Shown: one piece after another, positions 1-64,000 of the stretch
How the letters are laid out: every line of letters starts with the position of its first letter
Numbering within the stretch: the stretch's first letter is position 1
Assembly: GCF_003851125.1 (NCBI RefSeq)
Contig: NZ_BGOW01000002.1
Location: 186,001 to 250,000, forward strand
Reading direction: 5' to 3'
DNA from: Sulfuriferula multivorans
GTDB taxonomy: Bacteria; Pseudomonadota; Gammaproteobacteria; Burkholderiales; Sulfuriferulaceae
DNA length: 64,000 nucleotides
The notes under the pieces: model-generated
Databases searched by the model: none
Told to the model about the DNA's origin: nothing
What the model saw: the letters and a program-made list of their open reading frames with translations, nothing else
Program-made: the position numbers and the translations under genes

Positions 1-543
1 TGCCAAGCCGCGATCTTGCGGTTCCAGCAAGGCCGAAATATTGCGTTGCGCCATTTCCGGAATATCGATGACGCTCAACGGAATTTTGAGTTGTTCGAAT
101 AGCGTCTGACGCTGTCTGATGAATGGAGAATGCGCCGCCACCGCATACATGGCGCCTTTGCGCTCGGGTGCGTTTTTATCGCCCGGAATATCCAGCACAT
201 CGATGGTCGCATCGTCGATATGAAAATCCAGCATGTCCTTCAAGCGCCAGCGTATTGCTGTTTTGAGTTCCTCTTGCGGAACGTTTGGTGCATCCACGGA
301 TAACAGCTGATACTCGCCGGAATTCAGCAAATTCGTGCACTCATAACGATCGACGTGCAATTCCTTGGCTATTTTTTCCATGGTGGACTGGACCTGCGAT
401 TTATCGGCGGGATAAAAAGCGATCAGCCCCACTTGAGACAGGGCTGCTGGTATGGGCGTGACATGCGCCATATAAATGCCATCCTCCTCAATATTGATGG
501 ACAACCAGCCGGCAGTTTTTGTTGTTTTCGAGAATAGACGCAT
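1..543 (-). CDS. mshI: MSHA biogenesis protein MshI, partial (C-terminus beyond window)
   Basis: The minus-strand frame is open from the ATG at 543 to the window edge, giving 181 codons. The protein begins MRLFSKTTKTAGWLSINIEE and runs on with the alternating beta strands typical of the actin-like PilM/EpsL/MshI fold. These proteins form the cytoplasmic or inner-membrane assembly platform of type IV pili. Assignment to MshI rests on this resemblance and on its place next to the msh cluster. An in-frame ATG at 555 could be the true start; neither has a clear ribosome binding site. It lies downstream of mshQ, whereas in the classic Vibrio locus mshI-J-K-L-M-N come before mshE. The two halves of the locus therefore seem to be swapped, and mshJ and later genes would be expected just outside the window. 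Confidence 0.72.
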   Translation of the reverse strand, partial: MRLFSKTTKTAGWLSINIEEDGIYMAHVTPIPAALSQVGLIAFYPADKSQVQSTMEKIAKELHVDRYECTNLLNSGEYQLLSVDAPNVPQEELKTAIRWRLKDMLDFHIDDATIDVLDIPGDKNAPERKGAMYAVAAHSPFIRQRQTLFEQLKIPLSVIDIPEMAQRNISALLEPQDRGLA

Positions 544-571
544 GCCCACAGCCATTTGTAAAAACTACTTG

Positions 572-600
572 AAATTAAAACAATAAGCCATTGTTGTCAA
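572..600 (-). promoter_or_regulatory. Putative sigma70 promoter for mshI
   Basis: On the minus strand a perfect -35 TTGACA (600-595) is followed after 17 bp by a weak -10 TAATTT (577-572). Transcription would start near 565, just upstream of the mshI start codons at 555 or 543. A short imperfect hairpin (AAGCCA/TGGCTT, 585-607) overlaps the -35 region. The 150-bp gap after mshQ also suggests that mshI opens a new transcription unit. Confidence 0.4.
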
Positions 601-694
601 TTGGCTTTTGCCTTTCCCCTCTTCAATTCACCCGAATACATCCCGTTGCTCTCAGCAATAGCCCTCATTTTCCGTGGTGAGGCAGCTATTTCTG

Positions 695-3600
695 CTAATA
701 CATTTCACGCATGTAAATGAAATCGTTTGCGTTTTTATAAATACCGAAAGTCACCCGCACCCTTGGGTCGCGATCATAATTGGCACCACACCATTTGCCA
801 CGCAAATACCCCAAACCCGCGCCACTACTTGTGACTAACCAGGCTGGACAGGATTGATCGATGCCGGCTACTCCAAGGTTAATCGCCACATCGACGCTTC
901 CCAACACAGTCGGTGCAGGTGAAGGTTTGGTCAGTTTCAAACTGCCGATGCCGCTCGCAAATGCGCCGCCTATCATGATGTGACCCGAACCCATATTGGT
1001 AGACGTCAAACCCTTTTGGTAATTGCCAAGAGCAATATTATTCGGACTGAGTGAAGTGCAACTATCTGAAGTATTGGTCGTAAAAACAGTACCATTCCAG
1101 TATTGGGCTATAAGCGGTATCGGCAAATCCAGCGCTTCCGAACCGAAAGCATTGTTCAACCTGATCCGCCCGAAACGTACCGAAGTCGGCACACCTAACG
1201 AGGCGTGATCCGGTGTGCCGTTACCCACATCAAGATTGAGCGGAGACAACTGCACGCCATCCGTATCGATAGGTGCAATGCCTATACTGACGGCATCAAA
1301 GGGTCCATCCGGAGCGCTAAGTCTACTCACCGCCAACGCACTCGAAATACCCGATGCGACGCCTGCGATCCAACTGCCGGAGGATGAACCCAGGGACAGT
1401 CTTGGCGTCAACGGCGTGTTGGTCGCGGCGATATTTATGGCACCGAAACCGAATGAAGCGGGATTGACCAAATCCATCTTGGCAAAATTACCCGCATAGT
1501 TCTGGGTCGTTAGATTGGCCGCACTTTGCGCCGTCAGGGTGAATGTAGCCGACATGGGTTCGTCCATATAGGTAAACGTCGACGCTGGCGAACAAACACG
1601 GTCACTGCGGGTAGTCAGTGCAGCCCCCGAGGACAAGGCAAAATGATGCGGTATAAAGCGTCCGACATTCCCGGTGGTGGTTCCCGTGACATTGCCGGCA
1701 CCAAGATAATCGCCATCCCCTACTTCGGGGGTGAGCGTGATGATGCCGACTTCCGGCCAATTGAAAGCTGTACCCGTCGCCACGCCGTTGCTGAAGGTGC
1801 CGAACGTGCCACCGATGGGCGGGAAATACGTCAGGCCCAGACCCGCAACCAAAGCCGGGGTCAATTTCACGCTTTCCGGGCTGACCTCCTGCCCGTAATT
1901 CGGGGCCACGTTTCCAGTGGCGGTAGTCGCAGTGACCGTTGCCGTAAATGAATCCCCAGCTTTGATAAAAACGGGGCCGCTAGCGCTAGCTGCCGCTGGA
2001 TTGGTAAAGCTGTCTGCCGTGCGCTTGATGCTGGATAGCGTAAACCCGAACGGTTTAACTACAAAGGGATTGGAGGCGCCCGTCAACAACGCTCCATTGA
2101 CTGTCTTGTTGGCATAAAGCGTCACCTTGCCCACATCGCCATAACTGAAGGTAAATGGCGCATTGCCATTCGCGTCAAAAGTCATGTTGACCTGCGCATA
2201 ACTCGATACGCTGCCGTTATTGTTGCGTGCAATGGAGGTCGCCGTTCCCCCGTTCACGCTCATCAGATTCGCACCGTAGCACGTCGTCGGATCATTGCAC
2301 TCATAGCCGAAATTAACCGGAGTGGTTCCCTGTAATGCAGCCTGGCATGCCTGGGTAGTGGTGTTGGTCTTCACCGCACGCAGATAATAGGTCAGGGAGG
2401 ACGAACCTGCCACCTGGGTTGGGAGAACGGCCACTCCGCCATTTGCAGCGGCGGAGAAAACGAACCCCGCCGTATTGAACGTCGTGGAACAGCTACTCGC
2501 TACCGCGCAATTGATGCCGTCTGGACAACACTTGCTGGAGTTGGCAGCGGGCGTCTGCGCGGCCGCGAGTGAAACCGATACCGCCGTATTATCGGGCGCC
2601 GACGGGTAGCTGAGGGTAGTACTGGCCACACCGTTGGCACCAAAGGCCAGTGTATTGGCACCCAAAGTTCCGGCACTGCTGGCCAGAGTGACAGTTGAAC
2701 CGTTGGCGGTAAGCAAAGCGTTAGTGCATGGACTGCTGTTATCAGCGCAGGCAGTAACCGTCGCGGTGGTCGGCAGGCAAGACAGACTACTGGTCGGCAA
2801 AGACAATTCATAGTGGTCAAGGCCGCAGCTTCCTACGTAGCTCATGTCGCGCTGAATCAGCACGGCGCTACCCTCTACATTGTAAATATTGACTTCATCC
2901 AGCGTGCCGTTAGCCGAGGCTTTGGTCCCATTTGAACCCGTGAAACTGCTGCGGTTATCCCCAAGATAAAGCGTTCCGACCTGCGATGAAACCGTGCCGC
3001 TGGTGGAGAATGAGGACACCGCCGTCTGGGTCCCATTGACATAGATTGTCATATGGTCGCTATTGCTGGCGGCCAGCGCATTGAAATTCCACGTCAGCGC
3101 AATATGTGTCCAGGTCCCGGCGGTGATATTGTTCGCTGGCGTTTCCACCGCACGTACCGTGCCGTTGCTATCGGTAATCACGAAACGCACATCGCCGTTG
3201 TTGCGTTTGACCGCAAAAAACCACTCGTTATTAGCCATGGTGGCGTCCAGCAATTGTGCATCGCCGCCTCCAATCCAGTCCGCATTAGCCTTGTACCAGA
3301 AATCGATCGTGCCAGCCCCTCCCAGCACCGATGGAACGGAAATACCGGTATCTATTCCATCTGCTATGGAACCATTGTTATTGGGAATAACGGCGCCATT
3401 ACAGGCATAGCCTACTCCGGGGGTTGCTGCCCCTAATGCGGTTCCATTGTAAGCAGGCGTACTGCCGCTGGTATCCAGCACCTGGCCGGGAGCTGTCCAT
3501 GCCGATTGCTGGAAATGATACTGGGCAATGGGCGTGGGAATATAAAAAAGAATCGCACTGTTATCGGCCGGCAGGCCGACACTGGGAATGTCGTAGTCGT

Positions 3601-4381
3601 TCTGGCTAACCTGCCAGCCCACTTGGGCCACCGCTGCCTGAGGGCCGGGGGTATCGGTACCGTACTGATAGATGAAAGTGCCATCCTCGTTCAGGATTAG
3701 TTGCAGGTTGTAGTTGCCACTGAGGGAGCCCGCCGACGTCCATTCCGGAACATTGTTCCAGGTCACGACGAACCGGCGATTGGGCGTGGTCCCGATGCTG
3801 GCATAGCTGACATAGCAGGTAGAAGTGGACGTACACGTGGTCGGGTAAGTGGGCTTGTCAGTCTTCGATGTTGGATCCAGATCGTTGCCGTAAATCCGCA
3901 TTGAATAGTTCAGGTTATTGGTCGCGCTGTTGTAATACGCGTAAGGCAATTGCGTCACCGGACTGCCGTATCCGCAGGCGGTATTGTTGTTGAATTGCAG
4001 GCGGCCGTTGCTCATGATACGCGCCGAGGTAAACACCGTGCCGCCATAGCTGAAATTGAATCCGATCGGAATATTGTCACTGATGGTATCGTCCAGGACC
4101 GGTGGTGCGGTACCGCATGCCGTGCCGGGCGAAATCGTGCCATTCATCTTATAAGGCGAGGTGTTGTAGCCCACATGCGCGTGAGTAGCGGTATTAATCC
4201 AGTTAAACGGAATCGACTTGTTAATATAGGTTGCCGCCTGGGCCGCACTAGCCAATATCATCAGGCAAGCTAGCAGCAACCACCGGGAAAATATCCGGCG
4301 AGCCTGCTGCCCCAAACCAGAGATCAAACCCCGAATTGGAACAGGCTTTGCATAGCTTGCTACACGATGTCTGGCATTCAT
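695..4381 (-). CDS. mshQ: MSHA pilus tip/adhesin-like protein MshQ
   Basis: This 1228-residue secreted protein ends the mshE-to-mshQ gene string. An N-terminal basic stretch is followed by a hydrophobic signal segment (about 33-49) with a plausible cleavage after AQA. Residues 90-130 contain a beta-rich IPIGFNFSYGG...MSNGRLQF module. About 287-505 form a LamG/concanavalin A-like domain, recognisable from GTIDFWYKA, WTHIALTW and LDEVNIYN. The remaining C-terminal half is Ser/Thr/Gly-rich with many Cys residues, as in the DUF6701 region of MshQ proteins. In the family it is a large surface component of the MSHA pilus. LamG domains often bind glycans, so an adhesive role is plausible but inferred. 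It starts 19 bp after mshP. Confidence 0.85.
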   Translation of the reverse strand: MNARHRVASYAKPVPIRGLISGLGQQARRIFSRWLLLACLMILASAAQAATYINKSIPFNWINTATHAHVGYNTSPYKMNGTISPGTACGTAPPVLDDTISDNIPIGFNFSYGGTVFTSARIMSNGRLQFNNNTACGYGSPVTQLPYAYYNSATNNLNYSMRIYGNDLDPTSKTDKPTYPTTCTSTSTCYVSYASIGTTPNRRFVVTWNNVPEWTSAGSLSGNYNLQLILNEDGTFIYQYGTDTPGPQAAVAQVGWQVSQNDYDIPSVGLPADNSAILFYIPTPIAQYHFQQSAWTAPGQVLDTSGSTPAYNGTALGAATPGVGYACNGAVIPNNNGSIADGIDTGISVPSVLGGAGTIDFWYKANADWIGGGDAQLLDATMANNEWFFAVKRNNGDVRFVITDSNGTVRAVETPANNITAGTWTHIALTWNFNALAASNSDHMTIYVNGTQTAVSSFSTSGTVSSQVGTLYLGDNRSSFTGSNGTKASANGTLDEVNIYNVEGSAVLIQRDMSYVGSCGLDHYELSLPTSSLSCLPTTATVTACADNSSPCTNALLTANGSTVTLASSAGTLGANTLAFGANGVASTTLSYPSAPDNTAVSVSLAAAQTPAANSSKCCPDGINCAVASSCSTTFNTAGFVFSAAANGGVAVLPTQVAGSSSLTYYLRAVKTNTTTQACQAALQGTTPVNFGYECNDPTTCYGANLMSVNGGTATSIARNNNGSVSSYAQVNMTFDANGNAPFTFSYGDVGKVTLYANKTVNGALLTGASNPFVVKPFGFTLSSIKRTADSFTNPAAASASGPVFIKAGDSFTATVTATTATGNVAPNYGQEVSPESVKLTPALVAGLGLTYFPPIGGTFGTFSNGVATGTAFNWPEVGIITLTPEVGDGDYLGAGNVTGTTTGNVGRFIPHHFALSSGAALTTRSDRVCSPASTFTYMDEPMSATFTLTAQSAANLTTQNYAGNFAKMDLVNPASFGFGAINIAATNTPLTPRLSLGSSSGSWIAGVASGISSALAVSRLSAPDGPFDAVSIGIAPIDTDGVQLSPLNLDVGNGTPDHASLGVPTSVRFGRIRLNNAFGSEALDLPIPLIAQYWNGTVFTTNTSDSCTSLSPNNIALGNYQKGLTSTNMGSGHIMIGGAFASGIGSLKLTKPSPAPTVLGSVDVAINLGVAGIDQSCPAWLVTSSGAGLGYLRGKWCGANYDRDPRVRVTFGIYKNANDFIYMREMY

Positions 4382-4400
4382 GGTCTTTGCATCTTCCCCA

Positions 4401-4832
4401 TCACTTCCCTATCGTTGCCTGCAATTGCCGTTCCACATACGTGGCGCTGCCTACTGTTCCCTGGCTGGCAGTTGAAATGATCTGGTACATATTCACCGTG
4501 CTGCCGCCTTCCGTGGTGGAAAAAGGATTGCACTGCACTACGATACTGAATCCGGCCTGCGTGCCGCCTGCCGTTAACGACGTGCTGAGCGGGCAACTTG
4601 AGCTGATCAACACTTGATAGGCACCCCATTCGATACCAGTACGCGCTGCCTGGTAGGCTCGGGTGCCTTGTACATCCTGTGCCGAGGTGATGTGTTGCAC
4701 GCTGGAGAAAGTCAGCATGAACGCGCCCAGGGCGGCCAGCACGACCACAAGAAAAATCGCGGCGACGATGGCGAAACCGCGCTGCGTGGCGTGGGTAATG
4801 GAACGATTCCGGTCAGGGTACATTGCTGACAT
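4401..4832 (-). CDS. mshP: MSHA minor-pilin-like protein MshP
   Basis: This 143-residue protein has one long N-terminal hydrophobic helix (about 19-45, RGFAIVAAIFLVVVLAALGA) and then a PilX-like region with TGIEWGAYQVL. It lacks the canonical G-F-T-L-I-E processing motif; MshP proteins commonly have RG-F-A in its place. It is expected to be a membrane-anchored minor component of the MSHA pilus. The ATG at 4832 lies inside the 3' end of mshO (20-bp overlap), so translation is probably coupled. A second in-frame ATG at 4823 is possible. Confidence 0.8.
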   Translation of the reverse strand: MSAMYPDRNRSITHATQRGFAIVAAIFLVVVLAALGAFMLTFSSVQHITSAQDVQGTRAYQAARTGIEWGAYQVLISSSCPLSTSLTAGGTQAGFSIVVQCNPFSTTEGGSTVNMYQIISTASQGTVGSATYVERQLQATIGK

Positions 4833-5640
4833 GCACCTCGTAATACAAGCTCACGCTTTCGTTGCTTTGGGTGATCTGCAGCCAGGCCGATACCAGCCCC
4901 GCACGCTGGGTAATCACTTGCTGATCGTAGTTAAAATTGCAGCCTGAAACATTCTTGGCCAATAATGCACCCGGTGTTGTAAAGCTGGTGGGCTGGCTGG
5001 CCTGGATGGGATAATTCCAGTAGCGCGTGAGCGTACCGGTGCCGTTGCCATTGGCATCCGTTCCTACCCCGGCACAGACGTAGGAGACCGGATAGGAAAT
5101 AATCTGAAAGCGGTTGGCGGGCGAAGCGAACGGGAACTGAAAGGCATTGACCAACGTGACCGTATTGCCGGAAATTCCGCTAATCGGTTTGGTATTGTCT
5201 GCCTGATAAGCGTCCGCACCCGGTATGCCCAGGTTATACACGGCGACCAGATTCATTGCGCCCGGTACCATGGCCACCGGCGGCCCCAGCACATCGAACA
5301 TTGATGTAGGCTGGGTGAAATCCAGCACATTGCCACCCCCGCTATTATCCGGCGCCGCGCGATAACGCCCGCCGCCGCTGGTTTGCAGAAACTCCAGATA
5401 ATTGCCTCCGCTCACGCGCACGCTATTCGGCAACGCCAGATGCAGGTCGCGCGAGATGCGGCGCTGGGCGGTATCCGCAATATCGGTCAGTTCGGCACGC
5501 CGCGCGGAGTCGAAATAGCCCTGCACCGGCGCGCGAATAAACACCGCTACCATCCCGGCGATGATACCGGTAATGGTGATCACGATAATCGCCTCGATCA
5601 GCGTGAATCCGCGTTGGCTTTTGGCCATGGTTGTCATCAT
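4813..5640 (-). CDS. mshO: MSHA prepilin-like protein MshO
   Basis: The protein is about 275 residues from the chosen start (MMTTMAKSQRGFTLIEAIIV). It has a type IV prepilin leader with the processing site G|FTLIE, a hydrophobic alpha1 helix, and a long beta-rich C-terminal part with several Cys residues. The open frame extends 76 codons further upstream, but that stretch runs inside mshD and has no pilin character. The ATG at 5640 (or 5628) comes immediately after the mshD stop and gives a normal short leader. It is expected to be a minor pilin cleaved by a prepilin peptidase not encoded here. Confidence 0.82.
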   Translation of the reverse strand: MMTTMAKSQRGFTLIEAIIVITITGIIAGMVAVFIRAPVQGYFDSARRAELTDIADTAQRRISRDLHLALPNSVRVSGGNYLEFLQTSGGGRYRAAPDNSGGGNVLDFTQPTSMFDVLGPPVAMVPGAMNLVAVYNLGIPGADAYQADNTKPISGISGNTVTLVNAFQFPFASPANRFQIISYPVSYVCAGVGTDANGNGTGTLTRYWNYPIQASQPTSFTTPGALLAKNVSGCNFNYDQQVITQRAGLVSAWLQITQSNESVSLYYEVHVSNVP

Positions 5641-5644
5641 TTCG

Positions 5645-6211
5645 TCATGGCACCGCATTCGGCGCGTAGCGGAAACGATAGCCGGTGAGGGTGATGTCGG
5701 TGCTGCCGGAAACCACCCGCACATCGATTTGCAAAACGTCGGTAGCAGGCAAAGAAAAAGTCGCCCCGGCCTGGGTGATATTAACCGAAGCAGTGTATGC
5801 ACCCAGTCCGGTAATCGAGTTCCCGGTAATATCCACAATGGGCGACATCGAGAATCCGCTATAGTCATTCACATTATCGAATTGCGGCGTGGTGTAACGT
5901 GTTTCGCCGGCTTCCGGTCCAAGCGCCTCCACTGTGGTAGCGCATCCGGTGGGGCCCACGAATGGGCCTGCCGCGTTCGCCGCGTTCGCATCATCCGGAT
6001 CGCAGTAGGTGAAAGGCTGCAACTCGATCTCTTCCAGCAAGGCCTCGGCAATCGCCAGCGCCTGTTTGCGCACCATGGGATCGGCGCTGTGCTGGGTGGT
6101 AACGTTCATCACCGACAGCACACCCGCGACCGCAACGCCAACGATGACGATGAACATCACCAGTTCGATCAGGGATAAGCCTGCCTGCCGGGTACGGTTA
6201 GGGGTGAACAT
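5645..6211 (-). CDS. mshD: MSHA prepilin-like protein MshD
   Basis: The protein has 188 residues from ATG 6211 (MFTPNRTRQAGLSLIELVMF). The leader is short and basic, the processing site is G|LSLIE, and a single hydrophobic helix follows. The open frame extends 39 codons further, but that part lies within mshC and is poor in pilin features, so the internal ATG overlapping the last codons of mshC by 14 bp is preferred. Downstream residues include YCDPDDANAAN and paired Cys residues suggesting a disulphide. The predicted role is a minor pilin in MSHA assembly. Confidence 0.82.
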   Translation of the reverse strand: MFTPNRTRQAGLSLIELVMFIVIVGVAVAGVLSVMNVTTQHSADPMVRKQALAIAEALLEEIELQPFTYCDPDDANAANAAGPFVGPTGCATTVEALGPEAGETRYTTPQFDNVNDYSGFSMSPIVDITGNSITGLGAYTASVNITQAGATFSLPATDVLQIDVRVVSGSTDITLTGYRFRYAPNAVP

Positions 6212-6719
6212 AACCGGTGTCCGGCTCGATAATAATGCTACCCGTTGCACCGGCCACCTGTATGGATGACGGTGGCGAAACGGCTTGCCCGAGCGCATTA
6301 AACTGGAAATTGGTCGGCGTAGCGGCAAAAGTCACACTCCCGTGTGCGTAGACCATGAAAGGACTGGTGCCGGTCGGCCCAGCCAAATCTCTATCGCAGG
6401 TTGAGGAACCCGAGAGCGAAGCCATGGTGAGGGTAATAGTGGTTGAGGTGAAGCTCACGCATACCGTGCGGCGCTGGGCGACTGCCGCTTTCTGCGCATA
6501 GCGCAGTGCGGCCAGCGTCTCATCACTGAACCCGCGGCTATCAAAAGTTTGTCGATCAAAAAAACGTGGAATCGCAGTAGCGGCAAGTATGCCGATGAGT
6601 ATCATGACTACGATGAGCTCAATGAGAGTGAAGCCGGATGTTGATTTGATGGGCGCACAACGACCCCGCTGCCTTAGGCCATGATTTCTGCTATGCCTGC
6701 ATGTCAACCCATAAACCAA
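6198..6719 (-). CDS. mshC: MSHA prepilin-like protein MshC (start uncertain)
   Basis: The protein carries a clear prepilin signature, SG|FTLIELIVVMILIGILAATAIPRF, followed by a GspH-like domain of about 130 residues ending in IIIEPDTGYVHP. No in-frame ATG lies at a normal distance before the processing site. The nearest is at 6797, inside a perfect hairpin and more than 50 residues upstream. Candidate starts are TTG at 6719, preceded by GGGTAGG, which is chosen here, and TTG at 6707. A small frameshift in the leader, or a sequencing error, is an alternative. The gene follows the pilin gene at 6869-7303 after a hairpin-containing gap, which may make its expression lower than that of the major pilin. 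Confidence 0.7.
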   Translation of the reverse strand: MVYGLTCRHSRNHGLRQRGRCAPIKSTSGFTLIELIVVMILIGILAATAIPRFFDRQTFDSRGFSDETLAALRYAQKAAVAQRRTVCVSFTSTTITLTMASLSGSSTCDRDLAGPTGTSPFMVYAHGSVTFAATPTNFQFNALGQAVSPPSSIQVAGATGSIIIEPDTGYVHP

Positions 6720-6773
6720 GACGCCTACCCGGAGAAAGATTTCGATCAACAAAAAGTGCGTTGGGCACGCCAC

Positions 6774-6809
6774 GTATTGCGCCGCATGAGCATCCATGCG
6801 GCGCAATAC
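6774..6809. repeat. Perfect 15-bp inverted repeat between pilin gene and mshC
   Basis: GTATTGCGCCGCATG (6774-6788) is followed by a 6-base loop and its exact reverse complement CATGCGGCGCAATAC (6795-6809). No T-tract follows on the minus strand, so it is not a textbook rho-independent terminator. It more likely serves as a 3' stabiliser or attenuator that separates abundant pilin mRNA from mshC. Confidence 0.85.
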
Positions 6810-6868
6810 CCTGTTAATTACGCCCTACCGCCCCGGAGGAAAAGCCGGAAAGGTCAGTCAAGCTAGAA

Positions 6869-7303
6869 TCAGCAACCAGCAGTATTCGGCGTAATCGTTG
6901 GCGAACCATTTGCCGCAGCAGGCTGAGCATAGGTCACTCCGCACGTCGATGGTGTAGTTGCCCCAGTCTCAGAAAATACACCAGCTGCAAAAGTAAAACC
7001 TTGATAAGAGGTCAACGCGGCATCAATTCCGCCCGCTGCCGTCGCGGGGTAACCGTTAACCAGCGTCACTGACTGCCCTTCCATGGTTATCGTCCCGTTG
7101 GTTACTCCTTTCACCAAACCCTGCGCATGCGCTATTCCAGCAGCAGCTTGAACCGCACCGAACAACCCGCTAGCAGAAGCTACGCGTGCATCAGTAGATA
7201 TCCCGATGAAACGCGGCAATGCCACTGCAGACAAAATCCCCAGAATCACGATTACCACGACCAATTCGATCAAGGTAAAACCTGCTTGTACTTTACGCAT
7301 CAT
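6869..7303 (-). CDS. mshA: MSHA major pilin (second of two tandem pilins)
   Basis: This 144-residue type IVa pilin has leader MMRKVQAG, processing before FTLIELVVVIVILGILSAVALPRF, and Glu at mature position 5. The mature domain is Gly/Ala/Thr-rich. Two C-terminal Cys residues, one in the CGVTY motif and one as the last residue, likely form the pilin disulphide loop. A strong Shine-Dalgarno AAAGGAG precedes the paired ATGs at 7303 and 7300; the second has the better spacing. It lies 86 bp after a similar pilin gene, matching the mshB-mshA order of Vibrio. Assignment as the major subunit is inferred from position and ribosome binding site strength. Confidence 0.85.
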   Translation of the reverse strand: MMRKVQAGFTLIELVVVIVILGILSAVALPRFIGISTDARVASASGLFGAVQAAAGIAHAQGLVKGVTNGTITMEGQSVTLVNGYPATAAGGIDAALTSYQGFTFAAGVFSETGATTPSTCGVTYAQPAAANGSPTITPNTAGC

Positions 7304-7389
7304 TCAGCTCCTTTAATTTTTGAATACAAAATGTTTCTGAATACAACTGAGCAATTAACATGCCTGTGCCTGCACAGGCGCCTTCCTTC

Positions 7390-7887
7390 TTAACAACCTG
7401 AAGTCGTCGGGGTGATGAACGGGGCCACTGGTCCTGCAGTGGCCTCCGTGTAAGTGACCGAACAAGTACCTGCGGTGCCTCCATTAATGTCGATGGTTAC
7501 CGTGGTACCCGATTGTGTCGCCGTAATGGCGTCCGTAGCCGGGTTCAGTTGTGCCGCCAGCAGTATCCCGCCGGTTCCTGATACAAGCGCGACATTCGCC
7601 GCCGGGTATTGGTTAATCATGGCGACGGCTGTTCCGTCCATGTTGGTTGTTCCAGCCGTAGTCGTGCAAGTTGCAGGCGTAGTCAGGCCCGCCAGATCCA
7701 CCATGCAATTGGCACGCGCCAGTGCGGAAGCTGATCTAACGGCTCCGTAAATCGCTTGCGCCTTGGCTGCACGCGCCTGGGTCTGCAGGTTGATATAGCG
7801 CGGCAGGGCGGTCGCCGCGAGAATTCCGATGATCGCAATAACGACGACCAGTTCGATCAAGGTAAAACCTTGATGATATTTACGCAT
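7390..7887 (-). CDS. mshB: MSHA pilin, MshA/MshB-like (first of two tandem pilins)
   Basis: This 165-residue prepilin has leader MRKYHQG and then FTLIELVVVIAIIGILAATALPRY. Like its downstream neighbour it ends in a Cys with a second Cys about 24 residues earlier (CSVTYTE...SGC), so the two appear to be paralogues. A further Cys pair lies in the middle (about 61 and 74). AGGAATGACAA precedes the ATG at 7887. By position it corresponds to mshB, but its similarity to mshA-type pilins means it could also be a major subunit. Confidence 0.82.
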   Translation of the reverse strand: MRKYHQGFTLIELVVVIAIIGILAATALPRYINLQTQARAAKAQAIYGAVRSASALARANCMVDLAGLTTPATCTTTAGTTNMDGTAVAMINQYPAANVALVSGTGGILLAAQLNPATDAITATQSGTTVTIDINGGTAGTCSVTYTEATAGPVAPFITPTTSGC

Positions 7888-7980
7888 TTGTCATTCCTCC
7901 GTTTCCATCACTCAATAGCCGGCTAAATTCTGTTGCTGACCCAGAGCACAAACCATGCCATCAATCAGTGCTCATCTTGC

Positions 7981-8526
7981 CTAGGGAACCCTGACCAGAG
8001 TCACCCCCTCAACTTTGGGTATTTTGCTTCCACCTTTAACCGGCGGATGTATCGTTGCGGCAACCCGGAAACGTACCACTGATGCGCGGGGCTGCGTTGC
8101 GAAAATATTACCGCTACCTGGCATGTAGATTAGCTCGTGTCGACTTGTATCAAAATACCAAGCATTGCCGGGAATCGCGCTCTGTTCGGGGTTTTGCAAT
8201 GCCCCGATATAATTGGGTGGTGGTGCCGCCAGCCAGTTGATGGGGTTTTCATGCACCAGACCGGCTATCTCATCCATCTTTCCCCCCATCATCAGCTCTG
8301 CCACGCGCAAGCGCAGGCCGCTGCGCATGTTGATGACGGTCATTTCCATGGCGGTTTTTTCCGCCAGCGCCTGATAGCCAAGAAATCGATCGTAGAGTAC
8401 GAGGGACAGTACGCTGACCAGCAGAATGATCCCCAGCAGTTCGAACAGGGTGAAACCGGCCAGCCTTCTACTAACCAAAACAACTGACGCGGGGCGGCAG
8501 AATATGCCACGCCGTACAGTTTTCAT
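7981..8526 (-). CDS. mshF: MSHA biogenesis pseudopilin-like protein MshF
   Basis: This 181-residue protein has a degenerate prepilin-like N-terminus (RRLAGFTLFELLGIILLVSV, about 24-43) and a soluble part of about 135 residues. The ATG overlaps the mshG stop by 4 bp (ATGA), so it is translationally coupled to mshG. Its position between mshG and the pilins is that of mshF. MshF is required for MSHA pilus biogenesis in Vibrio, but its biochemical role is not well defined. Confidence 0.75.
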   Translation of the reverse strand: MKTVRRGIFCRPASVVLVSRRLAGFTLFELLGIILLVSVLSLVLYDRFLGYQALAEKTAMEMTVINMRSGLRLRVAELMMGGKMDEIAGLVHENPINWLAAPPPNYIGALQNPEQSAIPGNAWYFDTSRHELIYMPGSGNIFATQPRASVVRFRVAATIHPPVKGGSKIPKVEGVTLVRVP

Positions 8527-9752
8527 TTGTGCAGCGCGACCTTGCCGAGATCCCAGATCGGCAGGAATACACCCAGGGCCAGGATCAGGACGATGATGCC
8601 CAGACCGACAATCAGGATTGGTTCGATTTGCGATGACAGAGTCTTGAGTTCGTAATCCACTTCACGCTCGTACATTTCGGCAATCTCTTCCATCAGGCTG
8701 TCGAGTTCGCCGGTTTCCTCGCCCACCGCAACCATCTGCAGCACAACGGGGGTAAATACCCCAGCCGTCACGGCAGTGCGCAGTATGCTTTCGCCGCGTT
8801 CAATGCCATCGCGCATTTGCGTGATGCGACTGGCGATATAGGCGTTGTCGACCGTCTGGGCCACCACGTTCAGACACTGCACGATGGGCACGCCGCTCTT
8901 GCTGGCTAGTGCGAAACTGCGCGCGAAACGGGCCAGCGCGCCTTTCAACACGATCTTGCCCACAATCGGGAAACGCAGCTTGAGTTTGTCCCAGCGGTAA
9001 CCGCCGTTGGGAGTGGCGATATAAGCCCTGAACGCTAAGCCGGCTCCTATCAGTATCACAAGCAGTAGCAGCCAATATTTGATCATGAAATTGGAAAAAC
9101 CGATGAGTATTTGCGTCATCAGCGGGAGTTCGGCGTTAAAGCCCGCATACACTTTGGCGAATGCCGGGATCACAAACAGGTTGATCACCGTGATGGCTAC
9201 AGCCATCGCGATCACTACGAACATCGGATAGCGCAAGGCTGAGCGTACCCGTTCGCCCATCAACCGTTCGAATTCGAGATGATCGAACAGGCGCAGGAAT
9301 ATCTCTTCCAGGCGCCCGGTCATTTCACCGACGCGCACCATGCTCAGATAAAAAGGAGAGAAAACGTCAGTATGACGGCGCATGGCCGCGGAAAGCTCGC
9401 GACCCGAATCCAGCGATTCTCGGATATCGCCCAGCACGCGTCCAAACGATTTGTTGATGGCGGATTCCTGCAAGCCGGCCAGCCCGCGCATGATCGGCAC
9501 GCCGGCCTTGAGCAGCGTGTAGAGCTGGCGGCTGAACAGCTGTACATCGATGGAACGAATCTTTTCTTCGGTCAAGCGTGCCCACCAGCCACCTTCGCCA
9601 CTCAACGCCGGTTTTTTGGTCAGCGTGATTTCAATCGGCGTGATGCCGGTATTGAAAAGCTGCTCCGCTACAGCGCTGCTGTCCGGGCTTTCAAGCACCC
9701 CTCGGACCAACTCTCCGTGCGTATTGCGGGCTTTGTATGCGAAAAATGCCAT
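8523..9752 (-). CDS. mshG: MSHA platform protein MshG (GspF/PilC family)
   Basis: This 409-residue polytopic inner-membrane protein has two T2SSF repeats, around 70-195 and 273-395. The second ends in a conserved segment EPILIVGLGIIVLILALGVFLPIWDLG. Hydrophobic segments lie near 172-196, 222-246 and 377-400. It is the membrane platform on which the MshE ATPase acts to polymerise pilins. It starts two bases after the mshE stop. Confidence 0.9.
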   Translation of the reverse strand: MAFFAYKARNTHGELVRGVLESPDSSAVAEQLFNTGITPIEITLTKKPALSGEGGWWARLTEEKIRSIDVQLFSRQLYTLLKAGVPIMRGLAGLQESAINKSFGRVLGDIRESLDSGRELSAAMRRHTDVFSPFYLSMVRVGEMTGRLEEIFLRLFDHLEFERLMGERVRSALRYPMFVVIAMAVAITVINLFVIPAFAKVYAGFNAELPLMTQILIGFSNFMIKYWLLLLVILIGAGLAFRAYIATPNGGYRWDKLKLRFPIVGKIVLKGALARFARSFALASKSGVPIVQCLNVVAQTVDNAYIASRITQMRDGIERGESILRTAVTAGVFTPVVLQMVAVGEETGELDSLMEEIAEMYEREVDYELKTLSSQIEPILIVGLGIIVLILALGVFLPIWDLGKVALHK

Positions 9753-9754
9753 GT

Positions 9755-11458
9755 TCAGTCTTCGAACTGATTGCTGATGCGCATGGCTTCAGCCACGGTG
9801 GTTCTTCCCGCGCCAGCCAGCGCTACCGCATGCCTGCGCAAGGTCTGCCCTGCCATTTGGGTGTTCGCCGCTTTCATGAAATGTACCGGGTCATGATGAT
9901 TAGCAGCATCGGCTACCGCTTCAGTCATCTCCAGCATTTCGTACACGCCTGTGCGGCCACGGTAGCCGGTGCCGTTGCAATGCGCACAGCCGCGTCCATA
10001 GGAATATTGGTGGCTGTCCACGGTGTCGCCCAGTTCCGCCTTCAACCATTCACGCTCAGTCGGCTTTAGCTCATACGGTTTGGCGCAGCTCTCGCAAATG
10101 ACTCGCACCAGACGCTGGGCCAGCACGACCTGGATGGAAGTGGCGACCATATAGCGCGGCACGCCCATATCCAGCAAGCGCAGCGGGGTACTGGCCGCAT
10201 CGTTGGTGTGCAATGTCGATAGCACCAGGTGACCGGTCATTGCGGCACGCATGCCGATCTGGGCAGTATCCTGGTCGCGCATCTCGCCTACCAGCACGAT
10301 ATCCGGATCCTGACGCAACGCGGAACGCAGAACCCTGGCAAAGGTCAGTTCGATTTTATCGTTGACCTGCACCTGGTTAATGCCTGGCAGGCGGTACTCA
10401 ACCGGGTCTTCAACGGTAATCAGTTTTCTTTCCAGCGTATTCAGTTCGGCCAATGCACCGTACAGGGTGGTGGTTTTACCGCTACCGGTGGGGCCGGTCA
10501 CCAGTACCAGTCCATTCGGCCGCCGCAGGATGGCACGGAATCTTTCCAGCATGTTGCCCGGCATGCCGATGGAATCCAGCTTGAGCGTTGCACCGCCCTG
10601 GTTCAATAAACGCATCACCACCGATTCGCCATACTGAGTGGGCATGGTGGAGATACGCACGTCGATCTGCTGCTGCTTGACCTTGATGGCGAAACGCCCA
10701 TCCTGGGGCAGGCGTTTTTCCGAGATATCCAGGCCCGACATCAGCTTGAGCCGTAGCGCCAGAGCACTGGCAATCTTGATATCGGACTCGGTTTGCAGAT
10801 GCAGCACACCGTCTATACGGAAGCGGATTTGCAGGCGTTCTTCCTGCGGTTCGATATGGATGTCGGATGCCCTGACCTGTGTCGCATCGTCAAACACCGA
10901 TTGCAGAAGTTTGACCACCGGCGCCTCTTCCAGCCCGGCCGCAGCGCCCAGCGTACCGAAATCCACATAACTGTCGCCCAGATCCTGTTCCAGCTCGCGG
11001 GCAAAATCGGTGATCTCTTCGGTCTTGCGGTAAATGCGGTCGATGGTCTGCAGCAGTTCGCCCTCGTTCACCACGGCGAGTTCGATATTCCTTTTCACGG
11101 AACGGGCAATCTCGTCGTAAGCGAACAGATCGGTAGGGTCTGCCAGGCCTAATAACAAGCTGCTGTCGCGATCTTCCAGAGCAATGGCGCGGAAACGGCG
11201 CGCCTGGGTTTCCGGCAGCAGGCGTACCGTATCGGGATTGAAGTTGTAATACTTGAGATCGATGTAGGGGATATTGAGCTGCTTGGCCAGCGCGCCCGAA
11301 ATCTGGTCTTCGGTGACGAAGCCGTTTTCGACAAAGAAACGGCCGAGTTTGCGCCCGCTGCGTTTTTGCTCGCCCAGTGCTAACTGGAGTTGCTCTTCAG
11401 ACAGCAGCTTTTGCTGAACCAAAAGTTCGCCCAGACGAACTTTCTCCGGCCTGGCCAT
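9755..11458 (-). CDS. mshE: MSHA pilus extension ATPase MshE (GspE/PilB family)
   Basis: This 567-residue secretion ATPase has an N-terminal MshEN domain (about 1-150, with LGELLVQQKLLSEEQLQLAL). In MshE proteins this domain binds cyclic di-GMP. The Walker A motif GPTGSGKT is at 322-329 and the Walker B-like IVLVGEMRD at 387-395. A zinc-binding tetracysteine sits at C455/C458 and C491/C494. It supplies energy for pilus extension with MshG. AAAGGAG precedes the ATG at 11458. It is the first gene of the mshE-Q string and lies 106 bp after the nuo operon. Confidence 0.92.
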   Translation of the reverse strand: MARPEKVRLGELLVQQKLLSEEQLQLALGEQKRSGRKLGRFFVENGFVTEDQISGALAKQLNIPYIDLKYYNFNPDTVRLLPETQARRFRAIALEDRDSSLLLGLADPTDLFAYDEIARSVKRNIELAVVNEGELLQTIDRIYRKTEEITDFARELEQDLGDSYVDFGTLGAAAGLEEAPVVKLLQSVFDDATQVRASDIHIEPQEERLQIRFRIDGVLHLQTESDIKIASALALRLKLMSGLDISEKRLPQDGRFAIKVKQQQIDVRISTMPTQYGESVVMRLLNQGGATLKLDSIGMPGNMLERFRAILRRPNGLVLVTGPTGSGKTTTLYGALAELNTLERKLITVEDPVEYRLPGINQVQVNDKIELTFARVLRSALRQDPDIVLVGEMRDQDTAQIGMRAAMTGHLVLSTLHTNDAASTPLRLLDMGVPRYMVATSIQVVLAQRLVRVICESCAKPYELKPTEREWLKAELGDTVDSHQYSYGRGCAHCNGTGYRGRTGVYEMLEMTEAVADAANHHDPVHFMKAANTQMAGQTLRRHAVALAGAGRTTVAEAMRISNQFED

Positions 11459-11534
11459 AGCGCTCCTTTATTATCTGCCTGTTGATGTAACACCAAGTAA
11501 CGGCCAGGAATGGTATTACTGTAGCAACAACCCT

Positions 11535-11550
11535 GCCTGAGTATTCAGGC
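11535..11550 (-). terminator. Weak hairpin after the nuo operon
   Basis: A 6-bp stem GCCTGA/TCAGGC with a 4-base loop follows the DUF2818 stop codon on the minus strand, then AGGGTTGTTGC. The stem is short and the T-tract poor, so partial read-through into mshE is possible. Confidence 0.3.
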
Positions 11551-11564
11551 GCTCCCTGGTTCTG

Positions 11565-11858
11565 CTAACGCCGCCACAAATAACGGTATACAAATCCGGG
11601 ATAGGCCATAACCAGGAACAGGCAGGCGGTGACCGCATAAAACTCCCAGTTCTGGTGTTGCACCGGACCAATCCTGCGCTGCAGCATGTAACCCACACCG
11701 CCCACCACAAAGTACAGCACGATCAGTTCCAGCGCGCGCCAACCCAGCGCTTTGTGACTATCCTTGGGGGTGATGACGAAAAAGATGCGCTCCAGCAAAA
11801 ACGGCAGATTGGCTGCGACCAGAGCGGTCAGCAGCAAGGCGGTAACAGCGGCATTCAT
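11565..11858 (-). CDS. DUF2818 membrane protein of the nuo operon
   Basis: This 97-residue protein has about three hydrophobic segments (5-28, 45-62, 72-93) and belongs to the DUF2818 family, small proteins typically found right after nuoN in betaproteobacteria. Its ATG overlaps the nuoN stop by 4 bp. Co-transcription and coupling suggest an accessory role with complex I. No function is established, and the complex I link is inference from position. Confidence 0.8.
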
Positions 11859-13300
11859 AGCGATTTACCAATAGCGTAAGCGCACAGCGCCATGAGCGGC
11901 TGCGGCAAAATGCCAAGGGCCAGCATGCCCAGCCCGTTGGCGCTCATCAATACGCGCATGTCGCCCTGAGGTGCGATCGGGGTCATGTCATGCGGCTTGT
12001 CGAAATACATCAGTTTGACCACGCGCAAATAATAAAATGCGCCGATCAGCGAGAAAATAACCGCAACAACGGCCAGCCAGGTATAACCGGCGTGAATCAC
12101 CGCCTGCAGCACCGATAATTTGGCGTAAAAACCTATCGTGGGCGGAATGCCGGCCAGCGAGAACATGATGAGCAGCAGCATGAACGCAAACCATGGGCTA
12201 CGCTGATTCAACCCTTTGAGGTCGTCCAGCTTGTCGGCTTCGAAGCCTTTGCGCGACAGCAGCAGGATCATGCCGAATGAGCCCAGCCCCATGAACACAT
12301 AGCTGATCATGTAGAACATGGCGGAAGTGTAGCCGTTGATATCGGCAGCTAGCAGGCCAAGCAGCAGAAAGCCCATGTGCGAGATGGTGGAGTAAGCCAG
12401 CATGCGCTTGAAATTGGTCTGGGCAATGGCGGTGATATTGCCCACCGCCATCGACAATACCGCCATGATGACCAGCATCGATTGCCAGTCGGGGGACAGC
12501 GATTGCAGCCCTTGCGCCAGGATACGCAACACAAAACCCAGCGCGGCAATTTTACTGGCAGTACCGATAAACAGCGTGACGGCCGTGGGTGCACCCTGGT
12601 ACACGTCCGGAATCCACATATGGAACGGTGCCACGCCGAGCTTGAACGCCAGCCCCGCCACCACAAATACCAGACCGAACACCAGTACGGTATTGCTGCC
12701 CAGCCCCTGTTGCAATACGGCGGCAATTTTGGCGATCTCCAGAGTGCCTGTGGCGCCATAAAGCATGGACATACCATACAGCAGCATGCCCGACGCCAGT
12801 GCTCCCAGCACAAAGTATTTCATCGCGGCTTCGGCCGCCACGGCCGAGTCACGCTGCAGTGCAACCAGCGCATACAACGACAGGCTCAGCAGTTCCAGCC
12901 CCATGTATAAGGTCAGGAAATGACTGGCGGAAATCATCACCATCATGCCCAGCGTGGCGAACAGCATCAGCACGAAGAACTCGCCCTGGAACATGCCGCG
13001 CACTCGGATATATTCGCGCGAGTAAACCATGGTCACCGCAACGCTGAAATACACCACGAGTTTCAGCACATCGGCCAGCATGTCGCTGACGAACATGCCG
13101 TGCATGGCATAGATTGTCTCTCCAGTCGCACCGGAGAAAGTCAGCCAGCCGCAGCCCAGCAATGCGGACAAGCTGAGAATGTAAGTAATGTAACGATGTT
13201 CATCGCTGAGAAACAGGTCAAAAATCAGGATGAAGGAAACGGCCGCCAGCAGAAATATTTCCGGCAATAACGGCATCAGATCGGTGAGGGCAAAATTCAT
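11855..13300 (-). CDS. nuoN: NADH-quinone oxidoreductase subunit N
   Basis: This 481-residue polytopic protein of the Mrp-antiporter/ND2 family is one of three antiporter-like proton channels in the membrane arm of complex I. About 14 hydrophobic segments are visible. The central motif region [15 protein letters not shown] and the pair of Lys-containing discontinuous helices ([20 protein letters not shown]) are typical. It lies 22 bp after nuoM and overlaps the DUF2818 gene by 4 bp. Confidence 0.95.
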
Positions 13301-13322
13301 CCGTAGTCCTTATCAATACAGC

Positions 13323-14810
13323 TTAGGGCAGTTTGCTCTGCGCCACATGGGCGAGTAGGTTATTCACCGAGGTGTGCATGACATCAGTGATCGGCTTGGG
13401 ATAGACGCCCATTGCCAGCACCGCCAGCGCGAGTACAGCCATGAAACTGAATTCGCGCGGACCGATGTCCTGCATGTCTTCAACGTGAGGGTTGGTGATA
13501 TTGCCGAACACCACGCGCTTGTACATCCACAATGTGTAGGCAGCCCCGGTAATCAATGTGGTTGCGGCCAGGAAGGCATACCAGAAATTGACCTTGATGG
13601 CGCTCAGGATGACCATGAATTCGCCGATGAAGCCGCTAGTGCCCGGCAGGCCGGCGTTGGACATTGCAAACAGCATGAAGAATGCGGCGAATATCGGCAT
13701 TTTTTTCGCCAGGCCGCCGTAATCGCCGATCTGGCGCGAATGCAGGCGGTCATACATCACCCCCACGCACAGGAACATCGCGGCGGAAATGAAGCCGTGC
13801 GAGATCATCTGCACCAGGCCGCCTTCCATACCGAGTGTGTTGAACATGAAAAACCCCAAGGTGACGAAACCCATGTGCGCGATGGAAGAATAGGCAATCA
13901 GCTTTTTCATGTCGCTCTGCGCCAGCGCCACGAAGCTGATATACACCACCGCGATCAGCGAAATGGTGATGATGAAGCCGGAAAGATAATGGCTGGCGTC
14001 CGGAGCAATCGGCAAATTGAAGCGCAGGAAACCGTAAGCGCCGATTTTCAGCGTAATCGCCGCCAGCACCACCGAACCGCCGGTCGGTGCTTCGACGTGT
14101 GCATCCGGCAGCCAGGTATGCACCGGCCACATCGGCACTTTCACTGCGAAGGACAGGAAGAAAGCGATGAAGATAAGGATCTGGGCGGTCATGCCGATGG
14201 GCAGGCGTTGATAATCCAGAATCTCGAAGCTGCCCCCGGACTGGAAATACAGGTAGATAAACGCCACCAGCATCAACAGCGAGCCCATCAGGGTGTACAG
14301 GAAAAACTTGACCGCTGCATACACCCGGTTTGGCCCGCCCCAGATACCAATCACCAGGAACATGGGGATCAGCATGGCTTCGAAGAATACATAGAACAGC
14401 ACCGCATCCATTGCCGCGAACACGCCGTTGATGAGGCCGGACATGATGAGGAAGGATGCCATGTATTGCGCAGTCTTGTTCTGGATGACCTGCCAGCCCG
14501 CAATCACCACCAGTACTGTGGTAAAGCTGTTGAGCAGCACGAAAGGCATGGCAATGCCGTCAACGCCGAGGTGATAGTGAATATTGAATGCCGGGATCCA
14601 GCGTGCCAGTTCGGTGAACTGCATGCTGGCGGAGAGCGGGTCAAACCGGGTGTAAAGCGGCAGCGTGACAGCAAAGCCCAGGATGGCGCCCAGCAGTGCA
14701 ATCCAGCGCGCCAGCGGCGCATTGCGATCGGAACCAGTGGCGAGCACCAGCACGCCGGCAATGATCGGCACCCAAATGGACAGACTCAGTAGTGGGTATC
14801 CAGCTAGCAT
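13323..14810 (-). CDS. nuoM: NADH-quinone oxidoreductase subunit M
   Basis: This 495-residue ND4-type antiporter-like subunit of complex I has the motifs VKVPMWPVHTWLPDAHVEAP and YSSIAHMGFVTLG, plus the conserved Glu in FFEAMLIPMFLVIG (about 143). It forms one of the proton channels between NuoL and NuoN. The length is normal for the family. Forty bases separate it from nuoL. Confidence 0.95.
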   Translation of the reverse strand: MLAGYPLLSLSIWVPIIAGVLVLATGSDRNAPLARWIALLGAILGFAVTLPLYTRFDPLSASMQFTELARWIPAFNIHYHLGVDGIAMPFVLLNSFTTVLVVIAGWQVIQNKTAQYMASFLIMSGLINGVFAAMDAVLFYVFFEAMLIPMFLVIGIWGGPNRVYAAVKFFLYTLMGSLLMLVAFIYLYFQSGGSFEILDYQRLPIGMTAQILIFIAFFLSFAVKVPMWPVHTWLPDAHVEAPTGGSVVLAAITLKIGAYGFLRFNLPIAPDASHYLSGFIITISLIAVVYISFVALAQSDMKKLIAYSSIAHMGFVTLGFFMFNTLGMEGGLVQMISHGFISAAMFLCVGVMYDRLHSRQIGDYGGLAKKMPIFAAFFMLFAMSNAGLPGTSGFIGEFMVILSAIKVNFWYAFLAATTLITGAAYTLWMYKRVVFGNITNPHVEDMQDIGPREFSFMAVLALAVLAMGVYPKPITDVMHTSVNNLLAHVAQSKLP

Positions 14811-14850
14811 AAATTCCCTATTCCCTTGTATTTATTCATCACCTGATGCA

Positions 14851-16860
14851 TCAGGCGGCACGTACAAACCAGGTCAGCAGCGCAAATACGCCAATAATCA
14901 TGGCGAAAGCGTAATGGTAGATGTAACCGGACTGAAAATTGCGGATTACTCTGGAGAGCCATCCCACTACGCGTGCCGCACCGTTAACGAAGAAACCGTC
15001 AATCAGTTTCACATCGCCATAACGCCACAATATATTCCCCAGCTTGCGGGCACCGCCTGCGAAGAACCAGTCATTGAACGTATCGAAGCCGTATTTGTTT
15101 TCCAGGATTGCGTAAATCAGGCTGAAGCGCTGTTTGATTGCGGCAGGAATGTCCGGGCGTTTCATATAGAAGAACCAGGACAGCGCAACACCCGCAAACG
15201 CCAGCCAGAACGGCAGCGTGGTCAATGCATGCAGTGCCATCGCGCCGGCGCCGTGGAATTCATGTGCGAGTTCTTCCATGGCCGGATGCAAGTCATTGTT
15301 GATGAAAATCGCGCCCTTGAAGTAATCGCCAAACAGCATCGGCTGAATTGTAAAGTAACCGATAACCAGGGACGGTATCGCCAGCAGGATCAACGGCACG
15401 GTGACCACCCACGGTGATTCATGCGGCGTGCCGCCATGGCCGTGGCCGTGATCATCGTGGCCATCGTGGCCATGCGCGTGACTATCATGCACGGGAAAAC
15501 GCTCCTTGCCGTGGAACACCAGAAAATACAGGCGGAACGAATAGAAAGCAGTGACAAACACGCCCGCCACCACGGCAAAGTAGGCGAAGCCGGAACCAGT
15601 CAGATGAGACAGCCCCACCGCCTCGATGATGCTGTCCTTGGAATAGAAGCCGGACAGGAACGGCGTGCCGATCAGTGCCAGCGAGCCGATCAGGAAGGTA
15701 ATCCAGGTGATCGGCATGTACTTGCGCAGACCACCCATGTTGCGGATGTCCTGGTCGTGATGCATGCCCATGATGACCGAGCCTGCCGCCAGGAACAGTA
15801 GCGCCTTGAAGAAAGCATGCGTCATCAGGTGAAACACCGCCGCCGAGTAGGCGGACGCGCCCAGCGCCACGGTCATGTAGCCCAACTGCGACAAAGTGGA
15901 ATACGCGATCACGCGCTTGATGTCATTCTGGATGATGCCAAGGAAACCCATGAACAGCGCGGTAATCGCGCCGATCACCATCACCACTGACAGCGCGGTC
16001 TGGGACAGCTCGAACAGCGGTGACATGCGCGCCACCATGAAAATGCCAGCCGTCACCATGGTCGCAGCGTGTATCAATGCAGAAATAGGTGTGGGGCCTT
16101 CCATCGAATCAGGCAGCCAGACGTGCAGCGGGAACTGCGCCGACTTGCCCATCGCTCCGATGAACAGCAGGATGCAGATCAATGTCAGCAAGGACCATTC
16201 CTGCCCGGGGATGATGCTGATGGTGTGACTCGCCATGGCTGGCGCCTGGGCGAATACTGAAGCGTAATCCAGGGTACCGAAGTAGGCCAGTACCAGGCCG
16301 ATGCCGAGCAGGAAACCGAAATCGCCCACGCGGTTGACCAGAAATGCTTTCAGGTTGGCATAGATCGCGGTCGGCTTGGTGTACCAGAAACCGATCAGCA
16401 GATACGACACCAGACCCACCGCTTCCCAGCCGAAGAACAACTGCAGGAAGTTGTTGGCCATCACCAGCATCAGCATGGAGAAAGTGAACAGCGAGATGTA
16501 GCTGAAGAAACGCTGATATCCGGGATCATCCTGCATGTAGCCAATGGTATAGATATGCACCATCAGCGAGACGAAGGTCACCACCATCATCATCATGGTG
16601 GTCAACGGGTCGATCAGGAAACCGATCTCGAAACGGATATCACCGCTGGTCATCCAGGTGTAAACAGTACCGTTGAATACATGCCCGGCCTGTACGTCCT
16701 GGAAGATGATCCAGGAAACCCAGCACGAAACCGCCACACCGGCGATGGTCACCAGGTGCGACATGGTACGCCCGATGGCCCACCCGAACAGGCCGGCGAT
16801 AACCGATCCGAACAGCGGCGCCAGCGGCACCAGAAGATAGAGTTTTTGCATTTCCGTCAT
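14851..16860 (-). CDS. nuoL: NADH-quinone oxidoreductase subunit L, with His-rich loop
   Basis: This 669-residue ND5-type distal antiporter-like subunit of complex I shows the conserved FGWEAVGL (Glu about 146), KSAQFPLHVWLPD and YSTLSQLGYM motifs. The C-terminal part should include the long lateral helix. Between membrane segments, residues about 458-480 form a loop very rich in His, Asp and Gly (HDSHAHGHDGHDDHGHGHGG). This is a striking low-complexity insertion that could bind metal ions; I believe similar loops occur in related NuoL proteins but cannot verify it here. Confidence 0.95.
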   Translation of the reverse strand: MTEMQKLYLLVPLAPLFGSVIAGLFGWAIGRTMSHLVTIAGVAVSCWVSWIIFQDVQAGHVFNGTVYTWMTSGDIRFEIGFLIDPLTTMMMMVVTFVSLMVHIYTIGYMQDDPGYQRFFSYISLFTFSMLMLVMANNFLQLFFGWEAVGLVSYLLIGFWYTKPTAIYANLKAFLVNRVGDFGFLLGIGLVLAYFGTLDYASVFAQAPAMASHTISIIPGQEWSLLTLICILLFIGAMGKSAQFPLHVWLPDSMEGPTPISALIHAATMVTAGIFMVARMSPLFELSQTALSVVMVIGAITALFMGFLGIIQNDIKRVIAYSTLSQLGYMTVALGASAYSAAVFHLMTHAFFKALLFLAAGSVIMGMHHDQDIRNMGGLRKYMPITWITFLIGSLALIGTPFLSGFYSKDSIIEAVGLSHLTGSGFAYFAVVAGVFVTAFYSFRLYFLVFHGKERFPVHDSHAHGHDGHDDHGHGHGGTPHESPWVVTVPLILLAIPSLVIGYFTIQPMLFGDYFKGAIFINNDLHPAMEELAHEFHGAGAMALHALTTLPFWLAFAGVALSWFFYMKRPDIPAAIKQRFSLIYAILENKYGFDTFNDWFFAGGARKLGNILWRYGDVKLIDGFFVNGAARVVGWLSRVIRNFQSGYIYHYAFAMIIGVFALLTWFVRAA

Positions 16861-16893
16861 GGTTGGTTCCCGTCGGGTTCGCCGCAGCGCCCG

Positions 16894-17199
16894 TTAGCCT
16901 TTCAGATGATCCAGATCGTCCACATTGATGGTGTGCAGGTTACGGAACAACACCACCAGTATGGCCAGGCCAATAGCGGATTCCGCCGCTGCCACGGTAA
17001 GAATGAAGAACACGAAAATCTGTCCGGCGGTATCGCCCATATAGTGCGAGAAGGCGATGAAATTCATGTTAACCGCCAACAGCATGAGTTCGATCGCCAT
17101 CAACAGGATGATGACGTTCTTGCGATTCAAAAATATGCCTAATATGCTGATGGCGAACAATATCGCGCCTAGCACCAGGTAATGCGAAAGTGACAACAC
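16894..17199 (-). CDS. nuoK: NADH-quinone oxidoreductase subunit K
   Basis: This 101-residue ND4L-type subunit has three transmembrane helices (about 3-22, 28-50, 60-85) and the conserved Glu residues in [10 protein letters not shown] and [10 protein letters not shown], which form part of the central hydrophilic axis of complex I. The start is GTG at 17199, preceded by GGGGGAT. Length is normal for the family. Confidence 0.94.
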
Positions 17200-17243
17200 C
17201 GGTATCCCCCTATGATTGCGGTGCCAGCAATGAAGCCAGCGAA

Positions 17244-17879
17244 TTATTTTTCAGGCTGCGAAATCTGTTCAGTCGATACTGCTTTTTCAGATGCCATGGA
17301 AACCATGCGAATACGATCTGCACGCTTGATTTTCACCTGCTGTGCCGGATCCTGATATTTGGTGTGCTTGCGGCGACGCATGGTGAGCGCAATGGCGGCC
17401 ACTATCGCCACCAGCAGAATCACCGCAGCCAGCTCAAATGGGTACACGTAATCGGTGTAGAGCAAACGCCCCAGTTCCTTGGTGTTGCTGTAATTCGCGG
17501 CATGCGCAATCGGTGCGGGCACCGCACTCAGGCCGAACTGTTTACCGCCCAGCACGACGACCATTTCCAGTACCATCAGTGTTGCTACGATACCGGCCAG
17601 CGGCAGGTAATCCCAGAAACCTTCGCGCAGCTTGTCGAGGTTGATATCCAGCATCATCACCACGAACAGGAACAGCACCATCACCGCGCCCACGTATACC
17701 AGCACCAGGGTAATGGCGAGAAATTCCGCCTCCAGCATCAGCCAAAGGCCTGCTGCCGTAAAGAACGCCAGCACCAGGAACAGTGCCGCGTGCACCGGGT
17801 TACGCGCGGTAATGACACGCAGGCCGGCAAACAGCAATATCGCCGCAAAGAAATAAAAAACTGCAGTTTCAAAATTCAT
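17244..17879 (-). CDS. nuoJ: NADH-quinone oxidoreductase subunit J
   Basis: This 211-residue ND6-type subunit has five hydrophobic segments in the first 165 residues, including the [23 protein letters not shown] and [16 protein letters not shown] motifs. A charged cytoplasmic tail of about 45 residues ([10 protein letters not shown]...) follows. It provides the flexible pi-bulge helix that couples quinone reduction to proton pumping in complex I. Confidence 0.94.
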
Positions 17880-17906
17880 ACTGATCCACTCGATTCTTGA
17901 ACAGCA

Positions 17907-18395
17907 TTAACGGTATGGGGCATCTGCGGCGCGCGCTGCGGCGATTTGCGCTTCGTTCTTGTCGCCTACGGCGAGCAGCATTTCCTTGGTGTAATAGAGA
18001 TCGCCGCGTTTCTCTCCGTGGTATTCGAGAATGTGCGTTTCCACAATCGAATCCACCGGACAGGATTCTTCACAGAATCCACAGAAAATACATTTGGTCA
18101 GATCGATGTCATAGCGCGTCGTGCGACGCGTGCCATCATCGCGCTTTTCCGATTCGATGGTAATTGCCAGGGCCGGGCATACCGCTTCACACAATTTGCA
18201 GGCAATGCAGCGTTCCTCGCCATTCGGATAGCGGCGCAACGCATGCAAGCCACGAAAGCGCGGCGACATCGGCGTTTTTTCTTCGGGGAACTGCACCGTA
18301 ATCTTGCGCGCGAACAGATGCCGCCCGGTCAGGGCCATGCCGCGCAACAGCTCGGTGAGCAGCATGCTCGAAAAGAAGTGTTTAATCGCTTTCAT
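17907..18395 (-). CDS. nuoI: NADH-quinone oxidoreductase subunit I (2x4Fe-4S)
   Basis: This 162-residue ferredoxin-like subunit has two complete 4Fe-4S motifs: C63-x2-C66-x2-C69-x3-C73 and C102-x2-C105-x2-C108-x3-C112. They bind clusters N6a and N6b, which pass electrons to NuoB. The open frame includes a TTG one codon earlier (18398), but the ATG at 18395 has a Shine-Dalgarno GGAG at good spacing. Confidence 0.95.
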
Positions 18396-18417
18396 CAAAT
18401 TACTCCATCATTCCACA

Positions 18418-19446
18418 TTAGTGGAACAGGTAACCGTAGCGGGTTTGCATCATGCCCCCCACGAACAGCAACCAGATCAGGGTGACTGGAATGAACACCT
18501 TCCAGCCCAGACGCATGATCTGATCGTAGCGATAGCGCGGAAATGTAGCCCGGAACCACAGGAACAGGAACAGCACAAAACCCACTTTCAGCATCAGCCA
18601 GACGAAGGCCGGGATCCAGGTGAACGGCGCTATGTCAAACAGTGGATTCCAGCCTCCCAGGAACATCAACGCAACCAGCGTTGCGATCAAAATCATGTTG
18701 GCATATTCCGCCAGGAAAAATACCGCGAACGCCATGCCGGAATACTCCACATGAAAGCCGGCCACGATCTCGGATTCACCTTCAGCCACGTCAAACGGGG
18801 CGCGGTTGGTTTCCGCCACGCCGGCAATCAGGTACACAATAAACATCGGGAACAGGGGTAGCCAGTACCAGCTGAACACCCCGCCTGCCTGTCCTTTCAC
18901 GATATCGATCAGATTCAGGCTTTGCGAAGCCATTAACACACCCACCAGCGCAAAACCCATGGCGATTTCGTAAGACACGATTTGCGCAGCAGAGCGCAGG
19001 CTGCCGAGGAATGCGTATTTTGAGTTGGATGCCCAACCCGCGATGATGACGCCGTACACACCCATGGAAGTGATTGCCATGATGTAGAGCAGGCCCGCGT
19101 CCACGTTGGCCAGTACCAGTTCCGGGGTGAACGGAATCACCGCCCAGGCAGCCAGTGCGGGGGCAATCGTCAGCACCGGTGCCAGCACGAACAGAAATTT
19201 GTTGGAACCGCTGGGGATGATGATTTCCTTCATCATCAGCTTGAGTCCGTCGGCGATCGGTTGCAGCAAGCCTTTGAAGCCAACCCGGTTGGGGCCGATA
19301 CGTACCTGCATGTAGCCGATCACCTTGCGCTCGGCGTAGGTGAGGTAAGCCACTGCAATCATCAACGGGCCGACAATGGCAACAATCTTGGCCAGCGACC
19401 ACACTACGGGCCAGGTGAATCCGAACAGGTTTTGCAAGAATTCCAT
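18418..19446 (-). CDS. nuoH: NADH-quinone oxidoreductase subunit H
   Basis: This 342-residue ND1-type subunit forms the quinone chamber at the junction of the two complex I arms. Typical motifs include [47 protein letters not shown] and [13 protein letters not shown]. Eight hydrophobic segments are visible. The ATG at 19446 lies one base after the nuoG stop, mirroring the nuoE-nuoF junction; the open frame runs 9 codons further into nuoG but is not needed. Confidence 0.95.
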
Positions 19447-19447
19447 G

Positions 19448-21811
19448 TTATGCACGCTCCACGGAGACTTCACCCAGCATCGCGCCCAACGTGGCAGTCA
19501 GCGGGTGCGCGGCAGCTAGCCGCACACAATGATCGGGCAGGTGGTCATCTGCCAGGGCTCGCACCACAGCTCGCGCTTCACCCTGACGCACCGTCACCAT
19601 AGCGCCATCGGCAAGACCCAGGCGCGCCAGCAAGGCGGAATGCATGGATGCATTAGGCAATGCTGCGGCGCGCGTGCTATGCAGCGAAGCAGCACGACGC
19701 ACAATTGCATCGGCCTGGTACATCGGCACTTCGCCCACACGAGTCAATGTGTCAGTAATGGCAGCCGATTGCAGTACCGGTCCGGACAAACTATTGTTGA
19801 GCACGCCTGCAGCCAGACCATTACTGCCCAGCGCATCCTGACGCACGGCTTCACTGGTGTCGTAGTCGAAACCTTTTACGCCAAGCATGGTGCCCAGCAC
19901 ACGCAACACCTTCCATGCCGGGCGTGTTTCACCTAACGGTTTGACCGTGCCGTTGAAGCTTTGCACGCGACCTTCAGTGCTGATGAAAGTACCTGAAGTT
20001 TCACTGAACGGTGCAATGGGCAACAACACATCTGCGTATTCCAGCGCGCTGTGTTTGTAAGCGCTCATCGCCACCACCATGTCAGCCGACTGTAATGCGT
20101 GCATGGCTGCGGCCGGATCATTGCAATCCAGCTCCGGTTCAGCACCCAGCAACAGATAAGCCTTGCGCGGCGTCGCCATCATGGCGGCCGCATTCATGCC
20201 TGCCTTCAGACCGGATTTGGATGGCACCGCGCCGGCAATGTAAGCGCCCACGCTATTGGCTGACTCACCCAGACAACCGAAATTTGCACCAGCAAGCCGT
20301 GCGATCACTTCGGCCAGTGAGTGCAGGTCGGCATACTGAGGATGGTGCTGCGCCAAATTGCCGAGGAATACCGCACGCCGCTCGGCGCCTGTCAGGCTGG
20401 CCGCGATGGCCCGTGCCGCAGCGCCGACCGTTACATCCGCCAACACCGCCTTGATGGCTGCAGGCAATTCGGTCTGCGTGGCCTCAGCCAATGCCAGTGC
20501 AATTTGCGCAAGGGTATTGACCATGGCTTGCGGAGCGACAATGGCTTTATTGGCAAGCTTGGTGAGCAGATCATCGTCCACCGGATTCACCAGATTGAGT
20601 TGCGCACCGTGCTTCACGGCCTGACGCAGACGATGCGCGAGCAGGGGATGGTCATTGCGCAATGTGCTGCCTATCACCAGCACCCGCTGCAGCTTGCTGA
20701 TATCTGCAACCGCCATGCCCAGCCAGGGTGCGCCTTGCAGGCTGGCATCCAGCCTGAAATCGGCCTGCGCCAGACGGCTATCCACGTTACCGGTACCCAG
20801 GCCGCGCATCAGCTTTTGCAGCAGGTAGAGTTCTTCAACGGTCTGGTGCGACGTAGCCAGCGCACCGATGCTGTCGGCACCGTGTTGCTCGCGAATCTGC
20901 TTGAGGCCGTTGGCGACATATTCCAGTGCCGTCTGCCAATCCACTTCCAGCCATTTCCCATCCTGCTTGAGCATCGGACGGCTAAGGCGCTGTTCGGAAT
21001 TCAGGCCTTCGTATGCGAAGCGATCCTTGTCGGACAGCCAGCATTCGTTAACCGCCTCGTTTTCCAATGGCAGCACCCGCATTACGCGGCTATCCTTGAC
21101 TTGTACAATCAGATTGCTGCCCAGGCCATCGTGCGGGCTCACCGATTTGCGCCGCGACAGCTCCCAGCTGCGCGCGGTATAACGGAACGGTTTGCTGGTC
21201 AACGCGCCCACCGGGCACAGGTCGATGATGTTGCCGGACAGTTCGGAATCGATGGTCTTGCTGATGAACGGCATGATCTCGGAATGTTCGCCGCGACCCA
21301 CCTGCCCCATCTCCATGATGCCGGCAATTTCCTGGCCGAAACGCACGCAGCGCGTGCAGTGGATGCAGCGCGTCATGTCGGTGGCAACCAGCGGACCCAG
21401 ATCTTTTTCCTTCACCACGCGTTTGGCTTCCTGGTAGCGCGAACTGCTGCCGCCGTAGCCGACCGCCAGATCCTGCAAGCTGCATTCGCCGCCCTGGTCA
21501 CAAATCGGGCAATCCAGCGGATGGTTGATCAGCAGGAATTCCATCACGCCCTTCTGCGCCTTGACGGCGTAGTCGGATTTGGTGAATACCTTCATCCCGT
21601 CGGTGATCGGTGTGGCGCAGGCCGGCAGCGGCTTGGCGGCTTTTTCCACCTGCACCAGGCACATGCGGCAGTTGGCCGCAATGGAGAGTTTCTTGTGATA
21701 GCAGAAATGCGGAATATAAATCCCGATCTGCGCTGCGGCTTCCATGATGGTGCCGCCCGCCGTCATCTGTATCTTGTTGCCGTCAATTTCGATCTCTAGC
21801 ATCTGCTTCAC
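19448..21811 (-). CDS. nuoG: NADH-quinone oxidoreductase subunit G
   Basis: This 787-residue iron-sulphur subunit has an N-terminal 2Fe-2S ferredoxin domain (C37, C48, C51, C65). It also has the His/Cys-ligated 4Fe-4S site ([14 protein letters not shown], about 97-110), a CIHCTRC ferredoxin-type site near 150, and a molybdopterin-oxidoreductase-like domain from about 220 onward, which is structural in complex I. The last 100 residues resemble a degenerate dinucleotide-binding C-terminus. It carries electrons from NuoF/E towards NuoI/B. It lies 15 bp after nuoF. Confidence 0.95.
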
Positions 21812-21826
21812 CTAAACCTGCTTCAC

Positions 21827-23101
21827 CTAAACCATGCATTTGCCATGTTCGATATGGTGCTCGAACTCATGGCGATAGTGTTTGAGCATTGCCTGCACCG
21901 GCATCGCTGCAGCATCTCCCAGACCACAGATGGTGCGGCCGCCGATGTTGTGAGCGACATCGCTCAACAAATCGAGGTCTTCCGGCCTGCCTTGACCATG
22001 CTCGATGCGGTGAATCACCCGATATAGCCAGCCGGTACCCTCGCGGCACGGGGTACACTGTCCGCAGGATTCTTCAAAATAAAAGTAGGATAAGCGTTCC
22101 AGCGCTTTCACCATGCACACCGTCTCGTCCATGATGATGACTGAGCCTGCACCCAGCGCCGAACCGGCTTTGGCGATGGAGTCGTAATCCATGGTGCACT
22201 GCATCATGATCTCGGCGGGCAGCACCGGGGTGGAAGAACCACCGGGAATGCAGGCCTTGAAAGTGTGTCCATCCCGAATGCCGCCTGCCATTTCCAGCAA
22301 TTCGGCAAAAGGCGTCCCCATCGGCACTTCAAAATTTCCGGGGCGATTCACGTGCCCGGATACCGAGAAAAGTTTGGTGCCGCCGTTATTGGGCTTGCCC
22401 AACTCCAGAAATTTCTGCCCCCCTTCTCGTATGATGTAGGGGATGCTGGCGAAAGTTTCCGTGTTGTTGATCGTGGTGGGCTTGCCGTACAGGCCGAAAC
22501 TGGCCGGAAATGGCGGCTTGAAACGCGGCTGACCCTTCTTGCCCTCGATGGATTCGAGCAGTGCCGTTTCCTCGCCGCAAATATAGGCGCCGTAGCCATG
22601 GTGGTTGAACAGGTGAAAACTGAAGTCCGTGCCGCAAATGTTGTCACCCAAAAAGCCTGCTGCCTTCGCTTCTTCAACCGCGGCTTCCATGCGTTCGTAG
22701 GTTTCCCATATTTCGCCGTGGATATAGTTGTAACCGCGTCTGGTACCCAGGGTATAGGCGGCAATCGCCATCCCTTCAATCAGCGCATGCGGATTCAACT
22801 GCATGATGTCGCGATCCTTGAAGGTACCGGGTTCGCCCTCGTCGGAATTGCACACCAGGTATTTGTCGCCATCAAAATGGCGTGGCATGAAGCTCCACTT
22901 CAGACCGGTCGGGAAGCCTGCGCCGCCCCGGCCACGCAATGCGGACTTTTTGACCTCGGCAATGATGGTCTCAGCCGAAGTTTTTTCGCTCAGAATTTTG
23001 CGCAATGCTGCATAACCGCCATTGGCTACATAGGTAGACAGCTTCCACGATTCGGGAAGATGTACTGTATTGAATATGACTTCTCCGCCTTTGATCACCA
23101 T
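21827..23101 (-). CDS. nuoF: NADH-quinone oxidoreductase subunit F (NADH/FMN site)
   Basis: This 424-residue subunit oxidises NADH. It has the glycine-rich nucleotide site [10 protein letters not shown] (57-66), the FMN-binding stretch [13 protein letters not shown] (85-97), and the 4Fe-4S (N3) ligands in [10 protein letters not shown] near 350, plus a fourth Cys in TICGLGDA. The start codon is one base after the nuoE stop. Confidence 0.96.
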
Positions 23102-23102
23102 G

Positions 23103-23576
23103 TTATTTCAGCTCTTCGAGGATGCTGTCCACTTTCTCGGGCGTGAGAAAGCCTTCCATGCGGTGGTTGTTGATCATGCACAGCGGCGCATCGCCGCAGG
23201 CACCCATGCATTCACCCTCTTTCAGGGTAAAGCGGTTGTCTTCGGAAGTTTCGCCAAAACCGCATCCCAGCTTCTCTTTCAAGTGCTCGGCAATTTCCGG
23301 CGCCCCCATCAGCGCACAAGATATATTGGTGCACAAGGTGATCTTGTGTCTGCCCAAAGGCGCGGTGTTGTACATGTTGTAGAACGTCGCCACTTCATAG
23401 ACTGCGATGGCCGGCATACCCAGATAGTCAGCAACAAAATCCATGGTTTCGGTGGACAGCCAGCCTTTTTCTACCTGGGCAATACGCAGCGCCGACATGA
23501 CCGCGGACTGGCGCTGATTAACCGGGTATTTGGCAATTTCGTAATCAATCTGGGCGATGGAATCTGGGCTCAGCAT
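23103..23576 (-). CDS. nuoE: NADH-quinone oxidoreductase subunit E (2Fe-2S)
   Basis: This 157-residue thioredoxin-like ferredoxin has the N1a 2Fe-2S ligands C82, C87, C123 and C127 (CTNISC and CMGAC). It pairs with NuoF in the NADH dehydrogenase module. The ATG overlaps the nuoD stop by one base (TAATG), indicating coupling. Confidence 0.95.
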
Positions 23577-24829
23577 TATCGGTCAATCTCCCCAAACACT
23601 ATGTCTTGCGTGCCAATAATGGCAACCACGTCGGCAATCATATGACCGCGCACCATCTCATCCAGAGCCGCCAGATGCGGGTAGCCCGGCGCGCGGATTT
23701 TCAGGCGGTAAGGTTTGTTTGCGCCGTCTGACACCAGATAAATACCGAACTCGCCCTTGGGGTGTTCAACAGCCGCATAAGCTTCGCCTTCCGGCACATG
23801 CATACCCTCGGTGAACAGCTTGAAATGATGGATCAACTCTTCCATGTTCTGTTTCATGTCCACCCGTGACGGCGGGGCAACTTTGTGATTGTCGGTGATG
23901 ACCGGGCCAGGGTTCTTGCGCAACCAGTCCACACATTGCTTGACGATACGGTTGCTTTGCCGCATTTCTTCCATGCGCACCAGATAACGGTCATAGCAGT
24001 CGCCATTCACGCCCACTGGGATGTCGAATTCCATGCGGTCGTAGACTTCGTAGGGCTGTTTCCTGCGCAGATCCCATTCGATTCCTGAGCCGCGCAGCAT
24101 GGGGCCGCTGAAACCCAGCGCCAGCGCGCGTTCCGGAGATACCACACCGATGCCTACGGTACGCTGCTTCCAGATACGGTTGTCGGTAAGCAGGGTTTCG
24201 TATTCGTCCACATAGGTTGGGAAACGCCGGGCGAAGTCTTCGATGAAGTCGAGTACGGAGCCCTGACGGTTGGTATTCATGTCGCGAATCGCGGCGGCAT
24301 TGTGAATCTTGGACGCCTGGTACTGCGGCATCGTGTCGGGCAGATCGCGGTAAACGCCGCCGGGGCGATAATAGGCCGCATGCATACGCGCGCCCGAAAC
24401 GGCTTCGTACACATCCATCAAATCTTCGCGTTCGCGGAATGCATACAGGAACACGGTCATTGCGCCGATATCCAGCGCATGCGCGCCCAGCCACAGCAGG
24501 TGGTTGAGAATGCGGGTGAGTTCGTCGAACAACACGCGGATATATTGCGCACGTTCCGGCACGGTAATGCCCATCAGCTTTTCGATGGCCATGACATAAG
24601 CGTGCTCGTTGCTCATCATGGACACATAGTCAAGGCGGTCCATATAGGGCAGCGACTGGATGAAGGTCTTGTGCTCGGCGAGCTTTTCGGTGGCGCGATG
24701 CAGCAGACCGATATGCGGATCGGCACGTTCAATTACTTCGCCGTCCAGTTCGAGCACCAGACGCAGCACGCCGTGCGCCGCCGGGTGCTGCGGCCCGAAG
24801 TTCATGGTGTAATTTCTGATTTCAGCCAT
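23576..24829 (-). CDS. nuoD: NADH-quinone oxidoreductase subunit D
   Basis: This 417-residue 49-kDa-type subunit lines the quinone pocket. The start [23 protein letters not shown] contains the conserved HPAAHG loop (broken here as [10 protein letters not shown]), and the C-terminus ends in the conserved DIVFGEIDR. NuoC and NuoD are separate genes here, not fused as in Escherichia coli. The start overlaps the nuoC stop by one base. Confidence 0.96.
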
Positions 24830-25428
24830 CAGGCGCGTTCTCCGTAGTTCTCTTCACGCACAATGCGGGGCGTTACCTCGCGCGGGTCTATGCTCACCGG
24901 CTGGTAAATCACGCGCTGCTGTTCCGGGTCGTAACGCATTTCCACGTTGCCGGACAACGGAAAATCCTTACGGAACGGATGGCCGACAAATCCGTAGTCG
25001 GTCAGAATACGGCGCAGGTCCGGGTGACCGTCGAATACAATTCCGAACAGGTCGAACGCCTCGCGTTCGAACCAGTTGGCGGCGGGCCATACCTTGACCA
25101 GGGAAGGCACAACCGGGAAATCATCCTCGGCTGCAAACGCGCGCACACGCACACGCCGATTCTTGCTGATGGAGAGCAGGTGATACACCACGGCAAAACG
25201 CTGCCCTTCCCAGTCACCCTCCCGATAGGCGGAATAATCCATTCCGCACAGGTCGATCAATTGCTCAAAACGCAGACCGGCATGGTCGCGCAGCGTCGTC
25301 ATAACTTCGGTAAGGTCGCGTGCGCGCACTTCGATGGTCAGTTCGCCCAGCGCATCCCGCTGCCGAACGAGCTTGGTGCCCAATGCGGTGATCAGGGTAA
25401 CGGACAGGCTTTCCAGTGACGGATTCAT
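24829..25428 (-). CDS. nuoC: NADH-quinone oxidoreductase subunit C
   Basis: This 199-residue 30-kDa-type subunit carries the family signature [22 protein letters not shown] (given here as [14 protein letters not shown]) followed by [17 protein letters not shown]. It stabilises the connecting module of complex I together with NuoD. The ATG is 18 bases after the nuoB stop. Confidence 0.95.
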
Positions 25429-25446
25429 GGCTTCTCGCTCTACCGG

Positions 25447-25923
25447 TTAACGCGCGATGGTGTTGGTGCGCTTGATTTTGTTCTGCAACTGGATAATGCC
25501 GTAAAGCAGCGCTTCGGCAGTCGGCGGGCAGCCCGGCACATACACATCCACCGGTACGATGCGGTCGCAACCACGTACCACGGAGTACGAGTAATGATAA
25601 TAGCCGCCTCCATTGGCGCAGGAACCCATGGAAATCACCCAGCGCGGCTCGGCCATCTGGTCATACACTTTGCGTAGCGCCGGCGCCATTTTGTTGCACA
25701 GTGTACCCGCCACAATCATGACGTCGGACTGGCGCGGACTGGGGCGAAACACAATACCAAAACGATCCAGGTCATAGCGCGATGCACCGGCCTGCATCAT
25801 TTCCACAGCACAGCAGGCCAGACCAAAAGTCATCGGCCACAGTGAACCGGTACGAGTCCAGTTAATCAGCTTGTCGGCCGTGGTGGTGACGAAGCCTTTC
25901 TCCAAAACGCCTTCTATTCCCAT
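25447..25923 (-). CDS. nuoB: NADH-quinone oxidoreductase subunit B (N2 cluster)
   Basis: This 158-residue 20-kDa-type subunit binds the terminal 4Fe-4S cluster N2 through the adjacent Cys pair C37-C38 plus C102 and C132 (PGCPP). It hands electrons to quinone. The open frame extends 37 codons further, but that portion overlaps nuoA out of frame. The ATG at 25923 ([11 protein letters not shown]) overlaps the nuoA 3' end by 10 bp and gives the normal family length. Confidence 0.95.
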
Positions 25924-26270
25924 TCCAGCGCCCCTTTCATCCACTCGTACACAAAGCCAACGACAAGAATCCCCAGGAAAATCACCATGGCAAGGAAACC
26001 GAACATACCGATTTCCTCGAGCACGATCGCCCACGGAAACAGGAAGGCGATTTCCAGATCAAACAAAATGAACAGGATGGCAACAAGGTAATAACGCACG
26101 TCGAATTTCATGCGCGCATCCTCAAATGCCTCAAAGCCACACTCGTAGGGCGAAAGTTTTTCACTGTCCGGATGATTGGGCGCCAGCAGCCAGCCAATGA
26201 CCATCGGCCCTACGCCGACGGCGAGACCAATCAGCACAAACAATAAAACAGGAAAATAATTTTCTAACAT
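25914..26270 (-). CDS. nuoA: NADH-quinone oxidoreductase subunit A
   Basis: This 118-residue ND3-type subunit has three hydrophobic segments and the conserved matrix-loop motif [20 protein letters not shown]. It is the first gene of the nuo operon. A GGAG Shine-Dalgarno lies 7 bases before the ATG. Confidence 0.95.
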
Positions 26271-26325
26271 GCATCCGCTCCAAAGCCGTACGCAACCCGA
26301 CTCCGGGAAGCGTGCACAGCGTTTC

Positions 26326-26355
26326 AGTTTAGTTGCGCGAAAAGCGTCGTGTCAA
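26326..26355 (-). promoter_or_regulatory. Promoter of the nuo operon
   Basis: On the minus strand a perfect -35 TTGACA (26355-26350) and -10 TAAACT (26331-26326) are separated by 18 bp. Transcription would begin near 26319, giving a leader of roughly 50 bases before nuoA. An AT-rich hairpin (ATTGTTTT/AAAACAAT, 26367-26386) lies just upstream and may end the tRNA-Leu transcript. Confidence 0.6.
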
Positions 26356-26435
26356 GCTGAAAATCAATTGTTTTTTTCAAAACAATCAATCAGTTACACA
26401 ATCATCAAAGCTGATTGCGTCATAATCCGAATTTA

Positions 26436-26521
26436 TGGTGCCGACGGCGAGACTCGAACTCGCACAGCTTTACGCCACTACCCCCTCAAGATAGCGTGTC
26501 TACCAATTTCACCACGTCGGC
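26436..26521 (-). tRNA. leuU: tRNA-Leu (GAG)
   Basis: The 86-base minus-strand sequence folds as a class II tRNA. The acceptor arm is GCCGACG...CGTCGGC with an encoded ACCA end, the D-arm is GTGAAATTGGTAGACAC, and the anticodon arm is CTATC-TTGAGGG-GGTAG with anticodon GAG. There is a long variable arm and a T-arm with GTTCGAGTC. It lies between secG and nuoA. The secG-leuU neighbourhood also occurs in Escherichia coli. Confidence 0.96.
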
Positions 26522-26567
26522 GTATTGACAGGACGGATTGATAATCCGCCCCAATGGCGACTCCCGA

Positions 26568-26942
26568 TTACTTGGGAATTTCCCCGGCTTTTGACCCGGC
26601 ATTGCCTGGAACTACATTACCCGAAGGCTGAGCTGGCGTGGGTACACTAGCAGGCGCCACGGGCTGAACTTGTATTTTTTGCTGGCCTTGCATTACGCCG
26701 ACAGCCTTGTGCTGATGACCAGAGAGATAGGTTAATCCCAGACTGGTCAGAAAAAAGGTGGTGGCAAGCACGGCCGTAGCTCGACTCAAAAAATTGGCCG
26801 AACCCGTAGAACCGAACAGGCTGCCCGAAGCACCGCTGCCGAATGCTGCGCCCATATCAGCGCCTTTGCCCTGCTGCAATAGCACCAGCACAATCACTGA
26901 CACTGCCGCCAGCACATGAAAAACCAAAATTACTGTTTCCAA
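26568..26942 (-). CDS. secG: Preprotein translocase subunit SecG
   Basis: This 124-residue protein has two hydrophobic helices (about 2-20 and 55-75) joined by the typical LLQQGKGADMGAAFGSGASG loop. The C-terminal tail is rich in Pro, Gln and Ala. It assists the SecYEG channel in protein export. The best start is TTG at 26942, 10 bases after the tpiA stop, with AAGGATA upstream. The longer frame overlaps tpiA and lacks SecG character. Confidence 0.9.
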   Translation of the reverse strand: METVILVFHVLAAVSVIVLVLLQQGKGADMGAAFGSGASGSLFGSTGSANFLSRATAVLATTFFLTSLGLTYLSGHQHKAVGVMQGQQKIQVQPVAPASVPTPAQPSGNVVPGNAGSKAGEIPK

Positions 26943-26952
26943 ATCGATATCC

Positions 26953-27708
26953 TTAGCCTTGTGCCGCCCGGCAAATGGCGATGAACTCATCGGCCACCAG
27001 CGACGCGCCGCCTATCAACCCACCATCGATATCCGGTTGGGCAAACAATTCTGCCGCATTGGCGGCTTTTACGCTACCGCCATATTGAATTACCAATGAT
27101 GCCGCAACATTCTTATCCAGCACAGCCAGCTTGGCACGGATGAATGCATGCACGGCCTGCGCCTGCTGCGGGCTGGCCGTCTTACCCGTACCTATCGCCC
27201 ATACCGGCTCATAGGCTACAACTGCACGCCCGATGCCCTCAATACCCGACACTGCCAATACCGCATCCAGCTGACGACCGATAACCGCTTCGGTCACACC
27301 CGCCTCGCGTTCTTCCAGGGTTTCGCCCACGCACAGGAAGGGAATCAAACCTGCAGCCTGTGCCGCAGCGAATTTGGCTGCCACGGACGCATCATCTTCG
27401 CCATAAAGCGCACGTCGCTCCGAGTGACCGACGATGACGTAGCTACAACCAAAATCCAGCAGCATGGAGGCAGAAACCTCGCCGGTATAAGCACCTTTCG
27501 CATGATTGCTTACATTTTGCGCGCCCCACGCCAGCGTGCTGCCAGACAATACCGACTGCACCTGTGCCAGATACGGGAATGGCGCACATACTATGCAGCC
27601 CGCTGTACTCGCTTGCCCCAATTCAAGCACCAGGGCTTCAAGTAATACCTTGTTCTCTGCCAGACTACCGTGCATTTTCCAGTTACCTGCGACCAGTTTT
27701 TTGCGCAT
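26953..27708 (-). CDS. tpiA: Triose-phosphate isomerase
   Basis: This 251-residue TIM-barrel enzyme interconverts dihydroxyacetone phosphate and glyceraldehyde 3-phosphate. Catalytic residues are visible: K11 in GNWKMHG, H95 in GHSERR and the Glu in [11 protein letters not shown] (about 166). The phosphate loop near GGSVK is present. It is co-oriented with secG and the tRNA. Confidence 0.96.
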
Positions 27709-27737
27709 CGCTTAACCCGACCCATAGAAAGCCGCAA

Positions 27738-27767
27738 ATAGTACACACAACACCAAGGTCTGGTCAA
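27738..27767 (-). promoter_or_regulatory. Promoter of tpiA
   Basis: The minus strand has -35 TTGACC (27767-27762) and -10 TACTAT (27743-27738) with an 18-bp spacer, placing the transcription start about 25 bases before the tpiA ATG. Confidence 0.5.
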
Positions 27768-27803
27768 TGTTTAACCGGTCATTTACCCTTTTGCTTAACC
27801 ATA

Positions 27804-27837
27804 TCGTCATAATTCTGTAATATTCCAACCTTACTAT
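27804..27837 (+). promoter_or_regulatory. Pho box and PhoB-type promoter of pstS
   Basis: TCGTCATAATTCTGTAAT (27804-27821) matches the 18-base Pho box consensus, CTGTCATAWAWCTGTMAY, at 15 positions. It holds two 7-base half-sites 11 bp apart. A -10-like TACTAT (27832-27837) begins 10 bp after the box, the spacing expected for PhoB-activated promoters that lack a -35. This predicts induction of pstSCAB by phosphate starvation. Confidence 0.75.
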
Positions 27838-27925
27838 TAGCGTCTCGGCTCAGGACTTGAGATGCTGAAGCTCCTTAAACCGATTTGCTTCACACGCACA
27901 GGCAGGAACATACATTTTTATTTTT

Positions 27926-28981
27926 ATGCATATGAAAAAAACTGCCGCTAGCGGACTTGCAACCGTAATGATTCTGGGTGCTGGCTGGACTTTTTCAGCA
28001 CCCGCGCTCGCTAGCGAAATTACTGGAGCCGGTGCTACTTTTCCTTATCCGATTTACGCAAAATGGGCGGAGGCATACAAAGCCAAAACCGGGATCAGGC
28101 TGAACTATCAGTCAATCGGTTCGGGTGGCGGTATCAAACAAATCAAAGCCAAAACTGTAGATTTCGGCGCTTCCGACATGCCTCTCAAACCCGAAGCGCT
28201 TGAAAAAGACGGCCTGATGCAATTCCCTACTGTGGTCGGCGGGGTAGTGCCCGTGATTAACCTTCATGGCTTGGCGGCCGGCACTATTCGACTGAATGGC
28301 GCGGTACTGGCAGACATTTTCCTGGGAAAAATCAGGAAATGGAACGACCCGGCCATTGCTTCCCTGAATAAAGGGGTGCGCCTGCCCGCGTCTTCAATTA
28401 CCGTTGTGCATCGTTCCGATGGCTCAGGCACTACCTTTATCTTTACCAACTACCTGGCAAAAGTCAGTCCGGAATGGAAAGTCAAAGTGGGTAATGACAC
28501 TTCCGTCGCCTGGCCGGCTGGCGTCGGCGGCAAGGGCAACGAGGGCGTAGCTTCATTCGTACAGCGTATCCAGGGCTCAATTGGCTACGTGGAGTACGCT
28601 TATGCCAAACAGAACAAGATTCCTTACGCGCTCATGCAGAATAAGGATGGTGTATTTGTCGCGCCTGAAGCAAATGCCTTCAAGGCCGCGGCTGCAGGTG
28701 CAGATTGGCAGCATGCCCCAGGTTTTTACGAAATCCTGACCAATGAACCCGGCAAAGCGAGCTGGCCGATTACTGGCGCCACTTTCATCCTGATGCATAA
28801 AGTGCAGAGCAAGCCGGCAACCGGCAAAGAAGTGTTGAGTTTCTTTGACTGGGCATACACCAACGGCGATGAAATGGCATTGAGCCTGGATTATGTACCG
28901 CTGCCTGGCAGCGTTACGAAAATCATTGCCCATGCCTGGAAAACCCAGATTAAGGACACCAACGGCAAGACTATCTGGTAG
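27926..28981 (+). CDS. pstS: Phosphate ABC transporter periplasmic binding protein
   Basis: This 351-residue protein has a signal peptide (residues 3-29, MKKTAASGLA... cleaved after APALA) followed by the PstS fold. Phosphate-binding motifs include GAGATFPYPIYAKWAEAY, SIGSGGGIKQI, DFGASDMPL and HRSDGSGTTFIFTNYL. It captures inorganic phosphate for PstCA. Two ATGs (27926, 27932) are possible and the ribosome binding site is weak. It is the first gene of the pst cluster, behind a Pho box. Confidence 0.95.
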   Translation: MHMKKTAASGLATVMILGAGWTFSAPALASEITGAGATFPYPIYAKWAEAYKAKTGIRLNYQSIGSGGGIKQIKAKTVDFGASDMPLKPEALEKDGLMQFPTVVGGVVPVINLHGLAAGTIRLNGAVLADIFLGKIRKWNDPAIASLNKGVRLPASSITVVHRSDGSGTTFIFTNYLAKVSPEWKVKVGNDTSVAWPAGVGGKGNEGVASFVQRIQGSIGYVEYAYAKQNKIPYALMQNKDGVFVAPEANAFKAAAAGADWQHAPGFYEILTNEPGKASWPITGATFILMHKVQSKPATGKEVLSFFDWAYTNGDEMALSLDYVPLPGSVTKIIAHAWKTQIKDTNGKTIW

Positions 28982-29006
28982 CACCACTGTTTGCATAACT
29001 GCGAGG

Positions 29007-29040
29007 ACAAACCCCGACGAGCATTGCCGGGGTTTGTTTA
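29007..29040 (+). terminator. Hairpin terminator/attenuator after pstS
   Basis: A perfect 10-bp stem ACAAACCCCG/CGGGGTTTGT (29007-29016 and 29028-29037) with an 11-base loop is followed by TTTAACC. Its place between pstS and pstC fits partial termination that makes the binding protein more abundant than the membrane subunits. Confidence 0.75.
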
Positions 29041-29086
29041 ACCGAAAGGTTCCCAGGAATAGCCAGAATCACTGATGCGGAACCGA

Positions 29087-29114
29087 TTGGACGGAAAACA
29101 AGATTGCGTAGAAT
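29087..29114 (+). promoter_or_regulatory. Possible internal promoter before pstC
   Basis: TTGGAC (29087-29092) and TAGAAT (29109-29114) with a 16-bp spacer could form a weak sigma70 promoter in the 250-bp pstS-pstC gap. The -35 match is poor. Confidence 0.25.
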
Positions 29115-29233
29115 CCGTACGACATACCAGCGTATTTTTTCAAGCCTCATGAGTATCCGCGATGAAGTATGATTTTTTAAAGGTGCCGACATCTCTTGGT
29201 AATCATGACAATAACCGACCCGGCACGAATCAC

Positions 29234-30196
29234 ATGAGCAACTCGCTATCCACCCATCGCACTCGCCGTTTCAGGTGGCAGGACAGGATATTCCGCGGCG
29301 CCACGAGGGTTTTTGCATTTATAGTGCTAGCCCTGCTTGTTGGCATTCTGGCCTCTCTGATAATAGGCAGTATGCCCGCAATCCATAAGTTCGGATTTGG
29401 CTTCCTGATCGATGACTCCTGGAACCCGGTCACCGAAAAATTCGGTGCGCTGGTGCCAATCTATGGCACCTTGGTGACCTCAATCATCGCATTGTTGATT
29501 GGGGTGCCGCTCAGCTTTGGCATCGCAGTTTTCCTGACGGAATTATCGCCCAAATGGCTGAAGCGCCCATTGGGTATTGCAATTGAATTACTGGCAGGCA
29601 TACCCAGCATTATTTACGGCATGTGGGGGCTGTTCGTATTCGCTCCCTTGTTCGCTGAACATGTCCAACCCTGGCTGATTGACAAGCTGGGCCCGCTGCC
29701 CGTATTGGGACCACTGTTTCAGGGGGCACCGATGGGTATCGGCATGCTGACTGCCGGTTTGATTCTGGCATTGATGGTAGTGCCGTTTATTGCTTCCGTC
29801 ATGCGCGACGTATTTGAAATCGTGCCGCCCTTGCTCAAGGAATCTGCATACGGCCTGGGTGCAACCACTTGGGAAGTGGTGTGGAACATTGTTCTTCCCT
29901 ATACCAAAATCGGCGTCGTTGGCAGCATCATGCTCGGGCTCGGACGCGCCCTGGGTGAAACCATGGCCATCACATTCGTGATAGGTAATGCGCATCAGCT
30001 CAGCACATCACTGATGATGCCCGGCAACACCATATCCTCGGCACTCGCCAACGAATTTACCGAGGCGGATGGCAAGCTCTACACCTCTGCCCTGATCGAA
30101 CTCGGGCTCATTCTTTTCTTCATCACTTTTGTTGTGCTGGCCTTGTCCAAACTGCTGCTGCTTCAATTGGGCAAGCATGAAGGCAAAAAAAGCTAG
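29234..30196 (+). CDS. pstC: Phosphate ABC transporter permease PstC
   Basis: This permease of about 320 residues ([15 protein letters not shown]...) has six hydrophobic segments and the EAA-type loop [22 protein letters not shown]. It forms the channel with PstA. The frame is open from an ATG at 29162, which would add 24 polar residues; the ATG at 29234 is preferred because the basic stretch and first membrane helix follow at normal distance, but neither has a strong ribosome binding site. Confidence 0.9.
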
Positions 30197-30204
30197 GAGC
30201 TTGC

Positions 30205-31050
30205 ATGTTTTCCCTCTACGCACGACGGCAATTTGCCAACAAGTTTAATTTGATTGCATCGCTCGCAACCATGCTGATCGGCCTGTCAGCGCTGGCCTGG
30301 ATACTATGGACATTACTGACCTACGGTTTGGGGGGCGTGAGTCTGGAAATGTTCACCAAATCCACACCGCCGCCAGGCAGTACTGGCGGTCTTCTCAACG
30401 CCATTGTAGGCAGCCTGATAATGACTGTGATCGCCACCCTGGTGGGCACCCCTATCGGAATTCTGGCGGGCACCTACCTGGCAGAATTTGGGCAGCGTGG
30501 CTGGCTGGCGCCGACCACCCGCTTTATCAATGACATCCTGCTATCTGCACCGTCCATCGTAATCGGTTTGTTTGTGTATGAAGTGTATGTGGTCAGTACG
30601 GGACATTTTTCGGGTTGGGCCGGCGCATTTGCGCTCTCCCTGATAGTCATACCGGTGGTGGTTCGCACCACCGAAAACATGCTCAAACTGGTTCCCAACA
30701 GTTTGCGGGAAGCCGCGGCCGCACTCGGTGCTCCGCACTGGAAAGTGGTTACCATGGTCACTTGGCGCGCCTCCAAAGCCGGGATATTGACAGGGATTTT
30801 GCTGGCGATTGCACGTATCAGCGGTGAGACTGCGCCATTGTTGTTCACAGCTCTGAACAATCAGTTCTGGAGTACTGATATAAACGCGCCGATGGCCAAC
30901 TTGCCGGTGGTAATCTTTCAAATGGCAATGAGCCCATACGATGATTGGCACAAACTGGCGTGGGCCGGAGCCCTGCTCATTACAACTGCTGTACTCGGGC
31001 TCAGTGTTGCCGCTCGCATTCTGTTCCGCCAGCAATCTTCATCCCATTAA
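30205..31050 (+). CDS. pstA: Phosphate ABC transporter permease PstA
   Basis: This 281-residue permease has six hydrophobic segments and the EAA loop [21 protein letters not shown] followed by [14 protein letters not shown], typical of PstA. AGGAG lies 5 bases before the ATG. It starts 8 bp after pstC, so the two are expressed together. Confidence 0.94.
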
Positions 31051-31072
31051 GTCTTACACACGGAACCCCTAC

Positions 31073-31846
31073 ATGAGTCAGAGCATGGATCACAACGCAA
31101 AAATCAGCCTGCGCAATCTGAATTTTTACTATGGCAAGTCGCATGCCCTGAAAAACATCAACCTGGATATCCCGGACCGTCAAGTCACCGCCTTTATCGG
31201 CCCTTCGGGCTGCGGCAAATCCACGCTGCTGCGCACCATGAACCGCATGTATGACCTGTACCCCGGACAGCGTGCCGAAGGCGAAATCTTGCTGGACGGG
31301 CAAAATATCCTGGAAAAGGGCGCCGATCTCAATAAACTGCGCGCCAGGGTCGGCATGGTATTCCAGAAACCCACGCCCTTCCCCATGTCGATTTACGACA
31401 ACATCGCGTTCGGTATCAAACTGTATGAGAGCATGGGGCGCTCGGACATGGACGAACGTGTGGAATGGGCGTTGAAAAAAGCCGCACTATGGAACGAGGT
31501 GAAGGACATCCTGAATCGTAGCGGCAATAGCCTGTCGGGAGGCCAGCAACAACGCCTGTGCATTGCGCGCGGCATCGCGGTCAAACCGGAAGTATTGCTG
31601 CTGGACGAACCAGCGTCGGCACTCGACCCGATTTCCACCGCACGTATCGAAGAATTGATCCACGAACTCAAGACCGACTACACCATCGCCATCGTCACCC
31701 ACAACATGCAGCAGGCGGCGCGGGTTTCCGACTTCACCGCCTACATGTACCTTGGGGAAATGATTGAATTCGGCAAGACCGATCTGGTGTTCACCAATCC
31801 AAAACAGAAAGCCACAGAAGATTACATTACCGGGAAATTCGGCTGA
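31073..31846 (+). CDS. pstB: Phosphate ABC transporter ATPase PstB
   Basis: This 257-residue ABC ATPase has Walker [10 protein letters not shown], signature LSGGQQQR, Walker B LLLDEP and the switch His in IVTHNMQQA. It energises phosphate import through PstCA. The frame is open 44 codons upstream inside pstA, but ATG 31073 ([20 protein letters not shown]) matches the family start. No phoU follows, unlike the enteric pst operon. Confidence 0.95.
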
Positions 31847-31868
31847 CCCGATCTGTTAATGCCTTTAT

Positions 31869-31896
31869 TAAAAAAGCCGCAATTGCGGCTTTTTTA
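31869..31896. terminator. Bidirectional terminator between pstB and glmM
   Basis: A perfect palindrome centred at 31882/31883 has the arms AAAAAAGCCGCAA/TTGCGGCTTTTTT. The flanking A and T runs make it a rho-independent terminator for pstB on the plus strand and for glmM on the minus strand. Confidence 0.92.
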
Positions 31897-31915
31897 ATAC
31901 GCGGTCAATCCCTGT

Positions 31916-33271
31916 TCAAGGTGCGGCCTGACGCACCGCCTGCGCAATATGTTCAGCCTGTAGCCTGGACTGATCCGGGCAAGTACTTTCAACCATTACG
32001 CGAATCAACGGCTCGGTACCCGATGCACGCAGCACGATACGGCCATCCTTGCCCAAAGCTCTTTCGGCCTCGCCGCAAGCCTGCCGCACTGCGGCATGCT
32101 CAAGGTCGAAGCCTTTGGCAACCCGCACGTTCAGCAGCACTTGCGGATATAGCTTGAGATCCGCGGTGTATTCACCCAACGATGTTCCGCTGTCGCGCAA
32201 TGCATGGAGCACTTGTAGCGCGGAAATGATACCGTCGCCGGTGGTGTGTTTGTCCAGGCACAACACATGGCCCGATGTTTCTCCACCCAATTGCCAACCC
32301 TTTTGCTGCAGCAATTCCAGTACGTAACGGTCACCCACCTTGGCACGGGCGAACGGGATATTCAAGCGTCCCAGCGCGTGTTCCATACCCAGGTTGGTCA
32401 TCAAGGTGCCAACCACACCGCCCTTCAGGGAACCACCTTCTGAACGGTGCCTGGCAATTGCGTAGACCAGCTGATCGCCGTCGAAAATCGTGCCGTCGGC
32501 ATCCGCCATCATCAGGCGGTCGCCATCACCATCCAGTGCAATGCCGAAATCAGCACGATGGCGACGCACCGCAGTGTTCATGGCATTAGTATGCGTCGCT
32601 CCGCAATCACGGTTAATATTGAAACCATCCGGGTGGTTACCGATGGGAATCACTTCTGCACCCAGCTCGTGCAGCACATGCGGGGCAACATGGTAAGTCG
32701 CACCGTGTGCGCAGTCCAGCACGATACGCAGGCCACGCAGGTCGCGATCAAACGGGAAAGTACTCTTGCAAAACTCGATATAGCGTGCGGCAGCATCTTC
32801 AATACGCTTGACTCGCCCCAGCCCTTTGGAAGGCATGGTTTCCATCGGCTCATCCACCAGCGCTTCAATGGCCAGTTCGGTTGCGTCCGGCAGTTTGGCG
32901 CCAGTTGCGGAAAAAAACTTGATGCCGTTGTCTTCGAACGGATTATGCGAGGCGGAAATCACCACGCCCGCCTGAAGACGTAGCGCACGGGTCAGATAAG
33001 CCACCGCTGGTGTCGGCATTGGGCCCACCAGACGCACATCCACACCGGCGGCGCACAGACCGGCTTGCAGGGCGGCTTCGAGCATGTATCCGGAAATGCG
33101 CGTATCTTTACCGATCAAGACTACCGGGTTTTCGCCAGCAGCCAAACCCGAGGTATCGGAAGCCAGAACTTTACCTGCCGCATAGCCCAAACGCATGACG
33201 AAGTCCGGGGTTATCGGGTTATCTCCGACCCGGCCACGTACGCCATCCGTACCAAAATATTTTCTACTCAT
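31916..33271 (-). CDS. glmM: Phosphoglucosamine mutase
   Basis: This 451-residue enzyme converts glucosamine 6-phosphate to glucosamine 1-phosphate for peptidoglycan and lipopolysaccharide synthesis. It starts [15 protein letters not shown]. It has the phosphoserine loop [16 protein letters not shown] (active Ser about 108), the metal site DGDGDR and the C-terminal [14 protein letters not shown]. The ATG at 33271 is preferred over GTG 33274 because of GGAGGAG upstream. It overlaps folP by 8 bp. Confidence 0.96.
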
Positions 33272-34094
33272 CACACTCCTCCACAGCCTGAATTATTTTC
33301 AATGCATCCTGACATGCAGCAACATCGTGGACACGCAAAATGCGTGCACCGCGCATGACGGCTAATACCTGAGCAGCCAGACCGGCATATTCACGCTGTC
33401 CTACTGCTCGCCCAGTAACCTTGCCGAGCATGGTTTTTCGCGAAATTCCCGCCAGTACCGGCACTCCCAGTTCAGTAATACGGTCAAGATGGTGTAAAAG
33501 TTTAAGATTATGTGTCAGCGATTTACCAAAACCAAAGCCCGGATCCACCACGATACGCTCGCGCGCAATGCCCGCATCCATCGCCACAGCCATACGCTCG
33601 GCAAGAAAATCAGTGACCTCGGCTACTACATCGCCATAGCTCGGATTGTTTTGCATGGCTTGCGGTTCGCCTTGTTTGTGCATCAGACACACCGCGGTTT
33701 CGCCCGATGCGACAGCCTGCAGTGCCCCTTGTGCCTGGAGAGCGTCAATATCATTAATCATGTGTGCGCCTGCCGCAATCGCAGCAAGCATGATTTCGGG
33801 TTTACGCGTATCCACAGACAGAACTGCTCCGCAACCTTGCAATGCACTTAGCAGCGGCAACACCCGGTCCATCTCCTGCTGCAATGGTACCCACTGTGCT
33901 CCGGGCCGGGTAGATTCACCCCCGATATCTATTATCGCAGCGCCCTCCGCGATTAACTGATGTGCATGCTCTACCGCATAGGCAATGTGCGTGTACCGGC
34001 CACCATCCGAAAATGAATCGGGGGTGACATTGAGAATCCCCATGATGCGGGGAGTGGACACATCGAGTTGGATATTGCCGCAGCGCAAAATCAT
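33264..34094 (-). CDS. folP: Dihydropteroate synthase
   Basis: This 276-residue TIM-barrel enzyme condenses p-aminobenzoate with dihydropterin pyrophosphate in folate synthesis and is the sulfonamide target. Motifs are [32 protein letters not shown] and [10 protein letters not shown]. The ATG at 34094 (MILRCGN) is chosen; a TTG at 34103 is possible. No Shine-Dalgarno is seen, and the start lies only about 11 bases beyond the ftsH terminator T-run. The tail overlaps glmM. Confidence 0.94.
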
Positions 34095-34104
34095 CGCAAA
34101 CAAA

Positions 34105-34140
34105 ACAAAAAAGCCAGGGGCTGCATTATAGCCCCTGGCT
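34105..34140 (-). terminator. Rho-independent terminator of ftsH
   Basis: On the minus strand a perfect 10-bp stem AGCCAGGGGC/GCCCCTGGCT (34140-34112) is followed by TTTTTTG. The loop contains TATAAT (34130-34125), which could act as a -10 element for folP. Confidence 0.9.
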
Positions 34141-34166
34141 GGCGTTGCATTACCTGTCTAATGCGA

Positions 34167-36071
34167 TCAGGTTTCTTGTGCTGGCGTTGTAGTAGGTGCA
34201 GGCGTTGTGGTCGGTACGCCGCCTGGCGGTGGGCTAGGCGGGCTGGCATTGACACTCGCTGCAGGCTTGGGCGGGCGCGGCGGCTGGCCTTTCATGATAT
34301 CCCCAATCTGATCCGCATCAATGGTTTCCCACTCCAGCAGTGCGTGCGCCATGGCTTCCACCTTGTCACGACGGTCTTCAAGAATCTTGCGAGCCAGCGC
34401 GTACTGCTGATCGATGATTCGACGGATTTCCATATCCACCTTTTGCATGGTGGCCTCAGACACATTCTTGTGCGTCGTCACGCTTCGTCCCAGGAAAACC
34501 TCTCCATCGTTCTCACCGTACACCATGGGTCCCAAAGCATCCGACATACCCCATTGGGTCACCATGCGCCGTGCCATTTCCGTAGCCCGCTCGAAGTCGT
34601 TGGAGGCGCCTGTGGTCATGTGGTTCATGAACACTTCTTCAGCAATACGGCCACCGAACAGTACCGATATATTCTGCAGTATCTGTTCGCGATCCATGCT
34701 GTAGCGATCTTCGGTAGGCAACTGCATAGTCAGTCCCAGTGCACGGCCACGCGGAATGATGGTGACTTTATGTACCGGATCAGTCTTGTCCAGCGTATAG
34801 GCCACCACGGCGTGACCAGCCTCGTGATAAGCAGTATTACGGCGCTCTACTTCTGGCATGACCATGTTTTTACGTTCGGCACCCATCATGATCTTGTCTT
34901 TGGCATGCTCGAAATCATCCATGTCCACCAGACGCTTATTACCGCGCGCAGCGAACAGCGCTGCTTCGTTTACCAGATTGGCCAGATCCGCGCCGGAAAA
35001 TCCGGGGGTGCCACGCGCCAGTATGTCAGCGCGCACATCCGGCGCCATCGGAATCTTGCGCATGTGCACCAGCAGAATCTGTTCGCGTCCACGAATATCA
35101 GGCAGCGGAACCACCACCTGGCGGTCAAAACGGCCTGGCCGTAACAGGGCAGGATCCAGTACGTCGGGACGGTTGGTGGCCGCAATCACAATGACGCCCG
35201 CCGAGCCTTCAAAGCCGTCCATTTCCACCAGCAACTGGTTCAGCGTCTGTTCGCGTTCGTCGTTGCCACCGCCCATGCCCGCACCGCGCTGGCGACCGAC
35301 AGCATCAATCTCGTCGATGAAAATAATGCATGGAGCGTGTTTTTTGGCCTGATCGAACATATCACGCACGCGTGCAGCACCCACGCCTACAAACATCTCC
35401 ACGAAATCAGAACCGGAAATGCTGAAAAATGGCACTTTGGCTTCCCCGGCAATGGCTTTGGCCAGCAAGGTTTTACCTGTACCCGGGTTACCCACCATCA
35501 GTACACCGCGCGGAATGCGTCCACCCAGCTTCTGGAATTTGGTTGGGTCGCGCAGAAACTCGACCAGTTCCGACACTTCTTCCTTGGCTTCATCACACCC
35601 AGCCACGTCGGCAAAGGTAATCTGGTTGGTGGATTCGTCCAGCATGCGTGCCTTGCTCTTGCCGAACGAAAACGCGCCGCCCTTGCCGCCACCCTGCATC
35701 TGGCGCATGAAGAATATCCACACACCGATCAACAGCAGCATCGGGAACCAGGACACGAACAGACTCATCAGGAACGATGGCTCCTCTTCCGGTTTCGCTT
35801 CGATCACTACGCCATTTTTGAGCAGGTCGGAAACCATCCAGGGATCCGATGGCGCATAGGAAGTGAAGTGCTTGCCATCGCTTTTCACGCCTTTCAGCAC
35901 ATGGTTCGAGATCACTACTTTGGTAATCTGACCTTGCTTGACCTCCTGAATGAACTGCGAATAGTCCATTTGCGCCTGGGCAGTCTGGCGTGTGCTGAAC
36001 TGGTTGAATACCGTCATTAACACCAGGGCAACAACCAGCCAGATGGCAATATTTTTAAACATGTTATTCAC
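34167..36071 (-). CDS. ftsH: ATP-dependent zinc metalloprotease FtsH
   Basis: This 634-residue membrane AAA+ protease has two N-terminal transmembrane helices (about 5-24 and 100-121). The Walker A GNPGTGKT is at 194-201, Walker B IIFIDEID at 249-256, and the zinc site HEAGH at 416-420. Walker A has Asn where most FtsH have Pro (GPPGTGKT). The C-terminal 40 residues are rich in Pro, Thr and Ala. The start is GTG 36071 with AGGAG six bases upstream. It degrades membrane proteins and regulators such as LpxC and sigma32 in relatives. Confidence 0.96.
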
Positions 36072-36111
36072 GTAGCGCTCCTGTGAGCAGGTAAAAATTG
36101 CGAATTTAAAC

Positions 36112-36756
36112 TCATTCTAAACCGATTCCGGTACCACTGCCAGCGTTTGGAAGCCTGCTTTTCCCCAGCAGATACACTTCACTACTACGATCGCGCGAGG
36201 CACGCGGCTTGCGCGTTACTACCTGCGCGAACTGGTCTCGCATCAGCTTCACGTATTCCTGAAAACCTTCACCCTGAAAAGTCTTGACCAGAAAAGCGCC
36301 GCCAGGTTTCAAATGATGACATGCAAACTCCAAGGCCAACTCGCATAAATGCATGCTACGAGCTTGATCGGCGCTGGCCACACCGCTCATGTTGGGGGCC
36401 ATATCCGAAATTACAAGGTCCGGAAGCCGCCCTGCCAGCACTTGCTTCAATTCCGTGAGCGCCGCCTCCCCGGTAAAGTCGCCCTGGATGAAAGTCACCC
36501 CGGCTATCGAGTCCATTTCCAGCAGATCCAGTGCAATCACCTTTGCACCCACCTTGGCGGCAATCTGCGACCAGCCGCCGGGTGTAGCACCCAGATCAAC
36601 CACCAACATGCCGGGGTGGAGCAGATGATCGCGCGTATTGATTTCTTCGAGCTTGAACGCCGCACGCGAACGATAGCCATGTTGCTTGGCCAGTTTCACA
36701 TAAGGGTCATTTACATGCTCGCGCATCCAGGCTTTACTGGTCCTACTGGGCTTCAT
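36112..36756 (-). CDS. rlmE: 23S rRNA (uridine-2'-O)-methyltransferase RlmE
   Basis: This 214-residue FtsJ/RrmJ-type enzyme methylates U2552 of 23S rRNA. It has the SAM-binding motif [13 protein letters not shown] and the K-D-K-E catalytic pattern: Lys in YRSRAAFKL, Asp in SDMAPN, Lys in [11 protein letters not shown] and a Glu in SSEVYLL. It precedes ftsH, as in many proteobacteria, and is divergent from yhbY. Confidence 0.95.
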
Positions 36757-36783
36757 CGGCTAAAATCCGGGTTTGCTTTAGAA

Positions 36784-37089
36784 ATGGCCATCATGATCAC
36801 CCTCAACACACTACAACGCCGTTATTTGCGCGGACAAGCCCACCATCTGCATCCGGTTGTCATGATCGGGGATGCCGGACTGAGCGACGCGGTCATGCGC
36901 GAAGTGGACATCAACCTGAAAAGCCATGAACTCATCAAGGTCAGGGTATTCGGTGATGACCGCGACCACCGCATCGCCATTATGGAAAAAATCTGTACAG
37001 AGCTGGCCGCAGCACCGGTTCAGCATATCGGCAAGCTTTTATTGATTTACCGCCCGGCCGCCAAGCCAAAAATCAGCCTGCCCAAGTAA
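36784..37089 (+). CDS. yhbY: RNA-binding protein YhbY (CRM domain)
   Basis: This protein of about 100 residues has a single CRM/YhbY domain (HHLHPVVMIGDAGLSDAVMREVD, GDDRDHRIAIMEKIC with core motifs conserved) associated with pre-50S ribosomes. The ATG at 36784 or 36793 fits the family; the longer open frame to 36349 runs antisense through rlmE and is spurious. It is divergent from rlmE, a common arrangement linking two ribosome-maturation genes. Confidence 0.92.
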   Translation: MAIMITLNTLQRRYLRGQAHHLHPVVMIGDAGLSDAVMREVDINLKSHELIKVRVFGDDRDHRIAIMEKICTELAAAPVQHIGKLLLIYRPAAKPKISLPK

Positions 37090-37094
37090 TCGGA

Positions 37095-37550
37095 TCAACG
37101 GCTATTCTGCTTGAAAAGCAATATCAATCCCAACAAACTCTGCACCAGATAGACAATACTGGAAATGCCATGCCAGCGTGCGAAACGGTCGCGAAAGATG
37201 CTTTCCATGACCGCCTGCGGCATGGCCCGTTCCTTGAGACTTTCCATGATGGGCTGAATCCCGAAATGAGTAGCCAGCGTCAGTAACAACATCACCAGCA
37301 CGACCCAGAAAAATGCCTGCTTAAACGCACGCCCGCCAAACGCTGCCAAACGTTGAATAATCAGATAAAGTGCGCATGCAATACTGACATACGCCATGAC
37401 GGTAAACATGTGTCCGGCCAGATTACCGGCCAGCTGCTTGTCGGCCAGACTGGTGAACAGGACCGGCGCAGCCAGGTAGCCAATCGCCCATATGCCGCCC
37501 ACCCACAGGGTCACAACGATTCTGGCGAGCGCTTCAGGTAGGTTTTTCAT
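37095..37550 (-). CDS. DUF4149 membrane protein
   Basis: This 151-residue protein has four hydrophobic helices (about 11-33, 48-67, 78-97, 128-146) and a DUF4149-type WVGGIWAIGYLAAPVLF motif. It is unknown in function. It follows greA by three bases and ends five bases from the convergent yhbY stop. Confidence 0.8.
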   Translation of the reverse strand: MKNLPEALARIVVTLWVGGIWAIGYLAAPVLFTSLADKQLAGNLAGHMFTVMAYVSIACALYLIIQRLAAFGGRAFKQAFFWVVLVMLLLTLATHFGIQPIMESLKERAMPQAVMESIFRDRFARWHGISSIVYLVQSLLGLILLFKQNSR

Positions 37551-37553
37551 GGA

Positions 37554-38039
37554 TTATACGTAACTCACATCCAGCACCTCATACTGGCGCACACCGCTAG
37601 GCGCTTGCACGTCTGCGGTATCGCCAGCACTCTTTCCAATCAGCGCGCGCGCAATCGGGGAGCTGATCGAGATTTTGTATTGCTTGATATCTGCTTCATC
37701 GTCGCCGACGATCTGATAAGTCACCGTCGTACCGGCTTCCAGATCTTCCAGTTCTACCGTTGCACCGAACACCACGCGTCCGTCTGCATCCAGTTCGGCA
37801 GGATTGATGATCTGCGCCGACGATAGCTTGCCTTCCAGATCGGCAATACGCCCTTCGATAAAGCTCTGCTTCTCTTTGGCGGCATCGTACTCGGCATTTT
37901 CAGATAAATCACCCTGCGCGCGCGCTTCTGCGATTGCGGTAATGACTGACGGGCGCTCGATCGTTTTCAAACGGTGCAGTTCCTGGCGCATCATCTCTGC
38001 GCCTTTCACTGTCAATGGAATTTTGCTCATGGCACTCAT
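37554..38039 (-). CDS. greA: Transcription elongation factor GreA
   Basis: This 161-residue factor has an N-terminal coiled coil with the acidic tip DLSENAEYDAAKE, which stimulates RNA cleavage by stalled RNA polymerase, and a C-terminal FKBP-like domain (SPIARALIGK). The start is at 38039 with an alternative ATG at 38030. It follows carB by nine bases, a common carAB-greA order. Confidence 0.95.
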   Translation of the reverse strand: MSAMSKIPLTVKGAEMMRQELHRLKTIERPSVITAIAEARAQGDLSENAEYDAAKEKQSFIEGRIADLEGKLSSAQIINPAELDADGRVVFGATVELEDLEAGTTVTYQIVGDDEADIKQYKISISSPIARALIGKSAGDTADVQAPSGVRQYEVLDVSYV

Positions 38040-38048
38040 GGTTAATCC

Positions 38049-41000
38049 TTATCGAGCAGGCAATTGCTGATGCAATCCCTGCAGGTCATAAACTTTCAGC
38101 CCGCCCATCGCCTGCATTCCGATGCAGGCGGCGCGTGCCCCGGCCAGCGTGGTGTAGTAAGTAACGCGTTGCGCCAGTGCGACACGGCGAATTTCCACCG
38201 AATCGCGCACGGCGCGTTTGTCGTCCACCACATTGACGATCAGGCTGATCTCGTTGTTTTTAATCATGTCCACAATATGCGGACGCCCCTCAGTAACCTT
38301 GTTCACAACAGTCACCGCCAGCCCGCCAAGCGCCAGCGCTGCTGCGGTGCCACGGGTAGCGAGCAGGGTAAAGCCCAGATCAATCAGCTGGGCGCCAATT
38401 TCGACGATTTTCTGTTTATCTGCGTTGCGCACACTGATGAACGCAGCACCACCCTTGGGCAGTTTCACCCCGGCTGCCAGTTGTGACTTGACGAAGGCTT
38501 CGCCGAAACTCGCGCCCACCCCCATGACTTCGCCGGTGGACTTCATTTCTGGCCCCAGCAGCGTGTCCACGCCCTGGAATTTGGCAAAGGGAAACACTGC
38601 TTCCTTCACCGAGAAATAGGGTGGCACCACTTCTTTTTCAAACCCCTGCTCGGCCAGACTGCGTCCCGCCATGCAGCGTGCCGCTACTTTGGCCAACTGG
38701 ATGCCGGTGGCTTTGGACACAAACGGCACGGTACGCGAAGCACGCGGGTTGACCTCCAATACATACACCGTATCACCCTGCAGGGCGAACTGCACGTTCA
38801 TCAGCCCCACCACGTTGAGTGCACGCGCCATGGCAATGGTCTGACTGCGGATTTCGTCCTGGATTTCAGCCGACAGGCTGTACGGCGGCAACGAACATGC
38901 CGAATCACCGGAGTGCACGCCCGCCTGCTCAATGTGCTCCATGATGCCGCCGATCAGCACCTGCTTGCCGTCGCTGATGGCATCCACGTCCACCTCAATC
39001 GCGTCGTTGAGGAAGCGATCCAGCAGTACCGGGGAGTCGTTGGAAACCTTGACCGCCTCGCGCATATAGCGCTGCAAATCGGCTTCCTCGCGCACGATTT
39101 CCATGGCACGGCCGCCCAGCACGTAGGATGGGCGCACCACCAGCGGGTAACCGATCTCGGCCGCCAGGCGCAAGGCTTCGTCGGCAGAGCGCGCGGTGCG
39201 GTTGGGCGGCTGCTTCAAACCCAGCCCAACCAGCAGTTGCTGGAAACGCTCGCGGTCTTCGGCGCAGTCGATCATGTCCGGTGTCGTACCAATGATGGGC
39301 GTGCCGAAAGCCTCCAGATCGCGCGCAAGTTTGAGCGGAGTCTGCCCGCCGTATTGCACAATCACGCCGACTGGTTGCTCGACGCGCACGATTTCAAGCA
39401 CATCCTCCAGCGTCACCGATTCGAAATACAGGCGGTCGGAAGTGTCGTAATCGGTCGAGACCGTTTCCGGATTGCAGTTGACCATGATGGTTTCATAACC
39501 ATCTTCGCGCATCGCCAGTGCTGCATGAACGCAACAGTAATCGAACTCGATGCCCTGGCCGATCCGGTTGGGTCCGCCCCCCAGCACCATGATTTTCTTG
39601 CGATTGGTCGGTTGCGCTTCGCATTCCTCCTCGTAGGTGGAATACATGTAGGCAGTGTGCGTAGAGAACTCCGCCGCGCACGTGTCCACACGCTTGTACA
39701 CCGGGTGGATGCCCAGCGCCCAGCGCTTTGCTCGCACCGCGTGCTTGTCGCTGCCCAGCAGTGCCGCCAGTCTGCGGTCGGCAAAGCCGTTGCGTTTCAG
39801 ATTGCGTAATTCGTCAGCACTGATGTCGCCCAGGGTACGGCCTTTGAGCGCCGCCTCATCCGCCACCAGCGCCTCGATCTGCACCAGGAACCACGGGTCA
39901 ATTTTGGTGAAGTTGAACACCTCATCCAGACTCATGCCGATACGGAACGCATCGGCCACATACCAGATACGCTCGGGGCCCGGGTTGCCGATTTCCGCCT
40001 CGATCACATCGCGATCAGTGGTGATTTCATTCAGCCCGTCCATGCCGGTTTCCAACCCGCGCAGCGCTTTCTGGAAGGATTCGCGGAAGGTGCGACCGAT
40101 TGCCATCACCTCACCTACCGACTTCATCTGGGTGGTGAGCCTATCGTTGGCCTGCGGGAATTTCTCGAAGGCAAAACGCGGAATCTTGGTCACCACATAG
40201 TCGATGCTGGGCTCGAACGAAGCCGGTGTCGCGCCGCCGGTGATGTCGTTTTTCAGTTCATCCAGGGTGTAGCCCACTGCCAGTTTGGCGGCGATCTTGG
40301 CGATGGGGAAGCCAGTGGCCTTGGACGCCAGCGCCGAGGAGCGCGACACGCGTGGGTTCATCTCGATCACCACCATGCGCCCGTCGACCGGGTTGATACC
40401 GAACTGCACATTGGAACCGCCCGTCTCGACGCCGATCTCGCGCAGTACCGCGATCGAGGCATTGCGCAGGATCTGGTATTCCTTGTCGGTCAGCGTCTGC
40501 GACGGCGCCACGGTGATGGAGTCGCCGGTATGCACGCCCATCGGGTCGAGGTTTTCGATGGAGCAGACGATGATGCAGTTGTCGGCGCGGTCGCGCACCA
40601 CTTCCATCTCGTATTCTTTCCAGCCGATCAGCGACTCCTCGATCAGCAATTCGCGGGTGGGCGACGCCTCCAGGCCACGCTCGCAGATGGCCACGAACTC
40701 TTCGCGGTTGTAGGCAATGCCGCCGCCGGTGCCGCCCATGGTGAAGGACGGGCGAATGATGGTGGGAAAGCCCATGACTGCCTGCACCTGCAGGGCCTCT
40801 TCCATGCTGTGGGCAATCGATGAGCGCGGCGAAGCGAGTCCGATGCGGGTCATCGCCTGCTTGAATTTTTCGCGGTCTTCGGCCATGTCGATGGCGTCGC
40901 GCGAGGCGCCGATCATTTCCACGCCGAATTTCTCCAGCACGCCATGCCTGGCCAGATCCAGCGCACAGTTCAACGCGGTCTGTCCGCCCATGGTGGGCAG

Positions 41001-41258
41001 CAGCGCCTCGGGACGTTCTTTCTCGATGATTTTTTCCAGTACCTGCCAGGTGATCGGCTCGATGTAGGTCACATCGGCCATCTCCGGGTCGGTCATGATG
41101 GTGGCCGGGTTGGAGTTGACCAGGATAACCTTATAGCCCTCCTCGCGCAGCGCCTTGCAGGCCTGCGCGCCGGAATAGTCGAACTCGCACGCCTGGCCGA
41201 TGACAATGGGGCCGGCGCCGATAATGAGGATGCTGTGGATGTCAGTACGTTTCGGCAT
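38049..41258 (-). CDS. carB: Carbamoyl-phosphate synthase large chain
   Basis: This 1069-residue enzyme makes carbamoyl phosphate from bicarbonate, ATP and ammonia supplied by CarA, for arginine and pyrimidine synthesis. It has two duplicated ATP-grasp halves ([17 protein letters not shown] and [16 protein letters not shown] mark the starts of each), and a C-terminal MGS-like allosteric domain from about 935. Length and motifs are normal. It starts three bases after carA. Confidence 0.97.
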
Positions 41259-41261
41259 GGC

Positions 41262-42395
41262 TTAACGGTGAGCTTTCTGCATCATGGCCACGAAGCGGTC
41301 GAACAGATAATCGACATCATGGGGGCCGGGGCTGGCCTCGGGGTGGCCCTGGAAGCTGAACGCCGGTACATCGGTGCGGGCAAAACCCTGCAGCGAGCCG
41401 TCGAACAGGGAAACATGGGTCACGCGCAGGTTGGCGGGAAGCGTGTCGGCATCCACCGCAAAGCCGTGATTCTGGCTGGTGATTGCCACGCGTCCCGTGT
41501 CGAGATCTTTCACCGGGTGGTTGGCGCCGTGGTGCCCGAATTTCATCTTGATGGTTTTGGCACCGGAAGCCAGCGCCAGCAGTTGGTGCCCCAGGCAAAT
41601 ACCGAAAATCGGAATGCCGGTCGTCAACAGCTCGCCGAGTGCTGCAATGGCGTAATCACACGGCTCTGGATCGCCCGGGCCGTTGGACAGGAAAATGCCA
41701 TCCGGCTTGAGCGCCAGGGCGTCTTGCGCGCTGGCCTGCGCAGGCAGCACGGTAAGCTTGCAACCGCGTTCCGCCAGCATGCGCAGGATGTTGCGCTTGA
41801 CACCGTAATCATAGGCAACGACGTGAAACGGCATGCGCTCGGGCTTGGCGTAGCCCTTGCCCAGTTGCCATTCGCCTTCCTCCCAGGGGTAGGCAGCGTT
41901 ACAACTCACCACTTTGGCCAAGTCCATTCCAGCCAGGCCGGGAAAACTGCGCGCCTGCGCCAGCGCCTCGGCTTCGTCAACTTCTCCCGCCATGATGCAA
42001 CCGGATTGCGCACCGGTCTCACGCAGGATGCGAGTGAGGCGGCGCGTGTCAATGTCGGCGATGGCAACGACGTTTTCCGCAACCAGGTAATCGGACAAGG
42101 ACTGTGTGCTGCGGAAGTTGCTGGCCAATAACGGCAAATCACGGATTACCAGACCCGCGGCATGGACCTTTTCCGCTTCCATATCTTCCGCATTGACGCC
42201 GGTATTGCCGATGTGGGGATAGGTCAGCGTAACTATCTGGCGGGCGTAGGACGGATCGGTCAGGATCTCCTGATAGCCCGTCATGGCAGTGTTGAACACT
42301 ACCTCGCCCACGGTGATGCCAGATGCCCCGATGGCTACGCCGCGGAAGACTGAACCATCGGCAAGCACCAGAATGGCGGGTTGAGCGTGCGACAA
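41262..42395 (-). CDS. carA: Carbamoyl-phosphate synthase small chain
   Basis: This 377-residue glutamine amidotransferase subunit has the class I triad: Cys in GICLGHQ, and His/Glu in [11 protein letters not shown]. It supplies ammonia to CarB. The start is TTG at 42395, with GGAG seven bases upstream. No in-frame ATG lies near the family start, so a weak TTG start probably limits expression. A large GC-rich hairpin precedes the gene. Confidence 0.95.
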
Positions 42396-42424
42396 GGGAG
42401 TACTCCGGTATGAGACTTACACGA

Positions 42425-42457
42425 AGAGGCGGGCCGGGTTTTCACCCGCCCGCCTCT
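42425..42457. other. GC-rich hairpin in the dapB-carA gap
   Basis: A perfect 10-bp stem AGAGGCGGGC/GCCCGCCTCT encloses an inner GGGT/ACCC helix and a short loop, 30 bases before carA. No T-run follows on the minus strand, so it is more likely a leader structure or rho-type boundary than an intrinsic terminator. Confidence 0.7.
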
Positions 42458-42507
42458 GAAATATGTGTGACATTTTAGCCGAAATCGGCCCCGAACTCAA
42501 TGCAAGT

Positions 42508-43799
<1,292 letters not shown>

Positions 43800-43874
43800 A
43801 TTTAGTCTTGTGTTTGCAAAGCAAAATAAAGGCACTATGATAGCTCAGATAACCTGCACGAGACACTCCCCATC

Positions 43875-44303
43875 ATGAGCGACCCCAGCGATCTGAAAAG
43901 CATCGGCCTCAAAGCCACCCTGCCCCGACTGAAAATCCTCGATCTGTTCGAGAGTTCGAAAAAACGCCACCTAAACGCCGAAGAAGTGTACCGCCTGCTG
44001 ATTGCAGAAGACATCGATATCGGGCTCGCCACGGTGTACCGGGTGTTGACCCAGTTCGAACAGGCCGGACTGCTGATCCGCCACCATTTCGACAGCGACA
44101 AGGCAGTGTACGAGCTCAACAGCGGCGGCCATCACGACCACCTGGTATGCATACAGTGCGGGCGCGTGGAGGAATTTTTCGATGAGGAAATCGAGCGACG
44201 CCAGAAAAAAGTCGCCGCCCAGCGCGGTTTTGCCATTCACGACCACTCACTGCATATTTACGCGGATTGCACCAAAAACGCGTGTCCGCACAAACCCAAA
44301 TAA
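43875..44303 (+). CDS. fur: Ferric uptake regulator Fur
   Basis: This 142-residue metal-dependent repressor has a winged-helix DNA-binding half (to about 80) and a dimerisation half with metal ligands: HHDH at 86-89, C92-x2-C95 and C132-x4-C137. It is divergent from bamE, the usual order in beta- and gammaproteobacteria. Its stop codon lies two bases from the emrB stop on the other strand. Confidence 0.96.
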
Positions 44304-44305
44304 AT

Positions 44306-45811
44306 CTATTCGGCGACCACTTGGGCGGTTTTAAGACCCTTGACCGATTTGATCAACAGCAGCAACGGCAGCAATACCACAAAACTCAGCGTAATCAGCC
44401 AAAAGGTGCTGACGAAGGCCTGCACGCTGGCCTGCTGTTGCACCACCTGACCCATTACCCCGGCCCCACCCTGCTGCATATCCAGATGTAATGGCGCCAG
44501 AAACTGCTGCACATGAGCGTTATAAGGCGTGATGTACTGGCGTAACGCGGCCCAGTTGACGCGCGTCGAATAGCTCAGATAAGTGCTCACCACCGAGATA
44601 CCGACGGCGGACCCCAAGGTGCGCGTGAGGCTATACAAGCCCGCCGCTTCGGCTGCCATTTGCGGAGGAATGGTAGCAAACGCCAGCGTCGACATCGGCA
44701 CAAAAACCAGCCCCATCCCCAGGCCCTGCAGCACCATCGGCCATAGGATATAGCTGCCTGCCGTCTGCGGGGTAATGCCGGTCATCATCCACGCACCCGC
44801 CACGCTTAACAGCAAGCCGGCCGCAACCATGGTGCGCGGGCTGATCCTGCCGGAAAAGTGCCCCACCAGACTCATGCTGACGAAAGTCGCCAGCCCGCGC
44901 GGCACCAGGTACATCCCCGCATCCAGCGTGGGAAAGCCCAGCAGGTTCTCCAGATACAGCGGCAATAACAACATTCCGCCATAGACCCCCAGCCCGGTGG
45001 CCAGACTGATCAGGCAGGCAACGGCAAAATTGCGATCCTTGAGCACCGCCAGATCGAACACGGGCTCGCCCTGGCCGGCTACACTTTTCCACACGAAGGC
45101 CAGGAATGCCGCCAACGCCAGCAGGGTGCTCAGCGTAATGAAACTGGAATTGAACCAGTCATCGCCGGCGCCGCGATCCAGCACCAGTTGCCCGCAGGCA
45201 ATGGCCAGCGCCAGCGCGCCGAAACCCAGCCAGTCCATGCGCCGCGCGCGCATCGGCGTATCCGGCACGAAACGCAGCGCCAGCAGGAAAGAAACGATCC
45301 CCACCGGCACATTGATATAGAACGACCAGCGCCATGAGGCGATTTCGGTCAGGTAGCCGCCCAGCGAGGGCCCGAGGATAGGCGCCGCCATCACCCCCAT
45401 GCCCCAGATTGCCATCGCCTTGCCGCGCGCTTCGATAGGATAGGTGTCCACCATCACCGCCTGCGACAGCGGCACCAGCGCGGCGCCAAAAATTCCCTGA
45501 AACAGGCGGAACAACACCATCTCCGGCAGTCCGTTGGCCAGCCCGCACAGCGCGGAAGCGATCACAAAACCGGCGATGCTCACCAGCAGATATTTCTTGC
45601 GCCCGAAGCGGTCAGTAAAGAATCCGGCCAGCGGCATGAACACCGCCGAGGCGATCAGATACGAAGTCAGCACCCAGGAAATAGTGTCCGGGCTGGCACC
45701 CAGTTCGCCCGTCATATGCGGCAGCGCGACGTTGATGATGGTGGTATCGAGCACCTGCATGATGGTGGCGGCCATCACCGCCACGGTGACCCATACACGT
45801 GAGGCATTCAT
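44306..45811 (-). CDS. emrB: EmrB-type drug/proton antiporter (MFS, DHA2, 14 TM)
   Basis: This 501-residue major facilitator protein has 14 hydrophobic segments, motif A near DRFGRKK (about 66) and motif C-like GPSLGGYL. It is expected to export hydrophobic compounds across the inner membrane together with EmrA and an outer-membrane channel. The ATG at 45811 follows the emrA stop by two bases; the TTG at 45817 also in frame is not favoured. Confidence 0.9.
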   Translation of the reverse strand: MNASRVWVTVAVMAATIMQVLDTTIINVALPHMTGELGASPDTISWVLTSYLIASAVFMPLAGFFTDRFGRKKYLLVSIAGFVIASALCGLANGLPEMVLFRLFQGIFGAALVPLSQAVMVDTYPIEARGKAMAIWGMGVMAAPILGPSLGGYLTEIASWRWSFYINVPVGIVSFLLALRFVPDTPMRARRMDWLGFGALALAIACGQLVLDRGAGDDWFNSSFITLSTLLALAAFLAFVWKSVAGQGEPVFDLAVLKDRNFAVACLISLATGLGVYGGMLLLPLYLENLLGFPTLDAGMYLVPRGLATFVSMSLVGHFSGRISPRTMVAAGLLLSVAGAWMMTGITPQTAGSYILWPMVLQGLGMGLVFVPMSTLAFATIPPQMAAEAAGLYSLTRTLGSAVGISVVSTYLSYSTRVNWAALRQYITPYNAHVQQFLAPLHLDMQQGGAGVMGQVVQQQASVQAFVSTFWLITLSFVVLLPLLLLIKSVKGLKTAQVVAE

Positions 45812-45813
45812 GC

Positions 45814-46800
45814 TCAACTGGCCAGCTTGATGCTGACCGTGGCCGTCGCGCCCACTTTAAACGGCTGGGTGGCCGCGCTCCCGACAAAACGCACCCGCAC
45901 CGGCACGCGCTGGGTGACCTTGACCCAATTACCGGTGGCATTCTGTGCGGGCAATAGCGAAAACGCCGCACCCGTGCCGCCGCCCAGCGACTCCACCACT
46001 GCCGGAAAAGTTTTACCCGGCAGCATGTCGAGCCGGACTTCGGCGGTCTGTCCCGGATGCAGGCCGGGCAACTCGGTTTCCTTGAAATTGGCATCCACCC
46101 AGAAGCTGCCTTGCTGAATCAATGCAAACAGCGGCTGATTGGGCGATACCGTCGTGCCCGGCACCAGGGTGATATTGGCGATCCAGCCATCCTGGGTCGC
46201 GCGGATGCGGGTGTGCTGCAAATCCAGCCGGGCCGCATCCACTGCTGCCACAGCAGCCCGCACCGCCGGTGTCGCGCCGCCTACGGTGCTGGCGCCCGCC
46301 TGCGCCTGACCTAACCTGGATTGCGCTTCGCTGAGGGCGGCCTGAGCTACCTGCAGCTTCGATTGAGCGTCGTCTTCCGCCTGTTTGGAGACGAATTTGG
46401 CCAGCACCAGATCATGAGTGCGCTGGGCCTGGGCACGTGCATTGTTCAAATCGGCCTGGCTCTGCGCCAGCGCGGCACGCGCGGCATCCACCCCGAGCAC
46501 GTTGGCCTGGCTGCCCTGGCGCGCTTCTGCCAGTTTGGCCTGTGCAGCAGCCAGCGCCACCTGATAGGGTGCCGGATCCACGTCGAACAGATCGTCTCCG
46601 GCATGGACAAAACCGCCTTCCTTCACGTGCACGGCCACCACCTGCCCAGTCACTTGGCTGGCGACTTGAACAATCGCGGCATTCACGTAAGCGTTGTCGG
46701 TGGTGCGCAGCTTGCGCGCGGCATTCCAGTACCAGCCGCCGCCCACCAGCAGCGCCAGCACGGTAGCGGCAATCAAGGATTTTTTGAGCGTGGTATTCAT
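45814..46800 (-). CDS. emrA: EmrA-type membrane fusion protein (HlyD family)
   Basis: This 328-residue protein has a short cytoplasmic N-terminus, one transmembrane helix (about 8-27) and a periplasmic part with split lipoyl halves and a coiled coil (about 85-180). It links the inner-membrane pump EmrB to an outer-membrane channel. No TolC gene accompanies it; the channel could be the one at 51379-52872 or be encoded elsewhere. The ATG overlaps the marR stop by 4 bp. Confidence 0.9.
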   Translation of the reverse strand: MNTTLKKSLIAATVLALLVGGGWYWNAARKLRTTDNAYVNAAIVQVASQVTGQVVAVHVKEGGFVHAGDDLFDVDPAPYQVALAAAQAKLAEARQGSQANVLGVDAARAALAQSQADLNNARAQAQRTHDLVLAKFVSKQAEDDAQSKLQVAQAALSEAQSRLGQAQAGASTVGGATPAVRAAVAAVDAARLDLQHTRIRATQDGWIANITLVPGTTVSPNQPLFALIQQGSFWVDANFKETELPGLHPGQTAEVRLDMLPGKTFPAVVESLGGGTGAAFSLLPAQNATGNWVKVTQRVPVRVRFVGSAATQPFKVGATATVSIKLAS

Positions 46801-47240
46801 TCCTGCGCTTCCGCCTCGGTACGGATGTGCTCGAGCAAAGCCAGAGCGCGATCAATATCCTCCCCTGCCACATCCGCCAGAATGACTGCACGCAGCTCAG
46901 CCGCCACGCGCCGAATCTGCCCGAACACCACGAGCCCCGCTTCGGTCACCTCGATGCGTTTGGCGCGACGATCGGCGGGATCCTGAATGCGCCTGACCAG
47001 GCCGGCTTTCTCCAGCCGATCAATCAGCGCCACCATGCTCGGGCCTTCTATACCGACGGCATCGGCCAATTCAATTTGCGTCGCGGGCGCCGCTGCCTTG
47101 GCAGCCGCTGACAGCGCCATCCAGGTGGCACGGCTCAACCCCAGTGGCTTGAGGCGACGATCCAGCGCCAGCTTCCAGGCATGGGCAGCGGTGTGCAGTG
47201 CCTCGGCAAAGCGCTGAGCAGTTGCAGGCGTCGTGCGCAT
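46797..47240 (-). CDS. MarR-family transcriptional regulator of emrAB
   Basis: This 147-residue winged-helix regulator has the DNA-binding core IELADAVGIEGPSMVALIDRLEKAGLVRR and wing DRRAKRIEVTEAG. It is the first gene of a marR-emrA-emrB unit and probably represses it, releasing on ligand binding. An inverted repeat overlaps its leader. Confidence 0.9.
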   Translation of the reverse strand: MRTTPATAQRFAEALHTAAHAWKLALDRRLKPLGLSRATWMALSAAAKAAAPATQIELADAVGIEGPSMVALIDRLEKAGLVRRIQDPADRRAKRIEVTEAGLVVFGQIRRVAAELRAVILADVAGEDIDRALALLEHIRTEAEAQE

Positions 47241-47249
47241 TGGTATTCT

Positions 47250-47273
47250 CCTAATAGTTAGCTTCCTATTAGG
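47250..47273. promoter_or_regulatory. Likely MarR-type operator upstream of marR-emrAB
   Basis: CCTAATAG and CTATTAGG form an 8-bp inverted repeat with an 8-base spacer (47250-47273). The lower arm contains the AGGAG ribosome binding site of marR, so repressor binding would block expression of its own operon. Binding by this regulator is inferred. Confidence 0.6.
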
Positions 47274-47342
47274 TAGGGATAGATTTGAATAGTTCCGGAA
47301 TATGCGAGGATTTTTTGCTGCGTGAAAGAAACACCAGGCGCA

Positions 47343-48995
47343 TCAGGTGCTCAACATCTCCGCTGCGTGTTTGCGCGTGGTTTCAGTGATGGTGACCCCT
47401 CCCAGCATGCGGGCGATCTCATCCACGCGCGCGGACGCATCGAGCACGGTGATATGGCTTACCACGCCGCCGTCGCGCGCCACCTTGCTGACTTGCAGAT
47501 GCTGTTGACCGCACGCGGCCACTTGCGGCAGGTGCGTGATACACAATACCTGGCGGCTGCTGGCCAGGTTTTTAAGCAGCGTCCCCACGATTTCCGCCAC
47601 CCCGCCGCCGATGCCGACGTCGACTTCGTCGAAGATCAGCGTAGGCACACCGGCCACCTGGCTGACCGCGGTTTGCAATGCCAGACTGATGCGCGACAGT
47701 TCGCCGCCCGAAGCGACCTTGGCCAGGGCTTTAGGTGCAGTGCCCGCGTGCGGCGCGACCATGAACTCGACCTGTTCCAGGCCGTGTGCATTGCCCTCGG
47801 CCAGCGGCGTCAGGCCGATCTCGAATGCGCCGCCGGCCAGTGCCAGTTGCTGCATGGACAAGGTCACGCTGGTCGCCAGTTTGCTGGCGGCCTTGGCGCG
47901 TGCTGCGCTGAGTTTGGTTGCGTGGGCAAGCCACTGTTCGCGCGCGGCATTGGCAGCCTGTTCCAGCGCCGCCGGGTCAGCCGTTGCGCCGAGTTCGCCG
48001 AGCCGGGTTTGTGCGCTGCTCAGCAGGTCGGGCAATTGTTCCGCCTTGACGCGATATTTACGGGCCGTGTCGAGTACCTGTTCGATGCGTGCCTCGACCT
48101 CATTCAAATGTGCCGGGTCGGCTTCCAGATGATCGAGATAGCGGCGCAGGCTGTGGGTGGCTTCCTGTAACTGGAGCACTGCCGATTCCACCAGCTCGCA
48201 CGTCGGTTGCAGGTCGCTATCGTAATCCGCCAGGCTCGCCAGCCGCGCGCTGACCGCACTGATCTGCTGTTCGGCAGCCGCTTCGCCTTCCGACAGACTA
48301 TCCAGCGCCAGGCCCGCGCCCTCCAGCAGGCTGGCGGCATTGGCCAAACGGCGATGCTCTGCCTGCAACTCGTCCCAGCCCGGCAACGTAAATTGCAACG
48401 CATCCACATCCGTGACCAGCCATTGCAGGCGCTCGCGTTCAGCGTCGAGCTCGCTGCTGTTGTCGCGCAGCGCATTAAGCCGGTCGTGCAGTTCGCGCCA
48501 CTGGCGATAAGCATCGGCCACCTGCCGTGCCAGGGCTTGCAGGCCACCGTAACTGTCGAGCAGATCGCGCTGGGCGGCTGTTTTGAGCAGCGACTGATGC
48601 GCGTGCTGGCCGTGGATATCGACCAGAAACTCGCCGGCCTCGCGCAACTGCTGCGTGGTGACGCTGCGGCCATTGATAAAGCAGCGCGAGCGTCCGTTGC
48701 TGTCTACCACACGGCGCAGCAGGCAAGCCGCATCGTCGTCCAGCGCGTTCTCGGTCAGCCACGTTTGCAAAGCGGGCAAGGCGCTACCATCGAACTCGGC
48801 GCTGATGTCCGCGCGCGCGGCGCCCTCCCGCACCACACTGGCATCGCCGCGCTCGCCCAGCGCCAACGCCAGCGCATCCACCAGAATGGATTTACCCGCT
48901 CCGGTCTCGCCGGTCAGCACGGTGAAACCCGGCTCGAATTCGATATCGAGCGCATCCACGATAACAAAGTCGCGCAGGCTCAGCAGGCGCAGCAT
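47343..48995 (-). CDS. recN: DNA repair protein RecN
   Basis: This 550-residue SMC-like protein takes part in double-strand break repair. Walker A GETGAGKS lies at 29-36. Two coiled-coil regions (about 150-350) are followed by ASGGELSRISLAL and LIFDEVDVGIGG. The ATG at 48995, after GGAGG, gives the family start MLRLLSLRDFVIVD; the frame extends 20 codons upstream without support. Confidence 0.95.
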   Translation of the reverse strand: MLRLLSLRDFVIVDALDIEFEPGFTVLTGETGAGKSILVDALALALGERGDASVVREGAARADISAEFDGSALPALQTWLTENALDDDAACLLRRVVDSNGRSRCFINGRSVTTQQLREAGEFLVDIHGQHAHQSLLKTAAQRDLLDSYGGLQALARQVADAYRQWRELHDRLNALRDNSSELDAERERLQWLVTDVDALQFTLPGWDELQAEHRRLANAASLLEGAGLALDSLSEGEAAAEQQISAVSARLASLADYDSDLQPTCELVESAVLQLQEATHSLRRYLDHLEADPAHLNEVEARIEQVLDTARKYRVKAEQLPDLLSSAQTRLGELGATADPAALEQAANAAREQWLAHATKLSAARAKAASKLATSVTLSMQQLALAGGAFEIGLTPLAEGNAHGLEQVEFMVAPHAGTAPKALAKVASGGELSRISLALQTAVSQVAGVPTLIFDEVDVGIGGGVAEIVGTLLKNLASSRQVLCITHLPQVAACGQQHLQVSKVARDGGVVSHITVLDASARVDEIARMLGGVTITETTRKHAAEMLST

Positions 48996-49138
48996 CAGGG
49001 CGCCTCCATCAATCCGGATTTCGCTCGAATGGAAGACACGGTAAAAAGTTCGCAACGCGGCATATAAAGATAGGTAAGCAAGAAATTTTTTGAGTGGCGC
49101 AGTAGTTGGGATGAAATATGGATGGCTGGAAGCGCCCT

Positions 49139-50011
49139 TTAAAGTTGGGTACCCCAGTGCAGCTTATGCCTGAGCGTAAAGTAGTAGCTGTAATTTTTTG
49201 GATGCAGCAGGCGGATGGTTTTAGGCGCGCGGCTGACCAGTACGCGGTCACCAGGCTGCACATCGAAATGGCGCTGACCATCAAAATAGACGCGTGCGTC
49301 CCCTGCCTCGATCAGGCGCAGTTCAACATCCGACCGGCTGTTCACCGCTATCGGTCGGGCCGACAGGGTATGCGCACAGATGGGCACCAGCACGAAAGCT
49401 TCCAGCGTCGGGTGCAGGATCGGCCCGCCCGCTGACAGCGCATACGCGGTAGAGCCGGTAGGCGTGGCTATGACCAGACCGTCGGAACGCTGACGATAAA
49501 CATAATCGCCGTCGATGAAGACCTCAAAGTCAATCAGCCGGCCACTGCTCGCCTTGCTCACCACCACGTCATTGAAAGCGCATGCAGTATAAATATCCTC
49601 GCCATCGCGCACTATCCTGGTATTCAACAGCAGGCGCTGTTCTGCTACATAATCGCCATCCAGAATCGCGGTCATGCTTTCGAACATGGTTTCCACCGGC
49701 ACATCGGTCAGGAAACCCAGATGACCCTGGTTGACACCGACCAGGGGAATATCGTCTTTCGCCAGCATGCGTGTAATGGACAGCATCGTACCGTCACCCC
49801 CCAGCACTACTGCCAGATCCGCACGCGCGCCGAGCTCAGCCAACTCGGCTATCGGGTAAACATCGCTACCGATATGCTCCGCAGTGTTGCGCGCAATCAG
49901 CACATCATGGCCGCGATCGCGCAGAAAATCCGCCAGGCGCAACAATGCCTCACCGATTTCCGGACTGTCGTATTTGCCCACCAGGGCGATGGTTTGAAAG
50001 ATTTCAGACAT
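49139..50011 (-). CDS. nadK: NAD kinase
   Basis: This 290-residue enzyme phosphorylates NAD to NADP. It has the GGDGT motif at 71-75, the AFNDVVVSK motif and the Gly/Thr-rich ATPTGSTAYALSAGGPI. A perfect -10 TATAAT lies 8 bases before the ATG and no ribosome binding site is present, so the mRNA may be leaderless. Confidence 0.95.
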   Translation of the reverse strand: MSEIFQTIALVGKYDSPEIGEALLRLADFLRDRGHDVLIARNTAEHIGSDVYPIAELAELGARADLAVVLGGDGTMLSITRMLAKDDIPLVGVNQGHLGFLTDVPVETMFESMTAILDGDYVAEQRLLLNTRIVRDGEDIYTACAFNDVVVSKASSGRLIDFEVFIDGDYVYRQRSDGLVIATPTGSTAYALSAGGPILHPTLEAFVLVPICAHTLSARPIAVNSRSDVELRLIEAGDARVYFDGQRHFDVQPGDRVLVSRAPKTIRLLHPKNYSYYFTLRHKLHWGTQL

Positions 50012-50018
50012 GAGCGGA

Positions 50019-50024
50019 ATTATA
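50019..50024 (-). promoter_or_regulatory. -10 element of nadK
   Basis: TATAAT (50024-50019 on the minus strand) predicts transcription starting about at the nadK ATG (50011). The -35 region 17 bp upstream (TATCAA) is weak. Confidence 0.5.
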
Positions 50025-50079
50025 GCGACGCCCTTTGGGTATTGATACAGCGTTGCAGCAACTGATTTTCCGGGAACGT

Positions 50080-50481
50080 CTAAAGAGTCTTCCCCTTAAT
50101 GTAACGGAACTCCTGGGTTGCGCCTTCATAACCCCAGGAATCTGCTCGAACCTCATGAATGACGATATAGCTCGCCGGATTGAGACTACCCAGAACCGAC
50201 TCGAAGGCAGCGAATACTTTTTGAATATAATCGGCCTTCTGGTTTTTTGTGTTGGAGCCTTCAGTAATCTTGATGTCGAGATAAAAAGTTGCCAAACCCT
50301 GTGAGTCGAGTGAAGTGCCGCCTATGAACCACTCGTTGGCTGACACATACTCGACCGCAACCGAGGTGAGCTCCTTCTTTTTTCCCAACACTTCAGCCGT
50401 GAGTTCGGTAAGAAAATCGGCAATCTTGTTCGTGGTTTCAGGAGATTGCGGAGCACAAATTCTGGCGTTCAAATAGGGCAT
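50080..50481 (-). CDS. Tautomerase-family protein
   Basis: This 133-residue protein starts MPYLNARICAPQS, so Pro2 would become the catalytic N-terminal proline after Met removal, as in 4-oxalocrotonate tautomerases. It appears to be a fused or long tautomerase with HEVRADSWGYEG in the second half. Substrate is unknown. AAGGAG precedes the ATG. It lies 55 bp after the NIPSNAP-like gene and may be co-transcribed with it. Confidence 0.7.
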   Translation of the reverse strand: MPYLNARICAPQSPETTNKIADFLTELTAEVLGKKKELTSVAVEYVSANEWFIGGTSLDSQGLATFYLDIKITEGSNTKNQKADYIQKVFAAFESVLGSLNPASYIVIHEVRADSWGYEGATQEFRYIKGKTL

Positions 50482-50536
50482 CAGATCTCCTTCAGTTTAA
50501 TTATGGTCCAGCCGAATAATTCTTCAGGCTTCGCGA

Positions 50537-50841
50537 CTACTCGAATACAGGTCGCATGAAAGAGCGCTCATAGCTGATGAAGCACTTTGTTTCCCCATAG
50601 TAGCGCATCGCGGCCTGCATTCCGGATCGCTCGCCGCCTGAGTGCGATATGTTTCATAGGCGGCCAGAGAAGGAAAAGAAAACAGGGCAATGGCGATATT
50701 GTTGGCGCCTTCGTAGGGCATGAAGTAGCCATGATGTTGGCCGCCGAACTTCTCGACCAGCGGTATCCACATCTTTCCGTAGGTCTCAAATTCCTTGAGC
50801 TTGAAAGGATCGATCACATAGCGAAGATAACAAGTAATCAG
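50537..50841 (-). pseudogene. Frameshifted NIPSNAP-family gene
   Basis: The first frame encodes ITCYLRYVIDPFKLKEFETY...FSFPSLAAYETYRTQAASDPEC, the second AAMRYYGETKCFISYERSF...PVFE. Together they give a normal NIPSNAP protein of about 101 residues once a single missing base near 50612-50618 is restored. The likely start, six bases after AGGAG, is a CTG (50841) where an ATG would be expected; a GTG at 50817 lies inside the domain. Either the gene is decaying or the assembly has one or two errors here. NIPSNAP proteins have no settled function. Confidence 0.75.
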
Positions 50842-50857
50842 AGTATTCTCCTAAAGG

Positions 50858-50917
50858 AAATAACATCTGAATTAAACAGATCTTCGAAACAGCGTCGGCT
50901 TAAATGAGTTGCTAGAC
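50858..50917 (-). repeat. attC-like (59-base) element, degenerate
   Basis: The 60-base minus-strand segment begins GTCTAGC (R''-like), continues AACTCATTTAAGCCGACGC and ends TTTAATTCAGATGTTATTT (R'-like GTTATTT). From memory it aligns without gaps to aadA-type attC sites, with most differences being transitions. The stem complementarity of the right half is largely lost, so it is probably not recombination-competent. It sits where expected: at the end of one ORF, about 24 bases before the next start. Confidence 0.55.
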
Positions 50918-51244
50918 GTCATCTGCGACGGACGAACTAGATGTCTCATCTGAAGTGAAGATAACGACGTCATTCCAGAACTCTTTCTTACGATCGTGTG
51001 TGAGAAGCCGTTCGGCTACATTTTCTGATTCACCAATGTATGCAAGAGGCTTAGAGTCTCCGAGGCGAGCTTCGAACAGAAAATAGACCCCTGGCTTGCT
51101 AGTCTCTGGCCATTCTTTGAGCTCTATAAGACGGTTCCTAGGACACGCGAGGGTGTGCCCCGTACGGTTGACGATCTCGGCGTGGCGAATGCCCGCTACG
51201 GTTGAATCAGGTAGAAATATCCGTACAGACTTTCCATAAGGCAT
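50912..51244 (-). CDS. Truncated GIY-YIG nuclease-family protein
   Basis: This 110-residue protein (MPYGKSVRIFLPDSTVAGIR...) carries the GIY-YIG core as GVYFLF (52-57) and YIGES (69-73). It stops soon after FTSDE with an unrelated tail SSSSVADDV. Full-length relatives are, as I recall, much longer, so the catalytic Glu region and C-terminal domain seem missing. AAGGAG precedes the ATG at 51244; the 46-codon upstream extension is unsupported. Its stop codon lies inside the attC-like element, as in integron cassettes. Confidence 0.65.
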   Translation of the reverse strand: MPYGKSVRIFLPDSTVAGIRHAEIVNRTGHTLACPRNRLIELKEWPETSKPGVYFLFEARLGDSKPLAYIGESENVAERLLTHDRKKEFWNDVVIFTSDETSSSSVADDV

Positions 51245-51378
51245 TGGATGAGTCTCCTTTGATGCATAACAGTTAACAAACGGACAGCACATCAACGCCC
51301 TGCATTCCTTGCCATCGCAGGAGATTACCCTTTTGGCACCCAATACAACAAGCCGCCACCTCAATAGCCCCACGCGCT

Positions 51379-52872
51379 TCACTCACTGCGAACCGGCGCA
51401 CTCCCCAGCTCAGGGGCCGTATCGCCGCCCCAGCTCCCGCCCAGCGCCTGGATCAGCAGCACGCTGGCGGTCAGGCGGCGGCCGAGCAGGCCGAGTTCGG
51501 CATTTTGCGCGTTGCTGGCCGTGGCTTGCGCGGTAATCACGTTGAGGTAGGGAACCATCCCGGCCTTGTACTGGTTTTTCGCGAAACGCAGCGAGGTTTC
51601 GGCGGCTTGCACAGTTTGCCGCTGTAGCGCCGCTTCGTCTGTCAGGATGCGTTGTGCGGCCAGGTTGTCTTCGGCTTGCTGGAAGGCGGTGAGCACGGTC
51701 TGGCGGTAAGTGGCGACCGTCTGCCGGTAACCCGCCTCGGCACTGGCGACTTGCGCGCTGCGCGCACCGGCGTCGAAAAGCGTGACCGCCAGCGTGGGGC
51801 CAAGCGACCAGAACAGGCTCGGCGCGCTGAACAAATCCGCCAGATGCGACACCCGGCTGCCGGTCTGCGCCGACAGCGTCAATGACGGAAACCACGCGGT
51901 CTGCGCCACGCCGATCTGGGCATTGGCCTGCGCCACTTTGCGCTCGGCTGCCGCCAGATCGGGGCGGCGTTGCAGTAACTGCGCCGGCACGCCGGCCGGA
52001 ATCTCGGGCACCGCGGGGCTCATCTCCACTGCTTCCAGATTGAATTGGCTGGGCGGTACTCCAACCAGCACGGCAATCGCATGCTGCTGCTGGGCGCGCG
52101 TCACGCCCAGATCGGTGTACGTCACTTGGGCGCCCAGCAACTGGGTGCGCGCCAGCGCCACATCGGCGGCGGAAACCACCCCGGCGCGATAGCGGTTTTC
52201 AGTCAGTTGCAAGGCCTTTTGATAAGCCGCCACGGTTTGCCCGGCCAGGCGGATTTGCGCGTCGGTCACGCGCAATTGCAGATAGGTTTGCGCCAGCGTG
52301 GCTTGCAGGGAAAGCCGTGTGGATTGCAGTGTGGCGGCGCTGGCCTGCGCCGATGCTTCGCTGGTGGCGACTTGCTGACGTACCTGACCCCACAGATCGG
52401 GCACCCAGCTTGCTGTCAGACCTGCGCTATAAATATTGCTCGGCACCGATTGCGAATTGCTTTGCCCTGATGCGTTAATGGTGCCGCTTTTCGAGCGGCT
52501 GGCTGATGCGTTGGCACCCACGGTCGGGTAAAACTGCGCGCGGCTGACAGCAGTCAGCGCCGTGGCTTGGTCATAGGCGGCCAGCGCCGCCTGCAGGCTC
52601 TGGTTGGCTTGTGCCACCTGTTGTTCCAACTGATCGAGCACCGGGTCGTTGTATACCTGCCACCATGCACCGCGCGGCGCGGCATCCTGCGGATTAGCCT
52701 GCATCCAGCCCTGATCTTCGGCAAAGGCTGCCGGCACGTTGAGCTTGACCGGCGGCTCCGGAGGCGTGGTGCTGCACGCGGCCAAACCCATACACAGCAG
52801 CGTCGCCAGCACCAGGCGGCGCGAATTGGCTGGGCGAAAAAAATCGGCAGGATGCATAGTCATGATCAGCAT
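51379..52872 (-). CDS. Outer-membrane efflux lipoprotein (OprM/NodT family)
   Basis: This 497-residue protein has an N-terminal signal with lipobox LAAC (about 30-33), followed by two OEP repeats forming the alpha-barrel and beta-barrel of a TolC-like channel (NSQSLQAALAAYDQA; LARTQLLGAQVTYTDLGV). It should be the exit duct for the RND pump encoded just upstream. It starts immediately after the mdtC stop. Confidence 0.92.
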   Translation of the reverse strand: MLIMTMHPADFFRPANSRRLVLATLLCMGLAACSTTPPEPPVKLNVPAAFAEDQGWMQANPQDAAPRGAWWQVYNDPVLDQLEQQVAQANQSLQAALAAYDQATALTAVSRAQFYPTVGANASASRSKSGTINASGQSNSQSVPSNIYSAGLTASWVPDLWGQVRQQVATSEASAQASAATLQSTRLSLQATLAQTYLQLRVTDAQIRLAGQTVAAYQKALQLTENRYRAGVVSAADVALARTQLLGAQVTYTDLGVTRAQQQHAIAVLVGVPPSQFNLEAVEMSPAVPEIPAGVPAQLLQRRPDLAAAERKVAQANAQIGVAQTAWFPSLTLSAQTGSRVSHLADLFSAPSLFWSLGPTLAVTLFDAGARSAQVASAEAGYRQTVATYRQTVLTAFQQAEDNLAAQRILTDEAALQRQTVQAAETSLRFAKNQYKAGMVPYLNVITAQATASNAQNAELGLLGRRLTASVLLIQALGGSWGGDTAPELGSAPVRSE

Positions 52873-55800
52873 TCAAGTAGGTAAGGTACGGGGAAAGACC
52901 CGCTGCCAGCGGCGCTGGCTCCACAGACGCAGCCGGTCGAGTTCCAGATAAATCACCGGCGTCGTGTAGAGGGTCAGCAGTTGACTGAAAATCAGCCCGC
53001 CGGCAATCGAGATACCCAGCGGCTGGCGCAACTCCGCGCCGTTGCCGGTGATGAACGCCAGCGGCAGCGCGGTGAACAGCGCCGCCAGCGTCGTCATCAG
53101 GATCGGGCGCAGGCGCATGGTGGCCGCCAGGCGGATGGCTTCACGCGCCCCCAGGCCTTGTTCTCGTTCGGCCTGCAGGGCAAAGTCGATCATTAAAATG
53201 GCGTTTTTCTTGACAATGCCAATCAGCAGGAACACCCCGATCAGCGCAATGATACTGAACTCGGAACCGGCCAGCATCAAGGCCAGCACCGCACCCACAC
53301 CGGCAGACGGCAAGGTGGACAGAATGGTCAACGGGTGGATGGTGCTTTCGTACAACACGCCCAGCACGATGTAGATGGCCAGCACCGCAGCCATCAGGTA
53401 CAGCGGCTGGTTTTTCAGTGTGTCGGAAAAGAGCTGCGCAGTGCCCTGGAACCCGCCATGGATTTCGCTGGGCAGGCCGATTTCGGCCATGGTCTGGTCG
53501 ATTTTTGCCTGCGCCTGCGACAGCGATACGCCCTTGTCGAGATTGAACGAAATGGTCGATGCTGCGAACAGACCCTGATGGTTGACTGTCAGCGGCGTAT
53601 TGCCGAGTTCATAGTGGGCCAGTGCGGAGAGCGGCACGCGCTGGCCGCTGGCGCTGATCACGTAGATATCGTTCAACGCCGACTGCTGTTGCTGGTATTG
53701 GGGCGCGGCTTCCATCACCACGCGATACTGGTTCAGCGGCGCGTAAATAGTCGACACCAGACGCTGGCCGAAAGCATCGTTCAGTGTCTGATCGATCAGG
53801 CTCACCGGGACTCCATAACGCGCGGCGGCATCACGGTCGATGACCAGCTTCAGTTGCAGCCCGCTGCTTTGCTGATCAGTATCGACATCGCTAAGTCCGC
53901 TAATGCCGCGGAACGCCGCCAGTATTTTCGGCTCCCACAGGCGCAGCGCATCCAGGTCGCTGGCCTGCAGCGTGTATTCATACAGCCCGGTCGAAGGGCG
54001 CCCGCCGGCACGAATGTCCTGTACCGGAAACATCGACACCTGAACCCCCGGCACCCTGGACAGGCTCTTGCGCATTTGCTGCATCAGGGTCATCACGTCG
54101 GCGCGCTGGTTATCCGGTTTCAGCGTCAGATACATGGATGCAGAGTTGCTGGCGCTGCCACCGGCAAACGCCACGACGTTTTCCACGCCCGGATTTTTGC
54201 GCACAATGGCGACGATGCGCGTGAGTTTGGTACTCATATCCTGAAACGACACCGATTGATCCGCCTGCACCCTGGCAATCAGCAAGCCCGTATCCTGAGT
54301 CGGGAAAAAACCCTTGGGTACGATGTTGTACAGATAAATGTTGAGTGCGATGGTGGCAAAAAACACCAGCAGCATCAGCCCGGGGTGGGCCAGTGCGCCA
54401 TCCAGGCTGCGCGCGTAACCGCGCACCACGGCGTCCCAGCCGCGCGCCAGTACCGAGCGGCGTAGCGCCTGCCCTTCAGCGGGCGGCACATGCGGACGCA
54501 GCCAGCGCGATGCCAGCATCGGCGTCACCGTCAGCGACACCAGCAGCGAAATGGCGATGGCGATAGTGAGAGTGACGGCGAATTCGTGAAACAGCCGGCC
54601 GATGATGCCACCCATGAACAGCACCGGAATGAACACGGCGACCAGCGACAGACTCATCGACAGCACGGTGAAGCCCATTTCGCGCGCGCCCAGCAAGGAT
54701 GCCTCCATCGGGCGCATGCCGGCCTCGACATGGCGCATGATGTTTTCCAGCACCACAATGGCATCATCGACGACAAAGCCGGTCGCCACGATCAGCGCCA
54801 TCAGCGACAGATTGTCCAGACTGTAATCCAGCAGCCACATCGCCGCGAAGGTGCCGATCAGCGACAACGGCACGGCAATGCTGGGAATCAGCGTGGCGCG
54901 CCAGTCGCGCAGAAACAGCCAGACCACCCCCACCACCAGCAGCACCGACAGGAACAGCGTGTTCTCGACTTCTTTCAAGGAAGCGCGAATCGTCACGGTG
55001 CGGTCCGACATGATGCGCACCTTGATGGCGGCCGGGATCGTTGTCTCCAGTCCCGGCAGTGCGGCCTTCACGCCTTCCACCGTATCGATGATGTTGGCGC
55101 CGGGCTGGCGGAAAACAATGATTTGCACCGATGGATCGCCGTTGGACAGCCCCATGTTGCGCGCGTTTTGCGTGCCTTCGTAGACGCTGGCAACCTGATT
55201 CAACGGGATCGGCGCGCCATTTTTATAGGCGACGATCACGCGCTGATATTGTTCCACCGTGGACAACTGATCATTGGTGCCGATCTGCCAGCGCTTGTCA
55301 TTGTTTTCCACGACGCCCTTGGGCGCATTCACATTGGCAGTCACGATTGCCTGACGCACCTGCTCCAGCGACACGCCCATGCCGTTGAGTTGCGGGACAT
55401 CCAGTTCCACGCGCACCGCAGGCAACGCCGAACCGCCTACTGTCACCTGGCCGATACCGGACAGTTGCGAAATCTTCTGCCCCAGCAGCGTCGAGGCGGC
55501 GTCGTACATCTGCCCGCGCGTCAGGCTTGCCGAGGTGAGCGAGATGATCATTATCGGCGCGTCGGCCGGGTTCACCTTGCGATAGGTAGGGTTGCCGGTG
55601 AGCCCGGTGGGCAACAGGGTACGTGCAGCGTTGAGCGCGGCCTGCACTTCGCGTGCTGCGGTGTTGATATTCTTCGACAGGGCAAACTGCAGGATCACGC
55701 GGGTGGAGCCGAGTGAACTCGACGAGGTCATCTGGGTAATCCCGGAAATGCGCCCCAGCGAGCGCTCCAGCGGCGTGGCGACCGTAGCCGCCATCACGTC

Positions 55801-55968
55801 CGGGCTGGCGCCTGCCATATCAGCCTGCACCATGATGGTGGGGAAATCCACTTGCGGCAGCGGCGCCACCGGTAACAAACGAAACGCAATGATGCCGGCC
55901 AGCAGCACCGCCAATGCCAGCAGCGTGGTGCCGACCGGGCGGCGAATAAAGACAGCGGAGAGATTCAC
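52873..55968 (-). CDS. mdtC: RND efflux transporter, MdtC/MuxC type
   Basis: This 1031-residue RND pump has 12 transmembrane helices and two large periplasmic loops. The proton-relay motif [17 protein letters not shown] is conserved, as is the N-terminal [17 protein letters not shown]. With its neighbour it would form the heteromeric MdtBC/MuxBC pump. The GTG start at 55968 overlaps the mdtB stop (GTGA). Confidence 0.93.
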
Positions 55969-58900
55969 CCTTCGCTCTCGCTCTGCGCTATGCCTGCGTC
56001 ACTACCGAAACGTCGCCTGCGCCAATTCTCCCAGCGCGTCGCCAGCCGGTCGAAGGCCAGATAAATCACCGGCGTGGTGAACAGCGTCAGCAATTGCGAC
56101 AGCAACAGCCCACCCACCAGCGTGATGCCCAGCGGTTGGCGCAGTTCGGCACCCATGCCGCCACCCACTACTAGCGGTATCGCGCCGAACAGCGCGGCAA
56201 ACGTCGTCATCAGGATCGGCCGCAAGCGCAAACGCGCTGCCTGCAGGATCGCGTCCGGCGCGCTCAGCCCCTGACGGCGTTGCGCCTCAAGGGCAAAATC
56301 CACCATCAGAATGGCGTTTTTCTGCACGATGCCAATCAGCAGAATAATGCCGATGATGGCGATCACGGTCAGATTGTGTCCGCTGAACATCAGCGCCAGC
56401 AAGGCACCAATGCCTGCCGACGGCAACGTGGATAGAATGGTGATGGGGTGGATGTAACTTTCATACAGCACGCCCAGCACGATGTACATGGTGGCCACTG
56501 CCGCCAGCAGCAGCCACAACTGGTTGGACAACGCGGCCTGGAAGGCTGCCGCTGCGCCCTGGAAACTGATGGAACCCGAAGCCGGCAACCCGGCCTGCTG
56601 TGCCGCGTCCTGAATCGCGCTCACCGCGGCGCCCAGGGATACTCCCGACGCAGGCTGGAACGACACCAGCGCAGCCGGGAACTGACCCAGATGGTCGATG
56701 GCCAGCGCCGTGGTGCGCTGCTCGATATGGGCAATCGCCGTCAGCGGCACCGTTTGTCCGCCGCTGGTGGCGAGATAAATATTGTTGAATGCGGCCAGTC
56801 CGGATGACTCGGTCGAGGCGGCTCCCAGCACCACGCGGTATTGCGCCGACTGGGTGAAGATGGTGGATACCAGGCGCTGGCCGAAGGCGCTGTAGAGCGC
56901 GCTGTCGATGGCGCTCATGGTGATGCCGAGGCGCGCGGCCGCATCGCGGTCGATATCCACGTAAGCTTGCAAACCCTGGTCTTGCAGGTCGCTGGTCACT
57001 CCGGCCAGTTGCGGCAGTTCGCGCAATCGTTCCATCAGGCTATGCGTGGATTGCGCCAGCTGTTCGGCACTGCTGGCGGAGAGGCTGAACTGGTAGGGAT
57101 AGCGGCTGACCAGATCGTCGATGGTCAGATCCTGCACCGGCTGCATGAATAACTCGATGCCGCCTACCTGTGCCGCACGCTGCTGCAAACCGGCTATGAT
57201 CGGCCCGACGCGCTCGGCGCGTTGATTCAGCGGCTTGAGGCTGATCAGCAGGCGGCCGTTGTTAAGCGTGGTGTTGGTACCGTCAATGCCGACAATGGAG
57301 GAGATGCTCTGTACCGCCGGGTCTTTTGCCAGCGCTTCCACCAGCGCCGCCTGGCGCCGCCCCATCGCGCTGAATGAAACGTCCTGCGCAGCCACCGTGG
57401 TGCCCTGTATCAGTCCGGTATCCTGCACCGGAAAAAAACCTTTGGGGATCACCACATATAGCGCCACCGTCACCAGCAGGGTGAGCAACGCCACCACCAG
57501 CACCACCGGCTGATGGCGCAGCACCCAGACCAGGGCGCGCGAATAACTGTCGGCCAGGCGCTCGAAGGCACGTCCGCTGGCGCGGGAAAAACGTCCCTGT
57601 TTTTCCTCCGGGATATGGCGCAACATGCGCGCGCTGAGCATCGGCGTAAAAGTCAGCGATACCGCAGCAGAGATCACGATGGCTACCGCCAGCGTGACGG
57701 CGAATTCGCGGAACAGCCGCCCTACCACATCCCCCATGAACAGCAGCGGAATCAGGACGGCAATCAGCGAGAAAGTCAGCGAGATGATGGTGAAGCCGAT
57801 CTGGCCCGCACCCTTGAGGGCAGCCTGCAGCGGCGGCTCGCCGGCCTCGATATAGCGCGCGATGTTCTCGATCATCACAATCGCGTCATCCACCACAAAA
57901 CCGGTGGCGATGGTCAACGCCATCAGGGTCAGCGTGTTGATGGAATAGCCCGACAGATACATCACGCCGAAGGTACCGATTAACGCCAGCGGCACTGCGG
58001 TGGCGGGTATGAAAGTGGCACGCGCGTTGCGCAGGAAAACGAAAATCACCGCGACCACCAGTACCACCGCCAGCAACAGCTCGAATCGCACGTCGGCAAT
58101 CGCCGCACGTATGGTCACGGTGCGGTCAGACAGCACTGTCAGTTGCGCAGCCCCCGGCAAACTTTTTTGCAAATCCGGCAGCAGTTCGTGAATGCGATCG
58201 ACCACCTGAATCACATTGGCGCCGGGCTGGCGTTGCACATTCAGCACCAGTCCGGGCTTGCCGTTTACCCACGCGGCCTGCCAGGCGTTTTCAGGCGCCT
58301 CTTCCACCGTAGCCACATCGCCCAGGCGCACCGGCGCGCCGTTCTTATAGGCAATGATCATGTCGCGATAGGCCTCGGGCGACTGCAACTGATCGTTGGC
58401 GTCGATGGTAAACGAACGCTGCGGCCCGTCGATGCTGCCTTTCGGCGTATTGACGTTGGCACCGATAATGGTGGTGCGAATAGTGTCCAGGCTCAAACCC
58501 AGCGCAGCCAGCGCGCGCGCGTTGACGGTGACGCGCACCGCCGGCTTGTGCCCGCCGGACAAGGTGACCATACCCACTCCCGGCACTTGCGAGAGTTTTT
58601 GCGACACGCGCGTGTCGGCCAGATCATACAACTGGGTGAGCGGCAGGGTAGCCGAGGTCACGCCCAATGTGATGACTGGCGCATCGGCCGGATTGACCTT
58701 GGCGTATACCGGCGGCGACGGCAGATCGCTGGGCAGAAAACTGCCCGCTGCATTCATCGATGCCTGCACCTCCTGCTCGGCCACGTCCAGCGGCAGAAGC
58801 AAATCGAAGCGCAGGGTGATGACGGAAGCGCCGCCGGAACTGACCGACCACATCTGCGCGAGGTCCGGCATCTGACCGAACTGGCGTTCGAGCGGCGCAG

Positions 58901-59144
58901 TGACCGAGGAGGTCATCACATCCGGGCTGGCGCCGGGATAGAGCGTGGTGACCTGGATGGTGGGGTAATCCACTTCGGGCAACGCTGCCTGCGGCAACAG
59001 CCGGTAGCCGACAAACCCGGCCACCAGCACTGCCAGCATCAGCAGCGTCGTGGCAATCGGCCGCAGAATAAACAGCCGCGACGTGCTCGGGCGCTCAGCC
59101 TCCGCCGCTCCCTGCAGCGGGTCATCAACCGGCGGCATGCTCAC
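55965..59144 (-). CDS. mdtB: RND efflux transporter, MdtB/MuxB type
   Basis: This 1059-residue RND pump is the partner of the downstream RND gene. It has [17 protein letters not shown] near the N-terminus and [17 protein letters not shown] in the relay helix. Heteromeric pumps of this kind export novobiocin, bile salts and other compounds in relatives; the substrate here is unknown. The GTG start overlaps the mdtA stop by 4 bp, so the whole set is coupled. Confidence 0.93.
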
Positions 59145-60463
59145 GGCGCCTTACCCTGGCCCGCACCTCGCTGGCCAGCACCGTGCTTGCCCTTGCCCTG
59201 GCCTGCATTGCTTCCGGTCTGCGCCGTCACGATCCGCACGGCGGCCCCCGCACGCAACCGGTCCAGTCCATCGGTCACGACTTTTTCACCGGCCTGCAGG
59301 CCGGACGTGATCACGGTCAGCCCGGCATCGCTGACGCCCGGCGTGATTTTGCGCACCGTCACTTTGTTATCTGAGCCGATCACATACACAAAGGTACCGG
59401 GCGCTCCCACCGCCACCGCGGATGAAGGCACGACCACCGCGTTATCGAGGGTGGCCACACGCAGCCGCACGTTGACGAACTGGTTGGGGTACAGCGTCAA
59501 TTGCTGGTTGGCGAATTCGGCCTTGAGATTGAGCGTGCCGGTCGTGGTACTGATCTGGTTGTCGGCGGCCAGCAGCTTGCCTGTGGCAAGCTGCTGGCTA
59601 TTGCGTGCATCCCAAGCCTCCACCAGCGGCGCTTTGCCCGTATATAAATGTTGCAACACTGGACCGATTTGCTGCTGAGGGATGGCAAAGGTCACTGTCA
59701 CCGGCTGCACCTGCGCCAGGGTAACGATAGGTGCGGTGTTGCCGCTCGTCGCGGTACCGCTGGCCGTTTGCGCACTGACACCAATGGCACCGCTGGTGTT
59801 GACCATGTTGCCGGCATCCACCGGGCGCAGCCCTGCCAGACCGGAGACCGGTGCAACGATACTGGTATAGCCGAGTTGCAGCCTGGCGTTGTCCAGTGCT
59901 GCGCGGTCGGTAGCCAGCGTCGCCGTGTATTGCCCAACCAGCGCTTTCTGGTCATCCACCTGCTGGTGGGCGATCGAATCCTGCGCCTGCAGGGTTTGAT
60001 AACGCACCAGATCGAGCCTGGCGCCATCGAGCTGCGCCTGGTCGCGCATGACTACTCCTTGTGCCTGCTCCACGGCGATCTGGAATGACCGCGGATCGAT
60101 CTGGGCGAGCAATTGCCCGGCCTTGACCATCTGCCCTTCGCGGTAATGCACGCTTTGCAGCAGACCAGTGACGCGCGGCATCACGTTCACATAGCTGCGC
60201 GGTGTGACCGTACCGAGTGCATTGAGCCATACCGGAACCGGCTGCACGCGAGCCGTGGCGGCGGTCACCGGTGTCGGACCACCAGCGCCGCGCTTTTTAT
60301 CTGCGGCACCATGCGGTGCGCTGCTGTTGTGCTTCGCTCCCCATACCAGCAAACCGACAATGATTGCCAGCACTGCCACTATCAGGACACCGCGAAAACG
60401 GCGTCGATGAGGCTGCGTGGCGGGTAGTTGGGAAGAGGACGGAGACTGAGTAGGCGTGTTCAC
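59141..60463 (-). CDS. mdtA: RND membrane fusion protein, MdtA/MuxA type
   Basis: This 440-residue periplasmic adaptor has one N-terminal membrane helix (about 25-43) and the lipoyl/hairpin region with [22 protein letters not shown]. The alpha-hairpin spans about 130-200 and the beta-barrel domains end near 410. The last 25 residues are a low-complexity Gly/Gln/Lys tail. The start is GTG at 60463. It heads the mdtABC-channel operon. Confidence 0.92.
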
Positions 60464-60657
60464 AGGTTATTTTCCGTTGATCGCGTTCAATAATGGAGGA
60501 TGGATTTCAATACTGCCTGCGGCGCAAATTTCAAAAGCAGGATGGTAGCACTCCGTTTTGATTTTGCTTGGATAATGTACGAATTAGACCGCCAACAGCA
60601 GGCTGACGGATTACCGCAGAAAAGGCCGCGCGATAGTTGACGGACAAGCTGACGCCG

Positions 60658-61122
60658 TTATCTTTGCTGCGGGCCTGTCTGCATCCCGGCGGGCACAGCC
60701 TGCCAACGCGTCTGACATTGCGCTACATAAGGATAGTAACCACGTGGATCGCTGCAGTAATACCAGTATTGTGCAGGCCCCTGTGGTGGCATTATTTCAC
60801 TTACCGGGGGCTGATAGGGATCCGGGTAGGGATACACCGGCGCGGGGTAAAAATACCAGATCCCACCCACAATCCACCACCACCCCCCGCGTCCGCCGTG
60901 ACGGCCATGATACCAATGGCCACCACGCCAAAGCACCATGTCATGTTCGCGGAATTGACGAATATCGCCTCGGTAACCGTCCCACCGGTCCGACTTTTGG
61001 TCGCGATGGTGATCCCGGTCATTGAATCCACGGCCATAGCCATTCTCGTCCGCACTGCTTCTGGTTATTGCCGATGCTAGAAGCAACGCGCTGATGAACG
61101 TGGAAAGGATGATTTTTTGCAT
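60658..61122 (-). CDS. Secreted protein with YYC-GYYPYV-C motif
   Basis: This 154-residue protein has a signal peptide (about 1-24, cleaved near SSA). A His/Asp/Arg/Gly-rich region (30-80) and a Pro/Tyr-rich linker follow. The C-terminal motif is YWYYCSDPRGYYPYVAQC then WQAVP. The same motif ends the protein at 61727-62128, so they are related at the C-terminus. The two Cys residues may form a disulphide. The function is unknown; its place in the Cpx-linked cluster suggests an envelope role. About 195 bp separate it from mdtA, with no clear feature. Confidence 0.7.
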   Translation of the reverse strand: MQKIILSTFISALLLASAITRSSADENGYGRGFNDRDHHRDQKSDRWDGYRGDIRQFREHDMVLWRGGHWYHGRHGGRGGWWWIVGGIWYFYPAPVYPYPDPYQPPVSEIMPPQGPAQYWYYCSDPRGYYPYVAQCQTRWQAVPAGMQTGPQQR

Positions 61123-61205
61123 GACACAATTACCTCAAAAATTCCGCAATGCGCTATTCATACGGCGAACCATGGGCTTGGATTATGGGGCAGCAACCTG
61201 GCATT

Positions 61206-61724
61206 CTAGGGCGGAGAAACGCCCGGCGGCGGGGGTGGTGGCATGCCAGGCGGTGGAGGGGGTGGATAGGATGCTGCGCGCGGTTGCCTGATGATGCGGC
61301 CATAAACGGGCACTCGATGACCGCTCGCATACATACACTGCATGTAACTGGCGTTATAACGCTGTTGCGTACTATAACCGGAGTCTTGTGCAGTTTCGCT
61401 ACCGATCAGACTGCCCACCAGCAATCCGGTACCCGCCCCCACACCAGCACCCTCATGCCCACCGAGTGCCGCGCCTGCGGCTGCGCCAATCACTGTGCCG
61501 GTAACTGCACTCATCACCCCGCTCTGATTGGCTGCCTGATTAGGCGTCACCCCATTTATCCGGTCAAGTGCATATTGCCTGCATGCATCATCGTCCATGC
61601 GAAATTGCTCAAAACTTTTTCCGGTGCCGGGTAGTACCGTCACGCTGGGTCCGCTCGGAATCGTGGTGCACGCACTGAGCAGCAACAACGCAGAAAGCGG
61701 TAAAATTTTCGCTGTCGATCGCAT
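61206..61724 (-). CDS. Glycine-zipper lipoprotein
   Basis: This 172-residue lipoprotein has a lipobox LLSAC (Cys19) and a glycine-zipper segment (about 75-115, VIGAAAGAALGGHEGAGVGAGTG). It ends in Pro-rich PPPPPPGMPPPPPPG. Glycine-zipper lipoproteins often insert in or stiffen the outer membrane. The ATG at 61724, with GGGAG upstream, is chosen; an ATG at 61730 overlaps the preceding stop. Confidence 0.75.
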   Translation of the reverse strand: MRSTAKILPLSALLLLSACTTIPSGPSVTVLPGTGKSFEQFRMDDDACRQYALDRINGVTPNQAANQSGVMSAVTGTVIGAAAGAALGGHEGAGVGAGTGLLVGSLIGSETAQDSGYSTQQRYNASYMQCMYASGHRVPVYGRIIRQPRAASYPPPPPPGMPPPPPPGVSPP

Positions 61725-61726
61725 GG

Positions 61727-62128
61727 TCATCTCCCATCCACAGGAGATGATGGTTGCGGTGCCACCGCTTGCCATCTGCCAGAACACTGTTTCACATAGG
61801 GGTAATAGCCCTGCGGATTGGCGCAGTAATACCAGAAGTTGGATTGCTGAGAGGGAGCATCGGTATCCTGACCGTCTCCCTGCTCAATATATACAGGGGG
61901 AGAGGCCGGCGCCGTCACGACAGGCGGCGGGTAATAATAAGGTGGTGCCGGATAATAGTAGGGTCCAGGATAATACGGGTAATACCCGGGATACGCCCAC
62001 ATCGGGCCAAGATTAATTCCGACACCAACATGACCACGCCAATGACCACGATCCGCCATGGACACACTGCTCGCGCTGACCCCCAGCGCCACGAAAAGAA
62101 CAACTAACGTTACTTTAAGCTTGCTCAT
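61727..62128 (-). CDS. Secreted Tyr/Pro-rich protein with YYC-GYYPYV-C motif
   Basis: This 133-residue protein starts MSKLKVTLVVLFVALGVSA and has a signal peptide of about 25 residues. The Tyr/Pro repeat (YPGYYPYYPGPYYYPAPPYYY pattern, in shorter stretches) is followed by FWYYCANPQGYYPYVKQC and WQAVA, matching the paralogue at 60658-61122. AAGGAG precedes the ATG at 62128; the frame extends 26 codons without support. Function is unknown. Confidence 0.75.
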   Translation of the reverse strand: MSKLKVTLVVLFVALGVSASSVSMADRGHWRGHVGVGINLGPMWAYPGYYPYYPGPYYYPAPPYYYPPPVVTAPASPPVYIEQGDGQDTDAPSQQSNFWYYCANPQGYYPYVKQCSGRWQAVAPQPSSPVDGR

Positions 62129-62219
62129 GAAAATCTCCTTAAATGCCTGAACGCCTGGACGACCAAGCTGCACGGAGCTTCGCCCACTGTGCAATTCATA
62201 GATCACATTCCCTGCTTTT

Positions 62220-62783
62220 TTATAGCACGCTTCTATGCACTTCGATTAATAAGGACAGGTGCTCCGCCGCCACCTCGGCAGGCGTGGCACCGGATGATTC
62301 AGCACTCTGTTTATTTCCGGGTTGATGACCACGGTTTTCACGCGCCCGCAGCAATTTCTTGCGCTGCTCCTCGGTCAAAATGTCGTTTATTTCGCTGCGC
62401 ATCTGGGCGCGCAACACAATCATGTCGGCGATGGTTTTCCCTTGCGCATCCGCCAACGCCCGCACCTGATCTGCGTCTGAATTACCCATCGCCGAGAGCG
62501 CCATGAGCTGTTGCCGGTTCTCGATCTGCGCGTCACGCAATGCGCGCATTTGCGGTCGATGTTGTTCGACAATGGCGCGAACAGCCGTGCGCTGGTCCTT
62601 GGTCAGACTCAGGCGCTTGCCGATGCGATAAATCTGCGACTCGCGTGTGTGTTGATAAGCATGATGACAACCTCCCGCCTGCCCTTTTCCACCGGCCAGC
62701 TGATTGGCATATACGGAAGTCGCTTCGAGCATTCCCGCCAGCAGGGTCGTCATGAGAATGGTTAGCGTGTCTTTTTTCATCAT
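62220..62783 (-). CDS. Spy/CpxP-family periplasmic stress protein
   Basis: This 187-residue protein has a signal peptide (about 1-25) and a helical domain with two LTxxQ-type motifs (SLTKDQRTAV near 62; ILTEEQRKKL near 136), the hallmark of CpxP, Spy and CnrX-like proteins. CpxP inhibits CpxA, and Spy is a periplasmic chaperone; which role applies here is uncertain. It is divergent from cpxR and has CpxR-like boxes upstream. The ATG at 62783 or 62780 follows AAAGGACGCA. Confidence 0.85.
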   Translation of the reverse strand: MMKKDTLTILMTTLLAGMLEATSVYANQLAGGKGQAGGCHHAYQHTRESQIYRIGKRLSLTKDQRTAVRAIVEQHRPQMRALRDAQIENRQQLMALSAMGNSDADQVRALADAQGKTIADMIVLRAQMRSEINDILTEEQRKKLLRARENRGHQPGNKQSAESSGATPAEVAAEHLSLLIEVHRSVL

Positions 62784-62921
62784 TGCGTCCTTTCCTGTCG
62801 CATTAAGAAACATTCCCTTTTGATACGCGATGCAACCTTGATCTGGCGCGGCGCAATTCAGTGCCAGCTATTTGTAAGCGTAAGAAAATTTCCGTAAAAG
62901 CATGGTTCGGGCTGCATACCC
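62711..62921. repeat. Tandem duplication, copy 1 (5' end of spy-like gene plus upstream DNA)
   Basis: Copy 1 of a roughly 211-bp head-to-tail repeat; the other copy is at about 62922-63132. It spans the first about 24 codons of the spy-like gene and its control region. Shared landmarks offset by exactly 211 bases include the paired ATGs (62783/62994), GCATTAAGAAA (62800/63011) and the GTAAG of the CpxR-like box (62874/63085). Confidence 0.8.
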
Positions 62922-62994
62922 TTCGTGGGTCGTTTCCAATATCTTCGCTAGCAGGGATCGTCCTTAGAATGATTGAAGTGCCCTTTTTCATCAT
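62803..62994 (-). pseudogene. Truncated spy-like gene relic
   Basis: This 63-codon frame starts MMKKGTSIILRTIPAS, resembling the start of the spy-like protein MMKKDTLTILMTTLLAG. After about 24 codons it runs through the downstream copy's control region with no protein-like character. It is the 5' end of a duplicated gene whose remainder is missing. Confidence 0.65.
62874..62898 (+). promoter_or_regulatory. CpxR-like box array, copy 1
   Basis: Three 5-base half-sites, GTAAG-N5-GAAAA-N5-GTAAA, are 10 bp apart, about 90-115 bp upstream of the spy-like ATG. The CpxR consensus is GTAAA-N5-GTAAA; the middle half-site here is degenerate. Confidence 0.55.
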
Positions 62995-63132
62995 TGCATC
63001 CTTTCATGTCGCATTAAGAAATATGCCTCGTTGATACATGCTGTAACCTTAACCTTGCGTGGTGTCATTCAGCGCCAGCTGTTTGTAAGCGTAGGTAAAT
63101 TCTTGTAAAGAGAAGATTCGATCTGGATGCCG
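62922..63132. repeat. Tandem duplication, copy 2 (relic plus upstream DNA)
   Basis: Copy 2 of the 211-bp repeat, next to cpxR. It contains the truncated relic start and the better-preserved CpxR-like box array. Confidence 0.8.
63085..63109 (+). promoter_or_regulatory. CpxR-like box array, copy 2
   Basis: GTAAG-N5-GTAAA-N5-GTAAA, with 10-bp spacing, contains a perfect CpxR consensus pair at 63095-63109. It lies about 82 bp before cpxR and upstream of the relic on the other strand. It could serve autoregulation of cpxRA. Confidence 0.65.
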
Positions 63133-63190
63133 ATGCCCGCCCTATGGCACCATAGCGTCATGATTTTTAACGCCTCCTCGGAAGACCTGA

Positions 63191-63886
63191 ATGATCCGCA
63201 TCCTGCTCGCTGATGATGACGTCGATCTGTGTGAAATGCTGGCGGAATACCTCACCGCCGAAGGGTTCTCAATTACGTTTGTCCACGATGGTGAAACGGC
63301 GCTGCGCCGGGCACGCGAAGATGTTTTTGATCTTGTGGTGCTGGATGTCATGATGCCGCGCAAAGGCGGTTTCGACGTGTTGCGCGAACTCCGCACTGAC
63401 TCACTTACACCGGTGCTCATGCTGACTGCGCGTGGTGAAGATGTGGACAGCATTGTTGGTCTGGAACTGGGCGCAGATGACTATCTTGCCAAACCATGCA
63501 ATCCGCGGGTACTGACTGCGCGCATCCGCGCTGTGTTGCGCCGTGTCAAGCAGCGACCCGATGAAGACATCAATGAGACCCCGCAAGTATTAGTTCAGGC
63601 TGACCTGACACTACACATGGGTGCCCGCAGGGTAACCTGCATAGAGCGTGATATCGCTTTGACCAGCACCGAATTCAGCGTGCTGCAAGTATTGTTACTG
63701 GAAGCGGGACATATCGTATCCAAACAGACGCTTTCCGAGCAGGCCTTAGGACGGCGCATGACCCGTTTTGATCGCAGTCTTGATATGCACGTAAGCAACC
63801 TGCGCCATAAGTTAGGAGCGCTTGCAGATGGCGATGAGCGGATCAAAACCATTCGTGGCGTGGGTTATCAGTACGTGATCAAGTGA
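63191..63886 (+). CDS. cpxR: OmpR-family response regulator, CpxR-like
   Basis: This 231-residue regulator has a receiver domain with acidic pocket DDD (8-10), phosphoacceptor D52 in VVLDVMMP and conserved Lys in ADDYLAKP, followed by a winged-helix DNA-binding domain (about 130-230, RSLDMHVSNLRHKLG). GGAAGA lies upstream of the ATG. It is called CpxR-like from its neighbours (Spy/CpxP gene, GTAAA boxes) and the LAKPCNPR stretch; another OmpR-family member cannot be excluded. Confidence 0.85.
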   Translation: MIRILLADDDVDLCEMLAEYLTAEGFSITFVHDGETALRRAREDVFDLVVLDVMMPRKGGFDVLRELRTDSLTPVLMLTARGEDVDSIVGLELGADDYLAKPCNPRVLTARIRAVLRRVKQRPDEDINETPQVLVQADLTLHMGARRVTCIERDIALTSTEFSVLQVLLLEAGHIVSKQTLSEQALGRRMTRFDRSLDMHVSNLRHKLGALADGDERIKTIRGVGYQYVIK

Positions 63887-63892
63887 GATAGC

Positions 63893-64000
63893 ATGCATCG
63901 GCTTTTCTGGAAACTTTTTCTGTCCTTTTGGGCTACGCTGATCCTGTTTTCTGTGGTGGTCATGCTGTCCGTCTCCATCTACATTGACCACCTGCACGGG
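63893..64000 (+). CDS. cpxA: Sensor histidine kinase, CpxA-like, partial
   Basis: The first 36 codons of a frame that runs off the window begin MHRLFWKLFLSFWATLILFS and contain one transmembrane helix entering a periplasmic domain. The start lies six bases after the cpxR stop, so it is the expected partner kinase. Catalytic domains are outside the window. Confidence 0.75.
   Translation, partial: MHRLFWKLFLSFWATLILFSVVVMLSVSIYIDHLHG

Follow-up and report, generated by a model that had tools for sequence, protein, structure and literature searches.

In Escherichia coli, cpxP and cpxRA are arranged divergently. In the available parts of two reports, the CpxR motif is given as GTAAA-N5-6-GTAAA (PMC9600279) and as GTAAA-N4-8-GTAAA, the latter reported at Pseudomonas cpxP orthologues (PMC5063474). 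The second of these also describes a species-specific CpxR site at mexAB-oprM of Pseudomonas aeruginosa (PMC5063474), and an excerpt of another has the E. coli mlaFEDCB operon activated by MarA (PMC10768439). Promoter capture by tandem duplication and promoter propagation are covered in part of PMC11111574, which cites Matus-Garcia (2012) and Oren (2014).

Here we describe a related control region in a window of 64,000 nucleotides from Sulfuriferula multivorans. It resembles the cpxP-cpxRA control region in having an LTxxQ periplasmic protein gene beside cpxR and box dimers at the spacing given in the published excerpts (PMC9600279, PMC5063474). Unlike that region, it is tandem-duplicated, and in each copy the box forms a triplet. 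We propose, with a probability of about two in three, that a control region once shared by the chaperone gene and cpxRA underwent a lineage-specific tandem duplication, and that a third copy lies before the mla genes.

A duplicated unit in the chaperone-cpxR spacer

The gene on the chaperone side (62220-62783, minus strand) encodes a protein of 187 amino acids from an MMKK start at 62783. It belongs to Pfam LTXXQ (40.9 bits for a 197-residue form with an upstream start, against a gathering score of 24.3). The best NCBIfam model is Spy, but the protein falls below the equivalog cutoffs of both Spy (47 versus 174 bits) and CpxP (27 versus 160 bits), and is therefore named only spy/cpxP-like. It is the one chaperone match in this genome at E values up to 0.001. 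On the other side, a cpxR-like response regulator gene (63191-63886, plus strand; Pfam Response_reg and Trans_reg_C) has CpxR as its top NCBIfam model, at 228 bits and under the 341-bit equivalog cutoff. It is followed by a cpxA-like histidine kinase gene with HAMP, HisKA and HATPase_c domains; only the start of this gene is in the window (63893-64000, plus strand), and it runs on past the end as part of a 453-residue open reading frame (L086). The LTXXQ-family gene and the regulator gene are divergently arranged, as in a cpxP/spy-cpxRA locus. Nearby on the minus strand, two small proteins (60658-61122 and 61727-62206) share, by eye, a C-terminal motif like WYYC..P.GYYPYV..C...WQAV and have no Pfam or NCBIfam matches. 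Elsewhere in the window there is a perfect short tandem repeat of period 15 (21803-21833).

The spacer between the divergent genes contains two copies of one unit, copy A (62707-62920) and copy B (62914-63131), which abut head to tail and have bases 62914-62920 in common. Automatic repeat detection returned a direct repeat with a spacing of 211 (62744-62920 versus 62955-63131, 76%). In local alignment, 160 of 214 aligned positions of A and B are identical (75%), with two gaps and a score of 200. Separating the stretches at 62912/62913 gave a score of 194, whereas the highest of 500 dinucleotide shuffles scored 57. The A/B duplication was not among the repeats returned by Tandem Repeats Finder. 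Read toward the chaperone gene, each copy consists of a box array, a leader, a ribosome-binding region, two ATGs and first codons, and the array segment has the highest A/B identity of the four segments compared (36/43).

Thus, a direct repeat and a gapped alignment far above shuffles confirm, at the level of sequence, the 211-bp tandem duplication that the first-pass annotation had placed in this spacer; self-alignment shifts its left end by a few bases. The landmarks said to be offset by 211 hold with one exception. GCATTAAGAAA occurs at 62800 and 63011, and the minus-strand double ATG (MMKK) is found in both copies, but at the end landmark, CTGCATACC in copy A and CTGGATGCC in copy B, the ATG is present only in B. 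The orphan chaperone 5′ end that had been noted is also there. In copy A the first codons continue into the full chaperone gene; copy B has the start codons and first codons as a frameshifted relic (62955-62994, minus strand; MMKKGTSIILR...). Translation gives MMKKDTLTILMTTLLAGMLE for A, MMKKGTSIILRTIPASEDIG for B and MMKKDTLTLLITTLLAGMLE for the related genome G003, and in B the frameshift removes the signal-peptide hydrophobic core. From the relic ATG, a frame of 63 codons is open (62803-62994, minus strand) with its stop 19 nt short of the chaperone ATG. This frame was considered as a possible leader peptide with coupling to the chaperone; as 6% of shuffled leader regions are open over 51 codons, it was left as probably a chance frame.

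The same spacer was compared across 83 loci, namely the regulator upstream regions of the best 80 of at least 592 relatives together with those of the present genome (G000), G003 and G014; in some of the 83 the match starts a few residues into the protein, which displaces the cut slightly from the start codon. Scored for ungapped self-repeats, the present spacer reaches 54 and the other 82 at most 12; none of these 82 has such a repeat. G003 belongs to the same genus (regulator 83% and chaperone 64% identical) and is the sole close single-copy comparison, from an assembly that is 80% complete and in about 330 contigs. It has one copy in this spacer, with the array GTAAG-N5-GTAAA-N5-GTAAA. The other 16 searched genomes of the genus gave no chaperone match at E values up to 0.001. 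Given the single copy in G003 and the lack of a comparable repeat in the other spacers, the duplication is most simply lineage-specific, the loss of one copy in G003 being a possible alternative.

CpxR-like arrays and promoter geometry

Triplets of GTAAA-N5-GTAAA-type half-sites occur in A, in B and in G003. Array A (62874-62898, plus strand) reads GTAAG-N5-GAAAA-N5-GTAAA, one mismatch from the search pattern, and array B (63085-63109, plus strand) matches it exactly as GTAAG-N5-GTAAA-N5-GTAAA. Array A is the weaker match, in its middle half-site, GAAAA. The three half-sites per copy at 10-bp spacing described in the first-pass annotation are thus present, and its total of six is right as a count, with one of the six, in A, degraded. 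Across the 3.6-Mb genome, array B is the only exact match to the triplet pattern, and A and B are the only matches with up to one mismatch. At up to two mismatches the box pattern has 7 matches (five beyond A and B) versus 21 for a reversed control pattern, so that weak matches are without meaning.

Among the 83 loci, the dimer GTAAR-N5-GTAAR (at least 9 of 10 positions matching, up to 400 nt upstream of the regulator) is found on the regulator strand in 49 (single-base shuffles predict 3.6) and on the other strand in 10. With gaps of 3, 4, 6, 7 and 8 bases, the counts were 6, 8, 22, 4 and 3 loci, respectively, and 34 spacers are below the 9/10 threshold. A divergent open reading frame with LTxxQ starts within 500 nt in 31 of the 83 loci, 30 of which also have the dimer; a single array shared by divergent genes is therefore a common layout. 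The present locus is the only one of those 31 in which the LTxxQ frame starts more than 300 nt away (377). The region is likely Cpx-controlled, with CpxR binding predicted from this conservation of the motif.

In A the array lies 91 nt from the start of the chaperone gene (99 nt for the G003 array), and in B it lies 82 nt from the start of cpxR (83 nt for the G003 array). The crossed distances are 302 nt (B to chaperone) and 293 nt (A to cpxR). A conserved cpxR-side element, TATGGCACCAT (63143-63153, plus strand), is a possible core promoter region; with the consensus TRTGGCAYCAT, it is found 33 nt downstream of the array in B, in G003 and in copy C, the copy before mlaF described below. It is absent from the 70 nt following array A because the tandem unit stops before it. 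Thus, only B keeps the cpxR promoter layout, and A is the chaperone-side copy. A sigma-70 promoter scan of 62700-63250 found none, and core promoters are accordingly placed by conservation alone. The geometry suggests that each gene has its own array, as the first-pass annotation supposed. The layout, at approximately single-copy distances, agrees with this, but the two copies are not equivalent.

Weak terminator-like hairpins occur on the plus strand at 62850-62865 and 63060-63077, at matching places just before the arrays in A and B (2 versus 0.6 expected from shuffles). Elsewhere in the genome, downstream of cpxA, one exact GTAAA-N5-GTAAA dimer (L201:1338-1362; G000:C2:252137-252161) precedes both hrcA and a low-complexity open reading frame divergent from it. 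It is a possible further CpxR target, from a search in which the control had more matches.

A third copy upstream of mlaF

A weak match on another contig of the same genome (C27:20908-20957, E about 7e-5) belongs to a third copy, C. Bases 238 to 27 upstream of mlaF match 62960-63169 at 149 of 207 positions, which takes in copy B and, past the end of the tandem unit, some of the cpxR side. The alignment of C with B scores 151, and the maximum of 500 shuffles is 54. The array in C, GTATG-N4-GTAAA-N5-GTAAA, stops 88 nt short of the mlaF start and is directed toward this gene; the cpxR-type side faces mlaF, with the same 33-nt geometry. Identity between C and B is 19/36 in the chaperone coding segment, 39/71 in the leader, 37/42 in the array, and 15/22 and 28/41 on the cpxR side, a pattern that would follow from retention of mainly the array and the half facing mlaF. 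The chaperone-side half is still recognisable (score 45, versus a maximum of 37 in 500 shuffles). Both the A/B site and the C site are internal to their contigs, and the three copies are well supported by these alignments.

The genes downstream of mlaF match MlaE, MlaD and MlaC of the phospholipid-transport operon. Of 15 relatives checked, three (G001, G003 and G016) share the gene that precedes mlaF here (protein identity 85, 58 and 59%, respectively), and in them it is separated from mlaF by 58 nt without an insert; it was not found before mlaF in the other 12. In the present genome this gap is 299 nt, and the beginning of the native spacer, including TATAAAAT, still stands ahead of the insert. 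The 330-nt regions before mlaF in G001, G003 and G016, aligned to B as a control, scored 23, 23 and 30; of 300 shuffles, 91, 90 and 9 did as well, and we see no clear homology to B there. None of the 15 relatives has a box dimer of at least 9/10 in the 300 nt upstream of mlaF (best, 8). A profile of A, B, C and the G003 copy, with 128 candidates scored per genome, found no further strong copy in 18 genomes of the genus. The four strong matches are the source sequences of the profile, and the next E values are 0.03 and 0.29.

Through copy C, the mla operon is probably under CpxR. The available parts of PMC11510100, PMC10768439, PMC9600279 and PMC2731931 contain no report of CpxR control of mla, which is not proof of its absence; words beginning with mla occur in neither PMC9600279 nor PMC2731931. 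The arrangement is like that of mexAB-oprM, as described in the excerpt of PMC5063474, in that a transport operon has a CpxR-like box in one lineage only. It is unlike that case in that the box here is part of a promoter region of approximately 210 bp homologous to the cpxR promoter, whereas the origin of the mexAB-oprM box is not given in the available part of the same paper (PMC5063474).

Proposed origin of the copies and growth of the regulon

In the history that we propose, one triple CpxR-like array would have served both divergent genes, as in G003. The duplicated unit would have extended from within the first codons of the chaperone gene to just beyond the box array. Afterwards, copy A would have stood before the chaperone gene and copy B before cpxRA, each near the original distance, and B may also give rise to an additional, longer transcript of the chaperone gene. 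A further copy of the region, its cpxR side retained, would have come to lie before the mla operon and would probably have placed it under CpxR control. From sequence and layout we infer CpxR binding, the separate control of the chaperone gene and cpxRA, Cpx control of mla, and the order of these events.

Comparison of the copies with G003 bears on an alternative in which all regulation passes through B, and A is a drifting leftover of a neutral accident, without effect on control. In alignments from the ribosome-binding region, A is further from G003 than B (72/115 versus 82/116 identical), and its array is the weaker one. In the short coding segment A is the closer of the two (28/40 versus 25/40), and a relative-rate test of A versus B was not significant (19 versus 12 changes, p = 0.28). 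Only the array of A, however, is near the original distance from the chaperone gene, at 91 nt rather than the 302 nt of B, and the segment best conserved between the copies is the one that holds the array; we regard a functionless copy A as rather doubtful. Phylogeny gives conflicting branching: FastTree pairs A with B (support 0.11) and IQ-TREE pairs B with G003 (bootstrap 54). A point against the history that we propose is that the ribosome-binding region and start codons of B are still near those of G003, contrary to plain relic decay.

The relic in B could instead be what is left of a whole second gene, if the chaperone gene and its promoter had been duplicated together and the gene copy nearer to cpxR had later lost most of its length by deletion, so that a 5′ stub and its promoter stayed behind. 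The start codons and approximately 25 first codons in B, now frameshifted, would fit such a stub, and A and B have diverged for long enough to allow the later loss. Yet A ends at 62920 and B begins at 62914, and a single event of approximately 211 bp suffices without a second deletion. The genome, moreover, has just the one chaperone match, and we judge a lost whole gene unlikely. Three copies at two sites might also suggest a small mobile promoter element spreading in the genome, with A, B and C as its copies. Against this, the 18 genomes of the genus gave strong scores only for the three copies here and the one in G003, and no inverted repeats of 12 bases or more were reported in 62300-63500. 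A mobile promoter or MITE would have many dispersed copies; this reading was rejected mainly on copy number, and we regard it as very improbable.

We therefore return to tandem duplication of a shared control region with a further copy before mla. Whether this region was copied twice in one lineage, once in tandem so that a shared operator was split and each gene received an array of its own, and a second time to a remote position where mla was recruited, is in our view an evenly balanced question. Such a history would be like the promoter capture outlined in the available part of PMC11111574, in that a promoter copied by duplication ends up before another gene. It would be unlike it in that the promoter is that of a stress regulator and the new target a conserved envelope operon rather than a silent foreign gene (PMC11111574).

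Isolated binding sites are the usual basis for arguments on how regulons acquire members. In the present case, the single-copy state in G003, the tandem and dispersed states, and the insert-free sites of relatives are all readable from sequence, which makes the splitting of a shared promoter and the recruitment of a conserved envelope operon directly testable. If the proposed history is true, the Cpx regulon would have grown by duplicating its own autoregulatory promoter and not by point mutations making new boxes. This suggests promoter copying as a way for stress circuits to grow.
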